From: Botryosphaeria dothidea
Lineage: Eukaryota; Ascomycota; Dothideomycetes; Botryosphaeriales; Botryosphaeriaceae
DNA length: 64,000 nucleotides
Direction of reading: 5' to 3'
Assembly: GCA_011503125.2 (NCBI GenBank)
Contig: WWBZ02000016.1
Span: forward strand, 2,604,001-2,668,000
Made by a program: the position numbers and the translations under genes. A model generated the notes under the pieces. The model was not told where the DNA came from and made no database searches. It saw nothing but the letters and a program-made list of their open reading frames with translations. Every line of letters starts with the position of its first letter. Positions within the stretch are counted from its first letter, which is position 1. Shown here one piece after another: positions 1 to 64,000 of this stretch.

Positions 1-846
1 AAATACACCAATGCGATTTCCCCGTACATGATCCGCCGGCTCAAGGCGAGCTCCTGGGGCACGGGTAGGGTATCGCCTCTTCAAAAGCCTAAATTCCAAA
101 TCATTCCCATCCGTCTTAGCAGCGAAGGCGCAACGAAGGCCAAACAGAGAGAGGTTCAACTGTTGGACCAGCTAGAAAAACGGCCCGAAAATGCTTCCGG
201 GGCTATTATGACGCCAGAAGCGAGGAAGCAATTGGCAAGTGCTATCCACAGCTCGACGCGAAGAGCCATTCAGGATAACATGTGGCCGTCACTTCCTGAC
301 CTCGAGAGCAAGGGATTAGTGCCCGACATCGCCTCCGATTACACCCCCACCCGCATCTGGTCAAAGATAACGGAACTTGACCTTCTCGAACCATCCTCCG
401 GCAATCGTTTCTTCAACAACGTCGCATCAATAGCGCATGCAAGTCCCAAGTGTCAATACATACTCAATAAGATAGAATCTCTAGAGACTCTTCCAAACGG
501 CGCTCATGAAAAGATCCTCATTGGATCCTTCGACGCTTTCAATGCATGGCGTCTTTACCTGGTACTGAACAAAGAATACGGTCCCAAAGGGGTCTTCTGG
601 ATTCATTCAAAGCAACCATCGTCGGAGTGTGCGCAGATCACCGACCGCTCCCAAGAACCATATTCCAGGTCAAATCCGGCTCGCGTTCTTGTTGCTCCCA
701 TCGATCTGATAAAGTCCGGCTTGGATATCCATCTTCAGTGTCGTAAGATTCTGGTTATGGAGCCCGACACGCAAGTCCAAGACCTCGAGCAATTCACCGG
801 CCGGATATCCCGGGAGGGTGGTGATGACATGCCGAGGGGTATCTGA
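1..846 (+). CDS. SNF2-type helicase, C-terminal part (5' end outside window)
   Basis: The frame is open to the left edge, so the start lies outside the window; the first internal ATG is at 28. The visible 281 codons read as the second half of an SNF2-family ATPase. SPYMIRRLK near the left edge fits the region between the two lobes. ASPKCQYILNKIE followed by KILIGSFDAF fits the start of the helicase-C lobe. RVLVAPIDLIKSGLDIHLQC and ILVMEPDTQVQDLEQFTGRI fit motifs V and VI. Such proteins use ATP to move DNA or nucleosomes in the nucleus. Translation stops only a few residues after motif VI, whereas most family members continue for tens of residues, and the usual Gln of the RxGQ motif is replaced by Gly. 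It may therefore be truncated or decaying. The family call rests on motif recognition only; the subfamily is unknown. Confidence 0.6.
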   Translation, partial: KYTNAISPYMIRRLKASSWGTGRVSPLQKPKFQIIPIRLSSEGATKAKQREVQLLDQLEKRPENASGAIMTPEARKQLASAIHSSTRRAIQDNMWPSLPDLESKGLVPDIASDYTPTRIWSKITELDLLEPSSGNRFFNNVASIAHASPKCQYILNKIESLETLPNGAHEKILIGSFDAFNAWRLYLVLNKEYGPKGVFWIHSKQPSSECAQITDRSQEPYSRSNPARVLVAPIDLIKSGLDIHLQCRKILVMEPDTQVQDLEQFTGRISREGGDDMPRGI

Positions 847-1028
847 AAGATACTCTATGCCCTCGCGAGTCTGGAGGTTTATTTGTGACACTACATGCGA
901 ACTAGATGTGCCGCCTTTTAGCAATACCTAAGTGTAGGGGAGTTTGATATAATACCCGGGAAAAGGTCGGTGATGAGAAGTCCCATTGAGAACCAAGCAA
1001 TATTCAATTGCCGGGCGCCATGCAATCC

Positions 1029-1177
1029 TCAGTGTGCAATCTAGTCCACTTCTCATGTTTTGAGCGATTTCCCGCACTAATTGCCCCTCACGCAATCGTC
1101 GGAAAATTCTTAGTGTGCGATCCAGCTCACTTCTCATACGCCGACGGATTGCTCGCACCCATTGCCCCTCGCGTAAC
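1029..1177. repeat. Two diverged tandem copies of an 81-bp unit
   Basis: A copy starting near 1029 and one starting near 1110 share long matches at a spacing of 81 bp (for example AGTGTGC at 1031 and 1112, TTGCCCCTC at 1081 and 1162). The spacing is a multiple of three. On the minus strand both copies read in one frame, as LREGQWVRAI and LREGQLVREI. Several differences between the copies are C/T or G/A changes at CpA/TpG sites. Confidence 0.6.
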
Positions 1178-1276
1178 TCATAACCCATCTAGATATTAAG
1201 TCTATTCCGCTCGCTGCTACCGCCTCACCTTCGTTGACAACCCTAAGGGGGGGAGCCTGCGTTAAAGGAGACTTAC

Positions 1277-1528
1277 CCTGAAACGAAAAGATAAGAGTGT
1301 CGCCAAGGTTTGGGATCTTGTCCCTCATGATCTGCAGCAGCTCTCCAAAGCGGAGGAAGCGGACGGACAATTTATCGTCCGGGTCCACGTGGAGTGGCGA
1401 CAGCGGCATGCGAGCCACATGTGAGGTTGGAAAAGAATCGATAACGATGGCGCGTAGGACGATGTGTTCAAGTCGGAAGCAGCATCGGACTTGGTCGGCT
1501 TGCTTTTCCTTAGCAACAAAAGATGAGG
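1277..1528 (-). CDS. Exon-like minus-strand coding segment, unrecognised
   Basis: Read on the minus strand, 1528 to 1277 stays open and looks protein-like, with pieces such as CCFRLEHIVLRAIVIDSF, HVDPDDKLSVRFLRFGELL and GDTLIFSFQ. It is flanked by a possible acceptor (TTGAG at 1533-1529) and a good donor, GTAAGT at 1276-1271. None of the three nearby acceptors I tested gives an open downstream exon. If the donor is not used, the frame runs on to a stop at 1134. The last part faintly resembles either an SNF2 helicase-C start or a ubiquitin-like fold, and I cannot decide between them. It may be a remnant of a gene. Confidence 0.3.
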
Positions 1529-1667
1529 CTCAACAGCAGTACGTTATAATGCTAAAGCGGGGGTCAGAGTGGTATAAGCATTTAATCCAGTTGAAGAACG
1601 TTTCCGGTATCATTTATTTTTGATCCCCTTCCCAAGCGCCGTTACTATGCAGCTGTCTTAAAGATGA

Positions 1668-3540
1668 TTATGCCTTCTTCCCCCCCGAAGCCTTCCAAGC
1701 TGCGCCTCTCTTGCTGCTCCTAGATGCCGGCTTCCCACCCTTCTTGCTCTTCTTTCCGCCCAGCTTCAGACCAGTCTTGCCCTGCTTCTCGCTTGCACGG
1801 TGGCCCTCGAACACAAATTGCTCAGGGGTCTTGAAGCCATTAGCCGGCTTATCCTGCTTGGTGAAGTCTTTCTTCACGAAAGGCCTGCTGTTCGACTTGA
1901 TCTTGGCAGCACCGGCCTTGCCGAGCAGTTTAGCCGCACGGCCCTGCATAGACTTCTCCTCGGCGGACATTTTGGGATTGTAGACGCCCTTAGATGACAC
2001 GGGACGGGTGGAGGTTGCAGGATTGTTCTTTGCGTTGCGCTTGATAGCCTTGGCGCGTGTAACTCGGAGTTTGCGCGGGAGCATGGGTGGGAACTTCTTG
2101 TCGTTGTACAGCAGAGCTGCCTCGACTGCATTTTCATCCTACGGGTTGTTAGTTGGCCGCGCCTCCGCATCCATCTCATGGGTTGCAGAACTTACAGTAA
2201 ATTGCACGTATGCAAAACCCTTGCCGACACGGGTCTTTGGGTCGCGAACGACCCTAACACTCTCAACAGTTCCGACCTTGCCAAATGTCCTCCACAAGCC
2301 TTCTTCAACGTCACCGGGTTCCTTTTTCTTTCGGATTTCCTTTCCAATCCTCTTGGCCTCGGCTTCTTGGATCATGCTCTCATCGTCGACGAAGCCCAAG
2401 TTGCCAACAAAAACGCAGCGGCGATTATCGGTCTTAGCCGGATGAGCAACCTCATCGACTCGCAGGTGACGCTCTAACACGACAGTGCCATTCAATCGCC
2501 TTGCGGCTTCCCTCGCAGCTTGCTGAGTCGAGTACACGACGTATGCGTTCGTGTTGTGTGCGGTCTCCTCCATAATCTCACCTTTGGCGTATGCAGCCTT
2601 CTTGGGAACATACGTCGAAAACGGAGTCGAGCGGAAGCGTATCGACTCGAACTTGTGCGGGGGTTTATGTTCAGGCAATTCAGAAAGGAATGACGACATG
2701 TGCTTCACAAGCGTCTTCTTTGCAGACTTGTCGGACACCGCCTTGACCGAGACATTCCCCAGGAAAATGGTACGCGAGGCCTTGTCCAGCTCAGAGTCTC
2801 CCTTTTGCTCAGAAGCCTGAGTCTCATGTTGAGGTCTCTCGAAATCCGACTCAGCGTTGGACTCGGCGCTGGAATCTTCCTCTTCAGCATCGGAAGAAGC
2901 ATCGTCCTCGTCTGACTGATCCGAGACTCCAACAGACTCGCCGCCCTCCTTCTTTTGGCGCTTGGTGCTCCTCTCGGCCTCCCTTTTGGCGTCATCCTTA
3001 GCCTCCTCCTTCGCCAGCTTGCGCATGTATACCTCCTCTAGATCATCCTCATCGCCCTTCCGCTTGCGCTTGCGTTGCGACTTGTCGCCTTGAGCGGTCA
3101 GCAGGCTTTCGTGGACCGGGACTTCGGCGCCCTCGTTGGAACTGACGTCTTCAGCGTCAAGCATCGCCTCGTCATCATCTCCGTCGTCATCTTCCTCGTC
3201 TTCATCGTCATCGTCGGGAAGCTCCTCGTCGATGCTGGAAAGATCCTCGTCCTCCTCCTCAGCGCCCTCCTCTTCCTTCTCGTCGCTTGCAGCTTCTGAT
3301 GCAGTCTTGGGAGGGGCCTGATGGTAGGCTTCCTTCGGGCGCGGTTTTGCGGGGCCAATCTGAAAGCAACGTGAGTATTTTTAGCTATGGGCTGCTGGGT
3401 TTGGAAATTTTGGTGCTCACGCTGGTCGCAAAAAGCGAGGCCAAAGTCGGGTCAATTGCTTTCTTGTGGGCAGCAAGGTTCAATGAGGCGGCAGAGGCGG
3501 CCGAGGTTGCCGCAGCCTTTTTGGACTTATCCTTGGCCAT
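1668..3540 (-). CDS. NOP12: Nucleolar protein 12 (RRM protein, Nop12/RBM34 family)
   Basis: Three exons on the minus strand, 3540-3421, 3359-2196 and 2138-1668, encode 584 residues. The introns are 61 nt (GTGAGC donor) and 57 nt (GTAAGT donor). A basic N-terminus starting MAKDKSKK is followed by a long acidic Asp/Glu tract and a KRKRK-type nuclear signal. Then come two RNA-recognition motifs: the first begins at [11 protein letters not shown], and the second has RNP2-like [10 protein letters not shown] and RNP1-like KGFAYVQF. The C-terminus is lysine- and glycine-rich. Nop12 binds pre-rRNA in the nucleolus and helps 5.8S/25S maturation in the 60S subunit. The second intron interrupts RRM2 directly after RNP1. 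The gene is divergent from the Sds3/Dep1 gene, with 469 bp between the start codons. Family call is strong; exact orthology is inferred from domain order. Confidence 0.9.
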
Positions 3541-4009
3541 TTGGGTGGTGTTTCGCAGTGCAAAATAATTGCTGGGGCACGCGCAGAGAAACGCGGGAGG
3601 GCTGGGCGATCGGCGTTTCGACTTTTCTATCGCCGACGGGGCGCTAGCGGGCTTTCGGGCGGTGGGCAGGCAGAGGCCGTGTGCCCTGGCCGGCCCAGTG
3701 CAGAGCTGCGAGACCAGACATCACCACGCCAGTCCACTCCTCCCCCACGCCGAACTCCTCTGAGCCTCTGATGCCCACACGCCCAGCTGCCGCTCATCGT
3801 CTCTCCGCACTACCATCCCGCGCGACCGCCCTCCAGCGCCCTCCACCCACACTCTCCGCAGCGTCACGCCCGCTCCGCTCCCAGCGCGCACGGCCGATCG
3901 TGCATTTCACCCGCAATCACCCAATTTTGCCCACCCACTCCTCAGGACCGCCTCTCCGACCTTGTTCCGTTCTTCATACCACCTGGTGAGCCGCTGACAC
4001 CGGCGCACC
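3541..4009. promoter_or_regulatory. Shared divergent promoter, NOP12 / Dep1-Sds3
   Basis: This 469-bp gap separates two start codons that point away from each other. It is rich in C and T on the plus strand towards the Dep1 start (about 3720-4000), as is common just upstream of fungal genes. I see no TATA box. Confidence 0.5.
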
Positions 4010-6734
4010 ATGAGCGCGCTGCAGCGGAGCAGTAGGAGCAGGTCCAAAACCGCCCCAGAGTCCGGCGCACCAACCACCACCGGTAAGTCGCCCTCCGCTC
4101 TTCAAGCCTCACGATACCCCCCAGAGGCATCTCTGTCGCATCGTCCAAGTTGCAGAACAGCTTCAGGGTCGCGCCTCGGGGCCTATACCGCGCGTACCCG
4201 CTGCTGCGACCGCCCACCACGTCATTGAGCTCTGTTGTTCAGGAAGCAAAATCACTTACACTACTTCTCGCGTCTAGACACCGGACCTTCAACCCCTACG
4301 CACGTTCCTGCGAAAGCTCCTACCCCGGAGCCACTAGAATCACCCGAGCCCGCGTCTCCCTCCGTCCTGCGCGACGTGCCCCACCCACAGAACAATTCCA
4401 CCGCCGACCATACCCCCGCAGCTGAAGCTCCAGTCGAAGCTTCGGCGACAATGTCTACTCAAGCGAACGGAACGGCTGAGCAGGATATTGTCGCAAACAG
4501 CGGGATTGTCGATGCCGGCGACGATGGCTCGAGCAGTCTCAGCGAGCCTGAAGAGAGCATTGAGGACCGTGACGAGGCAGAACTAAGGGAACACTCGTCT
4601 CCAGTAGCCGACGGGAACGACTCAGAAGCTGAGACGGAGCGCATCGACAGCACTCCCCGCAAGCCCACGCGCACGGCCACAGACGTCACGAACGGTACAG
4701 AAGGTCCGGCCGGTCGGAGCCCGAGCAAGCTAGCGAAGGTCGTGACAGCGGAACAAGAGAACCTGAGCCAGAGCCCGGCCCTGCCTACTCGCCAGCGGAG
4801 GGCCGAATCGGAGGCGGATGAACTCAGCGAGGAGGACGAGGAGAACGAGGAGGACGAGGAGGACGAGGAGGACGAGGAGGACGAGGAGGACGAGGAGGAC
4901 GAGGAGCCCCTCGCTGGCGACAAGCAAGATGTCGAGGCCAACGCTGAAGACTCGGCGACTGCTGACGGAAGCGACCGCAAGCGCAAGCGGTCAAGCAGTG
5001 CCTTGTCGTCCATTGCGGACGACTTGGACAACGACCAACCTGTGCGCAAGCGCCCTAGCCCTTCTAGACCCTACGAACTGAACGGAGATCCCATGGAAGT
5101 GGACGGTGAGATGGACGACCCTGCTGCCGAAGATGAATCCGACCATGCTGCAGAGACAGCTGAAGGACCACTCGCCGAAGAAGAAGAGAATGAGGAAGCT
5201 GCTCACGAAGTAGCCAATGAAGCTCCAACGGGCTATAGAAAGACCAAGGGAAAGAAGGGCCAGCGGAAAGGCAAGAAGGGCAAAGCGAATGAAAACGACG
5301 AACATGTTGCGACGCCACTTGCTGATGCTGAAGAGGAGGAAGCGCACGAAGCCGAGCTTGAAGGTGAAGATACTGCTGTCATTGAAGAAGAGCGTAAGTA
5401 ACCAAGGTGATCCTCTTCAAGCGAGGTGCTAATACCTGAGAAGGCGGCCGGAAACACAATGCTCTAGAAGAGCTAAACAAGATCGAGAAACAATTCCTGA
5501 CCTTCCAGAAAAGGTAAGTACCCGATGTCTCAGTCAGCGCTTCAAAGCTGACCCGAAGATAGGCGACTAGAAGAACAGCTGGAACGGCTGTCTCTAGAGC
5601 TTGAACAGTTGAAACAACCAAACCCGACACATCACGAATACCTTCTCATGCTGCAAGCCGTCGACAAGCGCCGTGACGAGAAAATCCGACAGGAAGACGT
5701 GCGGTTAGGCCTGAAAAGGGATATACTTCGGAAACAGTTCGTGGCCATGCGCAATTCGATCCATGGCCAATACATGCACGACGTCGGAGAGCTTCGCATG
5801 ACTACTCTTACCGCGTGCAACAAGCGTATTACACAACTGCAGAGGGAGAGGCGATACTGGGGAACGAATGAGCAAGACTTCAGTGTCAGGTTTAACCAGA
5901 AGAGGTCACAGCAAGTGCAACAACAAACGGCGTACAACCTGGAGGTTTCCATCTTGTCTGGCATTGCAAAGCATGTCGGCTTCCCTGCGGCACCCGACCT
6001 TGCTGCTGCGCGCAACCCGGAGATGGATCAGGATCTTGCCGCTATGGGAGTGAGTTTACTCATCACTGCGTAAGCCTCGAACAAGTAGCTGAACGTTTCT
6101 TCAGATACAGAGCCGCCCAATCCAACCGCCTGCCCGGCCTACGGGCATTGCCGAATCGTCACGCGCTGATCGTGCTGCTGCCGAAGAGCAGTTTTTCGAG
6201 CAGAATGCATGGGCAAACCCCCAACATCCTGCTCACAATCATAACCACTATCACATCGCGGGATCACAACAGCGTGTTGTCAGCAATCCCTTTGCGACAC
6301 CGGCAGCTCAAAGAGACAGGATCGATCTTCAAGCGCCAAACGGCTCAGCATCAACAATTGACATGCAATCGAATCCTCCTTCTGGCACTGCAGCACATGG
6401 CCAGAACTCCACAGCACAACGGGACGCGTACGAGTCGCCGATTGTGCAAATGAAGCAGGCCGTCAGCAGGAGTCAAGAGACCCACCACCCAGTCGACACA
6501 CCCATCCGCCCCGGATCTCATACTTCGCGGGAAGCAAACCAACACGACTCGCACCGTGCTCGCGACATCTACGACAACCCAGCCCTGATTACCCATCTCG
6601 GTATCCCGGGCGCCCATTCCGCCGCCGAAGGGGCTACCACCAGCGCCATCAAAGACGAAGACGCGGGCGAGCAGCTCCAACGCGCAGCCATGGCGCAGCG
6701 GGCTGGGGTAGTGGGTGGGGGGCTCTTTCGCTGA
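4010..6734 (+). CDS. Sds3/Dep1-family subunit of the Rpd3L histone deacetylase complex
   Basis: Five exons, 4010-4082, 4278-5393, 5444-5513, 5563-6049 and 6105-6734, give 791 residues. The first intron is long (195 nt). The third exon could also begin 3 nt earlier or so, because a second in-frame AG lies at 5439-5440. The N-terminal half is disordered and very acidic, with a run of Glu-Glu-Asp repeats, and carries basic patches (RKRKRSSSAL). The conserved Sds3 domain spans exons 3 and 4: ALEELNKIEKQFLTFQKR, then a coiled coil with PNPTHHEYLLMLQ and DEKIRQEDVRLGL. Sds3-type subunits scaffold the Sin3-Rpd3L corepressor that deacetylates histones at promoters. The remainder is low-complexity, with a cluster of His and Asn. 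Dep1 and Sds3 are sister proteins, and I cannot tell which one this is. Confidence 0.82.
4830..4907 (+). repeat. 9-bp coding minisatellite (GAGGAGGAC)n
   Basis: About seven to eight copies of GAGGAGGAC, the first ones imperfect, encode a Glu-Glu-Asp run inside the Sds3/Dep1 gene. The pure repeat is likely to vary in length between strains. Confidence 0.9.
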
Positions 6735-8094
6735 GGTTGTCTCCTGCTGCATACGTCCTCCTCATCCGACTGCGAGGCTTTTGTAAATGCAAGCGATACA
6801 TGGCATCAGCGTCTGGCGTTTTTTTTTTTTTAACTCTCACTCACTCAGCGAAAGGTCCTGGAATCAGATGCTTTTTTTAGGGCGGCATTTTCTTTCCGTT
6901 CTTCTCTGGATGCTTTCTGTATTGGGTTTCTGGGACAGCAGAGGTCATGGCGTTACTTTTCTAATAAAAGATGACTTTTCTTTTTTGGGAGAGGGATTGG
7001 TATGACGGCGGCGGGCTTCCACGCACATGTACACAAAGAGGCGCGAGATGGCGAATTTAACATACCCGACTAACGGCTTCTTTTTGGGGGGGAGGCGGGA
7101 TCATCGGAAGTAGGAATTCGATGTCTTTATTCACATATGGGCGAGATTTCCCCTTCTTTGGCCTCTTCCTGTCTAAACTGTTTGGGCGCGTTGTGTCTTT
7201 GTCTGGATTTGGGACTTTCGTGTCTCGTTTTTCCCTGCTAGAGACCGAGCTTGGATCTTGCGGAACGGCGTACCTTGTGAGAGGCTCTTTTGGACGGTCT
7301 TCGAAGAAGTCTTTTACATGTACATGCTCTATCCTTGACTTCGGGTGGACACTACTTTTCCTCATTGTTTCTATCTCTTTTGGGAAGAGACGACAAATGA
7401 CATAAATATCCGTATGGATTCAGCCGTTTGAATGCGTGCGCAGTCCACCTTACCGCATGTCCATACTAGGGTCTTTACCACGTAGGGGAAGGGCAACGGA
7501 GGGAGAGAAGACATCGGATCCAACAAAATCTTGAATCTAGTCGTGACGAATGCCTCCACTCCCTACGAAGCCATGTTTGATGAAAAGCCACTACCACTAA
7601 TACGGTAGTCGACGACAACTCCCCTCCCTGTATGAATGGCAACATAGAATCAACACTATGACATATGCGCCGTGATCATAGTTGGAGATAAATTTTATTC
7701 GGTATTTTTGATTCATGGTCTCGTTTCGAGCTGCGCGAACAGGGAAAACGGGGTCGGGTTGGACCAAGGCCGGTGAGTGACAGGCTGCCACCTTCCATCT
7801 ACAGTTTTTCATCTACTTTGTAAATTTGGTGGGAAAGAAGAAGGGAAGGAGAAAAAAGAAACAGAACAAAGTCTATCTCTCGACCCCATCTTTGGCCCTT
7901 CCTTTGAATCTTTTATGCTTCTTATTTGAGAAAACATCGTTTAGTCCATCGCCCAGACAATACACTAAAAAAAAAAAGTCAACCTACATGCGCCTCAACA
8001 CCCGTCTTGTAGACACAATGCTGGGTGGAGAAAAACACGAAAGCAAAAGGGGATGTAAAAGAGACAAAAGCGGAAAGATAGAAAGATTTGCGAA
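6735..8094. other. Intergenic, no gene supported
   Basis: This 1.36-kb stretch lies between the 3' ends of two converging genes. It contains A and T homopolymer tracts (about 6820 and 7968). Short ORFs, such as a basic one on the minus strand at 7057-7365, have no recognisable motif and no splice partner. Confidence 0.6.
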
Positions 8095-11000
8095 TCAGGA
8101 CCCCAACCCGGTGACGTGGTTCCACAGGTTGTAATCAACCGACTCCTCCGCTGAGCTTTCATGCTTTCTGCGGTCGCAGTGCTCACAAAATTCATGTTCG
8201 CAGTGAAGGCAGCTCTGGTAGAGGGACCAGGCGAAGGGACCTTGTTTGCAGCCGCACTGTATTTTGGAAGATAGGTTAGTTACCATAGCGGGAAGATGGA
8301 ATTGATAGAAGGATGGGGAAGATTAATGAATAGGAGGCTGCGAACAAAGACGAAGGTGCAGAGCTATCACTTACACAAAAGAACAACGTCTCTTCCTTCC
8401 TCCTCTTCCTCGGCTGACCCATTGCCGCCTCCTCTTCCCCTTCACTCTCCTCCCTCGCCCTCTTCTGTCCAGTTCTCCTCGGCGCGGTCAGTATAACTAC
8501 ATCTGCCTCTGCCTTCTCCGCCGCTCTCATAATTGGTCCTTGGTCGTCGTCTTTTCCCTCATCATTTCCACCTTCCCCCAAGGACCCCTCCTCACCGCTG
8601 TCCTGCGCTGAATCATTCTCATTTTTCTCCTTTGTTTCCTCTAACTCCATGTCCCCCTTGTACTTGTTCGTCTCGACGTCCAACCAGGCGGTGGTTCGTA
8701 GTCCCTTCTTGAAGTGTTCATCGATATGATTGAAGCGTTCGTCTGCCGCCCTTGACCCCTTCCGCTTGAGTGGGACAACAGCCTCACAGAACCCGCACCA
8801 GAAACGCAGCCCACAGCCACGTTCAAGCAGGCGGACGCGTAATTCGGTAGTTATGGATTGTATATCAAAGCAGTGGGTATCGCGAAGGTGGTTCGAGAAG
8901 TCCATTCCCGTCCAGAAGACTTCTTTGCAGACAGCAGACTTAGTGCCAGAGGGGTTCTTGGTAGAATATAAGGAGGATGAGGATGTGCTGGTGGCATGGC
9001 GAAGCTGTTCACAGCGCCACATGTCGTAGTGGAAATGCTGGGACCCTTCGTGGCGTTTCCAATCGTTTTTGCTGCCAAAGCCTTTGTAGCATTTGGAGAA
9101 CGTACAGCCGTAGGGGCGATCATGGCGTTTCATGTGCTTGCTATTAGAATGATTAGCATCGTTTATATGGGTATCGTTACGTGGTAAGAATATGTAGAAG
9201 TAAGATGGAAGACTGGAGCATACTTCAGATCGCATTGACGTGAAAAAAGCTTGGAGCATTTCGGACACTTGAGGTATTGAGTCCGCTTCGTCTTGGAGTT
9301 GGCCATCAAATTAGATTTCCGTGCGGAATTTTTGATACCCTTGGACAGAATGGCGAGACCTTCTCGGACTTCCTCAGTGGTTATGGTAAGTTCGGCTCCG
9401 TCTGGGCCGCTGGAGCCGGGAGGAGGCCTGCCGGCACTTTTGTAGCTACCGTTTGCTTTTGAACCGGGGGGAGAGTGGCCGTTTGTGGCTGTGAGTATAT
9501 TGTTGTTGTCTTTCAGTTCCAGAATGGCACGTAAGACGGCTTTCTCCAATGATTCAGTTGCTGAACCACTTGCGATGCTCATGGCAATTCTGTTGGAAAA
9601 CTCCGCGAGGAACCCTCTTTGTGAATCTTCCTGGATAGATAGCTGTTTGGGCGGCTGGCCTTTCGATAATCCTGCATTCAACCCATTTTGAGCACTGGGA
9701 TTTTCGGAGGGTCCAGAAGCGGCAGTTGCAGCATCTGCTAATTCCCTTAACTTCGGTGCATCAGGTTGGATTTTCCGGTCTTGCTTTTGATCCTCTGCAG
9801 TTTGCGAGAAACTGACAGTCTCCTCTTCGTATGCCTGGAGCTGGGGCTGGTTCCAAACGTGTGGTTCTGAGTACGTTGACGAAAAAGAGGCCTTCAAACC
9901 TGGGGCAAGACCATCGAAGTTCTCCTCGTTCCTATCTTGGGTCAGAGCCGTATCTGGGGAATTGTTTGACTGAGCGATGTCCAAGTCACTACTCTTGGAA
10001 TCTATTCCGGCGAGGGTGCAATCCAGTTGTGACACGGGCTCCGCACGAGACGTGCCTAACATGGCGGTACCGAGGTTACCAAAGGTTTGCGACCTTTCTG
10101 GGTTAGTATGAAAGAAGAGACATAGCAGAGAATTAGACATCCATACCGTCGGATCAAGTCCTCCATGTTCCGGTCTCCATGCATTCTTGTCACATGTTGT
10201 TTAAAGTTGTCCAGCCTTGGCCATAATTTGTCCTTGTTTTTGCAGCGCTCATCGACGCATCTGAAAGATTTAGTCATACCACCAATCTTATGTACGCTTT
10301 TCTTGTGCCTGGTGAGATCATTGATCGTGGTGAAACCATCTTTGCGCGAACAATGGGGTTCCTCGCACTTCCAAGGCTTGGTGTGCTTGAGCCGGTGTTT
10401 CCTATATTTCACTCCGTAAGCGGAGAATAGATACGCTCGAGAGGAGTATACACACTTGTAGTCCGACGGGCATCTTGCCGTGTCCCCACAGATAGTGCAT
10501 AAGAGGGAGGTCTGGCCAGTCTTTGACCGAGATGCCGATGTTGTGTCAGCCTCATCGGCATTGCGGTTGGGCAAGGGCCGAATATCATAAGGAGGGGAGC
10601 TACTCGAAGCGGCAGTAAATGAGAAGCTGTTTACTTGCACAGGCAAATCGCCACACTCTCTGTTGTAGTCGGTCGGCTCTGTGTTTACGATGGATTGTGA
10701 AGCTGCGGCTTGAGATGCATACCCCGAATCTGATATCTCGGATGCTGGTGCATCTCTATAGCTGGTATAGTCGAGATTGGGCACTGAGACGGGCACGGTG
10801 GCAGTGGAGGCTGAGCTCCGTGCCTGGCTGGCGGCGCGGAGGCTGTTCCACGGGCCATCGGCATCATTGTAGAAGTTGGCGATTGGATTAGAGTAAGCCG
10901 CGCTGGTCTCGCGTGAAGAAGCATAAGGCCGATGGCCGCTCAGCAATACCTGCAGGTTCTGATCAACTGACGACGAAGTGGCGTGGAACGATGCTTCGTA

Positions 11001-11277
11001 ACCAGGATAAGTGTAAGTATCGAATGGCCTTGATGAGATCGAGTGCCTGGCATCATGAGGAGCATCCAAGATGGCCTGCAAGCCGGGCTCCAGCTGCTTG
11101 ATAGCCGATTGCTGGGCACCCGTGCGTGCGTCAAAGGAACGCGGAGGGCCTTCTAACGAGCCATTGAAGTACTGCAGGGCGTCAATTCACGGCGGTGGGA
11201 TGAATGGAATTTGAAGCGCTACGTACAGGTGCTCCGGGCTCGTAGGCCGGATATGCTTGATAGCCGCCCTGCGACAT
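8095..11277 (-). CDS. C2H2 zinc-finger protein with C-terminal Cys-rich box
   Basis: Six exons, 11277-11227, 11171-10454, 10411-10147, 10093-9224, 9140-8375 and 8256-8095, give 943 residues. The ATG follows no other in-frame ATG, and exon 1 reads MSQGGYQAYPAYEPG. The N-terminus is Ser/Ala-rich. A first finger group lies at about 242-336: CTICGD..., WKCEEPHCSRKDGF and FRCVDERCKNKDKLW, each ending in an HxxxH pair. A second lies at about 620-680: CPKCSKLFSRQCDLNKHMKRH, which is completed only after splicing, then GFGSKNDWKRHEGSQH. The C-terminus carries CCxCxxGP and CLHCEHEFCEHC, a compact Cys/His box. This suggests a nuclear DNA-binding regulator; no target can be inferred. The 42-nt third intron (10412-10453) is the least certain junction, and retaining it would add 14 residues in frame. 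The finger region resembles that of the gene at 24327-25955. Confidence 0.75.
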
Positions 11278-12582
11278 TTGCGGACTGCATTTTCATCAGC
11301 ACCGTCAACATGCAAGGTGGTGGTCGGCGCAGTGATTTTCTCTGGCGACGTCACCTGGACACGAGCCTGGCCGGGACTAACAGTTTTCTTTGCAGACTCC
11401 GCCACCAGCGTGGCTGCGGGAAGCAGAGCTTGCAGGGGCAAAAGCCATGAAAGAAGGTGTCGAGAGGTTTGAATCAGCCTCGCACGACGGGCCGTGGTTT
11501 GTGCGGGGAGCAGTGTTTTGGGGCCTGGGACGGCGTTGTTGCATTAGTACTCTGCGCCGCCTTCACCGCCTGCTCGCAATCCGACGTCCGGCAGGGTGCA
11601 TTTGGAGCAGAGGTCTGGGGCGGGTCGGGCGGGAGGCCGGTGTGACGGTGCGTGTGCGTGTGCGTGGGCTGTGAGATGCGACGGCTGTGCGAGATGGGTT
11701 GTGCAGCTGCGGCGCCAGGCCAGGACGGCGCGCAGGAAAAGAAAGGCGCAGAGGCAGATCTCGGCCAGGAAGGAGACACGCATGCATGCATGCTGATGCC
11801 ACTAGGGTGACGGGTGACGGGCGGCGGGCGGCGGGCGACGGCGCGCAGGCAGCCAGAGAGGGAGCCTTGCTGCCTGCTGCCTGCACCCCCAGCGAATCTG
11901 TGTGCGCGCTGCCCACTCGGAAGCCATGTCGCAGCGTGAAGGCTGAGGGGCGGTGCTCGCTCGGTACCAGGAAGCTGCGTCCTGCTTTCCAGACGTGTCG
12001 CTGCGTCATATGATGCCCAGCCGGCGACGAGCACGCTGCATCTGCGGCAGCCCTCGACCAGCTACCCGCCCTCACGCCTCAGCTGCTGCCCGCCCGCCCA
12101 CCGTGACGAGCGCCAGATCGCGACCCCCAGCGTACCTGCAGCGAACCTTCGAGGAAGCAGCCGCACTTGTCTCAGTTGGGGGCCAAACGCCTGCTAGCGT
12201 CTGTGGGGGCCGGAATGCGGCGTCGATGCGATGCAGACAGACATGGGGGCCGAAGATCCTCTCGTCGAACATGCCCCGGCTGACCTACCGAATGCGGCTG
12301 CCGTCTTAGCCCTCCGCGCCTCAGTCCCAGGAATGCCACCCAGTCAGCTCGCACCGCGCAACCCTGGAAAGAAGATAAAAACTAATTTTTCTACAAACAC
12401 CCCCCTTCTTTCCGCAGAGCACGGCCGTTAAAAAGGAAACCTACATATTTCATGAGCCCTGGGGATATCTAGAAACCAGCCAACCAAATCACCGCAAGCC
12501 CGCCCCATTCCTCTGTCCGTCTGAATGTGAAGAGAGCCCGGTACGCCGCACAACAAAAGAGAAATTCGACCAACATTCGTCA
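11278..12582. other. GC-rich intergenic region
   Basis: This is 1.3 kb upstream of one minus-strand gene and downstream of another. It contains GTGCGT-type microsatellite (about 11646-11670) and GGCGGGC repeats (about 11819-11845). Long ORFs occur in several overlapping frames because stops are rare in GC-rich DNA, and none has a recognisable motif. Confidence 0.5.
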
Positions 12583-15500
12583 TCAGCTCTGATAAGGATA
12601 GCCCGGTTGCTGCCTTGGATACGACATGGGTATTTGCTGGTACTCTCCCCCCCGGAACCGCCCCCCGCCGCTCGTCTGCTGCTCATCCTGCATGCTTGCC
12701 GTCATTGGCATTCCGCTCGCAAACTCTGCACCCATCGGTCCGTTGTAGGCATAGAGATTTGTCGGCAAGTCGTTGCCGAACGGCCCAGCCTCGACGGGCG
12801 AGTGGAACACCTGTCCTGACTGTGCGAAATCTGTGACGGGTGTGATCGATGGAGGGTACCCATGGGGCGCGTACTGGTTCGGATCCAGCCGACTCTGCCC
12901 CTGTAACCCACCTGTCGCAGCTGATCCCGGGTACGAGCGTACGGCGAAGCTCGATGCAACGTCACTGCTATAGCTTGCTGCCTGGGGCTGCTGTTGCAAC
13001 TGAACCTGGCTTCGATAATTTTGAAACTGCGGCGGCGGATACGTGTGCATGACCGTCGACGTCGTCGATGACGGTGCTTCCTGGTTGTAGCTCGAGTAGC
13101 TTGAGTTAACGCTGAGATTCTGGTTGTATCTCGAACTGTTGCTCGGCGTGGCCGAAGAAGTAGCTCGTGGTCTGTTTGCCTGCGGCTTCTCGACAGGGCT
13201 GATGATGCTGTCTGCATTTAGTGGTTTGTTCTCAACCAACGGAAGTATTGGTAAGCTGATTTGTTCGAGGTGCTTTGCAAGGTGCACTGTGAGCTTCTTC
13301 CAGCTAGGACAGATATTGCCACAGAATCGGCACGGTTCGTGCTTTGGCTGCTTCGTCGTGTCTCTTCGGCATGCTTCCACCAAGGCCCAGACCTTGTCAG
13401 AGATGTCGCCTGGTCCGCCAAAGACATCGTCACCTCTCTGCCAAGATGTCAGGTTGATTCGGATCTTATTCGCACTATTTGCCGTGCGCCCAGTCCTTGC
13501 CTTTGGTTCTGGCACCTTATGCTCACGAACGAGGTGTTGCACGAAGTTGTCTTTACGGTAGCAAGTATGACCACAGCCTTGCCTGTTGCAGAACCAATTT
13601 TCCAGCTGCCGATGCCTTTCATTCTCGTGCCTAACCCAGTCGGCTTTCCGCTTGAATGACATCGGCTCACCGCAGTTCGGAAAGGTGCAAGTGAAGGGCT
13701 GGAGATCTTCATAGACATGCTTGGTCCAATCTGAAGGCTTGAAGAATTTTTTGACCTTGAAACAGAGTGGACATTCGAATTCGGCAGGCATGCGCTTAAC
13801 CGGAGGAACAGGAAAACCAGCTGGTAGTGGCTTCGGTATGATCATTCCTTCCTCGGACGGATCGATCTCATCCTCCGATGAAACAACGATTTGGAAACCA
13901 GCAAACGCTGCTTCTCCATCCTTGTTGTTGTTCTTGGGTGGAAGGATCTTGGATTGGCCTCCCAGAGCAGTGCAGTAATTCCTGGACCCGCAATTCTTTT
14001 CCTTAATAGCCTTCAGGTGCTTGACCTTCAAGTCGAGAAGTTTCTTGTAGCGGCGGTTCTGCTCCTGTGCTATCCTCTCGATCATGTATTCGTCTAGTCG
14101 AGGGTTGAGGAGGCGGGCATGTGAACGGAATCCTTCGATAGTGGGGATGATTGGATCTGATCGGACCTTAAGGTCCATCGTAACCCCACCAATTTCGTCA
14201 TATTCCGCGTCCTCCTCATCACCACTTCCTTCAGCTCCACGAGGAGAGGGATTGGGAGCATCGAGGTCGTTTGCGGGTGTCACCAAGGACAGAGTAGGTG
14301 GCCCACCATGCGTACGCATGAGCTCAGAAAGGCCCGGGGTTTTGCTGCCAATATCACTCCTACTACGACTTCTCCGAATAGCGTTCTTTGCGTACGTGAA
14401 CGGCGCCAAGCTCCCGTGCTCTTTGAAAAGAGCAGTAGGGCTACTGTCGGGCTTCGGTGATTTCGATCTTCCCCAGCTGCCGGTGCGCTTGGGCGGTTCA
14501 TCAATTTTAGTCTCGAGCGAAAGAGCCGGCGGAGAAGGAGACGTCGTCTGCTGCTGCGAAGGATGACTCGGGTGACTACCTTTACGTTTGAGCAAGTTTG
14601 TAGGATGTCGCTTCAAGTTGTCCAATAAGCTGCCTTTCCTGACCCGTGTCCTTCCTTTGGGTTTGTCTGCTTCAGTATCTGGTCCGATTTTCTTTGAAAC
14701 TCCAGGAACCTGCAAGATGCTTCCGAGCTCTGACTCGCTTCTGCGACGGGCAGACCCTAAAGTCGCCGCCAGCGAGGCTGTCTCAAGGTCGCGTGCACGT
14801 TGATGGAACTTCACCATGGCAGCATTGGAGGTATCTGGTTGGTACTTGATCTCCGAAGGCTCCGTCGTTCGTGGCGGATCGCGCCAAGGGCGGACATGTG
14901 GCGGTAGGTTTGCGTCCTCTGCTGGGTATGACATTTGAGGAAAGTAAGAACCCTCTTCTTGGATGTTCTCAATTTGAATCTGAGCGGGGGGAGAACCCGG
15001 GCTACTTGGTTCATCTTCCTCATCTGAGGGATCCAATTCTTCCTCATCGGATTCGACGTTGATAGGCAATCCAGGTCCGGGGATGTCGAAAGGGGGAAAT
15101 TGCACTCCGAGACCTGCTTGTTGGCGAGACATAATGTCGTTGGTGCTGCGTGCCCTTCGGCGACCTGTTGCTGACTGCTTCTTGCGACGAGGCCGACCAT
15201 CGGGCTCACCAGCTTCGCTTCCAACTTCACTCTTGGTGAGCCACTCAGCTACGTCTTGGTTCCTCTCTTCCATGAGACGCTTGTCTTCCTGCTCCTTGAG
15301 GGTCGGAACGTAGACATCTTTCATGTCTTTCCGCTCCTCTGGGCTAATGCCAGCTTGACCGGAGCTGCTGCTTCGAACCCATGAGCCATCTTCGCCACGT
15401 GAAGGCGCTGCAACGGGTACCGTCCGAATCGGTACTTCCTGTACAAACGACTGCCCAGGTTCGTCTTCGTCAGAGTCTTCCAGGTCGTGGGGTGAGAGAT

Positions 15501-16470
15501 GATTGCCGGACCGTTTGGATCCAATGCCTTGGCTAACATGCGAGCGCGCTGGCGAGTCATCTCTACTGAAGTTTTCAACCCGGACGACAGGACTTGTGAA
15601 GTTTGCTGCTGAGCGGTCCTTGGGGACGTCAAGGTAGTTGTCACCTGGACTTGCTGTTAGGGCCGGACTTTGCTGTTGCTGTGGAATGGACATGCCGTGC
15701 GAGTGTTCCTCCATACCAGGCGAAAAAGACCTTTGTCCTGCGCCAGTGTTTTGCGCTGGTGCCGAGACAAGGGCCGGGTTCGCCAAGCATTCGGTACTGG
15801 AACCCGGGCTCGAGTGGTTCGTCAAGCTGGGGGAGATGAGATGTGTAGATGCGCCGTAAGTGGTCGAAAAACCAGGAGCTAGAAGGTTATTGTTTGAGGC
15901 ATTGACGCTACTTGGCCCAGAGGAATTATGAGATACCACGGAGGTGTTGGCGAATGAGGTGTTGAATGTGTTCATAGCATCCACAGTGAGAAAGCTCATA
16001 TTCATCTGAGCATCAAGGAGGTCGTCATCAAAGCCGGGAGTGGTGTATTGGCTCATGTCAGTGTAAGCTTGATCTGAGAGAAATGTCTCTGGCGTGGTGT
16101 GCTCGTGGTACGACGAGATGGAAGGTGACAAGTTATTTCCCGTGGAGTTGAACGAGGGTTGGGCGGTCTGCGTATCCTGGTAGAGGTTGCTCGGCCTTGA
16201 ATGTTGTGTTTGAGAGAAATTGGGCGGCTGCAGACCCATGATAGAGGCGTCCTGGGTGGGAATGGACAGATGAGCAGCCATGTCTTCTGGTGACGAATGA
16301 TGCGAGGCGTGACTGTGTGCACTCCTACTGCGGGAGTGACTGCGGCTGTGGGAGCTATTACGATATGCCTCGTCCGAAGAAGAGGCGGCGAAGAAGTCGT
16401 TCATGATGTCGGCGTGGTTGTGGTCATTCTTGTTGGAGTGGACGGGGATCACTGGGCCCACCAGAGACAT
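12583..16470 (-). CDS. Large C2H2 zinc-finger protein
   Basis: A single open exon of 1295 residues. The frame extends upstream of 16470, but ATG first occurs there (MSLVGPVIPVHSN). The first 850 residues are low-complexity and rich in Ser, Asn, Gln and Pro, with SRSHSRSRS-like basic stretches. At about 895-985 a finger array follows: ECPLCFKVKKFFKPSDWTKH, FTCTFPNCGEPMSFKRKADW and NWFCNRQGCGHTCYRKDNF. At about 1045-1075 is CRFCGNICPSWKKLTVHLAK followed by an EQISLPIL-like tail. I recognise this last block as a motif recurrent in filamentous-fungal C2H2 and NACHT/ankyrin proteins. The C-terminus is Gln/Tyr/Pro-rich. This is probably a nuclear regulator; the target is unknown. It lies head-to-tail with the zinc-finger gene at 8095-11277. 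Confidence 0.82.
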   Translation of the reverse strand: MSLVGPVIPVHSNKNDHNHADIMNDFFAASSSDEAYRNSSHSRSHSRSRSAHSHASHHSSPEDMAAHLSIPTQDASIMGLQPPNFSQTQHSRPSNLYQDTQTAQPSFNSTGNNLSPSISSYHEHTTPETFLSDQAYTDMSQYTTPGFDDDLLDAQMNMSFLTVDAMNTFNTSFANTSVVSHNSSGPSSVNASNNNLLAPGFSTTYGASTHLISPSLTNHSSPGSSTECLANPALVSAPAQNTGAGQRSFSPGMEEHSHGMSIPQQQQSPALTASPGDNYLDVPKDRSAANFTSPVVRVENFSRDDSPARSHVSQGIGSKRSGNHLSPHDLEDSDEDEPGQSFVQEVPIRTVPVAAPSRGEDGSWVRSSSSGQAGISPEERKDMKDVYVPTLKEQEDKRLMEERNQDVAEWLTKSEVGSEAGEPDGRPRRKKQSATGRRRARSTNDIMSRQQAGLGVQFPPFDIPGPGLPINVESDEEELDPSDEEDEPSSPGSPPAQIQIENIQEEGSYFPQMSYPAEDANLPPHVRPWRDPPRTTEPSEIKYQPDTSNAAMVKFHQRARDLETASLAATLGSARRRSESELGSILQVPGVSKKIGPDTEADKPKGRTRVRKGSLLDNLKRHPTNLLKRKGSHPSHPSQQQTTSPSPPALSLETKIDEPPKRTGSWGRSKSPKPDSSPTALFKEHGSLAPFTYAKNAIRRSRSRSDIGSKTPGLSELMRTHGGPPTLSLVTPANDLDAPNPSPRGAEGSGDEEDAEYDEIGGVTMDLKVRSDPIIPTIEGFRSHARLLNPRLDEYMIERIAQEQNRRYKKLLDLKVKHLKAIKEKNCGSRNYCTALGGQSKILPPKNNNKDGEAAFAGFQIVVSSEDEIDPSEEGMIIPKPLPAGFPVPPVKRMPAEFECPLCFKVKKFFKPSDWTKHVYEDLQPFTCTFPNCGEPMSFKRKADWVRHENERHRQLENWFCNRQGCGHTCYRKDNFVQHLVREHKVPEPKARTGRTANSANKIRINLTSWQRGDDVFGGPGDISDKVWALVEACRRDTTKQPKHEPCRFCGNICPSWKKLTVHLAKHLEQISLPILPLVENKPLNADSIISPVEKPQANRPRATSSATPSNSSRYNQNLSVNSSYSSYNQEAPSSTTSTVMHTYPPPQFQNYRSQVQLQQQPQAASYSSDVASSFAVRSYPGSAATGGLQGQSRLDPNQYAPHGYPPSITPVTDFAQSGQVFHSPVEAGPFGNDLPTNLYAYNGPMGAEFASGMPMTASMQDEQQTSGGGRFRGGEYQQIPMSYPRQQPGYPYQS

Positions 16471-18817
16471 TGCAGATTTAGCATCTAGCCGCTGACAACA
16501 GAAGCGCGCGGGAGCATCCAAGTATCGGGTCGACAGCGCGCACGACGATCTGCGCTAGCTGTGGGCGCGGCAGCGGGGGCGGCTCCAAGAGTGGACGCAG
16601 CCAAGCAGGCGACAGACAGCAGAGTGGTCTGGGAAGAAGAAGAACGCGTGGACAGTGCCGGGAGCGAGCGAGAGAGAGACAGCGCGGCGGGAGGCGGGAG
16701 TTCAAATGTAGGAGGATGGGCGGACGCGACGAGGGCCGGAGGTCTGCTGTCGCGTTGCGGGCACTTGTCGCAGGGCAGGCGATTGGCGAACGAGTAGGTA
16801 GCAAGCAGTAGCTCAGCCGCAGACCTAGGTGGAATGGGAAACCACGGCAAAGCCAGGCACAGGTGCACTGGGCAAGGATGGCGGCTGCTTTTCAAGAAAT
16901 CCGCCAACGGGCGGCATGTCTTAACGGTGGCACAAGCAGCGAGCTCTCAGTTGCCCATCCGCAGCGAGCAGACCAGACGAGTGTCACAGCACGGGCGCAG
17001 CGGGCAGGCAAGGCTGACGCGAGGCAGAGGCGGCGATGGAACTCGGAGGGGAGCGTGCCAAGTCTAGCGCCGCGGGAGCCTGCCCAGTGCCCGCCGATCC
17101 ATCAGGCCTCTCTTCTTATCAACAAGCATCCGCGCAAAGCTCTCTCCGCGGCCGCTCAAGCACGAACGGCGGGGGTTGGCGTCCCGAGGCAGACTTTGCG
17201 CCCTCATGGTCGCGCGCCCGCCCAGCTAAGCAGCAGTGCTGTGCGGTGGCTGAGCCGGTCTTTCTGCATCTTGAAACCCCGTCAAAGTTCAAAGCCACGT
17301 CTAGCGCTCCAAGATCCGCCCTGTTCCCTGGCTGACTGCCTAATGAGGCTCTCAAACTGCCGTCCGCCGGTGGAGCTGGCAACCGCAGCCGGTTTGATCA
17401 TCGACAACGGCACAATGACCAGCGGCGCGATCCATCCTGATTCTCACCGGCAGCTGACGCGAGGATTGCCTCTGGGATGCCGGCTTGGGCAGTGCAGTGC
17501 TTCGAGTCTAGCCCCGCTATGCGCACCGTCCCCACGACTGGCCGCACCGTGTTCCACCAGAGACAAGGGACAGCAGCGCCAGGCAATCGTACGCGAGCAT
17601 TCGAAGCATTCGTCTCGAAGAGTTTCGCGATTGATTATGATTCCGGTGAGAAGTTCCGGTTGGAATGGCATACGTGGTCGCTTCGTTGCGGGCAGAGCAT
17701 CCGTCCAGTTGCGACACTACTGACATAAGAACCACGCAGCCGAGCGAATGCTCATCCCCTACGGGAGTAGTTTAGGTTATTTCGGTTGTTGCGCTTTACG
17801 AAAGAACTATTTTAGATGCCAAGATTTCGGAAATAATGGTGTCTTGCCCCGATTTCGCCGAGCGCTAACGGTAGAGGGCCCGTAGTGTGCCTGAGGCATC
17901 GATGCGCCGCGAGGCTGCATCCTCTCCGCCGAAGCCATTCCTATCTAGAATGCGAGATGCGGCCCGCTTCTTGCGCGTAAATGACACGGCCCGCAATGCT
18001 CCGCACACTGTTTTTGTCGGGCATAGAGATGCAGAAACTTCATTGAAGTCGTGTGATTATTGTCCCTAGCATCATCCAATGTTGCCCTTTTTTCCCAACT
18101 AGCTGGCAGAGTCACGTTGGAGCAGCACATGCCTGACACGCCCGCTCGTGCGGAGGAGGTGCATGCGCGACAGTGGAGCAATGCAGGGGGAGCTCCACGA
18201 GCGGGACGCCGTCTGAGATACGCGCCTATCGCCGGTCGCCAGAAGTGGGAAGCAACAGTAATGCGCCGTAGTGGGCGCAATGCTTAGCATCGTCGCCTTA
18301 TGCGGCCTCTGCACGCCTCTTTCTGCAGGAAATTCCGTCACGACAAAGACGATGAAGAGGCTCTTCTGCCACCTCCGCAAAGGGCGGACCCTGGTGCGGC
18401 ACTTCGTTATTGGGCGGGGCAGGGGTGCCCACGGCCACGTCCGGCAAATCGGCGGCAAGCGTCATCATCGGTCCCGCCGCCCAGCGCGGACGAAGGGATC
18501 CAGAGGGGTCGAGATGCTACCAAACACCTGCAACTACTGTCCGTAGGCCAACGGCTCGAGCGTTAGTCCCATAGCTTTTATTCTTATTAGCATCCTCCGC
18601 TCTTTGAATCCTCCTACGCCTCAATTTTCCGTCCAAAATTTTGCAAACCTGCATGCCCGTCGATCCGCATGTGACTTCAGACTTAGTTTCACGAGGACAG
18701 TCCACAGCAACACCTAGTCCCTGAAGCTTCTGAGTCTTGTCCGCTCCCCTCCCTCCTCTCTTCTACGCCGCAGTACAGCCTTCGACTACGCATAGCTCTC
18801 TCCACTTCTCCACCGAA
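16471..18817. other. Long divergent intergenic region
   Basis: A 2.35-kb gap separates the large zinc-finger gene (-) and the unknown gene at 18818 (+). Long upstream regions are common for fungal regulatory genes. GC-rich stretches create overlapping ORFs (for example 16863-17723, plus) without codon or motif support. I see no tRNA or repeat here. Confidence 0.5.
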
Positions 18818-20017
18818 ATGGTCCAGTTCATTCCACCTCCAGAGCCACGCACTCTGCTTCCTCCACTTCTTGCTTGTCTCCCAACCGCGTTCGCATCGCC
18901 CCGTCCCCCGCCAGCTTTGCTCCCTCTACTCTCACCGATCCTGCGCCAGCGCGTCCAGCTCCTCTCCATCACAAACGGCCCGAACGAGTCATGGCTCCCT
19001 CTTCTATCGTGGGACAAAGAGCGCGCTAGCAAACTTCCTAAGCTTGTCGAGGACCTTGAAATCGAGCCGCATCCGTCCTCTGGCGAAGTCGAATTTGAGG
19101 ATGTGAAGAACATCAGATACAGGCGGAGGGATGAGGAGACGCTGGAGGCTAAATTCGAGCTGGAAGAGTTCAACCTTCTCCCCGTATACCTGTGGTGCAT
19201 GACGGACGATGCGGGTGGTGGTCCGGCGTGGCGACTCACCGAACTGCGTGCCCTTGAGGATATCGAGGACGGTACGGAATGGTTTGGAAGCATGGACGAA
19301 GCAAACGAGGGTTCTAAGGTTGCGTATATCCGGGATGCGCTTCGCCAAGACACGCTGAGCCCGAATGCACGGCCCCTGCAACACCAGCAACAACACGGCA
19401 ACCACGAGGAGCATGAGGATGATGATGATGACTATTGGAACTCCTACGACAGAACACCAGGGAGGACTCCTGCCAGGACTCCCGCAAAACGCTCGCCCGC
19501 TCCAGGCTCGAACGTTCAGATGCCGTCAGCGTCGGAGCTCGAATACTTTGCTCGCTACGCCATGGAGGTGCAGCCCGCTTTGGATGCGCACGACCCGGAG
19601 GAGGAGACTGATGAGCCAGTCGAGTCTACTCTTAACGGCAACGTTTTGAGATCTGGCCCTCGGCAGCGCCAGGTTGAGCCCGTGGAATCCTCGAACATTG
19701 GCCCTGGAGGATATGACTCGCCGCTGCCGCACACGCAATCAAATGGACAGGACTCGCCCTTTGAACAGATATCGAGCAGCGAAATCAACCATCCTCGGCC
19801 TGACTCCGCTGCTTCTTCGCTCTCTGGCTCGATTGAAAAGATGGAACAAGCTGCCGAAGTTCACTCGCAAGCGGAAATTGCTATTAAACAACATATAAGC
19901 ACCGACATCAAGAGTCTTTACAGACTCGCCCGATCGACCGGTATCCAGCGTGAAGAATTTCAACGCATTGTCAGAACGGAATTGGAGATGCTCAGTATGA
20001 TGGACATTGACGATTAA
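18818..20017 (+). CDS. Conserved-looking fungal protein, function unknown
   Basis: A single exon of 399 residues begins at the first in-frame ATG (MVQFIPPPEPRTLLPPLLAC). The N-terminal 190 residues look folded and include LPVYLWCMTDDAGGGPAWRL and WFGSMDEANEGSKVAYIRDA. A disordered middle follows, with His/Gln and Asp runs and a small TPGRTPARTPAKRSP proline-threonine repeat that could be a kinase target. The last 70 residues form a probable helical domain (IEKMEQAAEVHSQAEIAIKQ onward) ending in MMDIDD. There is no signal peptide or membrane segment. I do not recognise the family. The gene converges on SPC2 with 336 bp between stops. Confidence 0.8.
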   Translation: MVQFIPPPEPRTLLPPLLACLPTAFASPRPPPALLPLLSPILRQRVQLLSITNGPNESWLPLLSWDKERASKLPKLVEDLEIEPHPSSGEVEFEDVKNIRYRRRDEETLEAKFELEEFNLLPVYLWCMTDDAGGGPAWRLTELRALEDIEDGTEWFGSMDEANEGSKVAYIRDALRQDTLSPNARPLQHQQQHGNHEEHEDDDDDYWNSYDRTPGRTPARTPAKRSPAPGSNVQMPSASELEYFARYAMEVQPALDAHDPEEETDEPVESTLNGNVLRSGPRQRQVEPVESSNIGPGGYDSPLPHTQSNGQDSPFEQISSSEINHPRPDSAASSLSGSIEKMEQAAEVHSQAEIAIKQHISTDIKSLYRLARSTGIQREEFQRIVRTELEMLSMMDIDD

Positions 20018-20353
20018 CGTACAAATACGATGATGGTTAACGTAGAGGTGTATTTGCATTACAAGCATAGGCGCAAGGTTTTGGAGGCAAGGCACGTTTT
20101 CCTTGGATTTCTTGATACAAGCTATAAGCCAGCATGTCTGTATGTAGATACCGCCCTATTTCGAGTAGCAATAAGAAGCCTCTTTTTTCACGATCTTGTC
20201 CATTTAAGCCTTTTTTCTCCCTGGTGGTAATCCTTCACCATTTGAACGCATGCATCAAGACCCATCCATATCGCGCCGAAATAGAAAAAAGCAACGCGAT
20301 GAATCCATGCTTCAGGTCCCCACAACTCGTAACGCCACGCGTCCGCCTGCTCA
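20018..20353. other. Intergenic between converging genes
   Basis: This 336-bp stretch holds the 3' flanks of the unknown gene (+) and SPC2 (-). T-rich tracts near 20190-20215 are the only notable feature. Confidence 0.5.
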
Positions 20354-21164
20354 TCAACCCCTCCGCTTTGCCTTAGCTCCGCCAGCCCTCAGTTGATTTA
20401 GCACATCCCGCACGTTCGTTCCGTCGACACGGATCTCGTTTGCGGAGCCGGTACCGCGGCCAATCTCCTCGACGACGTTATCCGGGTCCGCGGCGCCAAC
20501 GATGGGGATCTCCGAGGCGATGAACTGCTGGAATGGCTTGGTGGCAAGAAAGCCATCGGACGTGAACCAGCGGGTGAAGGGCGCGCTGATATGGATCTCC
20601 TGCCACAACGTGTTCTTGGAGTTCTTCTTATCGGATGATGTGAAGCGGACTGTCATGTGGTAGATCGGAATGTTCTTCTCAACACGTGAAGCGACTTCCA
20701 GCTGCGGAGAAACCCTCTGTCAGTATGGTGGTCTAGATGCGTCTGCACGTGTGACCATGGTGTGGCCTGAGGATTGCGCACCTTCAGACCGTCCTTTTCG
20801 CCGGAGTACACCAAGCCCTTCTCCACAAAGTACATCCAATACATGAAGGCACTGTTCAGAAGGAAGTAAGCCACCACAGCTGGTGCGGTGAACGGCTTGC
20901 TTGCATCCCAGCCGAACTTGTAGTCAAAGTAGAAGAGGGCGCCGGCGATGATCACTGCGGTGTAGCCGAGGGCGAGGCGTACGTCGGTAAGTTTATGGGA
21001 CTGGCGGAACTTGAGGGAGTTGAGGTAGTTAGGAATTGCATCGTCAGTCGTGTTCTTGAGGTCTGCATGCACAGTGTCAGCGGTTGCGTTGTGGAGCAAA
21101 ACTGCCCGCGGGGATGTGCTGTACCTGGGATAGAGTAGACGGCGATTTTCTGTTGCGCCGACAT
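20354..21164 (-). CDS. SPC2: Signal peptidase complex subunit 2
   Basis: Three exons, 21164-21125, 21062-20782 and 20701-20354, give 222 residues. The junctions restore SIPDLKNTTDDAIPNYL and KDGLKLEVASRVEKN, both matching the SPC25/Spc2 family. A cytosolic N-terminus is followed by two hydrophobic segments (LALGYTAVIIAGALFYFDY and APAVVAYFLLNSAFMYWMYF) separated by a short loop. A longer cytosolic C-terminal domain contains the SAPFTRWFTSDGFL block. The protein is a non-catalytic subunit of the ER signal peptidase and helps link it to the translocon. It is divergent from EMC3, with 281 bp between start codons. Confidence 0.93.
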
Positions 21165-21445
21165 ATTGGTGGCTGTTGAGATGTGGAATTGAGTCGGTAA
21201 GTGTCGAGCCCTTGATCAGGCTCGGGGGCGCATACGTCTTTCTGCTGGTTGTCGCGTCTTGTCCGGAGTGCGGTTGAAGCACAAGGTGTTCTCATGGAGC
21301 TCCCGGCCGCGGATCCCTGTCTGAGCGTTGGCAGCCGCACCGCGCCTGGATCAATTCCACCACGCCACCGTCTCCAACGCCGAAGGACCACGAGCTTCAC
21401 GAAGGGAGATACGAGACCGCATCATCGCCCCGACATCCCTCCATC
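21165..21445. promoter_or_regulatory. Shared divergent promoter, SPC2 / EMC3
   Basis: Only 281 bp separate the start codons of two ER membrane-protein genes facing away from each other, so their promoters must overlap. I see no TATA box. Confidence 0.55.
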
Positions 21446-22614
21446 ATGGCTCAACCGCTGGTGCAAACGATCCATAGGGATCCCGCCCTATTGTATGTCT
21501 ACAAGGACTCTCAAGGCCGTCGTCTGAAGCTAACAATCGATGCAGCTGGTGGATCTTGCTGCCAATCACGGTGGTGATGGTACGCTTCTTCTTGCAAGCT
21601 GGAATCGCGCGCACGTCTTTCTGACGTCTTCTAGGTCCTGACGGGCATCCTCCGCCACTACGCGATGGTGCTGCTGCAGAGCACCCCCAAGAAGCAGACG
21701 CTCGAGAAGTTGCGCGAACACCGCTCCCTCATGCGCGGCGTCAACCTGCGCTCCAACGCCAACGTCTTGTCGCCATCGTCGTTCCAGAGCCGTAAGAGCT
21801 ACCTCGTATCCGCATTCAAGGATGGTGCCTTCCTCGCCGATCCGGAAGCAAGAGGCAAGCCGCGTCCCAATCCGATGAGCGACCCCGCAGCCATGGAGGG
21901 CATGATGGGCGCCATGAAGGGCAACGTGGCTATGATGGTCCCGCAGACACTGATAATGGGCTGGATCAACGCGTTTTTCTCGGGTTTCGTCATCCGTAAG
22001 TGCCCACATACATTATCCGCTCATGAGGACCGCGACTGTGAGGCATCCGTACGTGGGATTTGCGCGTCCTTTCGGAGGGGGTTCCCACTTGCATGTGCTG
22101 TTCCCCGTGTCCAGAGACTGTCTGGATCTCACGTACGGTTTGCGCTACTGTCGCAATTCTGAAAATATCCCTAGACAATAGCACAAGAGGACGATGTATC
22201 TAACACAATTGTGGCTATAGTAAAACTACCTTTTCCATTGACGCCGCAGTTCAAGTCAATGCTCCAGTCTGGTGTGGGCACGCGCGACCTTGACGTGCAA
22301 TGGGTGTCGAGCTTATCGTGGTACTTTCTGACACTGTTCGGCTTGCAACCGGTCTACAACTTCATTCTGGGCAGCAACAACGGTACGTCATCATTGATCT
22401 GCAATCTGGTTGACCGGAAATTCTAACAGCAAATTCGTACGCAGCTGCAAACCAAGTAACGCAGCAAATGGCGCAGATGAACCCTGCGGGTATGATGGGC
22501 CCAGACCAAGACCCGGACAAACTGTTTCAAAACGAGGCGGAGAACCTCGAGGTGGTGGACCACTATTGGATCCTCGAGAGCGTTGAAGATCGCCTGCTTG
22601 CGAAATTGACCTGA
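21446..22614 (+). CDS. EMC3: ER membrane protein complex subunit 3
   Basis: Five exons, 21446-21492, 21546-21579, 21635-21995, 22221-22382 and 22445-22614, give 257 residues, the usual size for the family. Splicing joins LFWWILLPITVVM to VLTGILRHYAMVLL, and SGFVI to LKLPFPLTPQFKSML. The first hydrophobic helix lies near residues 17-35. A basic cytosolic segment follows, then MMVPQTLIMGWINAFFSGFV and WVSSLSWYFLTLFGLQPVYN in the membrane. EMC3 is the Oxa1/YidC-like core of the ER insertase that places tail-anchored and some multi-pass proteins. The third intron in order of coordinates (21996-22220) is 225 nt, far longer than the other introns of the gene (53-62 nt), and contains an inverted repeat. 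Confidence 0.93.
22047..22148. repeat. Inverted repeat inside an EMC3 intron
   Basis: CCGTACGTGGGAT at 22047-22059 and ATCTCACGTACGG at 22136-22148 can pair over 12 of 13 positions. A smaller CCAGA/TCTGG hairpin lies between them (about 22111-22125). The transcript could fold into a stem that shortens the effective intron. Confidence 0.6.
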
Positions 22615-24326
22615 AAATCATGCCGGTGACGCGATTGGGTCTTCGTCTGCAAGTCAGCCTACGCGAATGCGGGCGTCCAGAGTATCCGAGGCGGAGCAGC
22701 ACGCAGAGAGCAGCAAGAAGCGGCAGCGGCAGCAGCAGCAACGCAGCAGCAACAGCACAGTGCCTTGGTTTCACCGGTGATTCCCGCGCATGCAGGCCAA
22801 GCTTCGGGTTTCTGGCAGCATGCGGGATGATCAAAGGCTTGCTCCCATGGGGCAGACAAGGCACACTCGGCCGGCGGGAGCTTGATCGTAGCAGAGCCTC
22901 CTTTTGTCTAACGATAGCTAGCCGTGGATATGGATAATGAAAAATGTGCATCGCCCCACTCGGCTTGCCTGGGCCGCTCTGTGCATGTGCTGGTGCAGTG
23001 TTGGCCAATGGATAAGAGCAAGCGGCGCAGCTGAGGCCAAGAAAGCAGCGGGGTGCGACACCTCTCCTCTGCTCCAGGCATCAGCAGCGCCCAAGACATT
23101 GCAACAGCCAATTCGATCAAGGGCGCTGATGCACAAGCCGCCTGGCTCGTTGCCTGACAGCGCGGCTGTTTGCCTCGTTCTTGTTCTCTGGCCCCTCCTC
23201 CGACTGCACCGACAGCTCCCCGCGCGTCTCTCCTGCCGCTATTGTGCTGCGACTATCCGGATTCGATCGTCGGATGCAGCATCGCAACGAGGCATGCTTG
23301 CTTTTGTTTCGTTGCTCCACGACTCCATGTGACGCCCGGCTCTTGCAGCGAACCCGTGGGGGGGGGGGGGGGCAGGAATTAAGAGGCCGCACCTCGTTCG
23401 TCCATCGACACGCCCTCTGCGCCCTCTGGCGCCCTCTGGCGCCCTCTCTGGCCCCCAACCCTCCCGCAGGCACGAATGGGCACACCCGCAGTTCCGCGCG
23501 CCCCTCTTCGCAGCAGCTCAGCCGCACACATCGCCGGCCTCCCGGGCGCGTGAGGCGCTCCAGCGATGTGCTGCAAGCCCCCAGCGCTTCTTCGAACGGC
23601 ATGGATCAGCTCAGAGACGCAGGCGCGGTGCTGCTTGCCCATTCCTGCCCGCCCCGTTCGCCCGCTTTGCTAAAGTCTTCACGCGGGAGCGCCCGATCAG
23701 TTACCCATGCCAGGATCTGCAGTCTGATGTGGTGGGACAAACGAGCTCTGCCACAATGGCTGACCCTCGCAACCCAAGGCGAGCGCTGCACACAGACCGG
23801 TCAGCATGCAGGGGTCGCGTGTCGATGGCTTGCTCCTTGCGATACCCAGCTAGCCGACACTAGCGCTCGTGCAATACTGGGGCCGCAAAAGATGCGGCTC
23901 TGCGAGACGTACCGTGGGCACTCTGCCATAAGAGCGCGATCCAGGGAGCCGTTGCCCATGCAGGACATTGATACACATACACAACTTTCAGGGCGGAGCA
24001 CACCCTACAGCTATCCATTCTTAGCTTGCTACCTGTCACTGCCTTACGAGGTGTATTTTTGCTTCGCCTCCTTCATCTTTCTTGCACTCCGTCATATCTT
24101 GCAACCTTTGCAGCATTTCGTCTGTATAAGTATCGCCGAACAGTGCTCCACTTCGGCGCTCCATGAACTAAGCACTAACGGTACGCTCCCGCGCAACGGA
24201 TTCGAGACAACTCTTTTCTTATTGCTGCCAAGCAGATTGACTTGATGTCACTTCGTCCCTGAATCCTTTCCCCACCATTATACGTCTATTGCATATCGCC
24301 TCCTTTGCTCTTCACTTGTATACGCA
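22615..24326. other. Intergenic, 1.7 kb upstream of a zinc-finger gene
   Basis: Contains a run of 15 G (23358-23372) and a short GCCCTCTGGC-type repeat (about 23410-23450). A 354-codon plus-strand ORF (23181-24245) has low-complexity, Arg/Ser/Pro-biased sequence and no motif, so I regard it as chance. Confidence 0.5.
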
Positions 24327-25955
24327 ATGGACCCCTATTCGGCGTTCGACGACATCCCTCAGATCCAGCTCCATGCGGAAGGTCAACTCCAAGACACCTA
24401 CCGATGGCCTGATCGGGACACTGCCTGGCTTGATGCTCGTCCAAATCAGCGGGAGATCAATCTGTTTGGGTCACATGTGATGTTAAACACAACGCCGGCG
24501 CACGCCATGTCCAACATGCAACGTTACTTGAGCGGCCCTGAGCGTACCCTCTTCGAGACGAATGTCTTTCAGCTCGACAGCATGACCGACCGCGGATCAC
24601 GGCGCTTTGACTTCGAGCCACGCTTTGAGACACAGGCACCCTGGCCGTGGCCCGAGAAGAATACCAGACCGAGGTCCCCTGATAACTACCGTTCCAGCTG
24701 GTCTGTTTCTTCTGGCAGCAGCTACAACTGTTCACACCAGGATGAACTAAGCACCAACGGCTTCAGATCGCCCGAGGGAGGAAGCAGTCCCCCACACGGC
24801 TCCCAAGACACAACCTATAGCGAGTACAAGCAATTCCCCACGTACTCGATGGAAGAGGCGACCATCGGGGCTGGCGGATCCTGCACTCTCCAAGACATCC
24901 AACAATACCCGTCTCCTGCCGAGGACACCGACCTACCGGTGGAGTACGAGGATTGCCCAGACATGAAGATTGGCTACGCCTGCGAGCAAGAGACGATTAT
25001 GTTCCATGGCAAGATGGAGCCCAATGACCATCATAATTGCACGCACCTGCAGGAGGAGGATGTGATCCGGGTGCGCGACGCAGAGTCCGTCAAGCCTGTC
25101 TTGAAGAACGAGGACGATGCCGACTCCGACTGGAAGCCACGCAAGCAGCAGCGTCGTCGCCGGACATCTCAGTCCAGTGCCAGTTCCAAGGCCTCAACCC
25201 GACGCAACAGCAATTCACGCAAATCTTCCTACTCCACTGCCAATGAGCGCGGTCGTGTATCCAAGCGCGCAAAGTGCAGTTCTTCGCCAAAGGATAGCAA
25301 TCCTACCAACCGACCCTTCCCCTGCCCCTTCGCTGGGTACTCCTGCCAAGCGACCTTCGCTTCCAAGAACGAGTGGAAACGGCACGTCAGCACACAGCAC
25401 ATCCGACTCGGCTTCTGGCGCTGCCAGCTGTGCCCAACCACGACCGATGGAGGCACCACCACCTCTTTCAACGACTTCAATCGCAAAGACCTGTTTGCGC
25501 AGCACCTGCGTCGCATGCACATGGTCTCCAGCCCGTCGTCGGCGCACAAGGGCTCTGCGCGCTCGCCGCCGCCTACCAAGAACGCCCCAATCACGGAAGA
25601 CAGAATGCCAGACTTCCAGAGGAAATGCTACATGAAACTACGCGACCCGCCGCCGCGTAGCTCCTGTCTCTTCTGCAACCGGTCCTTTGAGGGGCAGGGC
25701 AGCTGGGACGAGCGCATGGAGCATGTCGGGCGCCACTTCGAGAAGGATAAGAAGGGCGCCGACGCAAATATGTATGGCATCGAGCGGTGGAGAGAGGATC
25801 GCTCGCTCGAGAAGTGGCTCACCAGAGAAGGCCTGGTGGTGCAGTCGCAAAGAGGCGAGTGGCAGCTCGGCAATGGGGAGCCGAGGGAGCGCGACTCCAT
25901 TGTCGTGAGGAGTGCAAACGAAGACGATAGCGATGTCTCTTCGGATGATGAGTAG
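24327..25955 (+). CDS. C2H2 zinc-finger protein
   Basis: A single exon of 542 residues, with start MDPYSAFDDIPQIQLHAEG. The first 270 residues are acidic and disordered. A basic, serine-rich patch follows (WKPRKQQRRRRTSQSS), probably a nuclear signal. Fingers begin near residue 330: FPCPFAGYSCQATFASKNEW with KRHVSTQH, then WRCQLC with QHLRRMH. A later CLFCNRSFEGQGSWDERMEH block with a VGRHF end lies near 445-470. A C-terminal WLTREGLVVQSQRGEWQLG segment closes the protein. The SKNEWKRH and FWRC pattern closely parallels SKNDWKRH and MWRC in the gene at 8095-11277, so the two are probably distant paralogues. Likely a nuclear regulator with unknown targets. Confidence 0.82.
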   Translation: MDPYSAFDDIPQIQLHAEGQLQDTYRWPDRDTAWLDARPNQREINLFGSHVMLNTTPAHAMSNMQRYLSGPERTLFETNVFQLDSMTDRGSRRFDFEPRFETQAPWPWPEKNTRPRSPDNYRSSWSVSSGSSYNCSHQDELSTNGFRSPEGGSSPPHGSQDTTYSEYKQFPTYSMEEATIGAGGSCTLQDIQQYPSPAEDTDLPVEYEDCPDMKIGYACEQETIMFHGKMEPNDHHNCTHLQEEDVIRVRDAESVKPVLKNEDDADSDWKPRKQQRRRRTSQSSASSKASTRRNSNSRKSSYSTANERGRVSKRAKCSSSPKDSNPTNRPFPCPFAGYSCQATFASKNEWKRHVSTQHIRLGFWRCQLCPTTTDGGTTTSFNDFNRKDLFAQHLRRMHMVSSPSSAHKGSARSPPPTKNAPITEDRMPDFQRKCYMKLRDPPPRSSCLFCNRSFEGQGSWDERMEHVGRHFEKDKKGADANMYGIERWREDRSLEKWLTREGLVVQSQRGEWQLGNGEPRERDSIVVRSANEDDSDVSSDDE

Positions 25956-26585
25956 CCTCTTCTTCTCTTTCACTTGTGGATGATGATGTATGTCTATCCT
26001 TTGCTGGCGTCGGCGCTGGTGTTAAATGCGGACTTGGCCTGGGATCTCTGGGACACAATGATCTGATACCCTTTCGTTACGATCGTTCCTTACCCTTTCG
26101 GTAGAACTTGGGCTGGAAAAGGATACGACCTCATAGTTACGTAGCCACGATTACGATTTTATGCTTTCTTGTCGCTTCAAAACATTCTGAGACCGGAATG
26201 ATGCCTAATGTGCTCTCATTTAGACTCAACCAAAAGTTCTATGCGGTGCGCCTTTGAGGCATTAAATAGTTTTTCTTTCAACCTAGAATGAATCAATAGC
26301 AATAGTCTCAAGCAAGCTCAGACCTAATTCTCATCTTTTCATCAGTACCTTACTTTTTTGGGGCAGATGCATTTGTTGCTTCTCTCTGCTTGCTCACGAG
26401 ACGTTGGGAGCGGCAACGATTTCTAGGACATTGACGCCACCAGATGGCTCGTGCATCTATCGATACCGATACATGCTTGTTGATTGTGTCACCTTACAGC
26501 CAATATCAAACCCAGAGCAAAATCGCCTGCACCACTCTCAGATGTTCCAACTACCGCGCTGAAAAGGCTACCGATACCTGCCAGA
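25956..26585. other. Intergenic region upstream of PPE1
   Basis: This 630-bp gap between two plus-strand genes is fairly AT-rich in 26160-26400. It carries TATCGATA at 26458-26465, about 120 bp before the PPE1 start codon. Nothing else is recognised. Confidence 0.5.
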
Positions 26586-27847
26586 ATGAGCGACCTGGTA
26601 AAGACCATCGGCAAGTCCAAGCTGGGCGCCAAAGCACCTAGCGGCGGCGGCGGCGGCAACTGCCTCAAGATCCCAGAAGAAGAGCCGGGTCAGCAATATG
26701 AAGACGATTCATCCTCCGCATCCTCCGTCTCGTCTACCGGTACCGTGGTACCTTCATCAACGCAAAAGCCGGCTGCAACTTCAGCCGCCAATGTCGATTG
26801 GACGCGGTATTTCGCGCAGGAGTTGTACCTCGAGCATCGCGACCAAGCTACCGGCCAACATGCCCAGTACCACGTGTACGTGACGCCGCCCGCCACGCCC
26901 AAAGCACCTCTCATCGTGCTGCACCACGGCGCCGGGTCATCGGCGCTCACCTGGGCGCTCTTCGCGCTGGAGGTGCGACGACTGATGCCCGAGGTCGGCG
27001 TGCTGGCCGTCGAGGCACGCGAGCACGGCTCCGTCGTGCACGACACCGACGGCAACGTCAACGAGGAGCTGACGGTCTCGAACCTGAGCGGCGACCTCTG
27101 CCGGATGATCACGCTGGCGGCAGCGAAGCTGGGCCTGGGGCCGCAGCAACCGCTGCCGCAGCTGCTGCTGGTCGGTCACAGCCTGGGCGGCGCGGTGGTG
27201 ACCGAGGCCGCGAAGAGCAGCGCCCTGGGCTCCAGCGTGCTGGGCTACGCCGTGCTCGACGTGGTCGAGGGCTCGGCCATGGATGCCCTCAAGCACATGC
27301 ACACATACCTGTCGACGCGGCCCTCCATCTTCCCCACCCTGGATGCCGCCATCGAATGGCACATCCGCAGCCGCACGTTGCGCAATCCGGAGAGCGCGCG
27401 TGCGTCGGTGCCGAGCCTGCTCACGAAGCTCGACTCGGGCAAGTGGGTGTGGAAGACCGACCTGGCCAAGACGGAGATCTTCTGGACGAATTGGTTCGAG
27501 GGACTGAGCAGCAAGTTTCTCACCGCAAGAGGCGCGAAGCTCCTGCTCCTCGCGGGCACGGATCGTCTGGACAAGGAGCTCATGATTGGACAAATGCAAG
27601 GTCAGCTTATTCATGAGTTCTTTCTGATTATCTAAGACTTGCTCTTTACTTTTACGGCTGCTGACCTTAGAGTGTTGCAGGCAAATTCCAGCTGCAAGTC
27701 TACCCGATGGCTGGCCATTTCCTTCAGGAAGATGTACCAGACCAAGTTGCGCAGACAGTTGTCGAATTTCTCAAGCGCAACGATAGGAGTACTCTCGTCC
27801 TTCCACCCAAGGTATCAGATCTCATTGCTCGAGGAAAGAAGGTCTGA
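26586..27847 (+). CDS. PPE1: Protein phosphatase methylesterase 1
   Basis: Two exons, 26586-27600 and 27681-27847, give 393 residues. The start MSDLVKTIGKSKLG is typical of the family. A Gly- and Ser-rich linker precedes an alpha/beta-hydrolase fold. The oxyanion region is LIVLHHGAGSSALTW. The nucleophile elbow GHSLGG places Ser at residue 199. YAVLDVVEGSAMDALKHM is the family signature with the acidic residue. The exon junction restores MQGKFQLQVYPMAGHFLQED, giving the catalytic His at about 351. The enzyme removes the methyl ester from the C-terminal leucine of the PP2A catalytic subunit and so controls PP2A assembly. It converges on UTP23. Confidence 0.93.
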
Positions 27848-28093
27848 TGAGAGATTTGGCTGTATGATCAATGCCTGAGGCATTTTGGAATTATTTTCCC
27901 GGTTCTCAAATTCTAAGCAAATACCCTTTTGGCCTCCATTTTTTTTTTTACCTTTCCAGGTACCATGCTCTTACCAAAACGCCGAGCAATGCTAAGAAGC
28001 TAAATGGAAATTGGGGATCATGCGAGTCCTGGTGAAACGATAACGAAGAACACATAGACAGGCAAATGGTCTGCCTAACGAGATAGAACATCA

Positions 28094-29018
28094 TCAAGCC
28101 TCTTCCGTGACTTCTTTTGGTTGTTCTGTTGCTCCTGCCTCCGCATGAGCTTTGTTCTTCCGTTTCCTCTTACGCTTGCCCTGTTCTTCAGATGTTGGAC
28201 CACCTGCCGAGTTTTCGGTTTTCGAGTTTTGAGCTGATACCCGTTGTTCCAGTCTCTTCTTAGGCTTCTTGACGCTTAATGGATTCGGCGCCTTGGGTCC
28301 CTTCCTCTTCTTCTTTGGTTCGGGTTTTGTCGCCGTCGCCTTGTCATCCTCGCCACTGCTTCCTTCGTCATCCTCATCACGCTTCCTTTTTGGTGCAACA
28401 ACCGCTGCTGTCGGCCTCGTCTTCAGGCCCGCTCTGAACTTCTCATTCTCCGCTTGATCTCTCACATCCTCAGTCGCGCCGGCCATAGGCTCCATGATCA
28501 TGACACTCCTGTTGATGTAAATCAAGGGCACTCCGGGGATCTGGCGCAGATATGCGCGGACCTTTTGTTCTTGACTGGCGACCACATAACGGTGCTTGTT
28601 CGTCTTGCTGTCCTTGGGGTCGAGAACAGAGCGGATACACTCGAGGGTGGAAAGGGGTTCGTCGAGGGTATGGTGATTACAGCGGCGGCGCTCGAAGGCT
28701 TGGGCCTTGGTGATGACTTCCTGGTCCTTGAGGGCGTAGAGATGTCGCATCGAGCACTGCGTGATCATCGGCTTGACTTTGCCTTGGAGAGTGCGCTCGA
28801 GATAGCTGGGCAGGTCAATCTTCATGCGCGTCGCATCTTTGATGATCTCGGCGTCGACTGTGGGGATTGTCAGCATTGTACAATTAGATGTTGCGGCTGC
28901 AAAGGAAGGCGTTGGTGGATTTGCACGCACCCAGGACCTGGTAAGGTTCGCGGAAGCCGAACGTGAGGGCATACTGGTGCATCAGCTTGCGGTACTGCTT
29001 CGCCCGCTTGCCGCGCAT
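28094..29018 (-). CDS. UTP23: rRNA-processing protein UTP23 (PIN-like)
   Basis: Two exons, 29018-28931 and 28857-28094, give 283 residues. The start MRGKRAKQYRKLMHQYALTF and the junction restoring YQVLVDAEIIKDATRMK are family hallmarks. The PIN-like domain covers about 30-190, with Cys/His residues (MITQCSMRHL, RRRCNHH, STLECIRSVL) that form the zinc-binding site of this family. The block ending GVPLIYINRSVMIMEP closes the domain. The C-terminal 100 residues are lysine-rich nucleolar-type tail. Utp23 belongs to the 90S pre-ribosome and is needed for early 18S rRNA cleavages and release of snR30. Divergent from the DUF726 gene with 411 bp between starts. Confidence 0.93.
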
Positions 29019-29429
29019 GGTTGCTGGGTTGAGTGCCGGAGCAGGTGGGTGTGCGAGAATGCAAACAGAAAAAAAATCTGGGGCACGCGCTTCGGCGGAT
29101 GTTGCGTGCAGCGTCGCAGAGCAAAACGGCCGCACCCAGGCAGTTAAGCTTTGGCCCGTGCGCGGCGCCGTCGCCGGCGGTGCCTACCTGACTACGCAAT
29201 GTCTCAAAGGCAGGGGCGGCGCGCCGAGCGGATGGGGCAGCAGACAGCCCGGGATTAACAGGGCCTCTTCTCTCTCTCGTCTCGCTCGCGCAGAAGGAAC
29301 CGATCATATCCACCCCGACACCGCTTTTCAATGCCGACTTCCGCTCTCTCGTAGTCCGCGAAATCTTACATTCGCTTCCCCTCTCGCTACTCCGGTCATC
29401 ACACCTTTCCCTTTCTCTCGAGGACAATC
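29019..29429. promoter_or_regulatory. Shared divergent promoter, UTP23 / DUF726 gene
   Basis: A 411-bp gap between two outward-facing start codons. The 150 bp before the plus-strand gene is CT-rich (TCTCTCTCG, CTTTCCCTTTCTCTCG), as in many fungal core promoters. Confidence 0.5.
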
Positions 29430-32400
29430 ATGTCCTCTGACGCCAAAGAGCCCCCCGCTCCGCAAGCTCCTCAGTCCGCCGCCGCACCGCCGAAGCCTGA
29501 CCCTGTCGGCCTGAATGTCGAGCTCGATGAGTTTGGCCTGCCTATACGCAAGAAGCCGCCGCGACGCCTGATTTCCGAACACAGCGAAGAGAATCTGCGA
29601 AGGAACATCGAAGTACAACCCGGAGAGACGGTTGCATATGTGAACGGCGCTTCTGAGGCCGAGGGGAAGCATGACGCACTGGGAGCAGCAGCGCCTGCCG
29701 GACAGGCTTCCGCGTCCGCTGCGGAGCCGGGCTCTCCGCCAGTGCAGGGTGATGGGAACGCAGCCGTGAAAGTTAGCGTTGAGGCGGTGCAATCAGCCGA
29801 GCGCGCGACTGCCACTGCGCAGGACGACGGCAAACACGCAGAAACGAAGCCTGACGTGCTTGCTGAGGCGTCAGCGTCCGATCACAAGCACATGCAAGTT
29901 GGGGCGGTGTCGGAATGGTCCCACCAGCAACTTGCTCCGAAGAAGGAGGAGAAGAGGGATAACGAATCGGACGACGGCCAGTGGCAGGAGATGCCCGCTT
30001 ACGCTTCTTATGATATGTATAACGACGACAACAGGCTGATCGCACGGGAAGCGCACGACCTGAGTGACGATGAGGTGCAGTACGGCGCCCTGGGTGGTGC
30101 TGGCAAGGGCTACACAAGGGTTCAAATAGACGACGACGCGGAATCGGCTACGAGCATGGACGACAATACGGCTTATCTGTTCAAGGGCACGAAGAGCACG
30201 AATGTTGTGGATGAGGATGAGGATTCGCGGGATCCGCTGTCCCAAATGCAGGCAACGAAAGACCTGCTTACCGAAGGCCAGAGGATTGCTTATGTCGGCG
30301 TTGTCAGGTTGTCGATGCTGGAGATGATCAAGGAGAACGAGAAGCTGGATAGAACGAAAGGCACTAAGAAACAGCTGGACCTCTCTTCTGAGGCTATGAA
30401 AATGTGGAGTCAGAAGATGATGGTTCGGTTGTATAGCCATATGGAGATCGAGTCTGCGGAACAGATCATGATCGAGCAACTGGGAGAACACGGGGTCCAG
30501 CCTAGCGATCTTACTCCAGCTCTCATGCAAAACGCGCGGGTGAAGAATCCAGTAGCCGAGGACACGGCTTCAAGTCGTCCTTCCGTCTCTTCACCTCGGC
30601 CTAGCTCTACGTCGAGCGTCCCGTCCACTCCAGTTCCTGACACACCAGGCTCCTCAGTACCTCCGCCTTATGAGGATCACGGAGGAGAGGATATGCCAGA
30701 AGTTCGCACTCCGTCGCAGCTTCCTACGACCAGAAGCATCGATATTGACCTGCGGTGGACCATCCTTTGCGATCTCTTCCTCGTTCTCATTGCTGATTCT
30801 GTATACGACTCGAGGTCACGGCAATTACTGGAGATGGTTGGCAACTACTTGCAGGTTCCAGGGATCGACATTTGCCGATTCGAGAAGCGAGTCACGGATG
30901 CTCTCGAGATGCAAGAAGCGGCAAACGATCAGAATTGGAAGGACGACGGCGCTCTAGAAAGCCGCGCTAAGTTGCAAAGAAACAGAAGACTGGTCATGAT
31001 GGGCCTCGCCACTGTCGGAGGTGGACTAGTCATCGGTCTATCAGCTGGTCTCCTTGCTCCGGTTATTGGCGCAGGTCTCGCTGCAGGCTTCACCACAATT
31101 GGAGTGGCTGGTACCAGCAGCTTTCTGGCAGGTGCTGGAGGTGCAGCGATTATCACTACGACTGGGGTGGTCACTGGCGGCACGGTTGGTGTCCGGGCTT
31201 CGAACCGAAGGACCGGAGCTGTCAAGACATTCGAGTATAGACCACTCCACAACAACAAGAGGGTCAACATGATCATTACTGTATCTGGATGGATGAATGG
31301 TAAGGTCGATGATGTGAGATTGCCTTTTAGTACCGTGGATCCTGTGATGGGAGACATGTACTCGGTCTACTGGGAACCGGAGATGTTGCAAAGTATGGGT
31401 GATACTATCAATATTCTAGCAACAGAGGTGCGTACACCCCAAACACGAATGCAGCACTTGTCGTTGACCATATTCAGGCTCTCACACAAGGCTTGCAACA
31501 AGTCCTTGGCAGTACCATCCTTGTGGCGCTTATGGGTGCGCTGCAGCTTCCCATTGTTCTTACGAAGCTCTCTTACCTCATTGACAATCCCTGGAACGTA
31601 TCATTGGCACGAGCCGAGTTAGCTGGCTTGATCCTAGCCGACTCTCTCATCGACCGTAACCTTGGCGTCCGCCCAGCTACGCTTGTCGGGTTTTCTCTGG
31701 GCTCACGTGTTATCTTTTACTGTTTGCAAGAACTCGCCAAGAGAGGAGCATATGGCCTTATCCAGAATGTCTATTTGTTCGGTTCACCTATCGTGGCGAA
31801 GAACGATGAATATCTGAAAGCCAGGTCAGTGGTGTCCGGAAGGTTCGTCAACGGCTATGCCACGAATGATTGGATTCTCGGATATCTGTTTCGAGCGACC
31901 AGTGGAGGTATCATGCGAGTCGCCGGCCTAGCTCCAGTGGACGTATCAGGGATCGAGAACTACGACGTCACGGAATTTGTGAATGGACATATGGCATACC
32001 GTGCATCGATGCCGCGTCTCATGCGCGAGATGGGCTGGGTTGTGGAGAGTGACGAGTTTGCTGAGATTGAGGATCCAGATCCGGATAACCATGAGGCCAG
32101 ACAGCGCGAGCTGATCAATGAGATTGAAGAGGCGCGCAAGGAGCTGGAGCAGAAACCAGAGAAAAAGCGCGGATGGAACATCTTCAAGAAAAAGCAGGCG
32201 GAGAAGAAGGAATGGGAGATGTATGACGAGAAGATGAAGGCCGGAGAACTTGACGGCAAGAACGTGCTGTTCGATGTCGATGCCATTCGACAGGAGGCAA
32301 CAGAAATCGCAGCCCAGGGAGTGGAGGTAAAGCAGCTGGAAAGCACCCTTCCGCCGATCAAACTGGACAGCCCACATTCAAGCCTCCGGCAGACGCAGAG

Positions 32401-32728
32401 TTACAACGATTCTCTGACGGACCACAACCAAGGCAGCAAGACGGCGCATCTTTATGACGGCTCCGAATATGACGCGAATCCCGATCATTGGGAAGGTGAC
32501 GGAGACATCTCGATGACCTTTGACACCTCTTACGAAACTCCGCCAGCTTCGAGACACGGAGCCGCGAACCCTCCGTCCACATGGAGTTCACCAAGCGTCG
32601 AGAGGCCACCACTGCGTACGTCAAGCACGATGCCGGTCAACCTAGGGAGCGTTGAACACAACGCGTGGGCAGATGAAGACGAAGCGGACTGGGGCAAGGA
32701 GAAGGAGATGAAGATGACATTTGAGTGA
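29430..32728 (+). CDS. DUF726 protein (TMCO4 / yeast Mil1 family)
   Basis: Two exons, 29430-31427 and 31478-32728, give 1082 residues. The N-terminal 300 residues are acidic and disordered. Around 450-510 is a conserved helical region (WTILCDLFLVLIADSVYDSR). It is followed at about 521-590 by a long Gly/Ala-rich hydrophobic stretch, probably two or more membrane helices (LVMMGLATVGGGLVIGLSAG). The second exon holds an alpha/beta-hydrolase-like part with nucleophile elbow GFSLGS (Ser near 738) and YLFGSPIV. The tail contains a Lys/Glu coiled-coil segment. Family members are membrane-associated; yeast Mil1 interacts with the clathrin adaptor medium chain. Enzyme activity is predicted by the motif but not proven. 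Confidence 0.85.
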
Positions 32729-34480
32729 GGTTTGTCTGCTCCGTCCTTTTGATTATTGCTATGGCACAAACAATGCGCGGCGTTGCACTTCGATCTTTTT
32801 ATGGAGCGCTCTCCTTTTTTTTATTCCAAGATTCGGAAAGTTTTCGTGTGGGGAGAAGATGACGACGGAGTAATTGCCGTTGAAGGCAAACAGGGAAGAT
32901 CACGGGCATCGCGAATCGCGCAAAAACGTCGATCCGAAACATATTGTGATAGGCGTTTGGTCTTTTTTTTTTTGGGATGACTGATATGGTTTGTGCGGGC
33001 TTTTCCTTGCACATAGAAGATTAGTATTCTTTCACCGCCGCTTGTATAAGTCGTTCTCTTTTCCGCGTTGGGACTTTGGAGCGGCGGCATGGACATTCTT
33101 GGTCGAATTGACGGGCGGTGGAGACTGATGTCACGGTTGGAACCCCGAAGGACGAGATTGGGCCGCGGGATTTGGTGAACAGTGTTGAAAGGTGGTGTTT
33201 GGCTTTTACAAAGTAGTGCAGTTGTAATCAATGTCTGATTCTACAGGAGGATGCGGTGGTGGTGTAAGCTGAGAAGAGCATGCACGCGCGGCCTCGTATG
33301 CATGCACGCGTTGAGGAAGAGGGCGGCGGAACGACAGATAGCGCCGCACAGGGAGGCCTTTTGGCCGACGAAAATCTCAAATAACTGCCGGAATCCTTCG
33401 AGGCCGATGGGAGAAGAGATCAACAGACTGCTCGAGTCAATCTCCGCGACAGCCGGTGTTGGCCCGTTTTCTTCGCCCACCGCAACTTTGCTCGTGCGGG
33501 ACGGCAGGCAGAGCCTCAGGACGGTGCCTGGGAGAAACGACGCTAACAGAGGCCATGACGACAGCGTGAGGTCTGGCACGCTGTGTCAGGACTCTTGACG
33601 CCGTCACCCCGCGCCGTTCGACGCCGCGCGCAACCTCTCTCGACGGCTGGCCCGTCCGCTCCTCCCCCACAATCCTTCTATTCCGCAGGATGACGGCAAC
33701 GGCGTCATCTTCGCCGAGCCCCATCACGCATCTGTGCGCTGCCCAGTGCTCACCACCCAAGTTCAATTCCAAATTCTTTCGGCAGAGCCCGTGTGGAAGC
33801 CTTTCCCGCTTCTTCCACCTCCGCCTAACCTTAATCGCGCTCATCCTCTTCGGGCCTCCGCCCTTTCCCCTTTCCGTCCTTCCACGCCTTCTGGCGAAGG
33901 CCGCCGTCGAGCTCTCTGACCAAGCAGTTCCGTCAGCAAGCATGCTTCCTCCCATTTGGAATCCCTCCCGTTTACGTCAGAGCATGGCTAGATTCCCACC
34001 CACCATGGCCGGATCGCCATCTTCCCGCCGCCAGTTGAGCCGTGGCGTCTACGGGAGCGCGGGACAAGGCTAATGCTCCTCAGGCGCCCCCTTTCAAATT
34101 CTTGCAGTATTTTCGGCCCTACAAGTGGCTTCTGTCAAGCTTCGACGCGTGTCTGGCCAATCTGATTGACGTTGATCTTCCACATCACGTCACTGACTCA
34201 GCATGTCATGTCCAATTGCCCGTCAGGATCCTCGATGAGGGGGCGCTCCGCGAAGCTAGGGACATCAGAGCTCCCTTCCGGGCCATTGAAGCTCGGACAC
34301 CGTCTGCAAGGTGCATCGGAAGCGGGTTTCTGGGCATCTTTCGTATATAAGAAGCTCCGGATCTACGCTGTAGAACATGTTTTCACATCCCCGGAGTCCT
34401 CCCCTTCTTCCTGAGCACTCGCAGTGTTGCTGTTGCCGCCCGTTGTTGTTATTTCTCTACCACAACATCACTTAACCACA
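32729..34480. other. Intergenic, 1.75 kb
   Basis: T tracts at about 32816-32822 and 32962-32972 lie in the 3' flank of the DUF726 gene. A CT-rich stretch runs from 33600 to 33900. A TATA box precedes the next gene. Short ORFs (for example 33690-34073, plus) show no motif. Confidence 0.5.
34344..34350 (+). promoter_or_regulatory. TATA box of the secreted hydrolase gene
   Basis: TATATAA lies 131-137 bp before the start codon at 34481. A clear TATA box is unusual in this window and suggests a regulated gene. Confidence 0.6.
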
Positions 34481-35846
34481 ATGCTTAGCAAAGCCACTAC
34501 AGCGGGCTTGGCCCTTGCCTCCGTAGTTTCGGCTGCGAAGCAGTGCCTTAACCAAACTGTTCCCGTCGATATCGAAGCCCGTAGCGCCGTATTTGACACC
34601 AGCGTCATCCCTCACGACAATATTGAAGTCACGCAGTTCGTCCAAAGGATGACGCGTCAGAGCCATAACCTCACCAATGATGTTCTGCAAGGCTACAACA
34701 CCACCAGCGGAACCTATAATATCAGCACTCAGTTCTGCTGGGATGACCAGAAGACCGGAGACAGCCCAACTCTGCAGATCCTGACCCACGGAATTGGTTT
34801 TGACAAGACGTTAGTGTCCCTATAATCCAAAGCGACTTAGTAAGAGGCGAGATCTAACAGTCTAACAATAGGTACTGGGATCTTTCCTACAACGACTTCA
34901 ACTATTCCTACGTCGATGCCGCCTTGGATGCTGGTTTCGTGACCCTGAGCTATGATCGCCTGGGTATCGGCAAGTCCCAGCATGGCGACCCACTCAACGA
35001 GATCCAAACCAATCTCGAAGTCGCCGCCCTGCACGCCTTGACAACCAAGCTCCGCGATGGCAACTTCCCTAGTGTCAACTCTTCCTATGACACCGTCGTC
35101 CACGTCGGTCATTCCTTCGGCTCCGTCCAATCCTACATCTTCGCACACCTCTACCCGAGCCTGACACAGGGCATCGTCCTGACTGGCTTCTCTCTCAACT
35201 CATCTTTCATGGGTTATTTCCTTGCTGGTGGCAACTTGCAACAGGCCTCGATCAATTCGCCTCTCCGCTTTGGCAGCCCCAGTTACGCTGGTATTGTGTC
35301 GGATTTCCTGTTCGAGCAGATGCCGCTGTTCGATTATCTGCAGCCGATTGACATTACGACCCTGTCTGCGCCGCAGGATCTTCCGGACGGCTATATCGTC
35401 CCTGCGAACGCGGGCGCGAACCAGTATCAGTTCCTCCTGCCCCCCTACTTCGACCCTGAAATCCTGCCAGTCGTCGAGAAGAGCAAGCAGCCCGTCACCC
35501 TCGGCGAGATCCTCACCATTGGCAGCAGCGCTCCAGCTCCGAATGACTTCGCTGGCCCCGTCCTCGTCTTCACCGGCGGTACGTGGTCCCCATTTTATTA
35601 ACACTCAAATATATACTGACGCATCGAACAGACGGCGATCTCCCCTTCTGCGGTGGTGACTGCCTCGCGACTGGCGGCGCGGCCCCGTCCATTCCTCACC
35701 AGGTCTCGCAGGCCTTCCCCAACGTTAAGGAGGAGAACTTCACGGCCTACATCCAGCCTAACACCGGTCACGGAGTTACGGCCCATTACAATTCCACTGC
35801 CGGTTACAAGTACATCTCCAACTGGCTTAATGATCATGATCTTTAG
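34481..35846 (+). CDS. Secreted alpha/beta hydrolase
   Basis: Three exons, 34481-34809, 34872-35578 and 35632-35846, give 416 residues. The start is the first ATG that yields a signal peptide (MLSKATTAGLALASVVSAAK, cleavage probably after an Ala near 18-19). Many N-glycosylation sites (NQT, NLT, NTT, NIS, NYS, NSS) support secretion. The fold includes LQILTHGIGFD, LSYDRLGIGKS and the nucleophile elbow VGHSFGS with Ser at about 191. GHGVTAHYNS near the end likely supplies the catalytic His. LPFCGGDCLATGG may form a disulfide loop. The substrate is unknown; extracellular esterases and lipase-like enzymes have this layout. Confidence 0.85.
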
Positions 35847-37585
35847 ATAAATGAAGACGATGGTTGAACTAATCATGTCGGTTGATGTTAGGAAGGGGTT
35901 GTGATGTGAGATAGTGAAATGGGTTGGATACCGTCACTCATAATCGTAATATAATCTGTATGAGGAAAAATTGACCGATCACCTCAGATAATGAATATGG
36001 AACATGTAGTGCTGATCTGTGGTTTCTTGTTTTTTTTAAGGGCTCGCGGTTGGCTGCAGTACTTCCTTTGCCTGCGCAGAGAAGGGTGCTCCGTTTTGGT
36101 CCACAATTTCTGCCGGGATGCTCCTTCAGCAGAGTGACCATCTTTTGTTTATTTCGTAGCTGTGTTCTTTTTTTGTTGGTTTCACAGACCCTTCATCCCG
36201 ACGGTAGTCCAATAACCGGTAGCGAATCCCAGCTGCTGCTCCTCTCGAGACGCAGTGCTTCTTACGTTTCATCTCCAACTCGAAACAATTGTACGCGAAC
36301 ACCTATCCCTTATATACATAGTAGTCCGGATCAAAGCTGCCTCGTAATCGAGAAAGGATATACGAGGAGCTGGGCAGCAGGTTGCATGGTGTTGAGTTTC
36401 GCCCTCAACACATGCCCAGGCCTCCTCTTGCTTCGGTCTTTGTCGTCGGTCGTCCGGACGTCTGTCTTCTCTCGTCTGTTTGTGGTTAGTAGGATGCCTT
36501 ACGGTGGTTGGAAAGCCGAAGATTCCGATTCGTAGGGTCGGATTTGAATTGGCAAAGAGCCGCGCAAGCCCGAAGTATAGATTCGCAGCCAAGAAGAGGA
36601 AAAAGAAGTAGGAAAAGAACGCACCCCTGACAGCACTCCGGCCGAATATATTGAATTTCATCTGTTTGGTGATTCCTTGTGATTTCTACTTTAATTCCTG
36701 CGAATGAATCAGGCCAACTCATTTCGCCAGCATAAAAAGAAAAGGAATAGGTTAGCAGGGCAGCACTCACTTGTAATTCTCCTTCTGGCGTACGTATATA
36801 TATTTTATCACGCCACCTCCCCTACTCGTTGCCAGACAAAGAAAGAAGCGGCGGAAGTGCGCAACGTTCCAGGGCGTTGATTATATATCTCTAGCCCCTC
36901 AATCTGTGGGGCGAAACGCTACCGCGGGTGCCTGATCCCGAATCACGGCAACGACATGGTTGAGAGCCCAATGAGGACCCGCGGTGACTCACCGAAGTCG
37001 TCGTTGGGACTCCGTCCCTCCCGGTGCTGTCGGCAGGGAGCGAGCGAACCCAAGTCCTGGTGTGCCCCTGCTCAGAACGCTCCCAGTTTTCACAATATCA
37101 CAGCGCAACCTTTCTCGGCAGTCGATGAGTCCAGATAGTCAATTTCTGAGTAGAATAGGTGGCAGGTGCACCAATACCGCTTTTGGACCGCAACGTACGA
37201 TCTCTTCATCGCATTTCAACTATTTGTCCCTATAGAAAAGGATCAGGGATTAGAATCGTACTGACCCATTTTTCCATTCCCTTTCCTTCCCTTTTGCAAA
37301 GTCGCATCGCAAATATCAAAAGCAGAACCCCGCTTTCCGTTGTATCAACACAGTGAAACTGAGAAAAAAAAAATCGAAACTCTTTGCCTCGCCTCGATGC
37401 CCATTAACATAAAGCAAAAAAGAAAAACCCCATATACCGATGATTAACGACAAGTGATCGAAAGAGCACTCCCATCTCACCAAGAAGTCCCACGTCGAGT
37501 ATGAGAAGATGGGGAAAGAAGAACCACTCTGCGATAAGTCAAATTACCGGTGCGGACATGATGCGTCGAGTGAGGGGTGAGCCCT
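35847..37585. other. Intergenic between converging genes, 1.74 kb
   Basis: Contains AT-rich segments (36785-36805 TATATATATTTT, and 37360-37440). No ORF with a recognisable motif, tRNA or repeat was found. Confidence 0.5.
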
Positions 37586-40500
37586 TTATAGGACGATGTT
37601 CAACTCATGCCTCAGAGTGTTCGGGTCACCCATATCGGGGTAGTACGGCACCATCGAGTCAGCAGAGTGAACGTACGCGTCGTTGTACAGGCGCCAGTAT
37701 GGCTGTCGAACCTTACGAGCCGGGTGGAAGAGACCGGCCCAAACGTAGTTCATCACGACGCCAGTACCGACTGCAACGCGAACGGCCTCAATGGCTTCAA
37801 TGATGCGGTCAATGACGTGGGGACTCGTTTCGAAGATGTTGGGATAGAGCAGGTTAAGGAGATGCACCATAGCATCTTCGCAGCCTAGACCCACGACACC
37901 AAGCGCAACATGCTTGACAACCGAGGCAGCGGTCTGACGGTGGACCTGGTCGCGGTCGATAAGGGCGTCCTCGAGAAGTGGTGTAACGGCGTAAACATAG
38001 TCCTTCGCCATCTCTCCGATGTACTCGAAGAGGAACGAGAGGGACTTTAGCACACCATTCTGAACGTTCAGCTCAGGTACGCGGTACTCGTTCATCAACG
38101 CCGGGAGGACAGTGAAGGGAGCGCATGTTTCGGCAACGATACCAATGGCGACAGCGGTACAGACACGAGACTGACGCTCCTGGACTCTCAGATTGTTGAG
38201 CAGGGTAGCAAGAACATCCTGAGGACCAATAGCCTTAGCAATGAAGCCAAATGTATTGTTAGCAGCGCGGCGAATGCCCTTCTTGTGAGCCTTAAGCATG
38301 TCGAGGAGCTCGAAGCAAATTCTCATCCACTCACGGGCGTTGACACTTTCGGGACCGCGATCCGCAATACGGCCAACAAGATCGATCGTGTTCTCCTGCA
38401 CCTTCTCGTGACGGTTGCGGAGAATGGGGGTGAGACGCGGGAGGAGGTCCTTGATCGGGGGCTGCATCTGGTTGATACCCACAACAGTGACAATTGACCT
38501 GAGAGCACCAAGAATGGACCCAAGCACCTCCGGGTACTCCTCACCGAGGTATTCATACAAGACCGTGCCGAGTTTTCCCATGAGTGCATCCTCGCCACAT
38601 TGTTTCATTACCAGAGCGATGCGGGAGACCAGGTCAGCAGCTTGCTGTCGCACAGTCGCAGACTTGTTGTTCAGTCTCCATAGGATGGTACTGACGATCT
38701 GAGGAAGGTACGGCTTGCAACGTGTACCGAGAGCGTTTACGACGGTGCCGAAGCCATTCAGCATTACGACATCCTCGATGCTTTGCTCCTGGAAGGCGTG
38801 GAGAATACCATCGACAAGACGCTCCTCCAATCTCTCACCAATATCTGCCGCACCAAGACTGGCGATGACCTTTTCAAGCGTCTCCACAGTCATCTTGCGG
38901 TAGGGTTCGCTCTCATCCTTCAGGTTACCCACGATACGCTCCACAATCTCGCTGACTCCAACCTTTTGGCCGAGATCAACGGTTGTCTCCACGACTTGCC
39001 GGTAGTTGCGCTTATCCAAAGCCATACGACGTACCCAGAAGCTCTTGAAGAAATCATTCAAGACGTTCTCCTTAAGATACCCTGCAGTTACGCCTTCGGT
39101 ACCAGCGCACTGGGAAATGACTTTGAGGACGACCTTCTTCATCTCCTCGTCCGGCGAAGAGAATTCACGGAGAAGAATCTCCATGATCTGGCTGGTGTAA
39201 TAGTTGGCGTACTCCTCATCCATCAGAGGGATGATATAGCCAACTGCCTTTAGGAACCCAGCCAGGCCCTTGCCGCGCTGCTTTCTCGCACCAGTCCAGA
39301 GAGGGTTCAAGATATCATCAAAGCTCTCAATACCATAGGGGTTTGCTGCTTCAGCCAAGGCAGCGATGGCCAAAGCGGTGACGGTGCGCACCTTGGTCTG
39401 CTCATCGTTCAGGTTATCGCCGATGCAGTCGACCAGGCCCTTGAGGTGGGGCAATATAGCACAGCCCATCAGGATAGGGATCTGCTGTACAATCTTGACA
39501 CCCGTATGGCGGGCCTGCCATGACTTTTTGCTACGGCAGACAGCCCGCAAGAAGGGAAGAAGCGCTGGGATACCGAGGGCGGACGCAACCACGGCAAAAG
39601 CACGAGCCGTAGTGTTCCGTACATACTCGTCAGGGTGATCGATATCAGGTCTCATCGTACTGATCATGTGTGCAAGACCGGCTGCCTTTGCGAGGTTGGA
39701 AATAATCTCACGGCCCTCAACGCGGGCATAGTAGTCCTGATCGATGAGCAAGGGCTCGATGACAACCAGAATTTTGTGGACGTATGGCCGGACCATGTCG
39801 TCGAGCTTGTAGAGAACACGGTCAATAACCTTGACGAGAAGATGGCGCTCCTGATCCTCAAGTGTCCTTTCCATGAGCAGTGGCAAGATCTGGTTAAAGA
39901 GGGGTCCAGCTCCAAAGTTCCGGGCGTTGTCTGTGAGCTGACGAAGTGCAGTCTTACGCATCGGCGGCGTTCCGTTCTTGACTTTGAGTAGCAATCGCAT
40001 GATCTTACGCTCCTTCATCTCATCTACACTCAACTCCTCTTCATTCTGACCATCCATGAGCTTGCCGAAGTATTGCATATCCTCTGCCTTGAAGAATTGC
40101 AGCTCGCCGACGCCAGGAATCTCGCTCGGAAGTTGCTTGCCGAGAGCCCTGGCGTTCTCGGGTTCTTGCATCATGAAGCCACCGGCAAGGCCGGCAGCCG
40201 GTGTAGGAGTGGCTGCGACCTTTTTGGCGGGAGCACGAACAGGCTCATAGCCGGGAGGCGGACTTAGGATCTTGTAGCCTGCATCCTCACCAGGAAGCAA
40301 CTCGTCAAGCTCTTCATCCGAGATGGGTGCGTTACGTCCGGAGATGTCGGTTCCGAAAGAGAGTACAGTGCCGGATTGAGATGGGTGAACAGGAGTGGCA
40401 AGACCAGCATTTCCACCAACTGGAGTGGCGCCCAAGGCAGGTGCCTGATCCCAACGTGACTTTCGTTTCGAAGCTCCGTCAGCGCCAGGAACGGGAATCG

Positions 40501-41269
40501 AAGGGGTTTGATCCCATCGAGAGCGTTTCTTAGGCTCCGACTCCGCAGCTTCATTCGCACCGTTGGTCGTAGTCTCCTCCGAAGAGACGTCCCAGCGCTT
40601 CTTGCGCTTGCGGCCAGCCATAGCTCCATTTGCCCCATTCTCCGTTGGTGTCTTGTCGCCTGTGGGTGTCTTATCACCGTCCTTCAAGGTAGCTTGGTGT
40701 TCGTCGACGTCCTCACCCCTCTCTTTCCTTTCCTGCTTCTCGCGCTCTTCCCGCTCCCGCTCGCGCTTCTTCATGATCTCTTTGTAGCTCATGCCTTCGT
40801 CTTCGCCGGTGCCGCGCTCGAATCGACGCTTCTGGTAATCGGTCTCGCGAGACTGGATTTGGGCCTGCTTCTCGCGATCCATCAGAATATCTTCTTCCAT
40901 CCCATCGCCCGTGGCGAACTCGTCCATCTGAGCGCGGGTTGCGGTGTACTGGCCGACGAGCCTGCGACTGTCATCGGCATCCTCCATGTCCTCGTCGTCG
41001 TTGGCGGGAATGGAGGTGAGGTAGCCATCGTACTTGTTGTCGCCATTGCGGTCATAGAGGTCGGTATCAAAGGTTTCCGTCAGGGAGGCCTTCGTCGAGT
41101 TGTCAGTCCTCTGGTTAGCCGGGTCGAAAGTCTTTGAACCTTTCTTCCCTGCAGCGGCTGCGTTGCGCTCCTGCTGCAGGCGCTTGATGGTCTCGAAGTC
41201 GGCTTTGCGTGTATTAGCAGCTTTGCCAGTGGTGTTGAGCGTGTCGAGCTTGGACTTACCGTCGGACAT
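37586..41269 (-). CDS. HSH155: Splicing factor 3B subunit 1 (U2 snRNP)
   Basis: A single 1227-residue exon; the first ATG of the family-like sequence is at 41269 ([19 protein letters not shown]). The N-terminus is disordered. It carries three Trp motifs that bind U2AF-homology domains, KKRWDVS (about 227), RSRWDQTP (about 250) and KSRWDQAP (about 268). From about 430 to the end runs the HEAT-repeat superhelix, which grips the branch-point helix of U2 snRNA with the intron. Conservation with human SF3B1 is very high. The human K700 hotspot corresponds to Lys626 (DEQTKVRT). The pladienolide-site V1078 corresponds to Asn1004 and N1108 to Ser1034; the spacing 378 between 626 and 1004 equals the human spacing. 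The gene has no intron although its neighbours do. Confidence 0.96.
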
Positions 41270-41674
41270 CTTCACAGGCTGCTGGCGACGATGATCCTGA
41301 GTGCGCTTCGACCGGATGTGCAAGTTATGCGACCGACATGTATGGGCGGCCGTCCAGCAACAGCGGGAAGTGGTGTGCAAGAAGTTATGGCGGTGCGGTG
41401 CTGGGGAGCGGCGGGCTGCAGTGACCGCCGAACCGTGACACGCCAAGACCGCGCTAACCGGTTTAGTGCGCCCCGTCTGCGTCCACAGTGACTGTAGTGG
41501 ATAGGGAACGATTGGGTTGGTCCTCAAATTACTAAGCATACATTGTCGGGCACCCATATCCCCCCCACAGTTTGAGCCTCCTGCAGTTAAATTTCCACTA
41601 GACTTTTCTTTGTCACGTGCCGAATATTTCCATGCTTTGAACTATCATAAGAACAAGCTCCAGTTGAAAGCTAC
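41270..41674. other. Promoter region of SF3B1
   Basis: 405 bp lie between the SF3B1 start and the TEL2 stop. It is GC-rich near the start codon, with a C tract at 41563-41569. No TATA box is seen. Confidence 0.4.
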
Positions 41675-44600
41675 CTAAAAATCCATCATATCGCCCATCA
41701 ATAGTCTCTGATGTTTTTCCACCACTTCGCCACATCTCACAAGCACTCCTGCGGCGAGTGACCTCACTCGCTCTTCCTCCTCACTACCCCCACCTGTTCG
41801 GTCAAATACCATTCTCACCCACTCTTGAGTCTCGAGCAACTCCCTGCTATGCTCCTGAACAAGACGCTGCTGATCCTCATTCACCTCAAGCATTGTCAAA
41901 AATGCGAAGAGAACCCCTTCAAGTATTGCTGAATCGCTGAGAGCGGACGTCCGGACCGCGAGCAGGAGGCCCCAAAGCTCGGATGTCATCTGAGGAAGGG
42001 AGAGGGTGGAGGCACCGGAGGAATGGAGAAGAATCGCAAGTGTCTTCAGAAAGACCGGGAGGATGAGAGGAGAGTAGTATACATTGCCCGTACCGCTAGC
42101 GATCGATTTGTATCAGTGGATCTTCCATTTGACTACCAGGCAAACCTACAGTGCTTTTGCATGAGACCACCAACCGCCGGTCAGCGGAAAGAACAAACTC
42201 TGCGCAACTATTTTTGCCAGCTCATTGGTGATGATCTTCCGGTTTTTCTCGACCTGCATGCGCGACGAAAAGGTGCGGACTTTGAGTGCGCTGGGCCCTG
42301 TGACCTTGTCCGCAGCATCAAGAGCTAGAGGCGTGATCATCGTATGCTTCAGCTTATTCGTGATCGTGTCGACTGGATTGGACTCTGTTGAGTACAACCG
42401 GTGGAGCTTCTCGGGAAGCATTTTTGATGGAAATCCTGGTCCGGAGCTCGTCGACGCGTCCGAAACAAGTGCACCATCCTTGAATCCAGCTAGTTCCCTT
42501 GCACTCAGACCAATGGCGGTTAGGATTGCTACGCGCTGGCTGAAAGAATAATCCCCAGCGTAGAAACATCTCACCAGATAGGGTCCTGTTTGTGCTGGAT
42601 CAGCCAGAACGACTGAAATTAAGGCCTGCTGCCGCACTTCTTGGAAGTTCGCAATGTCGAACTGGTCGTTCAGCCCTATTAATACGGATACTAATTCCTC
42701 AAGATTATCCTTCACCTCTTTCCCAAAATCTGTCTTTCGTCGAATCAGACTGGCTGCGGTGGACAAGGCAAGCTGGTGACGATCGTAGTTCTCGCTCTCG
42801 CGAAGACCCGCAAGGAGATCGCGAATATAGCTATTCTATCGTTAGACCGTTCGCAGGGAAATTGACTGCGGGTACTTACACAGGAGCTGTCGGCTTATTC
42901 CTCGTCACCTGAGTTGGGTCCTCGGAGTCATCCTCGGGGTCTGAGTCTGGCTTCGAATAAGGTACCAGGTCATCATCTTCGTCTGAATCCTCCACAATCT
43001 CAACTATTCTCGGACCCGATCCAGACTTTGTTTCGAATTTAGATTTCTCTCTTCTCTGATTCGTTGGGGTGAGTTTCCCTTTGGTTTGCGAGACTGGTGA
43101 GCGCGGAGCAGTATGGTCCATTGTAGGTTGCTGAAAGTCTTCAATGCTACCCGCCAGATCTCTTGCTTGCGTCAGTTGCCGGTACCAGTTTGCCTCCTCA
43201 GATTCGGTTTCTGGAATGCCAAACTTGAGTCTGTTCTCCGGTTTGTCGATGAGCTCTGAAATTGAGGTGGCGGCAAACATGCCCAGGAGACGCGCACGTT
43301 GGCTTGAATTTCTTAGCCGATTTGAGGTACCCTTCATGTGCGCACTTGATCTTGCCAATGTGAAGAGTAGCATCGGCTGCATGCGGTGAATATATCCACA
43401 GGACATTAGAAGGACTTGAGCCAAAGCTGGAACATGTTAGTCAATGAGTTTCGAAAGAACATATGGATGTTATGAAGCACCTTCTTGATGCAGCATCGGG
43501 GTATGTTTGATGAAGAGTTCATCTCCAAATTGTTCCATACTTCGTTCTAGCACCTTGCACATGCGATCTGTTTCATTCTTAGTACTCAAATGCATTTCCA
43601 AATCAAGTATACAGCCTTACCTTCATCCAACTGCAGAGCAGCTACTGCAACACGTCTTGTAGCGAATGACGCGCTCGCGCTGCCAATGGTAGCATTCGTG
43701 AGCCAGAAAACTAAATTTTCTTTCAAAGAATCACTAGCATTCAGGATTGCCTGGAGTAAGGCCACGGCACCCGAGATGGCTTTCGAAGTCGACTCGAGGT
43801 CTCGGTCCTGAGTCGCGGTTCCTATGAGAATTTTCCTCGACAAAATGTTGAGAAAGGAGAACAGAAACTGTCTCTGTTCATGGGCACGAAGCTCATGAAG
43901 TGTGCGCAGAAAAGCCGCGAACTTGTCTGTGTCTTTAATTGGAGTCCGCGCAAGAAGACCCCATATCACATGGTCTGGGTGGTTAGCTACTGCGCTATCA
44001 GAAGAAAGGAGGAGGTATTCACCGGTATATCCTAAGCTGAAAGACCTTCCTAAAATGATTGCAGCGCTTTGAGGACGATCTAGATCCTCTGCCCCAGCTG
44101 GATCACCGTCACAGGCAAATAAGGCAATCGCACGCCCGAGCCATTCCGCAAATTCACTTCCAGAAGCATACCAGTGGTCGTGGCGGTAGGACGAGGTGCT
44201 TTTGAGCAAGTCTTTCGAATGCGCGGCAATCGAGATAATTCTGCCCGTTGCAGTAAGAGAAACGAACTCCCGCCACAAAAGCTGCTTCTGTGTGGGGGTG
44301 CCGGTGATTGTATTGATATCCCGCCATATATACTTGACAGCAGATTCTTGTAATAGATACGTCAAGGTATCAAGGAGTATTCGGACCTGTTGCTCGGCGC
44401 TATTGGATTTAGTGACTTGCTGCTGCTGCTGCTGCTGCTGCTTCTCAAGGTCTTGTGTTAAGCTTTTGAGACGTGCAACAATTGCTCCGAGACCGCTGAC
44501 GCTTCCCAAGCATTCAAGAAGAAGCAACTTATCATTTTCAGATGCAGACGTCGTTTGCCATGCATCCCAGTAGTTTGGAACAGTGTCCAGGAGCGTGTTG

Positions 44601-44857
44601 ATGATTTGTGCCGAGAGTGACCCTGGAGACCTGATGTTGAAGCCATCAGAATCTACTGACGTCCTGCTGAGGTAATTCAAGACATGATGTAGTGTTTCGG
44701 CATCAGGTTGTTCCCGCAGGACAGCCAGTGCCTGCTCTGGAGAGCTTACACCAGTAAGTCCGGAATTCCTGGCCGGTTGAGATGGACTGGATGATTCGTC
44801 AAGCGCGTCGATGAGTTTAGGCTTGGTGGTGCTGACAGCCGTGAGGAGTTCATCCAT
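41675..44857 (-). CDS. TEL2: Telomere length regulation protein TEL2
   Basis: Five exons, 44857-43621, 43567-43481, 43426-42880, 42830-42150 and 42095-41675, give 990 residues; introns are 49-54 nt. The N-terminal helical-repeat half contains a run of Gln at about 140-147 from a CAG repeat. An acidic linker (VEDSDEDDDLVPYSKPDSD) leads to the conserved C-terminal domain: APVYIRDLLAGLRESENYD, then LFFPLTGGWWSHAKALGTGN, which is restored by splicing at a GTAGGT donor, and STLSLPQMTSELWGLL. Tel2 forms the TTT complex with Tti1 and Tti2. It works with Hsp90 to fold PI3K-like kinases (ATM, ATR and TOR types). Divergent from UBA3, 240 bp between starts. Confidence 0.93.
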
Positions 44858-45097
44858 GATTGAATACAGGCCTCATGTTTCCAGAGCAGGATAAACGTGT
44901 GGTTGAGATGGAAAAGGAAAGAAGCGACAGAGAGCTTGGGCGCGTGTTGGCGCACGGATGTCGGATTTTAGGCAGCGGGTTGCTTATCGATAAGAGGGAG
45001 CTTTGACGTTATTGGACCTCCAAACGGCTCCGCCTCTCTCCCGACCTGTCACTTCCGCTACACGTCAACACCAAATCGAGTTCCGTCACCCCAGACC
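44858..45097. promoter_or_regulatory. Shared divergent promoter, TEL2 / UBA3
   Basis: 240 bp separate the two start codons. A perfect 12-bp palindrome lies near the middle, at 44983-44994. No TATA box is seen. Confidence 0.6.
44983..44994. promoter_or_regulatory. Palindrome CTTATCGATAAG
   Basis: A perfect 12-bp inverted repeat, 104-115 bp before the UBA3 start and 126-137 bp before the TEL2 start. The identical sequence occurs at 55215-55226, at nearly the same distance from MDE1. It is a likely binding site for a dimeric regulator. Confidence 0.5.
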
Positions 45098-46703
45098 ATG
45101 GCTGACGGCGTGGAGTCCATTCCTGCGAGATGGTACATATCAGCTTGAAATGCCTGGCGGTCGTTGCTGACATCTTCTAGGAAATATCTCCAAAACATCG
45201 TGACCCGGCGGGGTCCATTCACGGATCCTGACTGGGAACCCAGCGTGGCACAACTTGAGCAGTTGGCAAGCATGAAAGTCCTGTACGTCTTATTGAAGCA
45301 TAGCGGTATGAATATCTTGCTAACACGTAGCTAGAGTTATGTATGCTCGGAAAAATCAATTGATGTCTTCATTTTGCTCACAGCAGACAGCGGCGCCGGA
45401 GGCCTAGGATGCGAGATCCTCAAGAACCTTGCTTTGTCTGGCTTCAGGGATATCCACGTGATTGATATGGGTATGGTTAAATGGCTGAATCTGTATTACT
45501 TGACTTACTCCGTTCGCAGACACGATTGATGTCTCAAACCTCAACCGCCAGTTTCTCTTCCGCCAGACCGATGTGGGAAAGTACAAAGCTGAAGTTGCTG
45601 CTCGCTTTGTGGAAAAGCGCGTCAAGGGCGTCACGATTACTCCGTACTGCGGCAAGATCCAGGACAAGGACGAGGATTACTACATGCAATTTGGCATGGT
45701 AGTCTGTGGTCTCGACAGTATCGAGGCGCGTAGATGGATCAACGCCACGCTGGTGGGCATGGTTGACATGGGAAACCCGGACTCGCTGAAGCCACTAATT
45801 GACGGTGGTACAGAAGGTAAGTCGTTTAGCATCAGCCCACAGCAAAGAAAGAATCCCACCAATGATTTCGCTAGGCTTCAAGGGCCAGGCACGGGTAATC
45901 TTACCGACTATGACGTCTTGTATCGAGTGTCAGCTCGACATGCACGCGCCGCGAGCCGCAGTCCCTCTCTGCACCCTTGCCACCATTCCGAGACAGCCAC
46001 AGCACTGCATCGAGTGGGCGCATATCATAGCCTGGGAAGAGGAGCGCAAGGGTGATACTCTTGATACCGACGACCCTGAGCATATCACTTGGCTCTACAG
46101 CAAGGCTCTTGCTCGTGCTCAAGAGTTCAACATCCCCGGTGTCACATACTCCATGACCCAGGGTGTTGTGAAGAACATCATCCCTGCAATCGCTTCGACC
46201 AACGCTATCGTCGCGGCAGCATGCTGTAATGAGGCCTTTAAATGTGCTTCGAACACCAACCCTCCCCTCGGTGTGCCGGACTCGGGCAACGGCAATTATA
46301 TGATGTACACTGGAGACGACAGCGTCTACACATATACTTTCGAGCACCAGAAGAAGGACGATTGCCCTATCTGTGGTAACCTGGCCAAGAAGATTGAAGT
46401 TGATCCGAAGAAGTCCTTAGAATCGTTTCTGGAGACTCTGGCAGAGAGACCCGACACGTGAGTATTTCGGGTTGAATTGATTAGAAATACCAAGCTGACC
46501 ATAGGACTAGGCAATTCAAGAAGCCAAGCATCCGATCTGAGGCCAAGACACTTTACCAGCAATTTCCTCCTAGCTTGGAAGAGCAGACCCGCCCTAATCT
46601 CAAGAGAAAACTTGCAGATTTGGTGGATAACGGCGAGGAAGTTGCCGTCACCGATCCCGCCTTTGCTACTGACTTCAAGTACAAGTTGGTATTTACAGAG
46701 TGA
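45098..46703 (+). CDS. UBA3: NEDD8-activating enzyme E1 catalytic subunit
   Basis: Seven exons, 45098-45132, 45181-45282, 45335-45340, 45391-45470, 45520-45816, 45875-46457 and 46511-46703, give 431 residues. The 6-nt third exon completes [18 protein letters not shown]; without it, Val47 and two bases of the Ile48 codon are lost from the ATP-binding strand. The nucleotide loop GAGGLG is at 49-54, then [15 protein letters not shown]. The catalytic Cys is in [10 protein letters not shown] (Cys206), which forms the thioester with NEDD8. Zinc pairs are SCIEC and DCPIC. The C-terminal ubiquitin-fold part is short. It works with Ula1/AppBp1 to activate NEDD8/Rub1 for cullin modification. The last intron has two in-frame acceptors 6 nt apart (46504 and 46510); the second was chosen for its branch-point distance. 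Confidence 0.94.
45335..45340 (+). other. UBA3: 6-nt microexon of UBA3 (AGTTAT)
   Basis: AGTTAT is bounded by CTAG before and GTATGC after, between introns of 52 nt (45283-45334, GTACGT donor, GCTAACAC branch) and 50 nt (45341-45390). It supplies the end of Leu46, all of Val47 and two bases of Ile48. Confidence 0.8.
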
Positions 46704-47055
46704 AGCCTGGGCCAGTCTTACTCAAGCATACTATCTGATGGGCTATGGAATGATTCAGCCTGCTCATAGCTATTCGGTGGACAAAATAGAGCCCTTGCAG
46801 TGATGAGAATTGGAATTAATTTCCCTGCCGGCTGAAGACGATAGAACCATTCAGTTTGTCTTGCATGTATTTAAAGTAGCATTCCACCGCTCACACGGCT
46901 TCAATTATTTTTTGTCGTGATGGAGGTGATTTACGAAGATCGGGAGACCCTGCATGACAAGACTGGGAGCCTCAACTGACTGCCCCACGTCATTCCGTTT
47001 CTTTGACTCAAATCTCAACACGGGTTTTCCTTCCACGAGGTCGAACAACACTACC
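46704..47055. other. Intergenic between UBA3 and the CBS gene
   Basis: 352 bp between two tandem plus-strand genes. It contains a T-rich segment at 46901-46914. An in-frame upstream ATG at 46954 could add 34 residues to the CBS protein, but the added sequence is not conserved-looking. Confidence 0.4.
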
Positions 47056-47733
47056 ATGGCCGCTAGCACAATGACTGCCACTACTCCCAATGGCATTCCG
47101 CTCCCTACAACGAAGTCTCCATGGGCCGACAAATATCGTGGGGTAAGTCTCCCAGCGCAATGTTATCGTTGGCGGGGCCCCTTCATCCCGGCAAACCACC
47201 AGCCCACCCGCTCCACAGCACTCACTCCCGATAGCACCCGACTTCGAGGATCGCAATGCGACAAATCTACGAGTGCAACTGACGTCGATACTGGTGCTGA
47301 TGATGATCTGCAGGCTACAGTCGAAGACCTTGACCCGCCGTCCGCGCTGTCCGTCTCGCCGAACGACCCCGTCTCACACGCTCTGATGTCGGCCTTCGAG
47401 CGCGATTACACGCACCTGACGGTTGTCGCACCCGATAATCGCGCACTGCTTGGATACCTCAGCATACCGCGCCTCAAGGAGCTGCTGAAGGAAGCCAAGG
47501 TCCAGGAGACCAGTGCTGTTAAGGATGCTATGCTGCGCTTCCGACGCAAGGGTCGCGCCTACAAGGTTATCACGATGGATACGCCGCTGGAGGAGTTGGA
47601 GGATTTCTTCGAGGGAAAGAGTACGGAGGGGCAGAAGCAGGAATTCGCGGTCGTCACGGATGCGAGTAGGCGCTTTGTGCTGGGCGTTGCGACGAAGTCT
47701 GATCTGGAGGAGTTTGTGAAGAGGAGACCCTGA
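47056..47733 (+). CDS. Small CBS-domain protein
   Basis: Two exons, 47056-47142 and 47314-47733, give 168 residues. The start has a strong context (CTACCATGGCC), and splicing joins SPWADKYRG to ATVEDLDPPSALSVSP. The rest is a pair of CBS motifs: VSHALMSAFERDYTHLTVVA with LLGYLSIPRLKELL, then VITMDTPLEELEDFF with FAVVTDASRRFVLGVATKSD. Paired CBS motifs usually bind adenosine nucleotides and act as sensors or regulators. This stand-alone fungal form has no known partner that I can name. The intron is 171 nt, a multiple of three, and has no in-frame stop, so intron retention would yield a 225-residue protein with 57 extra residues. Confidence 0.85.
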   Translation: MAASTMTATTPNGIPLPTTKSPWADKYRGVSLPAQCYRWRGPFIPANHQPTRSTALTPDSTRLRGSQCDKSTSATDVDTGADDDLQATVEDLDPPSALSVSPNDPVSHALMSAFERDYTHLTVVAPDNRALLGYLSIPRLKELLKEAKVQETSAVKDAMLRFRRKGRAYKVITMDTPLEELEDFFEGKSTEGQKQEFAVVTDASRRFVLGVATKSDLEEFVKRRP

Positions 47734-50380
47734 GCTGTGACATGCAGGATCTGGGAGTGATGGAGAATTGCATCTTTCGTGGGGGGAAAGCATGAGACAG
47801 GCGTTTGGGATCTCCGTGGTGTGGATAGGGCAATACGAGTGCAAGACTTGGAATTAGGTCGGGGAGCGTCTCCACTCTGCTGAGCGCAGTGTCTGGCGGC
47901 CACTTTCTGGTGGATTGCTTTAGTTATGAACGGGCTTCCATTCAACACAAAGCCCGCAGACGTAACGAAGCAGATCTCTTTCTCCGCCATTAGCTTGCAA
48001 CTGCTGTTGTACATGGCGTCTCAGAATGCGAATGCTGTCATGCCAAGGCTTCTTCACCCAAGACGACTGGGCTTACTCAAAAGTGACTCTGAACTGTACA
48101 CTATTCCCATGTTCAAATAGCCTTCCGAACCTAGAATACATGGTCACAGGGGCCCTTGCTTCCTGCTTTTGCATCGCGCCGTTCCCCAGATTTAGATCTG
48201 ACTTCGATAAGCATTTGCACGGCCGCGTACATTCGGTCCAACGAGTCAGAGAGAATGTCCAACGCTGTCACGCCCCAGAGCAAAAGGTGAAACCGATATC
48301 CTCGCCTTCTGCATCCACGACGGAATTTTGAGATCGTCCCGCACAGCTGTCTGGTAGCGGGCTTCACGTGCCTTGACTAAGCGAGTCTCTCCCGCCCGAC
48401 GTCCACCGGGTCGGACACGCCAGCCCTGCACACCTGGGTACCGGATCACAAGCAGCCTCGAACATTTTCCACAGCCTCACGAGCCCGTCATCCATCAAGC
48501 CATCCTACAGTGCATTCAGGCTCTAAACATGTGCTGATCATTTGGGTTGGACGTGTCGCGCACCCGAGCTCCAACGATTCAACAAACACGCTGTGCGCCT
48601 CTGCGACGCGAGAGCAGGACCCGCCATCCCGCCGCCCCGCGCGATCTCGGAGGCTATTTTCGGGCGCTGAGGAGGGCTTTGAGATCCCCTGCTCGGCTTT
48701 GCCATGTGTACCTCGCCGAATCTACCTCAGACCGACGACTTGTCACATCGACGCGATCCTGGTCCGGCGCCAGGAGCGGGCACAAGGCATACACACGCGG
48801 TGTTGGATATTGTGCATTAGCGCTGTGTAGGGTTCTACATCCGTCAAAGGGAGCGCGTTGTCGTGCTCTCCAAGATCTGTCAAATAGGTCATCCATGCCA
48901 ACGTTCTCACTGGGCCGGGCAATATGTGGATCCGACTCTTGTGGGAAGTTACCGTAGGCGCAAGCCTTTAAACCTCGATGGCGCAACCAGACAAATTTCA
49001 AGACGATGGCTCCCTGGTAAAGTCCTGGAGGGACCAGCGAGTTGATGATTTTCTTGCTAGGGACAAGCTCTAAAAACTGTACTTGAAGCTTCCTGCCTCC
49101 GACGAAACATCGATGTCAGTCGACAGGCAGTTAATTGCCAGCTCCTGGTAACTACCAACTTCCTTTTACGTCGTACGGCCTCGTCTTTATGTTTTCTTCA
49201 ATATATCCTCCCATGAAGATGATTATTTCAACATTCCACTGCTCTTATGGACGGACTGGTAAGTGTTCACCGCATAATATCTGAATCTCTTTTCTATGGC
49301 ATTGGTGAAGGCCACTCCTTCATCGATTTTTTCTTTCTTTTTCATTACAGTCACACCACTTTTCTCCGAAAGGCTGCATACGTGCTCCTTGACCCTGTTC
49401 CTGGTGCATATTGGAGATGAGTGGATTCCTCCCCTGAGATTTTCAAGAGCAAGGCCTGTGATTGCGGACATGGATTAAATGTCCTGGGTACTCCGAATGT
49501 GGTTCTGTTAAATGGCAAGTACTCTCGAGCCCGACCCTTGGATCGCATTTGATAACATGTGACAGATCCCGGTGCGCCGCCGGAACGGCCAGATATCAAG
49601 GTAGCAAATACGAGACAATTCCATTGCACGAGACACCGCCAGCTTGTCTGGTGTTTGGCGTCTTTGCACGGTGCTCTCGCCCGTATGGCGTGGCACGGCT
49701 CCGAAGCCCGTGACGCGTGGAGGCAGGCAGGCCTACCCCGCTTGGCCGGACAGCAGGTCGCGATGAGTGAGTGCTTCACGACCGGATGATGGCGCGATAC
49801 CGCAGGTCGATCGACAAAGACTCGGTGAGGCAAAGCGTAGCCGACAACAGGCTCTTTCACCATAGCAGGCAACCGCGCGGGAAGCTCGGGCGCGCTGGTT
49901 TTGATGCGCTCCTCTTAGCCAAGCGAACCCTCCGCCCGTCCAAGGCTGTCGCCCACACCACGACCTCGTCGCCCGCCCCGCCTCAACAGATCCACGCGCG
50001 CCTCAGCAACACGACCGACACACTTCCTGCACGTTCGGCGCAATTGAGAGCTCTGTTTGCCGGTGTTGTGACGCGCACCGCGTTGTGACGTCCGTTCGCG
50101 TCCGCGACGCCGCTTAGCTAAGGCACCTGGGCACATTTTCCGTCGTCGTTCTTCCCCGACCTTCTGAAAACTCCCAAGGCCCGTCCTCCACCCTTCTCTA
50201 CCCACGCCCGAACATCAACCTCATCGCCTTCCATCCTCCCACCCCCCATCACCATCATCGAAGCACCTTTCCCGTCGCGCTCCAAGACTGCGACTCTTCT
50301 TTACGCGAACCGCACACGCCCCAACGCGTCGCCTCGATTCGACCGACACCAGATCTCGCGTGCCAATCCAATCTACCACA
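47734..50380. other. Long intergenic region, 2.65 kb
   Basis: No ORF here has a recognisable motif or splice support. ORFs such as 49351-49872 (minus) look random. The last 400 bp before the PWWP gene is CT-rich (CCTCCCACCCCCCATCACC and similar), consistent with its promoter and leader. No tRNA was found. Confidence 0.5.
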
Positions 50381-52455
50381 ATGGCCGACACGGCTGCTGC
50401 TCCGGCGCCCACCGCCGCTCCTAAGCCTGAAGAAACCTCGACGCCCGCAGTCGAGGTGAGGGCCACCACTGCCGACGTGACGACCGACGGCGTGGCTGCC
50501 GCCCCCAAGGAAGATGACAAGCCAGAGACCACTGGTGAGGGTAAGTGGTGGAGTCTACAGCATTTTCCAGCTACAAGACTGACGCAGAATTGTGCCTCTT
50601 AGACAAGCCTGCCGTCGAGGAGCCTACCGCCGCCACCACCCAAGAACCCGCTACATCAGAGAAGGAGGGTGACAACGCCGAAGACAAGGAGACTGGTCAG
50701 TAAATCATCGGCTGGACCTCCCGGCGCCCGCTGTCGCTAGTATTCGCTGAATTGCTGACACAACAGCAGGGGTTGAGGCTGGCGACAACGCCAACGAAAC
50801 CCCGAAAGCAAATGGCAAGCGCAAGTCTACCGGTGGCGATAAGGGAAAGAAGCAGCTCAAGAACAAGAAGTCGATGGTCAACATCAACCTCGATGTCAAG
50901 CCCGGTTCCTACTGGTGGGCCAGAATGAAAGGCTACGCTGCATGGCCGGTCATCATCTGCGATGAGGCGATGCTTCCCGAATCCCTGCTCACTAAGCGTC
51001 CCGTCAGCGCCATTCGTCCCGATGGAACCTATCGCGAAGACTTCGCCGACAACGGCAAGAATGTCCGTGACCGTAGGTATCCGGTCATGTTCCTGGGCAC
51101 CAACGAGTTGTAAGTTTCTTACTATTCGCCTGCTTATCACATTTTAACAGTCTTCGACAGTGCTTGGCAGGTCAACACAGATCTCACGCGCCTTAGCCTC
51201 GATGAGGTGAGGGCGGCTGTCGAGAAGGATGAGCAAGGCAAGAAGGCAAAGAACCTCTGGGAGGCATGGAAGGTTGCGGCTGAGGGTCATGACCTCGAGT
51301 ATTTCAAGCAGCTTCTCATGGATCATGAGAAGGCCATGGCCGAAGACGCGGAAGAGCGCGCTGCCAAGGAAGCCGAAAAGGCGGAGAAGGCCGCCAAGAA
51401 GGCCAAGAGGAAGAGCAAGGGTGGTGAAGAGGAAGATATGGAGATGGAGGACGCAGCTGGTAGCTCCGACTCTACAAGCAAGAAGAGCGCGAAGAAGCGG
51501 AAGAAGGATGCCGACGCTGAGGCTGATGGCGAGAAGGTGTGTTTCCCGTTGTTTCTTGTTTCATTAGCGCCTGTCTTAACTGTTTCGCAGCCCGCGAAGA
51601 CTCCGAAGACCAAGCTCAAGGTGAACGGTCCTAAGACGCCAGCCGACGCTTCTGCTACGAAGACGAAGAAGACACCGGCTTCGAAGGCAAAGGGATCCAA
51701 GAAGTCCGAGAGCGAGTCGGCTACGCCGAAGGTCATTGAAGAGGAGCTCACTCCCGAGCAAAAGTTCGAGAAGCGGTCCAAAGCTAGTAAGTCATTGAAG
51801 ACGTTCTTGGTTGGGAAATAATCGATTCTAACTGCTACTCTCAGTTCTTTACCTGCGTCACCGTCTGCAGAAGGGTTTTCTGACGCGTGACCAGACACCC
51901 AAGGAGGAAGAGATGCAACAAATGGCTGATTACTTTACGCAGCTTGAATCTCACCAGGACCTGGAGGAGAAGATCATCAAGGACACCAAGATTAACAAGG
52001 TGTTGAAGGCTATCATTAAGCTTGATTCGATTCCCAAGGAAGAGGTCTACAACTTCAAGAAGCGTTCGGCCGATCTTCTCAATGCCTGGGGCAAGAGCAT
52101 GGGTGGAGATGTGAAAACCAACGGTGTGGACACGAAGGAGGATACCGCTGATGCCAAGTCGCCTGTTGATAAGGCTGCTACTGAGGAGCTGAAGACCGAA
52201 GAGCCCAAGGCTGACGAGCCCAAGCCCAAGACCGATGAGGGACCTAAGGACGTCGAAATGAAGGATGCAGATGATGCTCCTACCGAGACAAAGGCTAAGG
52301 AGCCCAAGGCTGCGGAAACTGGTGATGTTGCTATGGAGGATGCCAAGGATGTCGAGAAGCCTGCAACGGAGACTACCGAGGCCACAAAGACAGAGGCCAA
52401 GCCTGAAGAGAAATCTGCTGAAAAGCCCGTTGTGGAAGCTCCCGCTGCTGCTTAA
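50381..52455 (+). CDS. PWWP-domain chromatin protein with IBD/TFIIS-N-like domain
   Basis: Six exons, 50381-50540, 50603-50695, 50770-51109, 51161-51536, 51591-51786 and 51845-52455, give 591 residues. An Ala/Thr/Glu-rich start precedes a PWWP domain whose motif reads SYWWARMKGYAAWPVII at about 131. PWWP domains bind H3K36-methylated nucleosomes and DNA. A Lys/Glu/Ala-rich coiled coil and basic region follow. From about 389 to 470 a helical domain begins LYLRHRLQKGFL and ends VYNFKKRSADLLNAW. It resembles the LEDGF integrase-binding/TFIIS N-terminal fold that docks transcription elongation partners. The acidic tail is repetitive (KTEEPKADEPKPK). The acceptor of exon 3 is a CAGCAG pair, so an extra Ala is possible. 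The name is uncertain (Ioc4- or Pdp-like). Confidence 0.85.
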
Positions 52456-53794
52456 GAACAGCGAGCTCATGGAAGTCAATATGGACCGCAGCAAGCGGCT
52501 GCACGGGCAGCCATTCTGATGCCTGGAACCCCACCGATCACGATGATTCGATTAAAAAAGCACATCAATCACTAATGTTTGGGGACTTGCCTTTTCCAGC
52601 TCTCTATTTTTTCACTTTCCTGCTTAAACCTCCATTTTCCCAGCTGCCACCAGCTACTTTTCCGCTCGAGGTACATTATGGGTTTTCTCTTTCTTCTCTT
52701 CTTCCGATTGGATTTTGTACATAAATGGCGTGAACGGCTAGCGATGGACGAGATGGACGGATGGATGCATTCACTGGTCGGTCTGCCTTGAAAGTAAGAC
52801 AGAGCGGAGTGAAGTAAGCGATGCTTTGAGTAGCCAGCTGGGCAGAAGGCTAGATCAAATCGACGAGTCAATTTTTCAAATGTTCTTGCTATGTATGGAT
52901 CGCGCACGTTCAAGACCTTGTGAGGTTGGCTTTCCTTAGTGCCTGGCCGTCTCTAGTATCAAACGGTCCCTTTACTCGTACACCAGTCCATAGTCGGTCA
53001 TTTGCGGTGTATGGTAAGATGGCACTCCATTCGCTCGGTCCTCTGTCATCCTATGTGAGGTCTCAGATAAGTTGTCACCCACCAATCGTAGTCCCATGGA
53101 GCTGAGGCCGGTCATCAATATATTTCCAAGGATCTGCATACATGGTACGCTGTCATCTGTAGCTGCTCTGTGCGGAAGTAGTAGAGCCGGTTGTGGAGGG
53201 CCTGCCTTTCCAGGCTTTCTGGATCAAAGACTGCTTGCTAGGACTGTCGGAAACTTGCTTGGGGCAGCATGTAGAAGGTAAGTTCAACCTTGGAACTCTT
53301 CCCTAGCTCTTGCGCCCTAGACTCTCGCCCGCACTTCAAAGCATACATGACATTCATTGTTAATGAAAAGAACTCGCGTCGGGGTTTCCATATTAGAATC
53401 TCGTAGTTGCATTTTTGACCCGAGCCTAGGGAAGTCCAGCGAATGAAGGCAATTTCGAGGCACTGCAGTACATTGGGGGAACGTATGAGGCTTTGCCATC
53501 CAATTGATGTTGCCGTTGGCATTAAATATCTGTCTGCACTTCCGTGTCAAGATGACTTCAGAGAGTATGACGGCGGACACAACGATGTAGTAGTGGCTGA
53601 CACAGTTGCATCTGCGGGAAGCAAATTCCTACTCGGGAGTCCCATTAGGATGGATTTGGAAACGACAATCGAAATATCGAAGCTGTGCAAGCCAAGTGAA
53701 ACTATCCGTATCTAAAGCTTTGTGCGAGAACGAGGATCCACCCGAAGTGTGTAACTTCAAAAAAGAAAGCATTGAAAGCAATCGCCCAGCTCTC
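52456..53794. other. Intergenic between converging genes, 1.34 kb
   Basis: The 3' flanks of the PWWP gene (+) and the NmrA-like gene (-). No motif-bearing ORF, tRNA or repeat was recognised. Confidence 0.5.
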
Positions 53795-54733
53795 TCAACC
53801 GCGCAGCATTTCATTGATCGTCTCTTGGATCGGCTTTGGCTCCCTACTATGCTTTGCTAGCAGTCGTTCCAAGGTGGGGTCCTTGTTCTCGCAGTCGTTG
53901 TTGGGCAATACATCATATGTAGAAGTCCACCATCGAACGTAGGCGGAGTCGATTCCGCGCTGCTCGATGTAGTATTTTTCGTGCTCATCACGGCTGACTA
54001 CCTTCAATCTGACTTCCCGACCCTTGGCTTCCGAAACCATGGAAGCCACCTCGCGAAGAGTCACGCTAGTGGTCGTCGACAGCAAGAGCGTAACTCCCGC
54101 ATAATTCGCGGGTTCGTCGACCAGGATAGATGCTGTGGCGAGGCCCAGATCATCGAGGGCGGCCCAGCTAACCTTGCCGTCGCCCGCAACCACGATCTCG
54201 GCCCTGTCATCTTTCCCAGAGAGGTCTCCATGGCCAAGGTACAGGGGCCAGGACTCGTTGTACAGGCCTTCGCGCAGGATGGTGTAGCCTGTATCGGTGA
54301 GCATGCGCAGGAATTCCTCGGTGCGGTTGTGGGCACGCATGACGCCGGCTTTGCTTCCTCCCTTGAAGCCGAGTGAGGTGTAGTAGATGTGCTTCACACC
54401 GGCGGTGCGGGCGGCCTCGATTGCAGCGAAGTGATGAGCCTCGCGACCTTTGCCGTAGGGAGCGTCGTTGAAGTCCATGTTGATGCGTGGGGTCGAGACG
54501 AGCAGCAAACGCTTGCAGCCCTTGAAAGCTGCTTCCATGGAGGCCTTGTCATCAAAACTGGCCTCGCGGACAGTGCCGCCTTGCTCTTTGAAGGAATTCC
54601 AGCGCGAATCGGTGAGTGATGAGGAGGTAGTGACAACGATGTCTTGAGGGGATAGTAGCTTGTAAGATAGCAAGTTGTGGAGGACGGCGCCGCCCAGCTT
54701 GCCTGAGGCACCGGTGATGACGACTTTGGGCAT
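53795..54733 (-). CDS. NmrA-like NAD(P)-binding protein
   Basis: A single exon of 312 residues. ATG at 54733 gives the expected Rossmann start MPKVVITGASGKLGGAVLHN, with the GxxGxxG loop at 8-14. The frame is open further upstream, but that part would be out of character. Family features continue with RLLLVSTPRINMDF, GVKHIYYTSLGFKGG, NRTEEFLRMLTDTGYTILRE and WAALDDLGLATASILVDEP. The pattern is close to NmrA-like/quinone oxidoreductase 2 (QorB-type) atypical short-chain dehydrogenases. These bind NADPH and either reduce quinones or act as redox sensors. Tyr-x-x-x-Lys is not evident, as usual for NmrA-like members. The specific substrate is unknown. Confidence 0.85.
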   Translation of the reverse strand: MPKVVITGASGKLGGAVLHNLLSYKLLSPQDIVVTTSSSLTDSRWNSFKEQGGTVREASFDDKASMEAAFKGCKRLLLVSTPRINMDFNDAPYGKGREAHHFAAIEAARTAGVKHIYYTSLGFKGGSKAGVMRAHNRTEEFLRMLTDTGYTILREGLYNESWPLYLGHGDLSGKDDRAEIVVAGDGKVSWAALDDLGLATASILVDEPANYAGVTLLLSTTTSVTLREVASMVSEAKGREVRLKVVSRDEHEKYYIEQRGIDSAYVRWWTSTYDVLPNNDCENKDPTLERLLAKHSREPKPIQETINEMLRG

Positions 54734-54852
54734 CTGAGAATGTGATGTGTGAGACCGATGTCTACGCTGAATGGGGAAGAGAAGAAGGAGAGGAGAAGAG
54801 AAATAGTCTGAGCACGGCCACAGTCTCCAGTCTGGTGATTGCCAGGAGCTGA

Positions 54853-54859
54853 ATTTATA
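54853..54859 (-). promoter_or_regulatory. TATA box of the NmrA-like gene
   Basis: TATAAAT on the minus strand, 120-126 bp before the start codon at 54733. Confidence 0.55.
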
Positions 54860-55214
54860 AGCGACACCAAGATTGTTCAGAGTGGAACCGGGTAGTGGCT
54901 CACGTGGCAGCAGCGGGTTCACTCGCGGGGGGTTAATCATATTACGTAGGCATAGCCATCAAGTAGTTGCAGTTTATGGAAGGCCAAGGACGGGAACGCC
55001 ACTGGCTAGTGTACTGTGGAGATGCGGGTCACTGAGCGGTGTTCGGGAAAGTTTGGCGAAGTCCGCATGCTGGGCTGCTGCTGCGGAATGCTTTGCTTCT
55101 GAGCGTGTTCTTACCTTACCTGCTGAGAACGAAGAACGACCTTTCACCGGGCTGTGCTCCAGGAACCTGTCATGACGAGCCTTAGACTTGGGCACCTTTG
55201 GTGATGCAACTCGC

Positions 55215-55226
55215 CTTATCGATAAG
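55215..55226. promoter_or_regulatory. Palindrome CTTATCGATAAG
   Basis: Identical to the site at 44983-44994 and placed 92-103 bp before the MDE1 start codon. Confidence 0.5.
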
Positions 55227-55317
55227 CTGAAAAATATTGTGAACCCCGCCGTCGCGCCCTCTTACCAATCACCTCTCTCTCTCCGACTAGACTGCTCTAG
55301 GACACCTCTGCGACACC

Positions 55318-56136
55318 ATGTCTTCCGAAACGAACAATGACGCTCTTATCCACTCGTCGGATCCTGAACACCCGGCCAACCTGATCTGTGAGCTGTGCCG
55401 CAAGTTCTATACCTTGGGCTGGGTAGGGTTGCACACTGAGCCCAACACCCACGAGCTCTGCTGCTGCTAACCACCACCCATCAGGTCACCGGCACTGGCG
55501 GCGGAACGAGCATCAGGCAGCATGACCACATCTTCATTGCGCCCTCGGGCGTGCAGAAGGAGCTGATGAAGCCCACCGACATGTTTGTCATGGATTTCAA
55601 CTCTCGCGAATACCTGCGCAAGCCCCAAGTCCTCAAGCCCTCGGCCTGCACTCCTCTATTCCTTGCTGCCTTCAACAAGGGCGCTGGATGCTGTATTCAT
55701 ACCCATTCGCAATGGGCCGTACTGATCACCTTGCTTGTCGAGCGTGACTTCGGTAGCGACGCTTGCTTTGAGATCGAGATGATCGAACAGATTAAGGGAA
55801 TTCCCAAGGGCCGCGGCAAGCAAGGTAACCTGGGCTACTTCGACCGTTTGCGCATTCCGATCATCGAGAATACTGCCCACGAGGAGGACCTGGCGGATAC
55901 CCTGGAGACTGCGATGGAGAAGTACCCCGACACCTATGCTATCCTCGTGCGGAGGCACGGAATCTACGTATGGGGAGACAATGTGCACAAGGCCAAGACT
56001 CAGTGTGAGAGGTGAGTGGAACTGATCTTGCTGAGTCCCCAGCCGCAACACTGACAAAGAGCGTTCCGACAGTTTGGACTACATTTTCCAGCTCGCCGTA
56101 GAGATGAAGAAATTGGGACTTCCGTGGACCAAGTAA
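55318..56136 (+). CDS. MDE1: Methylthioribulose-1-phosphate dehydratase
   Basis: Three exons, 55318-55422, 55485-56011 and 56073-56136, give 231 residues. The first junction restores [19 protein letters not shown], the signature of the class II aldolase fold in this enzyme. [11 protein letters not shown] follows. The zinc ligands lie in CIHTHSQWA (His107 and His109) and in RRHGIYVWG, with the acidic pair in HEEDLAD nearby. The enzyme dehydrates 5-methylthioribulose-1-phosphate in the cytosolic methionine salvage pathway. The first intron has a textbook GCTAACC branch. Length and domain order match the family. Confidence 0.95.
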
Positions 56137-56490
56137 TTTGGGCCATTCAAGTGCAAGCGTCATATACCCAACCATACTGTCAATTATTCGAACTTCCTGC
56201 GAAGTTGGGCCGCTTTGGAATGAAATGACAGATGGCTGCTAGGCATTTGCCTATCATACTTAACGCCTGACCCTAACTTTACGGTTGGCTTGTAATTCTC
56301 CCGTAGTTTCTAATGGCACAGCTGAACAAGTGAGCCACTGTACTGCTGCAACGCAGTCGGAAGACCTATTCAGGCTCAGTGGCACCCATCCAAACCTGGG
56401 AATTCGCGCTTGCAAATTTGAAGCGGGATATATTGCATTACTAGTTTCGCAATCGTGTCTTTCTAATATCACACGATTGGTCGCGCTAAT
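56137..56490. other. Intergenic between MDE1 and the quinone reductase extension
   Basis: 354 bp between converging genes, measured to the downstream stop of the extended frame. No feature was recognised. Confidence 0.5.
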
Positions 56491-56658
56491 TCACATTATG
56501 GAGCATTTCACAGGGAGGCCACAAGGACCTTCCTTCTCCTTCTTCTGAGGCTCATTTGGAGACGTCTTTGCCTGCTGCTGTGTGCCAGCAGGGGCATCAT
56601 CCTTCTTCTCAGCGCCGGTAGTCGCGCCATTGGTGGCCTCGGCCTTGCCTTCATCTAG
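56491..56658 (-). other. In-frame readthrough extension ending in a CaaX box
   Basis: Directly after the TGA at 56661-56659, the same frame continues with CTA GAT and stays open for 55 codons to a TGA at 56493-56491. It begins LDEGKAEATNG, is rich in Lys, Glu, Thr and Gly with no hydrophobic core, and ends GPCGLPVKCSIM. CSIM is a CaaX prenylation motif (Met favours farnesylation). The Cys six residues upstream of the CaaX Cys could be palmitoylated. The context TGA CTA G is the known efficient readthrough consensus. No GT-AG intron of normal length could remove the stop, because suitable GT dinucleotides lie within about 40 nt of it. Confidence 0.75.
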
Positions 56659-57409
56659 TCACGCGAAGTTGACCTTGGAGATGACCTCGTAGAAGGCCTT
56701 GCCCTGAGCCTGAGCCAGCTCAAGCTCCTTCTGCGACGGCTGGCGCGAACCATCGCCAGCGGAGAAGGTACCGGCACCCCAAGGAGAGCCGCCGCGGACT
56801 TCGGACAGGTCGGACAGCAGAGCGAAGGTGTGCTTGTAGCCGAGAGGAACGTAGACCAAGCCGTGGTGGGTAAGAGTCGACATGGCAGCGATAGCGGTGC
56901 TCTCCTGGCCACCTCCCAACGTGCCGGTGCTGATGAACAGACCGGCGTACTTGCCCCAGAAGGCACCGGTAGCCCACTGGCCACCGGTCCTGTCCCAGAA
57001 AGCCTTCCACTGGGCGGGGAAGTTGCCGTACCTCGTGGGGATGCCGAACAGGAAAGCATCGTATTGCTCAAGCTCCTTGGGGTCATCCAGAGTCTTGATG
57101 GAGGTATCCTTGGGCGGGGCGTGCATTTTGGCGAGAACACCATCGGGGAGCGTCTCGGGGATTCTGACGAGGGGTCAATGCATGTTTTCGTCACGGGAGG
57201 AGTAGTAACGTACTGGAAGATGTCGACGGAGCCGCCAGCAGCCTCAATGCCTTTCTTCTCAGCCTCGGCCAGGGTCTTGATGTGACCGTACATCGAATAC
57301 TGTTGCGAGAGGACGATGTTAGCTTGTGTTTCACCGAGGATACCATGATGTGAGGTCAAACGGGAGCAGCGGGGTAACTCACGAAGACAATAGCGATCTT
57401 GGGAGCCAT
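56659..57409 (-). CDS. Flavodoxin-like NAD(P)H:quinone oxidoreductase (WrbA/Ycp4/Pst2 family)
   Basis: Three exons, 57409-57383, 57299-57214 and 57163-56659, give 205 residues to the first stop. Splicing joins MAPKIAIVF to YSMYGHIKTLAEAEKKGIE, forming the FMN phosphate loop, and VDIFQ to IPETLPDGVLAKM. FLFGIPTRYGNFPAQWKAFW and FISTGTLGGGQESTA are the other FMN-binding signatures of the type IV family. The SPWGAGTFSAGDGSRQPS loop is also typical. The enzyme reduces quinones by two electrons using FMN, limiting redox cycling. The first stop follows KVNFA, the usual end of the short family members. The frame continues beyond it into a CaaX-terminated tail (56491-56658). A longer product of 261 residues would be close in length to yeast Ycp4, which carries such a tail as I recall. 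Confidence 0.93.
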
Positions 57410-57508
57410 TTTTGCGGATAATTTGAGGACTGGGGGGAGAGTTGGAAGTAACAGAGGTGGATTGAAGCAGGTAGGTCCTTGATGCACTCCGCTGGCGGCC
57501 GGGGGCTC

Positions 57509-57515
57509 TATTTAA
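57509..57515 (-). promoter_or_regulatory. TATA-like element of the quinone reductase gene
   Basis: TTAAATA on the minus strand, 100-106 bp before the start codon at 57409. Weak match. Confidence 0.35.
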
Positions 57516-59360
57516 CCCGCAATGGATGAGGGCAGAGCTGTTGCATCATGATTCGTGCGCACAGGCCTCAGGCAGGCGGTAAATATGGCTAGCGGGCAAT
57601 TTACAATCCCGACGACGTGCTTAACAAATTCTTACCAATCCCTAGCAACGCTCCAGCCTCACCGCTCGACAGCAATTTACCCTTCCGCGCTGCCACTCCC
57701 TGACCCGGCCACCGCCGTGTGTTGCCGCGCCCGCGATGATTGTTTACTTTCTGTGTCGAGCGGCTACGTTCCGCGCGCTGCTTATTTGGTTTAGGCGTTG
57801 CTGATTCGACGCCCCGAGCTGCTGACACAGCAAGGTGCTTAACTAATAGCCCTTACAGTAAGAAAGATACCCGTTTGCAGCAAGGTCGAGTGTGGCCCAA
57901 GCTTTAGTTCGTACCCGCAGCGGCCGTCTCCCCGCCCTGATCATTACGCTGCGGGGCACTGCAGTCGAGCACCCCTTGTCAGCTTGTCTCGCCGAGCAGA
58001 CTCGATCCATCGGGCCCATCAAGAGCGCTCATCGGGTCAAACGCCGGACAATCGTGCTTTTTACGAGCCCCACACGCTCTACGACATGTGCACCCGACTC
58101 AGGTCGTCGGTGCAATCTGCCCATTTTCGCCTCAAACAGGGCAATTGCTGCCGCTGTGATCCGCAAGACGCGTCCAATTACCGCTCCTATGATGCTGGTC
58201 TTCGCGTGGTTCGGGAAGCTTCCTTTCTTCGGAATTCTGAGATAGGTAAGGGCGTGTCCTAGATAGGCGTTGTGTGCGGTAATTCAACGAGCCCACAAGG
58301 AGGTCCTGAGCAACTCTGGGCCCAACGATGTACTTAGATACTCCAAGTCAATCTACCACCGTCACTTCCGGGTGCGATGCTTACTCATTTGCCAGGTTTT
58401 TGTATGACGTCCGAGGCCGAGAGAAATTGCAATTGTCCACCCCCTCCCTATAAAGGGATATGTCCGAAGAAAGATCCGATCTGGACTCCGCCACGCCTCC
58501 TGCAGCTTGCCGAAGAAACGGTCCCCACCCATGTTTTCCAGGTGTCGAAGTAGGCTGGATAAGCAGCCAATTAACGCCGCTTTATACCGGTGGCTATACG
58601 GGCGGAACCCTGCCCCATTGTCAGCAGCATTGGAGAGGCGCTTTATCTGTCCTGGCTTTGCAGGCTGCAGCTCGGTTCCCACGCACAGCTCATACTTGTC
58701 TTTAAAATACTTGGTCCCCAAATATAATTGAAACGGGCGAACTGCTTCTCATGTACGCCGATGTATTCCGTAGACAGGTTGCATACCGGTCGAGTTAGTG
58801 AGTGCCGTGGATTTACAGTTTCACAGTCCTAGTAGTAAGCGCCCCATACTACATCAAGGCCGCTATGGGGAGTCGACGCATTCATCCGGATAGCTTTGTC
58901 ACCAGGACCATGCAACACTCGCGTCCGAACGATTGCTTCGACTCCCGTGGCAGTCATAACATGGCCTTTACCTACCTTGTCTATTTGTCTGTCGAAATTT
59001 CGCATTCGGCGCTGGGGCTGACTGTCGGCTGCAGCCCCCTCTGTAGGACAGGTCCCCAAGCAGAGCCATACCAATGCAAATGCCTTGCTGTCCCTGCGTA
59101 TTTCTGCAAAAACTTTGGCAACCCTGCGTCATTTAAATTTGCAATCCTATAGTGGAACAACCATGCGATGGAACATTCTACGCCGTTCTCCCGCAACTTA
59201 ATTTTCGACACACGCAAACTTACTGGAAACAATATTGCCCAAAGATTGACATAGCAGTATGGGGTTGAAAGCAGACTGAGACGGATAAATTGTGCAATAT
59301 ATATGTTGCCGGCAAAATCTTTCCTCACAAAGGAGTTTGATCTGGTTCTACAGTGACATC
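57516..59360. other. Intergenic, 1.85 kb
   Basis: Short ORFs on both strands lack motifs and splice partners. No repeat was recognised before the tRNA. Confidence 0.5.
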
Positions 59361-59444
59361 GGTTCTATAGTGTAGTGGGTAGCACTCGGGATTCTGAAGC
59401 ATCAGAACATTCCCGCAACCTCAGTTCGATCCTGGGTAGGACCT
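59361..59444 (+). tRNA. tRNA-Gln (anticodon CUG) with a 12-nt intron
   Basis: Acceptor GGTTCTA pairs with TAGGACC (59437-59443), with one G-T pair. The D arm is GTGTAGTGGGTAGCAC. Anticodon stem CGGGA (59387-59391) pairs with TCCCG (59411-59415). The anticodon is CTG at 59394-59396. The variable loop is CAAC. T arm CTCAG/CTGGG holds loop TTCGATC. The discriminator is T59444. The extra 12 nt at 59398-59409 sit after position 37, the canonical intron site. TTCTGA in the loop is complementary to TCAGAA, which lies inside the intron (59402-59407). This forms the anticodon-intron helix required by tRNA endonuclease. Confidence 0.93.
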
Positions 59445-59450
59445 ACTTCC

Positions 59451-59455
59451 TTTTT
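59451..59455 (+). terminator. RNA polymerase III terminator
   Basis: A TTTTT run begins 7 nt after the tRNA 3' end. Confidence 0.8.
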
Positions 59456-60266
59456 GTTTTGTTGGATTGAGTTGTGGATCGTTGACTGCCGGTAGGTGGT
59501 TGCGTGGATGAGGAATATACGCGAGTGAAGGCTCTGGTCGGTGTAACTCCACGACTGTCAACAGGCGTGGTTCTTGGAACAGCCGAGCTCACTGCTATTT
59601 TGAACTTGAGAACACCAGAAACATTTTGCCGAGGGTTGAACTACTCGTTTGTCTGACTGCTAGAGAGCGGAATGGTTTCTAAGATGTGGGGCCAGAATAT
59701 AAAATTTTCAGCACGGGCTTTTAGGACGGGAAAGTTTGGCTGAGGCCCTTGCGTGCGCGCCTGGGTGGTAAAGAAAGCAGCACTTGGTATTCACCCGACC
59801 ATTCAGTGATTAGTTTGAACCAAGCGTTGTTCATGGCCTTTCTGCAGCGACCGCAGCCGGCCCAAGACGACTCGAACGTGAAATTAGAAGACACAATGCT
59901 GAGAGCAAAAGTTCACTTCGGCGAACTACGTGCATATGAACCGGGTTAGCAAGAAGTTGACAGACGATCGACTAGAGCATTTTTCAGACTCTTTCAGTTC
60001 GAGGACAAAGTGAATACGAATGAGTTGTATTGCAAGTGAAGGTGCTGAAGGACATGATGACACGCGAGACGTGCCTTTGCGAGGGCGCACGTGCCCTAGC
60101 GCGGCCCTTGGCAATTACGCTCAGGACGCCAAATTCTCATCCTGCCCGCATCGCACACACGACACCTCCACACGCCTTTACGCGCCCATATCACTACAAC
60201 CCATTCCTTGGACCCCACACCACTCTTGGAACCCATCGACCGCGACCGGCATGCCTCAGTGAGGTC
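59456..60266. other. Intergenic, leads into RRN3
   Basis: 811 bp between the tRNA terminator and the RRN3 start. The frame of RRN3 is open upstream to about 60030 but has no ATG before 60267. The last 150 bp is rich in C and A. No other gene was seen. Confidence 0.5.
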
Positions 60267-62337
60267 ATGGTCTCACTCACCGCTCCTGTCGCGGCTCTGC
60301 CGTCGGCCACCGTTAAGGCGGCAATTTCAGGCCCCAGCCTCAAGCGCAAGCACTCCGACTCCGACAACGAAGGCCAGATGGCTACCGCTATCAAGCGACC
60401 AAGAGTCTCTTTCGATCCGAATGTCGATATTCGCCTATTGGAGGACTATAACGAGAAGGGCATCGAGCTCATTCGCGAAGAGGTGCGACGCGCCATCGAT
60501 AAGCATGTCGCAGGTGACAGCGCGTCCTATGATGAGATCAAGACCCTCTTCAAGTCTCGTCCCACTGCTAGCGCTGCTCCATCCACGAAGCTACTGAGCA
60601 AGTACGTGGTTGCTTTGATTGGCAACGTGAGCTTGCTCAACAAGAACTGCTCCGGATTGGTCCATGCGATACTTGACTGCCAATGGTTGGCACGAGATGA
60701 AGCCTTCAAGCGACTTTACGTGACCTTGCTTGCCAGCTTAATGTCGGCACATGGTGGTTACACTGGCTCGGTTCTCCAGTCACTCGCGAAGCATTTCTAC
60801 GGAGGTGTGTAGACCTACACATTTCGCAGCGAGCATTGCTCCCGCTGACGACTTAGCAGTCCCCTCTCCGAACACCCGTCATGAAACGGACCCGCCAGTG
60901 ACGCGTCTCGAACTTCGCCAACGGGTGCACGAAACGTTGAGACGCCTTCTCAAACTGATTCCGTCTGCAAGTGGTGTTCTCACAAATATCTTGGCATCAA
61001 CCTTTCCTACCACACAAGACACTGCCAAGGTATACCTTACGTATCTCAACAACCTCATGGAGGTGACAGAGTATGCGCCGGAGCTTCAAGGTACTGTGCT
61101 GGCTCTGATCACGGAGAAGCTGGTCAAACTGGATGTCCAGATTCAAGTCGACATGGAGGATCTTGAAGAGGAACTCGAGGAGTCTGTTCTACAACAGGCC
61201 CTATACAAGCTTGAAGAAGACAACGAAGAGGACGAAGGCTCCGATGTGGAAGACGAAGAAGACAACAGCGACTACGAATCGTCCAGCGATGACGGCATGG
61301 ACAATGACCAGAAGCGCATTCAAGAACTCCGCGACTCAGTCGGCAAGATGGATGCCATTCTGGATATTCTTTTTGAATATTACCATCGCATATTCGTCAA
61401 GAGCGCGCACGTCGATGCGCAGCAGACTTTCGAATTCTTGATCTCACAGTTCAAGAACATCATTTTGCCAACCTATCGCTCCCGACACACGCAGTTTCTC
61501 CTCTTCCACTTCGCGCAATCCTCCCCCGTATTCATCGCGCAATTTTCAAGCGTGTGTGCCGAGTTAGCATTCGACAAGACCCGTCCTCAGATCATGCGGC
61601 TCGCCGCGGCCGCTTATCTAGCAAGCTTCATCGCACGTGGCGCCCATGTGCCAAGGGACACTGTTCGTCAAATATTCGTTATTCTTGGACAGAACCTTGA
61701 TTACTTCCGCCAGAACCATGAAGCCAATTGCAAAGGACCGGATCTACGACGCTACAGCAACTACTATGCTCTGTCGCAGGCTTTACTGTACATATTTTGC
61801 TTTCGCTGGCGTGACCTCATCACCAGCGAGACGGACAGTTATGCCGAAGACGAAGAAATTCTTTTTCAAGGCGGAGATCTAGCCTGGCTACCAGGTATCA
61901 AGGAGATGATGCGGGGCAATATTTACTCTAAGTTCAACCCACTCAAAGTCTGCTCTCCAGGTGTGGTCACGCAATTCGCACGCATCGCGCACCACCTTCG
62001 CTTCCTCTATGTTTTCCCTCTTCTCGAGACCAATAAGCGGCTGCGTCTCGCACGGAATATTTCGGCCTCGGTTATGTACGGCGTACAAGAGAGAGAGACG
62101 GCCCTGACAGCGAAGAACAGTGAAAGTGCGCTCCAGCTGGATTCTTATTTCCCTTTCGACCCGTACAATCTCCCGAGAAGTAAGCGATGGATGAAAGGCG
62201 ATTACAATGAGTGGAAGAGCATCCCCGGCCTCGACGAGGAAGAGGCAGAAGATTACAGCGACTCAGATTCGCAGGCGGACGAATCTGAAGATGAGGAGAA
62301 CTTTGAGGAAGGTACCGCCACTGAGGCCAGCACATGA
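60267..62337 (+). CDS. RRN3: RNA polymerase I transcription initiation factor RRN3
   Basis: Two exons, 60267-60804 and 60860-62337, give 671 residues. The start MVSLTAPVAALPSATVKA is the first in-frame ATG. A basic KRKHSDSDNEG patch is followed by VSFDPNVDIRLL and the HEAT-like body: STKLLSKYVVALIGNVSLLN, CQWLARDEAFKRLYVTLL, and after the junction FYGVPSPNTRH. An acidic loop (EEDNEEDEGSDVEDEEDN) interrupts the repeats, as in the family. It is followed by MDAILDILFEYYHRIF, LLFHFAQSSPVFIAQF, YSNYYALSQALLYIFCFRW and the conserved C-terminal FPFDPYNLPRSKRW. The tail is acidic. Rrn3 bridges RNA polymerase I to the core factor at the rDNA promoter and is a growth-control point through phosphorylation. 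Converges on the small protein gene downstream. Confidence 0.95.
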
Positions 62338-62724
62338 ACAGCGCTTTGTCCGCATGGGACTGGATTCAATATGGGTTAGGAGTTTTGGTTTCACGGAAAG
62401 ATTCCCTGTCAAGCGCGGAGTTTGGAAAATCAAAAGTTAGCGATAACGGTCACGCAACGGCTTTCTAGGATTGTTATTAATAGGCAGGCGATGGGAGAGT
62501 TGGTTTTGTAGATAGGCCTACGGAAAGGGCGGGAGGTTGTGCTTCTGCATAGGTCCCTGGACAACCCAAGCGCGGTGACAGATAAATAGAGAAATCATTC
62601 CAGAAAAGCAGCAGCAAAGGTGAGGCTAATCGACCGAGGTCTGTAGCATCATTTCCGTGGTAAACAGATTTTTGTAGATCATTGCTCGTTGCCAATTTAA
62701 CCCGATTCCAACGCTGCTTGCCCC
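62338..62724. other. Intergenic between converging genes
   Basis: 387 bp between the stops of RRN3 (+) and the small glycine-rich protein gene (-). Nothing was recognised. Confidence 0.5.
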
Positions 62725-63166
62725 TTATTTCAGCCCAAGAGGATTGCTTGCACTGCCTTTCGCACCGCCTGTAAGTCCCTGCGTCTTGGACTTCAATATA
62801 GCGGCACTCTGGGTAGAGCCGCCTGGGAGGCCGAGAGGGTTTGAGGCAGTGGGAGCGCGACGGCCAGAGGCGTGGGTGGCGTCCTTGATGCCGTTGCCGT
62901 AGCCGCGGACGCCGTCGCCCCAACCACGAGTCGTACCAGAAATTCTAGAGGTTAAACTCGAGTCAGCGCGAGGGCGTGAGGGAAAGGGATTGCCGTCGAG
63001 ATCGTGGGGAAAGCCCAAGAAGGAAGGGAGCGCACCCGTTGCCGATGCCTCGACCAACGCCGGAGACGCCGTTGCCCACACTATTGACGATGCCGCCCAC
63101 GAAGCCGCCGGCGCCGGCAACGGCGCCCTGGACTTGGCGGTTGAGCCAGTTGTCGTTAGGAGCCAT
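62725..63166 (-). CDS. Small glycine-rich protein, function unknown
   Basis: Two exons, 63166-63036 and 62944-62725, separated by a 91-nt intron, give 116 residues. The first exon reads MAPNDNWLNRQVQGAVAGAG and then GVSGVGRGIGN. After the junction comes GISGTTRGWGDGVRGYGNGI. The whole central part is a run of short G-hydrophobic-G units, compatible with glycine-zipper packing against membranes. The C-terminal half carries the same motif twice, ASNPLGLPGG and ASNPLGLK at the very end. There is no classical signal peptide. I do not recognise the family; the clean splicing and motif repetition argue that it is a real gene. It is divergent from a possible gene at the right edge. Confidence 0.75.
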
Positions 63167-63949
63167 GTTTTAGAAATTGCGATTCGTGCTGTGTGCGAGA
63201 GAAGAATTGAAGCAGTGCGCTGGCAGTCTGGAGTTGCAAGCAAGATATCTAGATGTCTGGGGCTGACATCATCCGTGGCGAGTGCCCAGCTGTGAGTGGC
63301 CAGGCGGCATTCGTGTGGCACGGTCCGTGCGCTATTCGAAACGGTACGATCCCTGTCGCGGATCGCGCGCGACAGCTCCCTTCAACGCGGACCCTTTCCT
63401 TTTCCTCGACCTCGCAGCCTGTCGCAGCCGCTCCACCAGTCGAAACCCTCACGCCTGCGCCTGCCCTGACCAGCGCATTTCAGCCCCGCCGTCGCGCCGT
63501 CGCAGCCTGTCCGCGCGCGCATTGTCCCCGCGGCTCACCTCGCTGCGAGTGGACGAATAGCGCCATCCGTTGCCGCCGCCCGACCCGTGATATATTGATA
63601 TCCGTCCGGCGGCCCTGCGACTCTGCTTCTGTTTCCCTGGGCCAAACCTCAAGTTCCATGGAGCCATGCGCAGAATCACGCCGCGACCTCTGAATCAGCT
63701 GTTTTTCGCGTAGCTGCACTTTCCACTTCTGTAAGTCACCGCCCGTCGCTTCCTTTTCCGCCAGCAGCTGTACTTCCCTTTTCCCCACCAACTACCACCC
63801 CGACAAGCTTCTACCGAAGATCCACCATGACTACTCTTTGCACAGTCTCCTAAATTCCAACCAACTGCATCTCTGTTCACCTCAGCTTCGCGACCTGTAC
63901 ACCTGCCGACCATGCCGGTCAGCGAGCCGGCGTGGAAGGTCCACGCGAG
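63167..63949. other. Intergenic, possible promoter of a rightward gene
   Basis: CT-rich tracts at about 63400-63430 and 63745-63800 resemble fungal leader regions for a plus-strand gene. A short upstream ORF starts at 63826. Confidence 0.35.
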
Positions 63950-64000
63950 ATGCACGACGAGCCTGGGGAAGCTTACGAAAGACATGATATCTTGGCCGCT
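63950..64000 (+). CDS. Possible 5' end of a gene cut by the right edge
   Basis: ATG at 63950 opens a frame reading MHDEPGEAYERHDILAA up to the window end. The same frame is open upstream to at least 63880. A competing ATG at 63913, in the better context GACCATG, opens another frame (MPVSEPAWKVHARCTTSL). There is too little sequence to choose or to name a family. Confidence 0.25.
   Translation, partial: MHDEPGEAYERHDILAA

Follow-up and report, generated by a model that had tools for sequence, protein, structure and literature searches.

A predicted stop-codon readthrough extension ending in a CaaX box on a WrbA-type quinone reductase of Botryosphaeria dothidea

Stop-codon readthrough as a means of dual targeting has been described in fungi and mammals mainly for peroxisomal enzymes (available sections of PMC4207609, PMC4359377 and PMC4973966). 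The leaky context reported for both groups is UGA followed by CU, or better by CUA, with G as the next base (excerpts of PMC4207609 and PMC4359377), and in mammalian cells a G directly 5' of the stop is one of the bases that favour readthrough (excerpts of PMC12233894). The quinone reductase gene of Botryosphaeria dothidea analysed here resembles the peroxisomal UGA-CU(A) isoforms, such as PGK of Ustilago, GAPDH of Aspergillus, LDHB and MDH1, in its stop context and in that one gene would give a short and an extended form with different predicted locations. It differs from them in that the hidden signal is a CaaX box with a Cys block and not a PTS1, in that the extension is 55 codons long and in that the leakage is predicted. 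A second parallel is offered by the Ycp4-type flavodoxin-like proteins: in C. albicans, Ycp4 is extended at its C-terminus by about 90 residues that close with a CAAX box, and its relatives in this yeast are suggested ubiquinone reducers (excerpts of PMC4556627), while S. cerevisiae Ycp4 is palmitoylated and GFP fusions of Pst2, Rfs1 and Ycp4 were reported at eisosomes (excerpts of PMC7943015). The parallel with a lipid-anchored yeast Ycp4 drawn in the preliminary description of the locus is thus borne out. The B. dothidea protein shares with these proteins the family, a C-terminal extension and a known or predicted lipid anchor; nevertheless, the yeast extension is ordinary coding sequence on one of several paralogues, whereas the only gene found in B. 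dothidea hides it behind a stop. The readthrough extension of Drosophila Syx17 is likewise predicted to carry a farnesyltransferase signal (available part of PMC3840789), but Syx17 is an unrelated protein, whereas the end of the B. dothidea tail is, by sequence comparison, homologous to the C-termini of its relatives.

The gene lies on the minus strand of the window, the whole 64,000-nucleotide stretch of contig WWBZ02000016.1 that was analysed, and its three exons (Table 1) encode a spliced product of 205 aa, a WrbA/Pst2-type NAD(P)H:quinone oxidoreductase. Splicing of both introns is supported because the resulting protein is identical to the B. dothidea entry P0001. The WrbA-family membership given in the preliminary description is confirmed, for the WrbA/type IV NAD(P)H:quinone oxidoreductases, by a TIGR01755 score of 202.4 bits against a cut-off of 132.5, and the best relative in the PDB is Pst2 (5mp4). 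Protein, family and DNA-pattern searches of the genome, in which only the best candidates were scored, revealed no second family member able to supply the CaaX form, therefore both forms would have to come from one gene. On the plus strand an MtnB-like gene (55318-56136), presumably encoding methylthioribulose-1-phosphate dehydratase, converges on the quinone reductase gene. As it ends at 56136, about 350 bp from the tail, the tail was ruled out as a by-product of an antisense gene.

Table 1. Positions of the quinone reductase gene, its stop context and the predicted extension in the window.
Feature	Position	Strand	Remarks
exon 1	57383..57409	-	encodes MAPKIAIVF; donor GTGAGT next
intron 1	57300..57382	-	83 nt, GTGAGT...CAG, branch-like CTAAC
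exon 2	57214..57299	-	spliced gene model
intron 2	57164..57213	-	50 nt, GTACGT...CAG, branch-like TTGAC
exon 3 including TGA	56659..57163	-	encodes the C-terminus KVNFA
stop context TGA-CTA-G	56655..56661	-	TGA at 56661-56659, then CTAG at 56658-56655; high-readthrough motif in other organisms
predicted readthrough extension, 55 codons	56494..56658	-	translation LDEGKAEATNGATTGAEKKDDAPAGTQQQAKTSPNEPQKKEKEGPCGLPVKCSIM, beginning LDEGK; low-complexity linker, then KEGPCGLPVKCSIM; end homologous to the relatives' C-termini by sequence comparison
GPCGLPVKC block	56503..56529	-	conserved; its first Cys predicted as a possible S-acylation site
CaaX box CSIM	56494..56505	-	predicted farnesylation signal
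second stop TGA closing the extension	56491..56493	-	read from the sequence

The arrangement around the stop claimed in the preliminary description, a TGA-CTAG followed by a 55-codon stop-free frame ending in KCSIM with another Cys nearby, holds in every sequence detail, and the final residues before the second TGA are GPCGLPVKCSIM. The stop carries the UGA-CUA(-G) of functional UGA-CUA readthrough genes, with G as the base just before TGA. This context, which the preliminary description had called the strongest natural one described in fungi and animals, is efficient in fungi and mammals according to the available sections of PMC4207609 and PMC4359377. Since no notable stimulatory RNA structure was found near the stop (z = -0.79), the few bases around the stop would have to account for any leakage. 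The extended form has a C-terminal Cys-a-a-X, as Ycp4-like proteins do, and no SKL-like PTS1 tripeptide, but unlike in Ycp4-like CaaX proteins its coding is interrupted by the TGA. By the rule for X = M, CSIM is a predicted farnesylation signal. The open length of the tail is weak evidence alone because 613 of the 3853 stop triplets in the window (16%; both strands, all frames) are followed by an open run of at least 55 codons; the signal beyond chance lies in the homology of the tail end to the C-termini of relatives, not in the length of the frame. As positive controls we looked at GAPDH and PGK of this genome (L086 and L084), two enzymes for which isoforms made by readthrough or splicing are known in fungi. 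Neither of the two has a TGA-CT context, which weighs against readthrough: the GAPDH end reads TGA-ATC (by eye, past an intron) and the PGK end reads TAA.

Relatives were collected in two protein searches with the best 120 matches of each, which gave 164 different proteins, the entries being protein models and not DNA. Twenty proteins longer than 330 aa, mostly two-domain tandem proteins, were set aside and 144 remained. Among these 144 relatives listed, 26 carry a motif-bearing tail and 116 are without such a tail, while the C-terminal end is aberrant in the remaining 2 (P0107, P0162); the match lists are ranked by likeness to the Dothideomycete query and the ratio of short to tailed proteins is thus no census. 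The tail-less group takes in the extended models P0026 and P0093 as well as P0060, P0113, P0152 and P0157 with other insertions or N-terminal additions. The motif of the tailed group, GPCGLPxKC followed by three residues, occurs in 26 of the 144 single-domain relatives among the matches listed, where the CaaX position X is Q, M, L or S, and its bearers come from Penicillium, Aspergillus, Fusarium, Colletotrichum, Rutstroemia, Pyrenophora, Alternaria, Phyllosticta, Aureobasidium and other genera. Twenty-five of the 26 end at the motif and P0164 alone has a Trp next. In the 51.7 Mb genome of B. dothidea, DNA able to encode GPCGLPxKC was matched once, at this tail. Judged by the shared sequence, the tail end is homologous to a normal C-terminus of other fungal WrbA proteins. 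Among relatives the Cys block and the CaaX box are conserved and the linker preceding them is not. In the Teratosphaeria destructans relative the linker is modelled as disordered (pLDDT below 50, residues 206-254), therefore the tail end would be exposed in such a model. A protein search with the tail region gave three candidates, none at E <=10. Other collections were scanned for fungal contamination. Four viral stretches fitted a search pattern, but none of them encodes a relative, and a viral match to the motif DNA was discarded as a chance peptide. The relatives shown from the prokaryote collection, the best 80 of 228, are bacterial by title.

The position of the stop is widely shared. V[NSDT]F followed by 0-4 residues forms the C-terminal end in 107 of the 116 tail-less relatives listed, the nine exceptions being P0024, P0026, P0031, P0059, P0064, P0093, P0114, P0116 and P0136, and all ten of the hand-picked Botryosphaeriaceae-like entries end in KVNFA or KVSFA. 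Near the C-terminus of the tail-bearing or aberrant relatives V[NSDT]F was present in 2/28 only, P0015 and P0164. A sequencing error or a strain-specific mutation at the TGA is unlikely, as entries of a second B. dothidea, Neofusicoccum, Diplodia and Lasiodiplodia end there too. The extended models of Hortaea (P0093) and Delitschia (P0026) were inspected for frame-shifted traces of the tail and showed none, since the motif could not be encoded in another frame; hence those lineages may lack the tail.

A shared stop bears directly on the recent nonsense mutation that the preliminary description had offered as an alternative, in which the tail would be a decaying relic. Such a history would fit the 25 of the 144 listed relatives that end in the tail with neither Trp nor stop behind the motif, and the GC3 of the tail (0.58), which lies below that of the gene (0.77) and was counted against readthrough. 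Nevertheless, it conflicts with a tail that is open and intact in its motif although the same end is found in the ten Botryosphaeriaceae-like entries and in the 107 tail-less relatives. Moreover, neutral decay would erase the tail fast. We simulated it with 20,000 runs per setting, counting a tail as kept when the open frame, the motif and the CaaX box were all preserved: at 0.05 substitutions per site 17% of the tails were kept, at 0.2 substitutions 27 of the 20,000 (0.135%) and at 0.3 substitutions 0.005%. As 17% survive at 0.05 per site, the argument depends on the stop being old. A further point against the relic is that the KVNFA-x-LD junction recurs in P0164, a protein that groups with Rutstroemia. 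Altogether, we consider a relic very improbable and retention of the tail without function unlikely. The shared GPCGLPxKC and CaaX box, together with the decay simulation, point to protein-level constraint on the extension, the linker excepted, and the comparison of protein sequences indicates that the tail has been under selection although it lies behind a stop common to the relatives.

Two protein records suggest that the stop and the tail occur together elsewhere. The first, P0164, is a metagenomic protein of 281 aa from a 1349-bp JGI contig, and in the quick tree it groups with Rutstroemia with an SH-aLRT of 97. Its junction reads KVNFA-W-LD...GPCGLPSKCAVL-W, in full KVNFA-W-LDGSSS...KEGPCGLPSKCAVL-W-DIND with the motif end KCAVL-W-DIND. 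Both Trp residues occupy the places of the B. dothidea TGA codons and the junction A-x-LD is common to the two proteins. The simplest reading, we infer, is that P0164 is a gene call made under TGA=Trp, which would place TGA, Leu and Asp at its junction as in B. dothidea. The DNA of its contig would bear directly on the conservation of TGA-CTA. The second record, P0015 of T. destructans (261 aa), differs in only one of its first 204 residues (203 identical) from the T. nubilosa protein P0052, which has 206 aa and ends in KVSFGA. Past residue 204 it lacks the Gly-Ala end and runs V-GTAV...GPCGLPVKCTVS into a full tail, and its gene model seems to have removed a 12-nt pseudo-intron GT-GCN-TGA-NNA-G, or possibly a longer one. 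The stop contexts deduced from the protein records would thus be TGA followed by Leu-Asp in P0164 and TGA-NNA-G in P0015. Gene models like P0015 may flag other readthrough genes.

P0164 also speaks against alternative splicing, by which a stop-spanning intron would sometimes be removed to join the tail and the annotated short form would be the unspliced one, because this record runs in one unbroken frame from KVNFA through the presumed stop into the tail. That fungal PTS1 cases alternate between readthrough and splicing across species (excerpts of PMC4973966) and that most tail-bearing relatives diverge in sequence exactly at the junction would favour splicing. We tested in-frame GT-AG introns with the donor up to 120 nt upstream and the acceptor before GPCGLP, and found 36 combinations that remove the stop. 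GTRNGT donors are absent from all 36, as are CTRAY and YTNAY branch motifs; their donors, like GTCAAC and GTCATC, are unlike those of the two real introns, which combine GTRNGT with YTNAY. Splicing of the tail is therefore improbable, although it is the least improbable of the alternatives that we weighed. Readthrough is preferred because the tail end is conserved behind a shared stop and none of the in-frame introns tested around this stop is credible.

Consequently, the claim of the preliminary description that the gene yields a short form and, by readthrough, a CaaX-ended form is the best fit to the comparative sequence evidence. We consider it probable that readthrough of UGA-CUA-G at a low rate makes a minor, likely prenylated, membrane-bound isoform beside the short one, a reading derived from the retention of the tail end behind the shared stop and, by analogy, from the known leakiness of UGA-CUA-G. 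Ribosomes would occasionally pass the UGA after codon 205 and add the 55-codon tail, so that the extended form would present a flexible linker, then the Cys block, then CSIM. Of these, CSIM is predicted to be farnesylated and the upstream Cys may be acylated. The membrane form would reduce quinones such as ubiquinone at the plasma membrane, as yeast relatives suggest, and the short form, for want of this anchor, would be largely cytosolic. Since Pst2 itself is placed at the membrane (available parts of PMC4556627 and PMC7943015), the short form may not be purely cytosolic.

The extended form might also arise through RNA editing that turns UGA into a sense codon in some transcripts, a route raised in the preliminary description. 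A-to-I editing of stop codons occurs in some ascomycetes. No paper on such editing that names Dothideomycetes and Sordariomycetes together was found in the open-access literature, the sequence gives no hint of editing and the leaky context beside the stop would be a coincidence; we regard this route as extremely unlikely. It is also possible that readthrough is real but the tail acts otherwise, in tetramer formation or protein stability, with no lipid in practice. In yeast, for instance, PDE2 is degraded when its stop is read through (excerpts of PMC4973966). However, the conserved part of the tail is the Cys block with the CaaX box while the linker varies, and the Ycp4 relatives are palmitoylated or CAAX-ended (excerpts of PMC4556627 and PMC7943015), hence a role without a lipid is as improbable as the decaying relic.

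The novelty of an exposed prenylation signal, also claimed in the preliminary description, holds with one reservation. By title and abstract, no fungal CaaX or prenylation tail exposed by readthrough was found in the open-access literature, but a farnesylation signal had been predicted in the Drosophila Syx17 extension (available part of PMC3840789). The mechanism is thus known and the exposed prenylation signal is new apart from this one predicted case. If readthrough operates here, leaky stops could serve to bring an enzyme to a membrane as well, and translation would determine how much of it is anchored and how much stays soluble. Under oxidative stress, termination factors move to stress granules, which coincides with more stop-codon readthrough (available part of the review PMC11616006); an antioxidant enzyme could thus be moved to the membrane by the very stress that it answers.

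A quick tree was built from 94 of the 144 proteins with the alignment cut before the C-terminal junction. The tailed and tail-less states need 10 changes on this tree, at least 3 of them forced by well-supported branches; the backbone is weak (44/91 inner branches open) and the count is blind to gain versus loss. The uniform V[NSDT]F end suggests an old stop that gave way to constitutive tails in several lines. On this basis we tentatively propose, at slightly less than even chances, that filamentous ascomycetes possess in KVNFA-UGA-CUA-G a lipid switch that is ancient and can be tuned by stress. The prenylated form would have been kept behind a readthrough stop for hundreds of millions of years in Dothideomycetes, among them in the gene of the allergen Cla h 7, and also in some leotiomycetes and some lichen fungi, other lineages would have repeatedly swapped to a constitutive tail, and oxidative stress would raise the membrane form. 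As the same tail is present with no visible stop in some lineages, the WrbA family offers a ready comparative test of readthrough, and if readthrough is real, an isoform may be missing from many public models of the family, those of allergens among them.

The allergens Cla h 7 and Alt a 7 belong to these relatives. Cla h 7 (P0142) has 204 aa and ends in KVNFQ as a short form, and in the matches listed this allergen family is either short or tailed without a visible stop. The latter state is seen in P0141 of Alternaria alternata, which has a CaaX tail and no visible stop. As Alt a 7 itself is presumably a short protein, an intron-retention switch at the Alternaria junction is possible. No open-access paper joining 'readthrough' and 'Alt a 7' was found, nor one that gives the C-terminal end of this allergen. 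The proteins P0121-P0128 and similar ones (~388-456 aa) are mostly tandem two-domain WrbA proteins, several of them from dinoflagellates (Symbiodinium) and from transcriptomes. Finally, two records labelled as trees, P0136 (Quercus suber) and P0163 (Corymbia citriodora), are probably fungal contamination since they group with Dothideomycete proteins.
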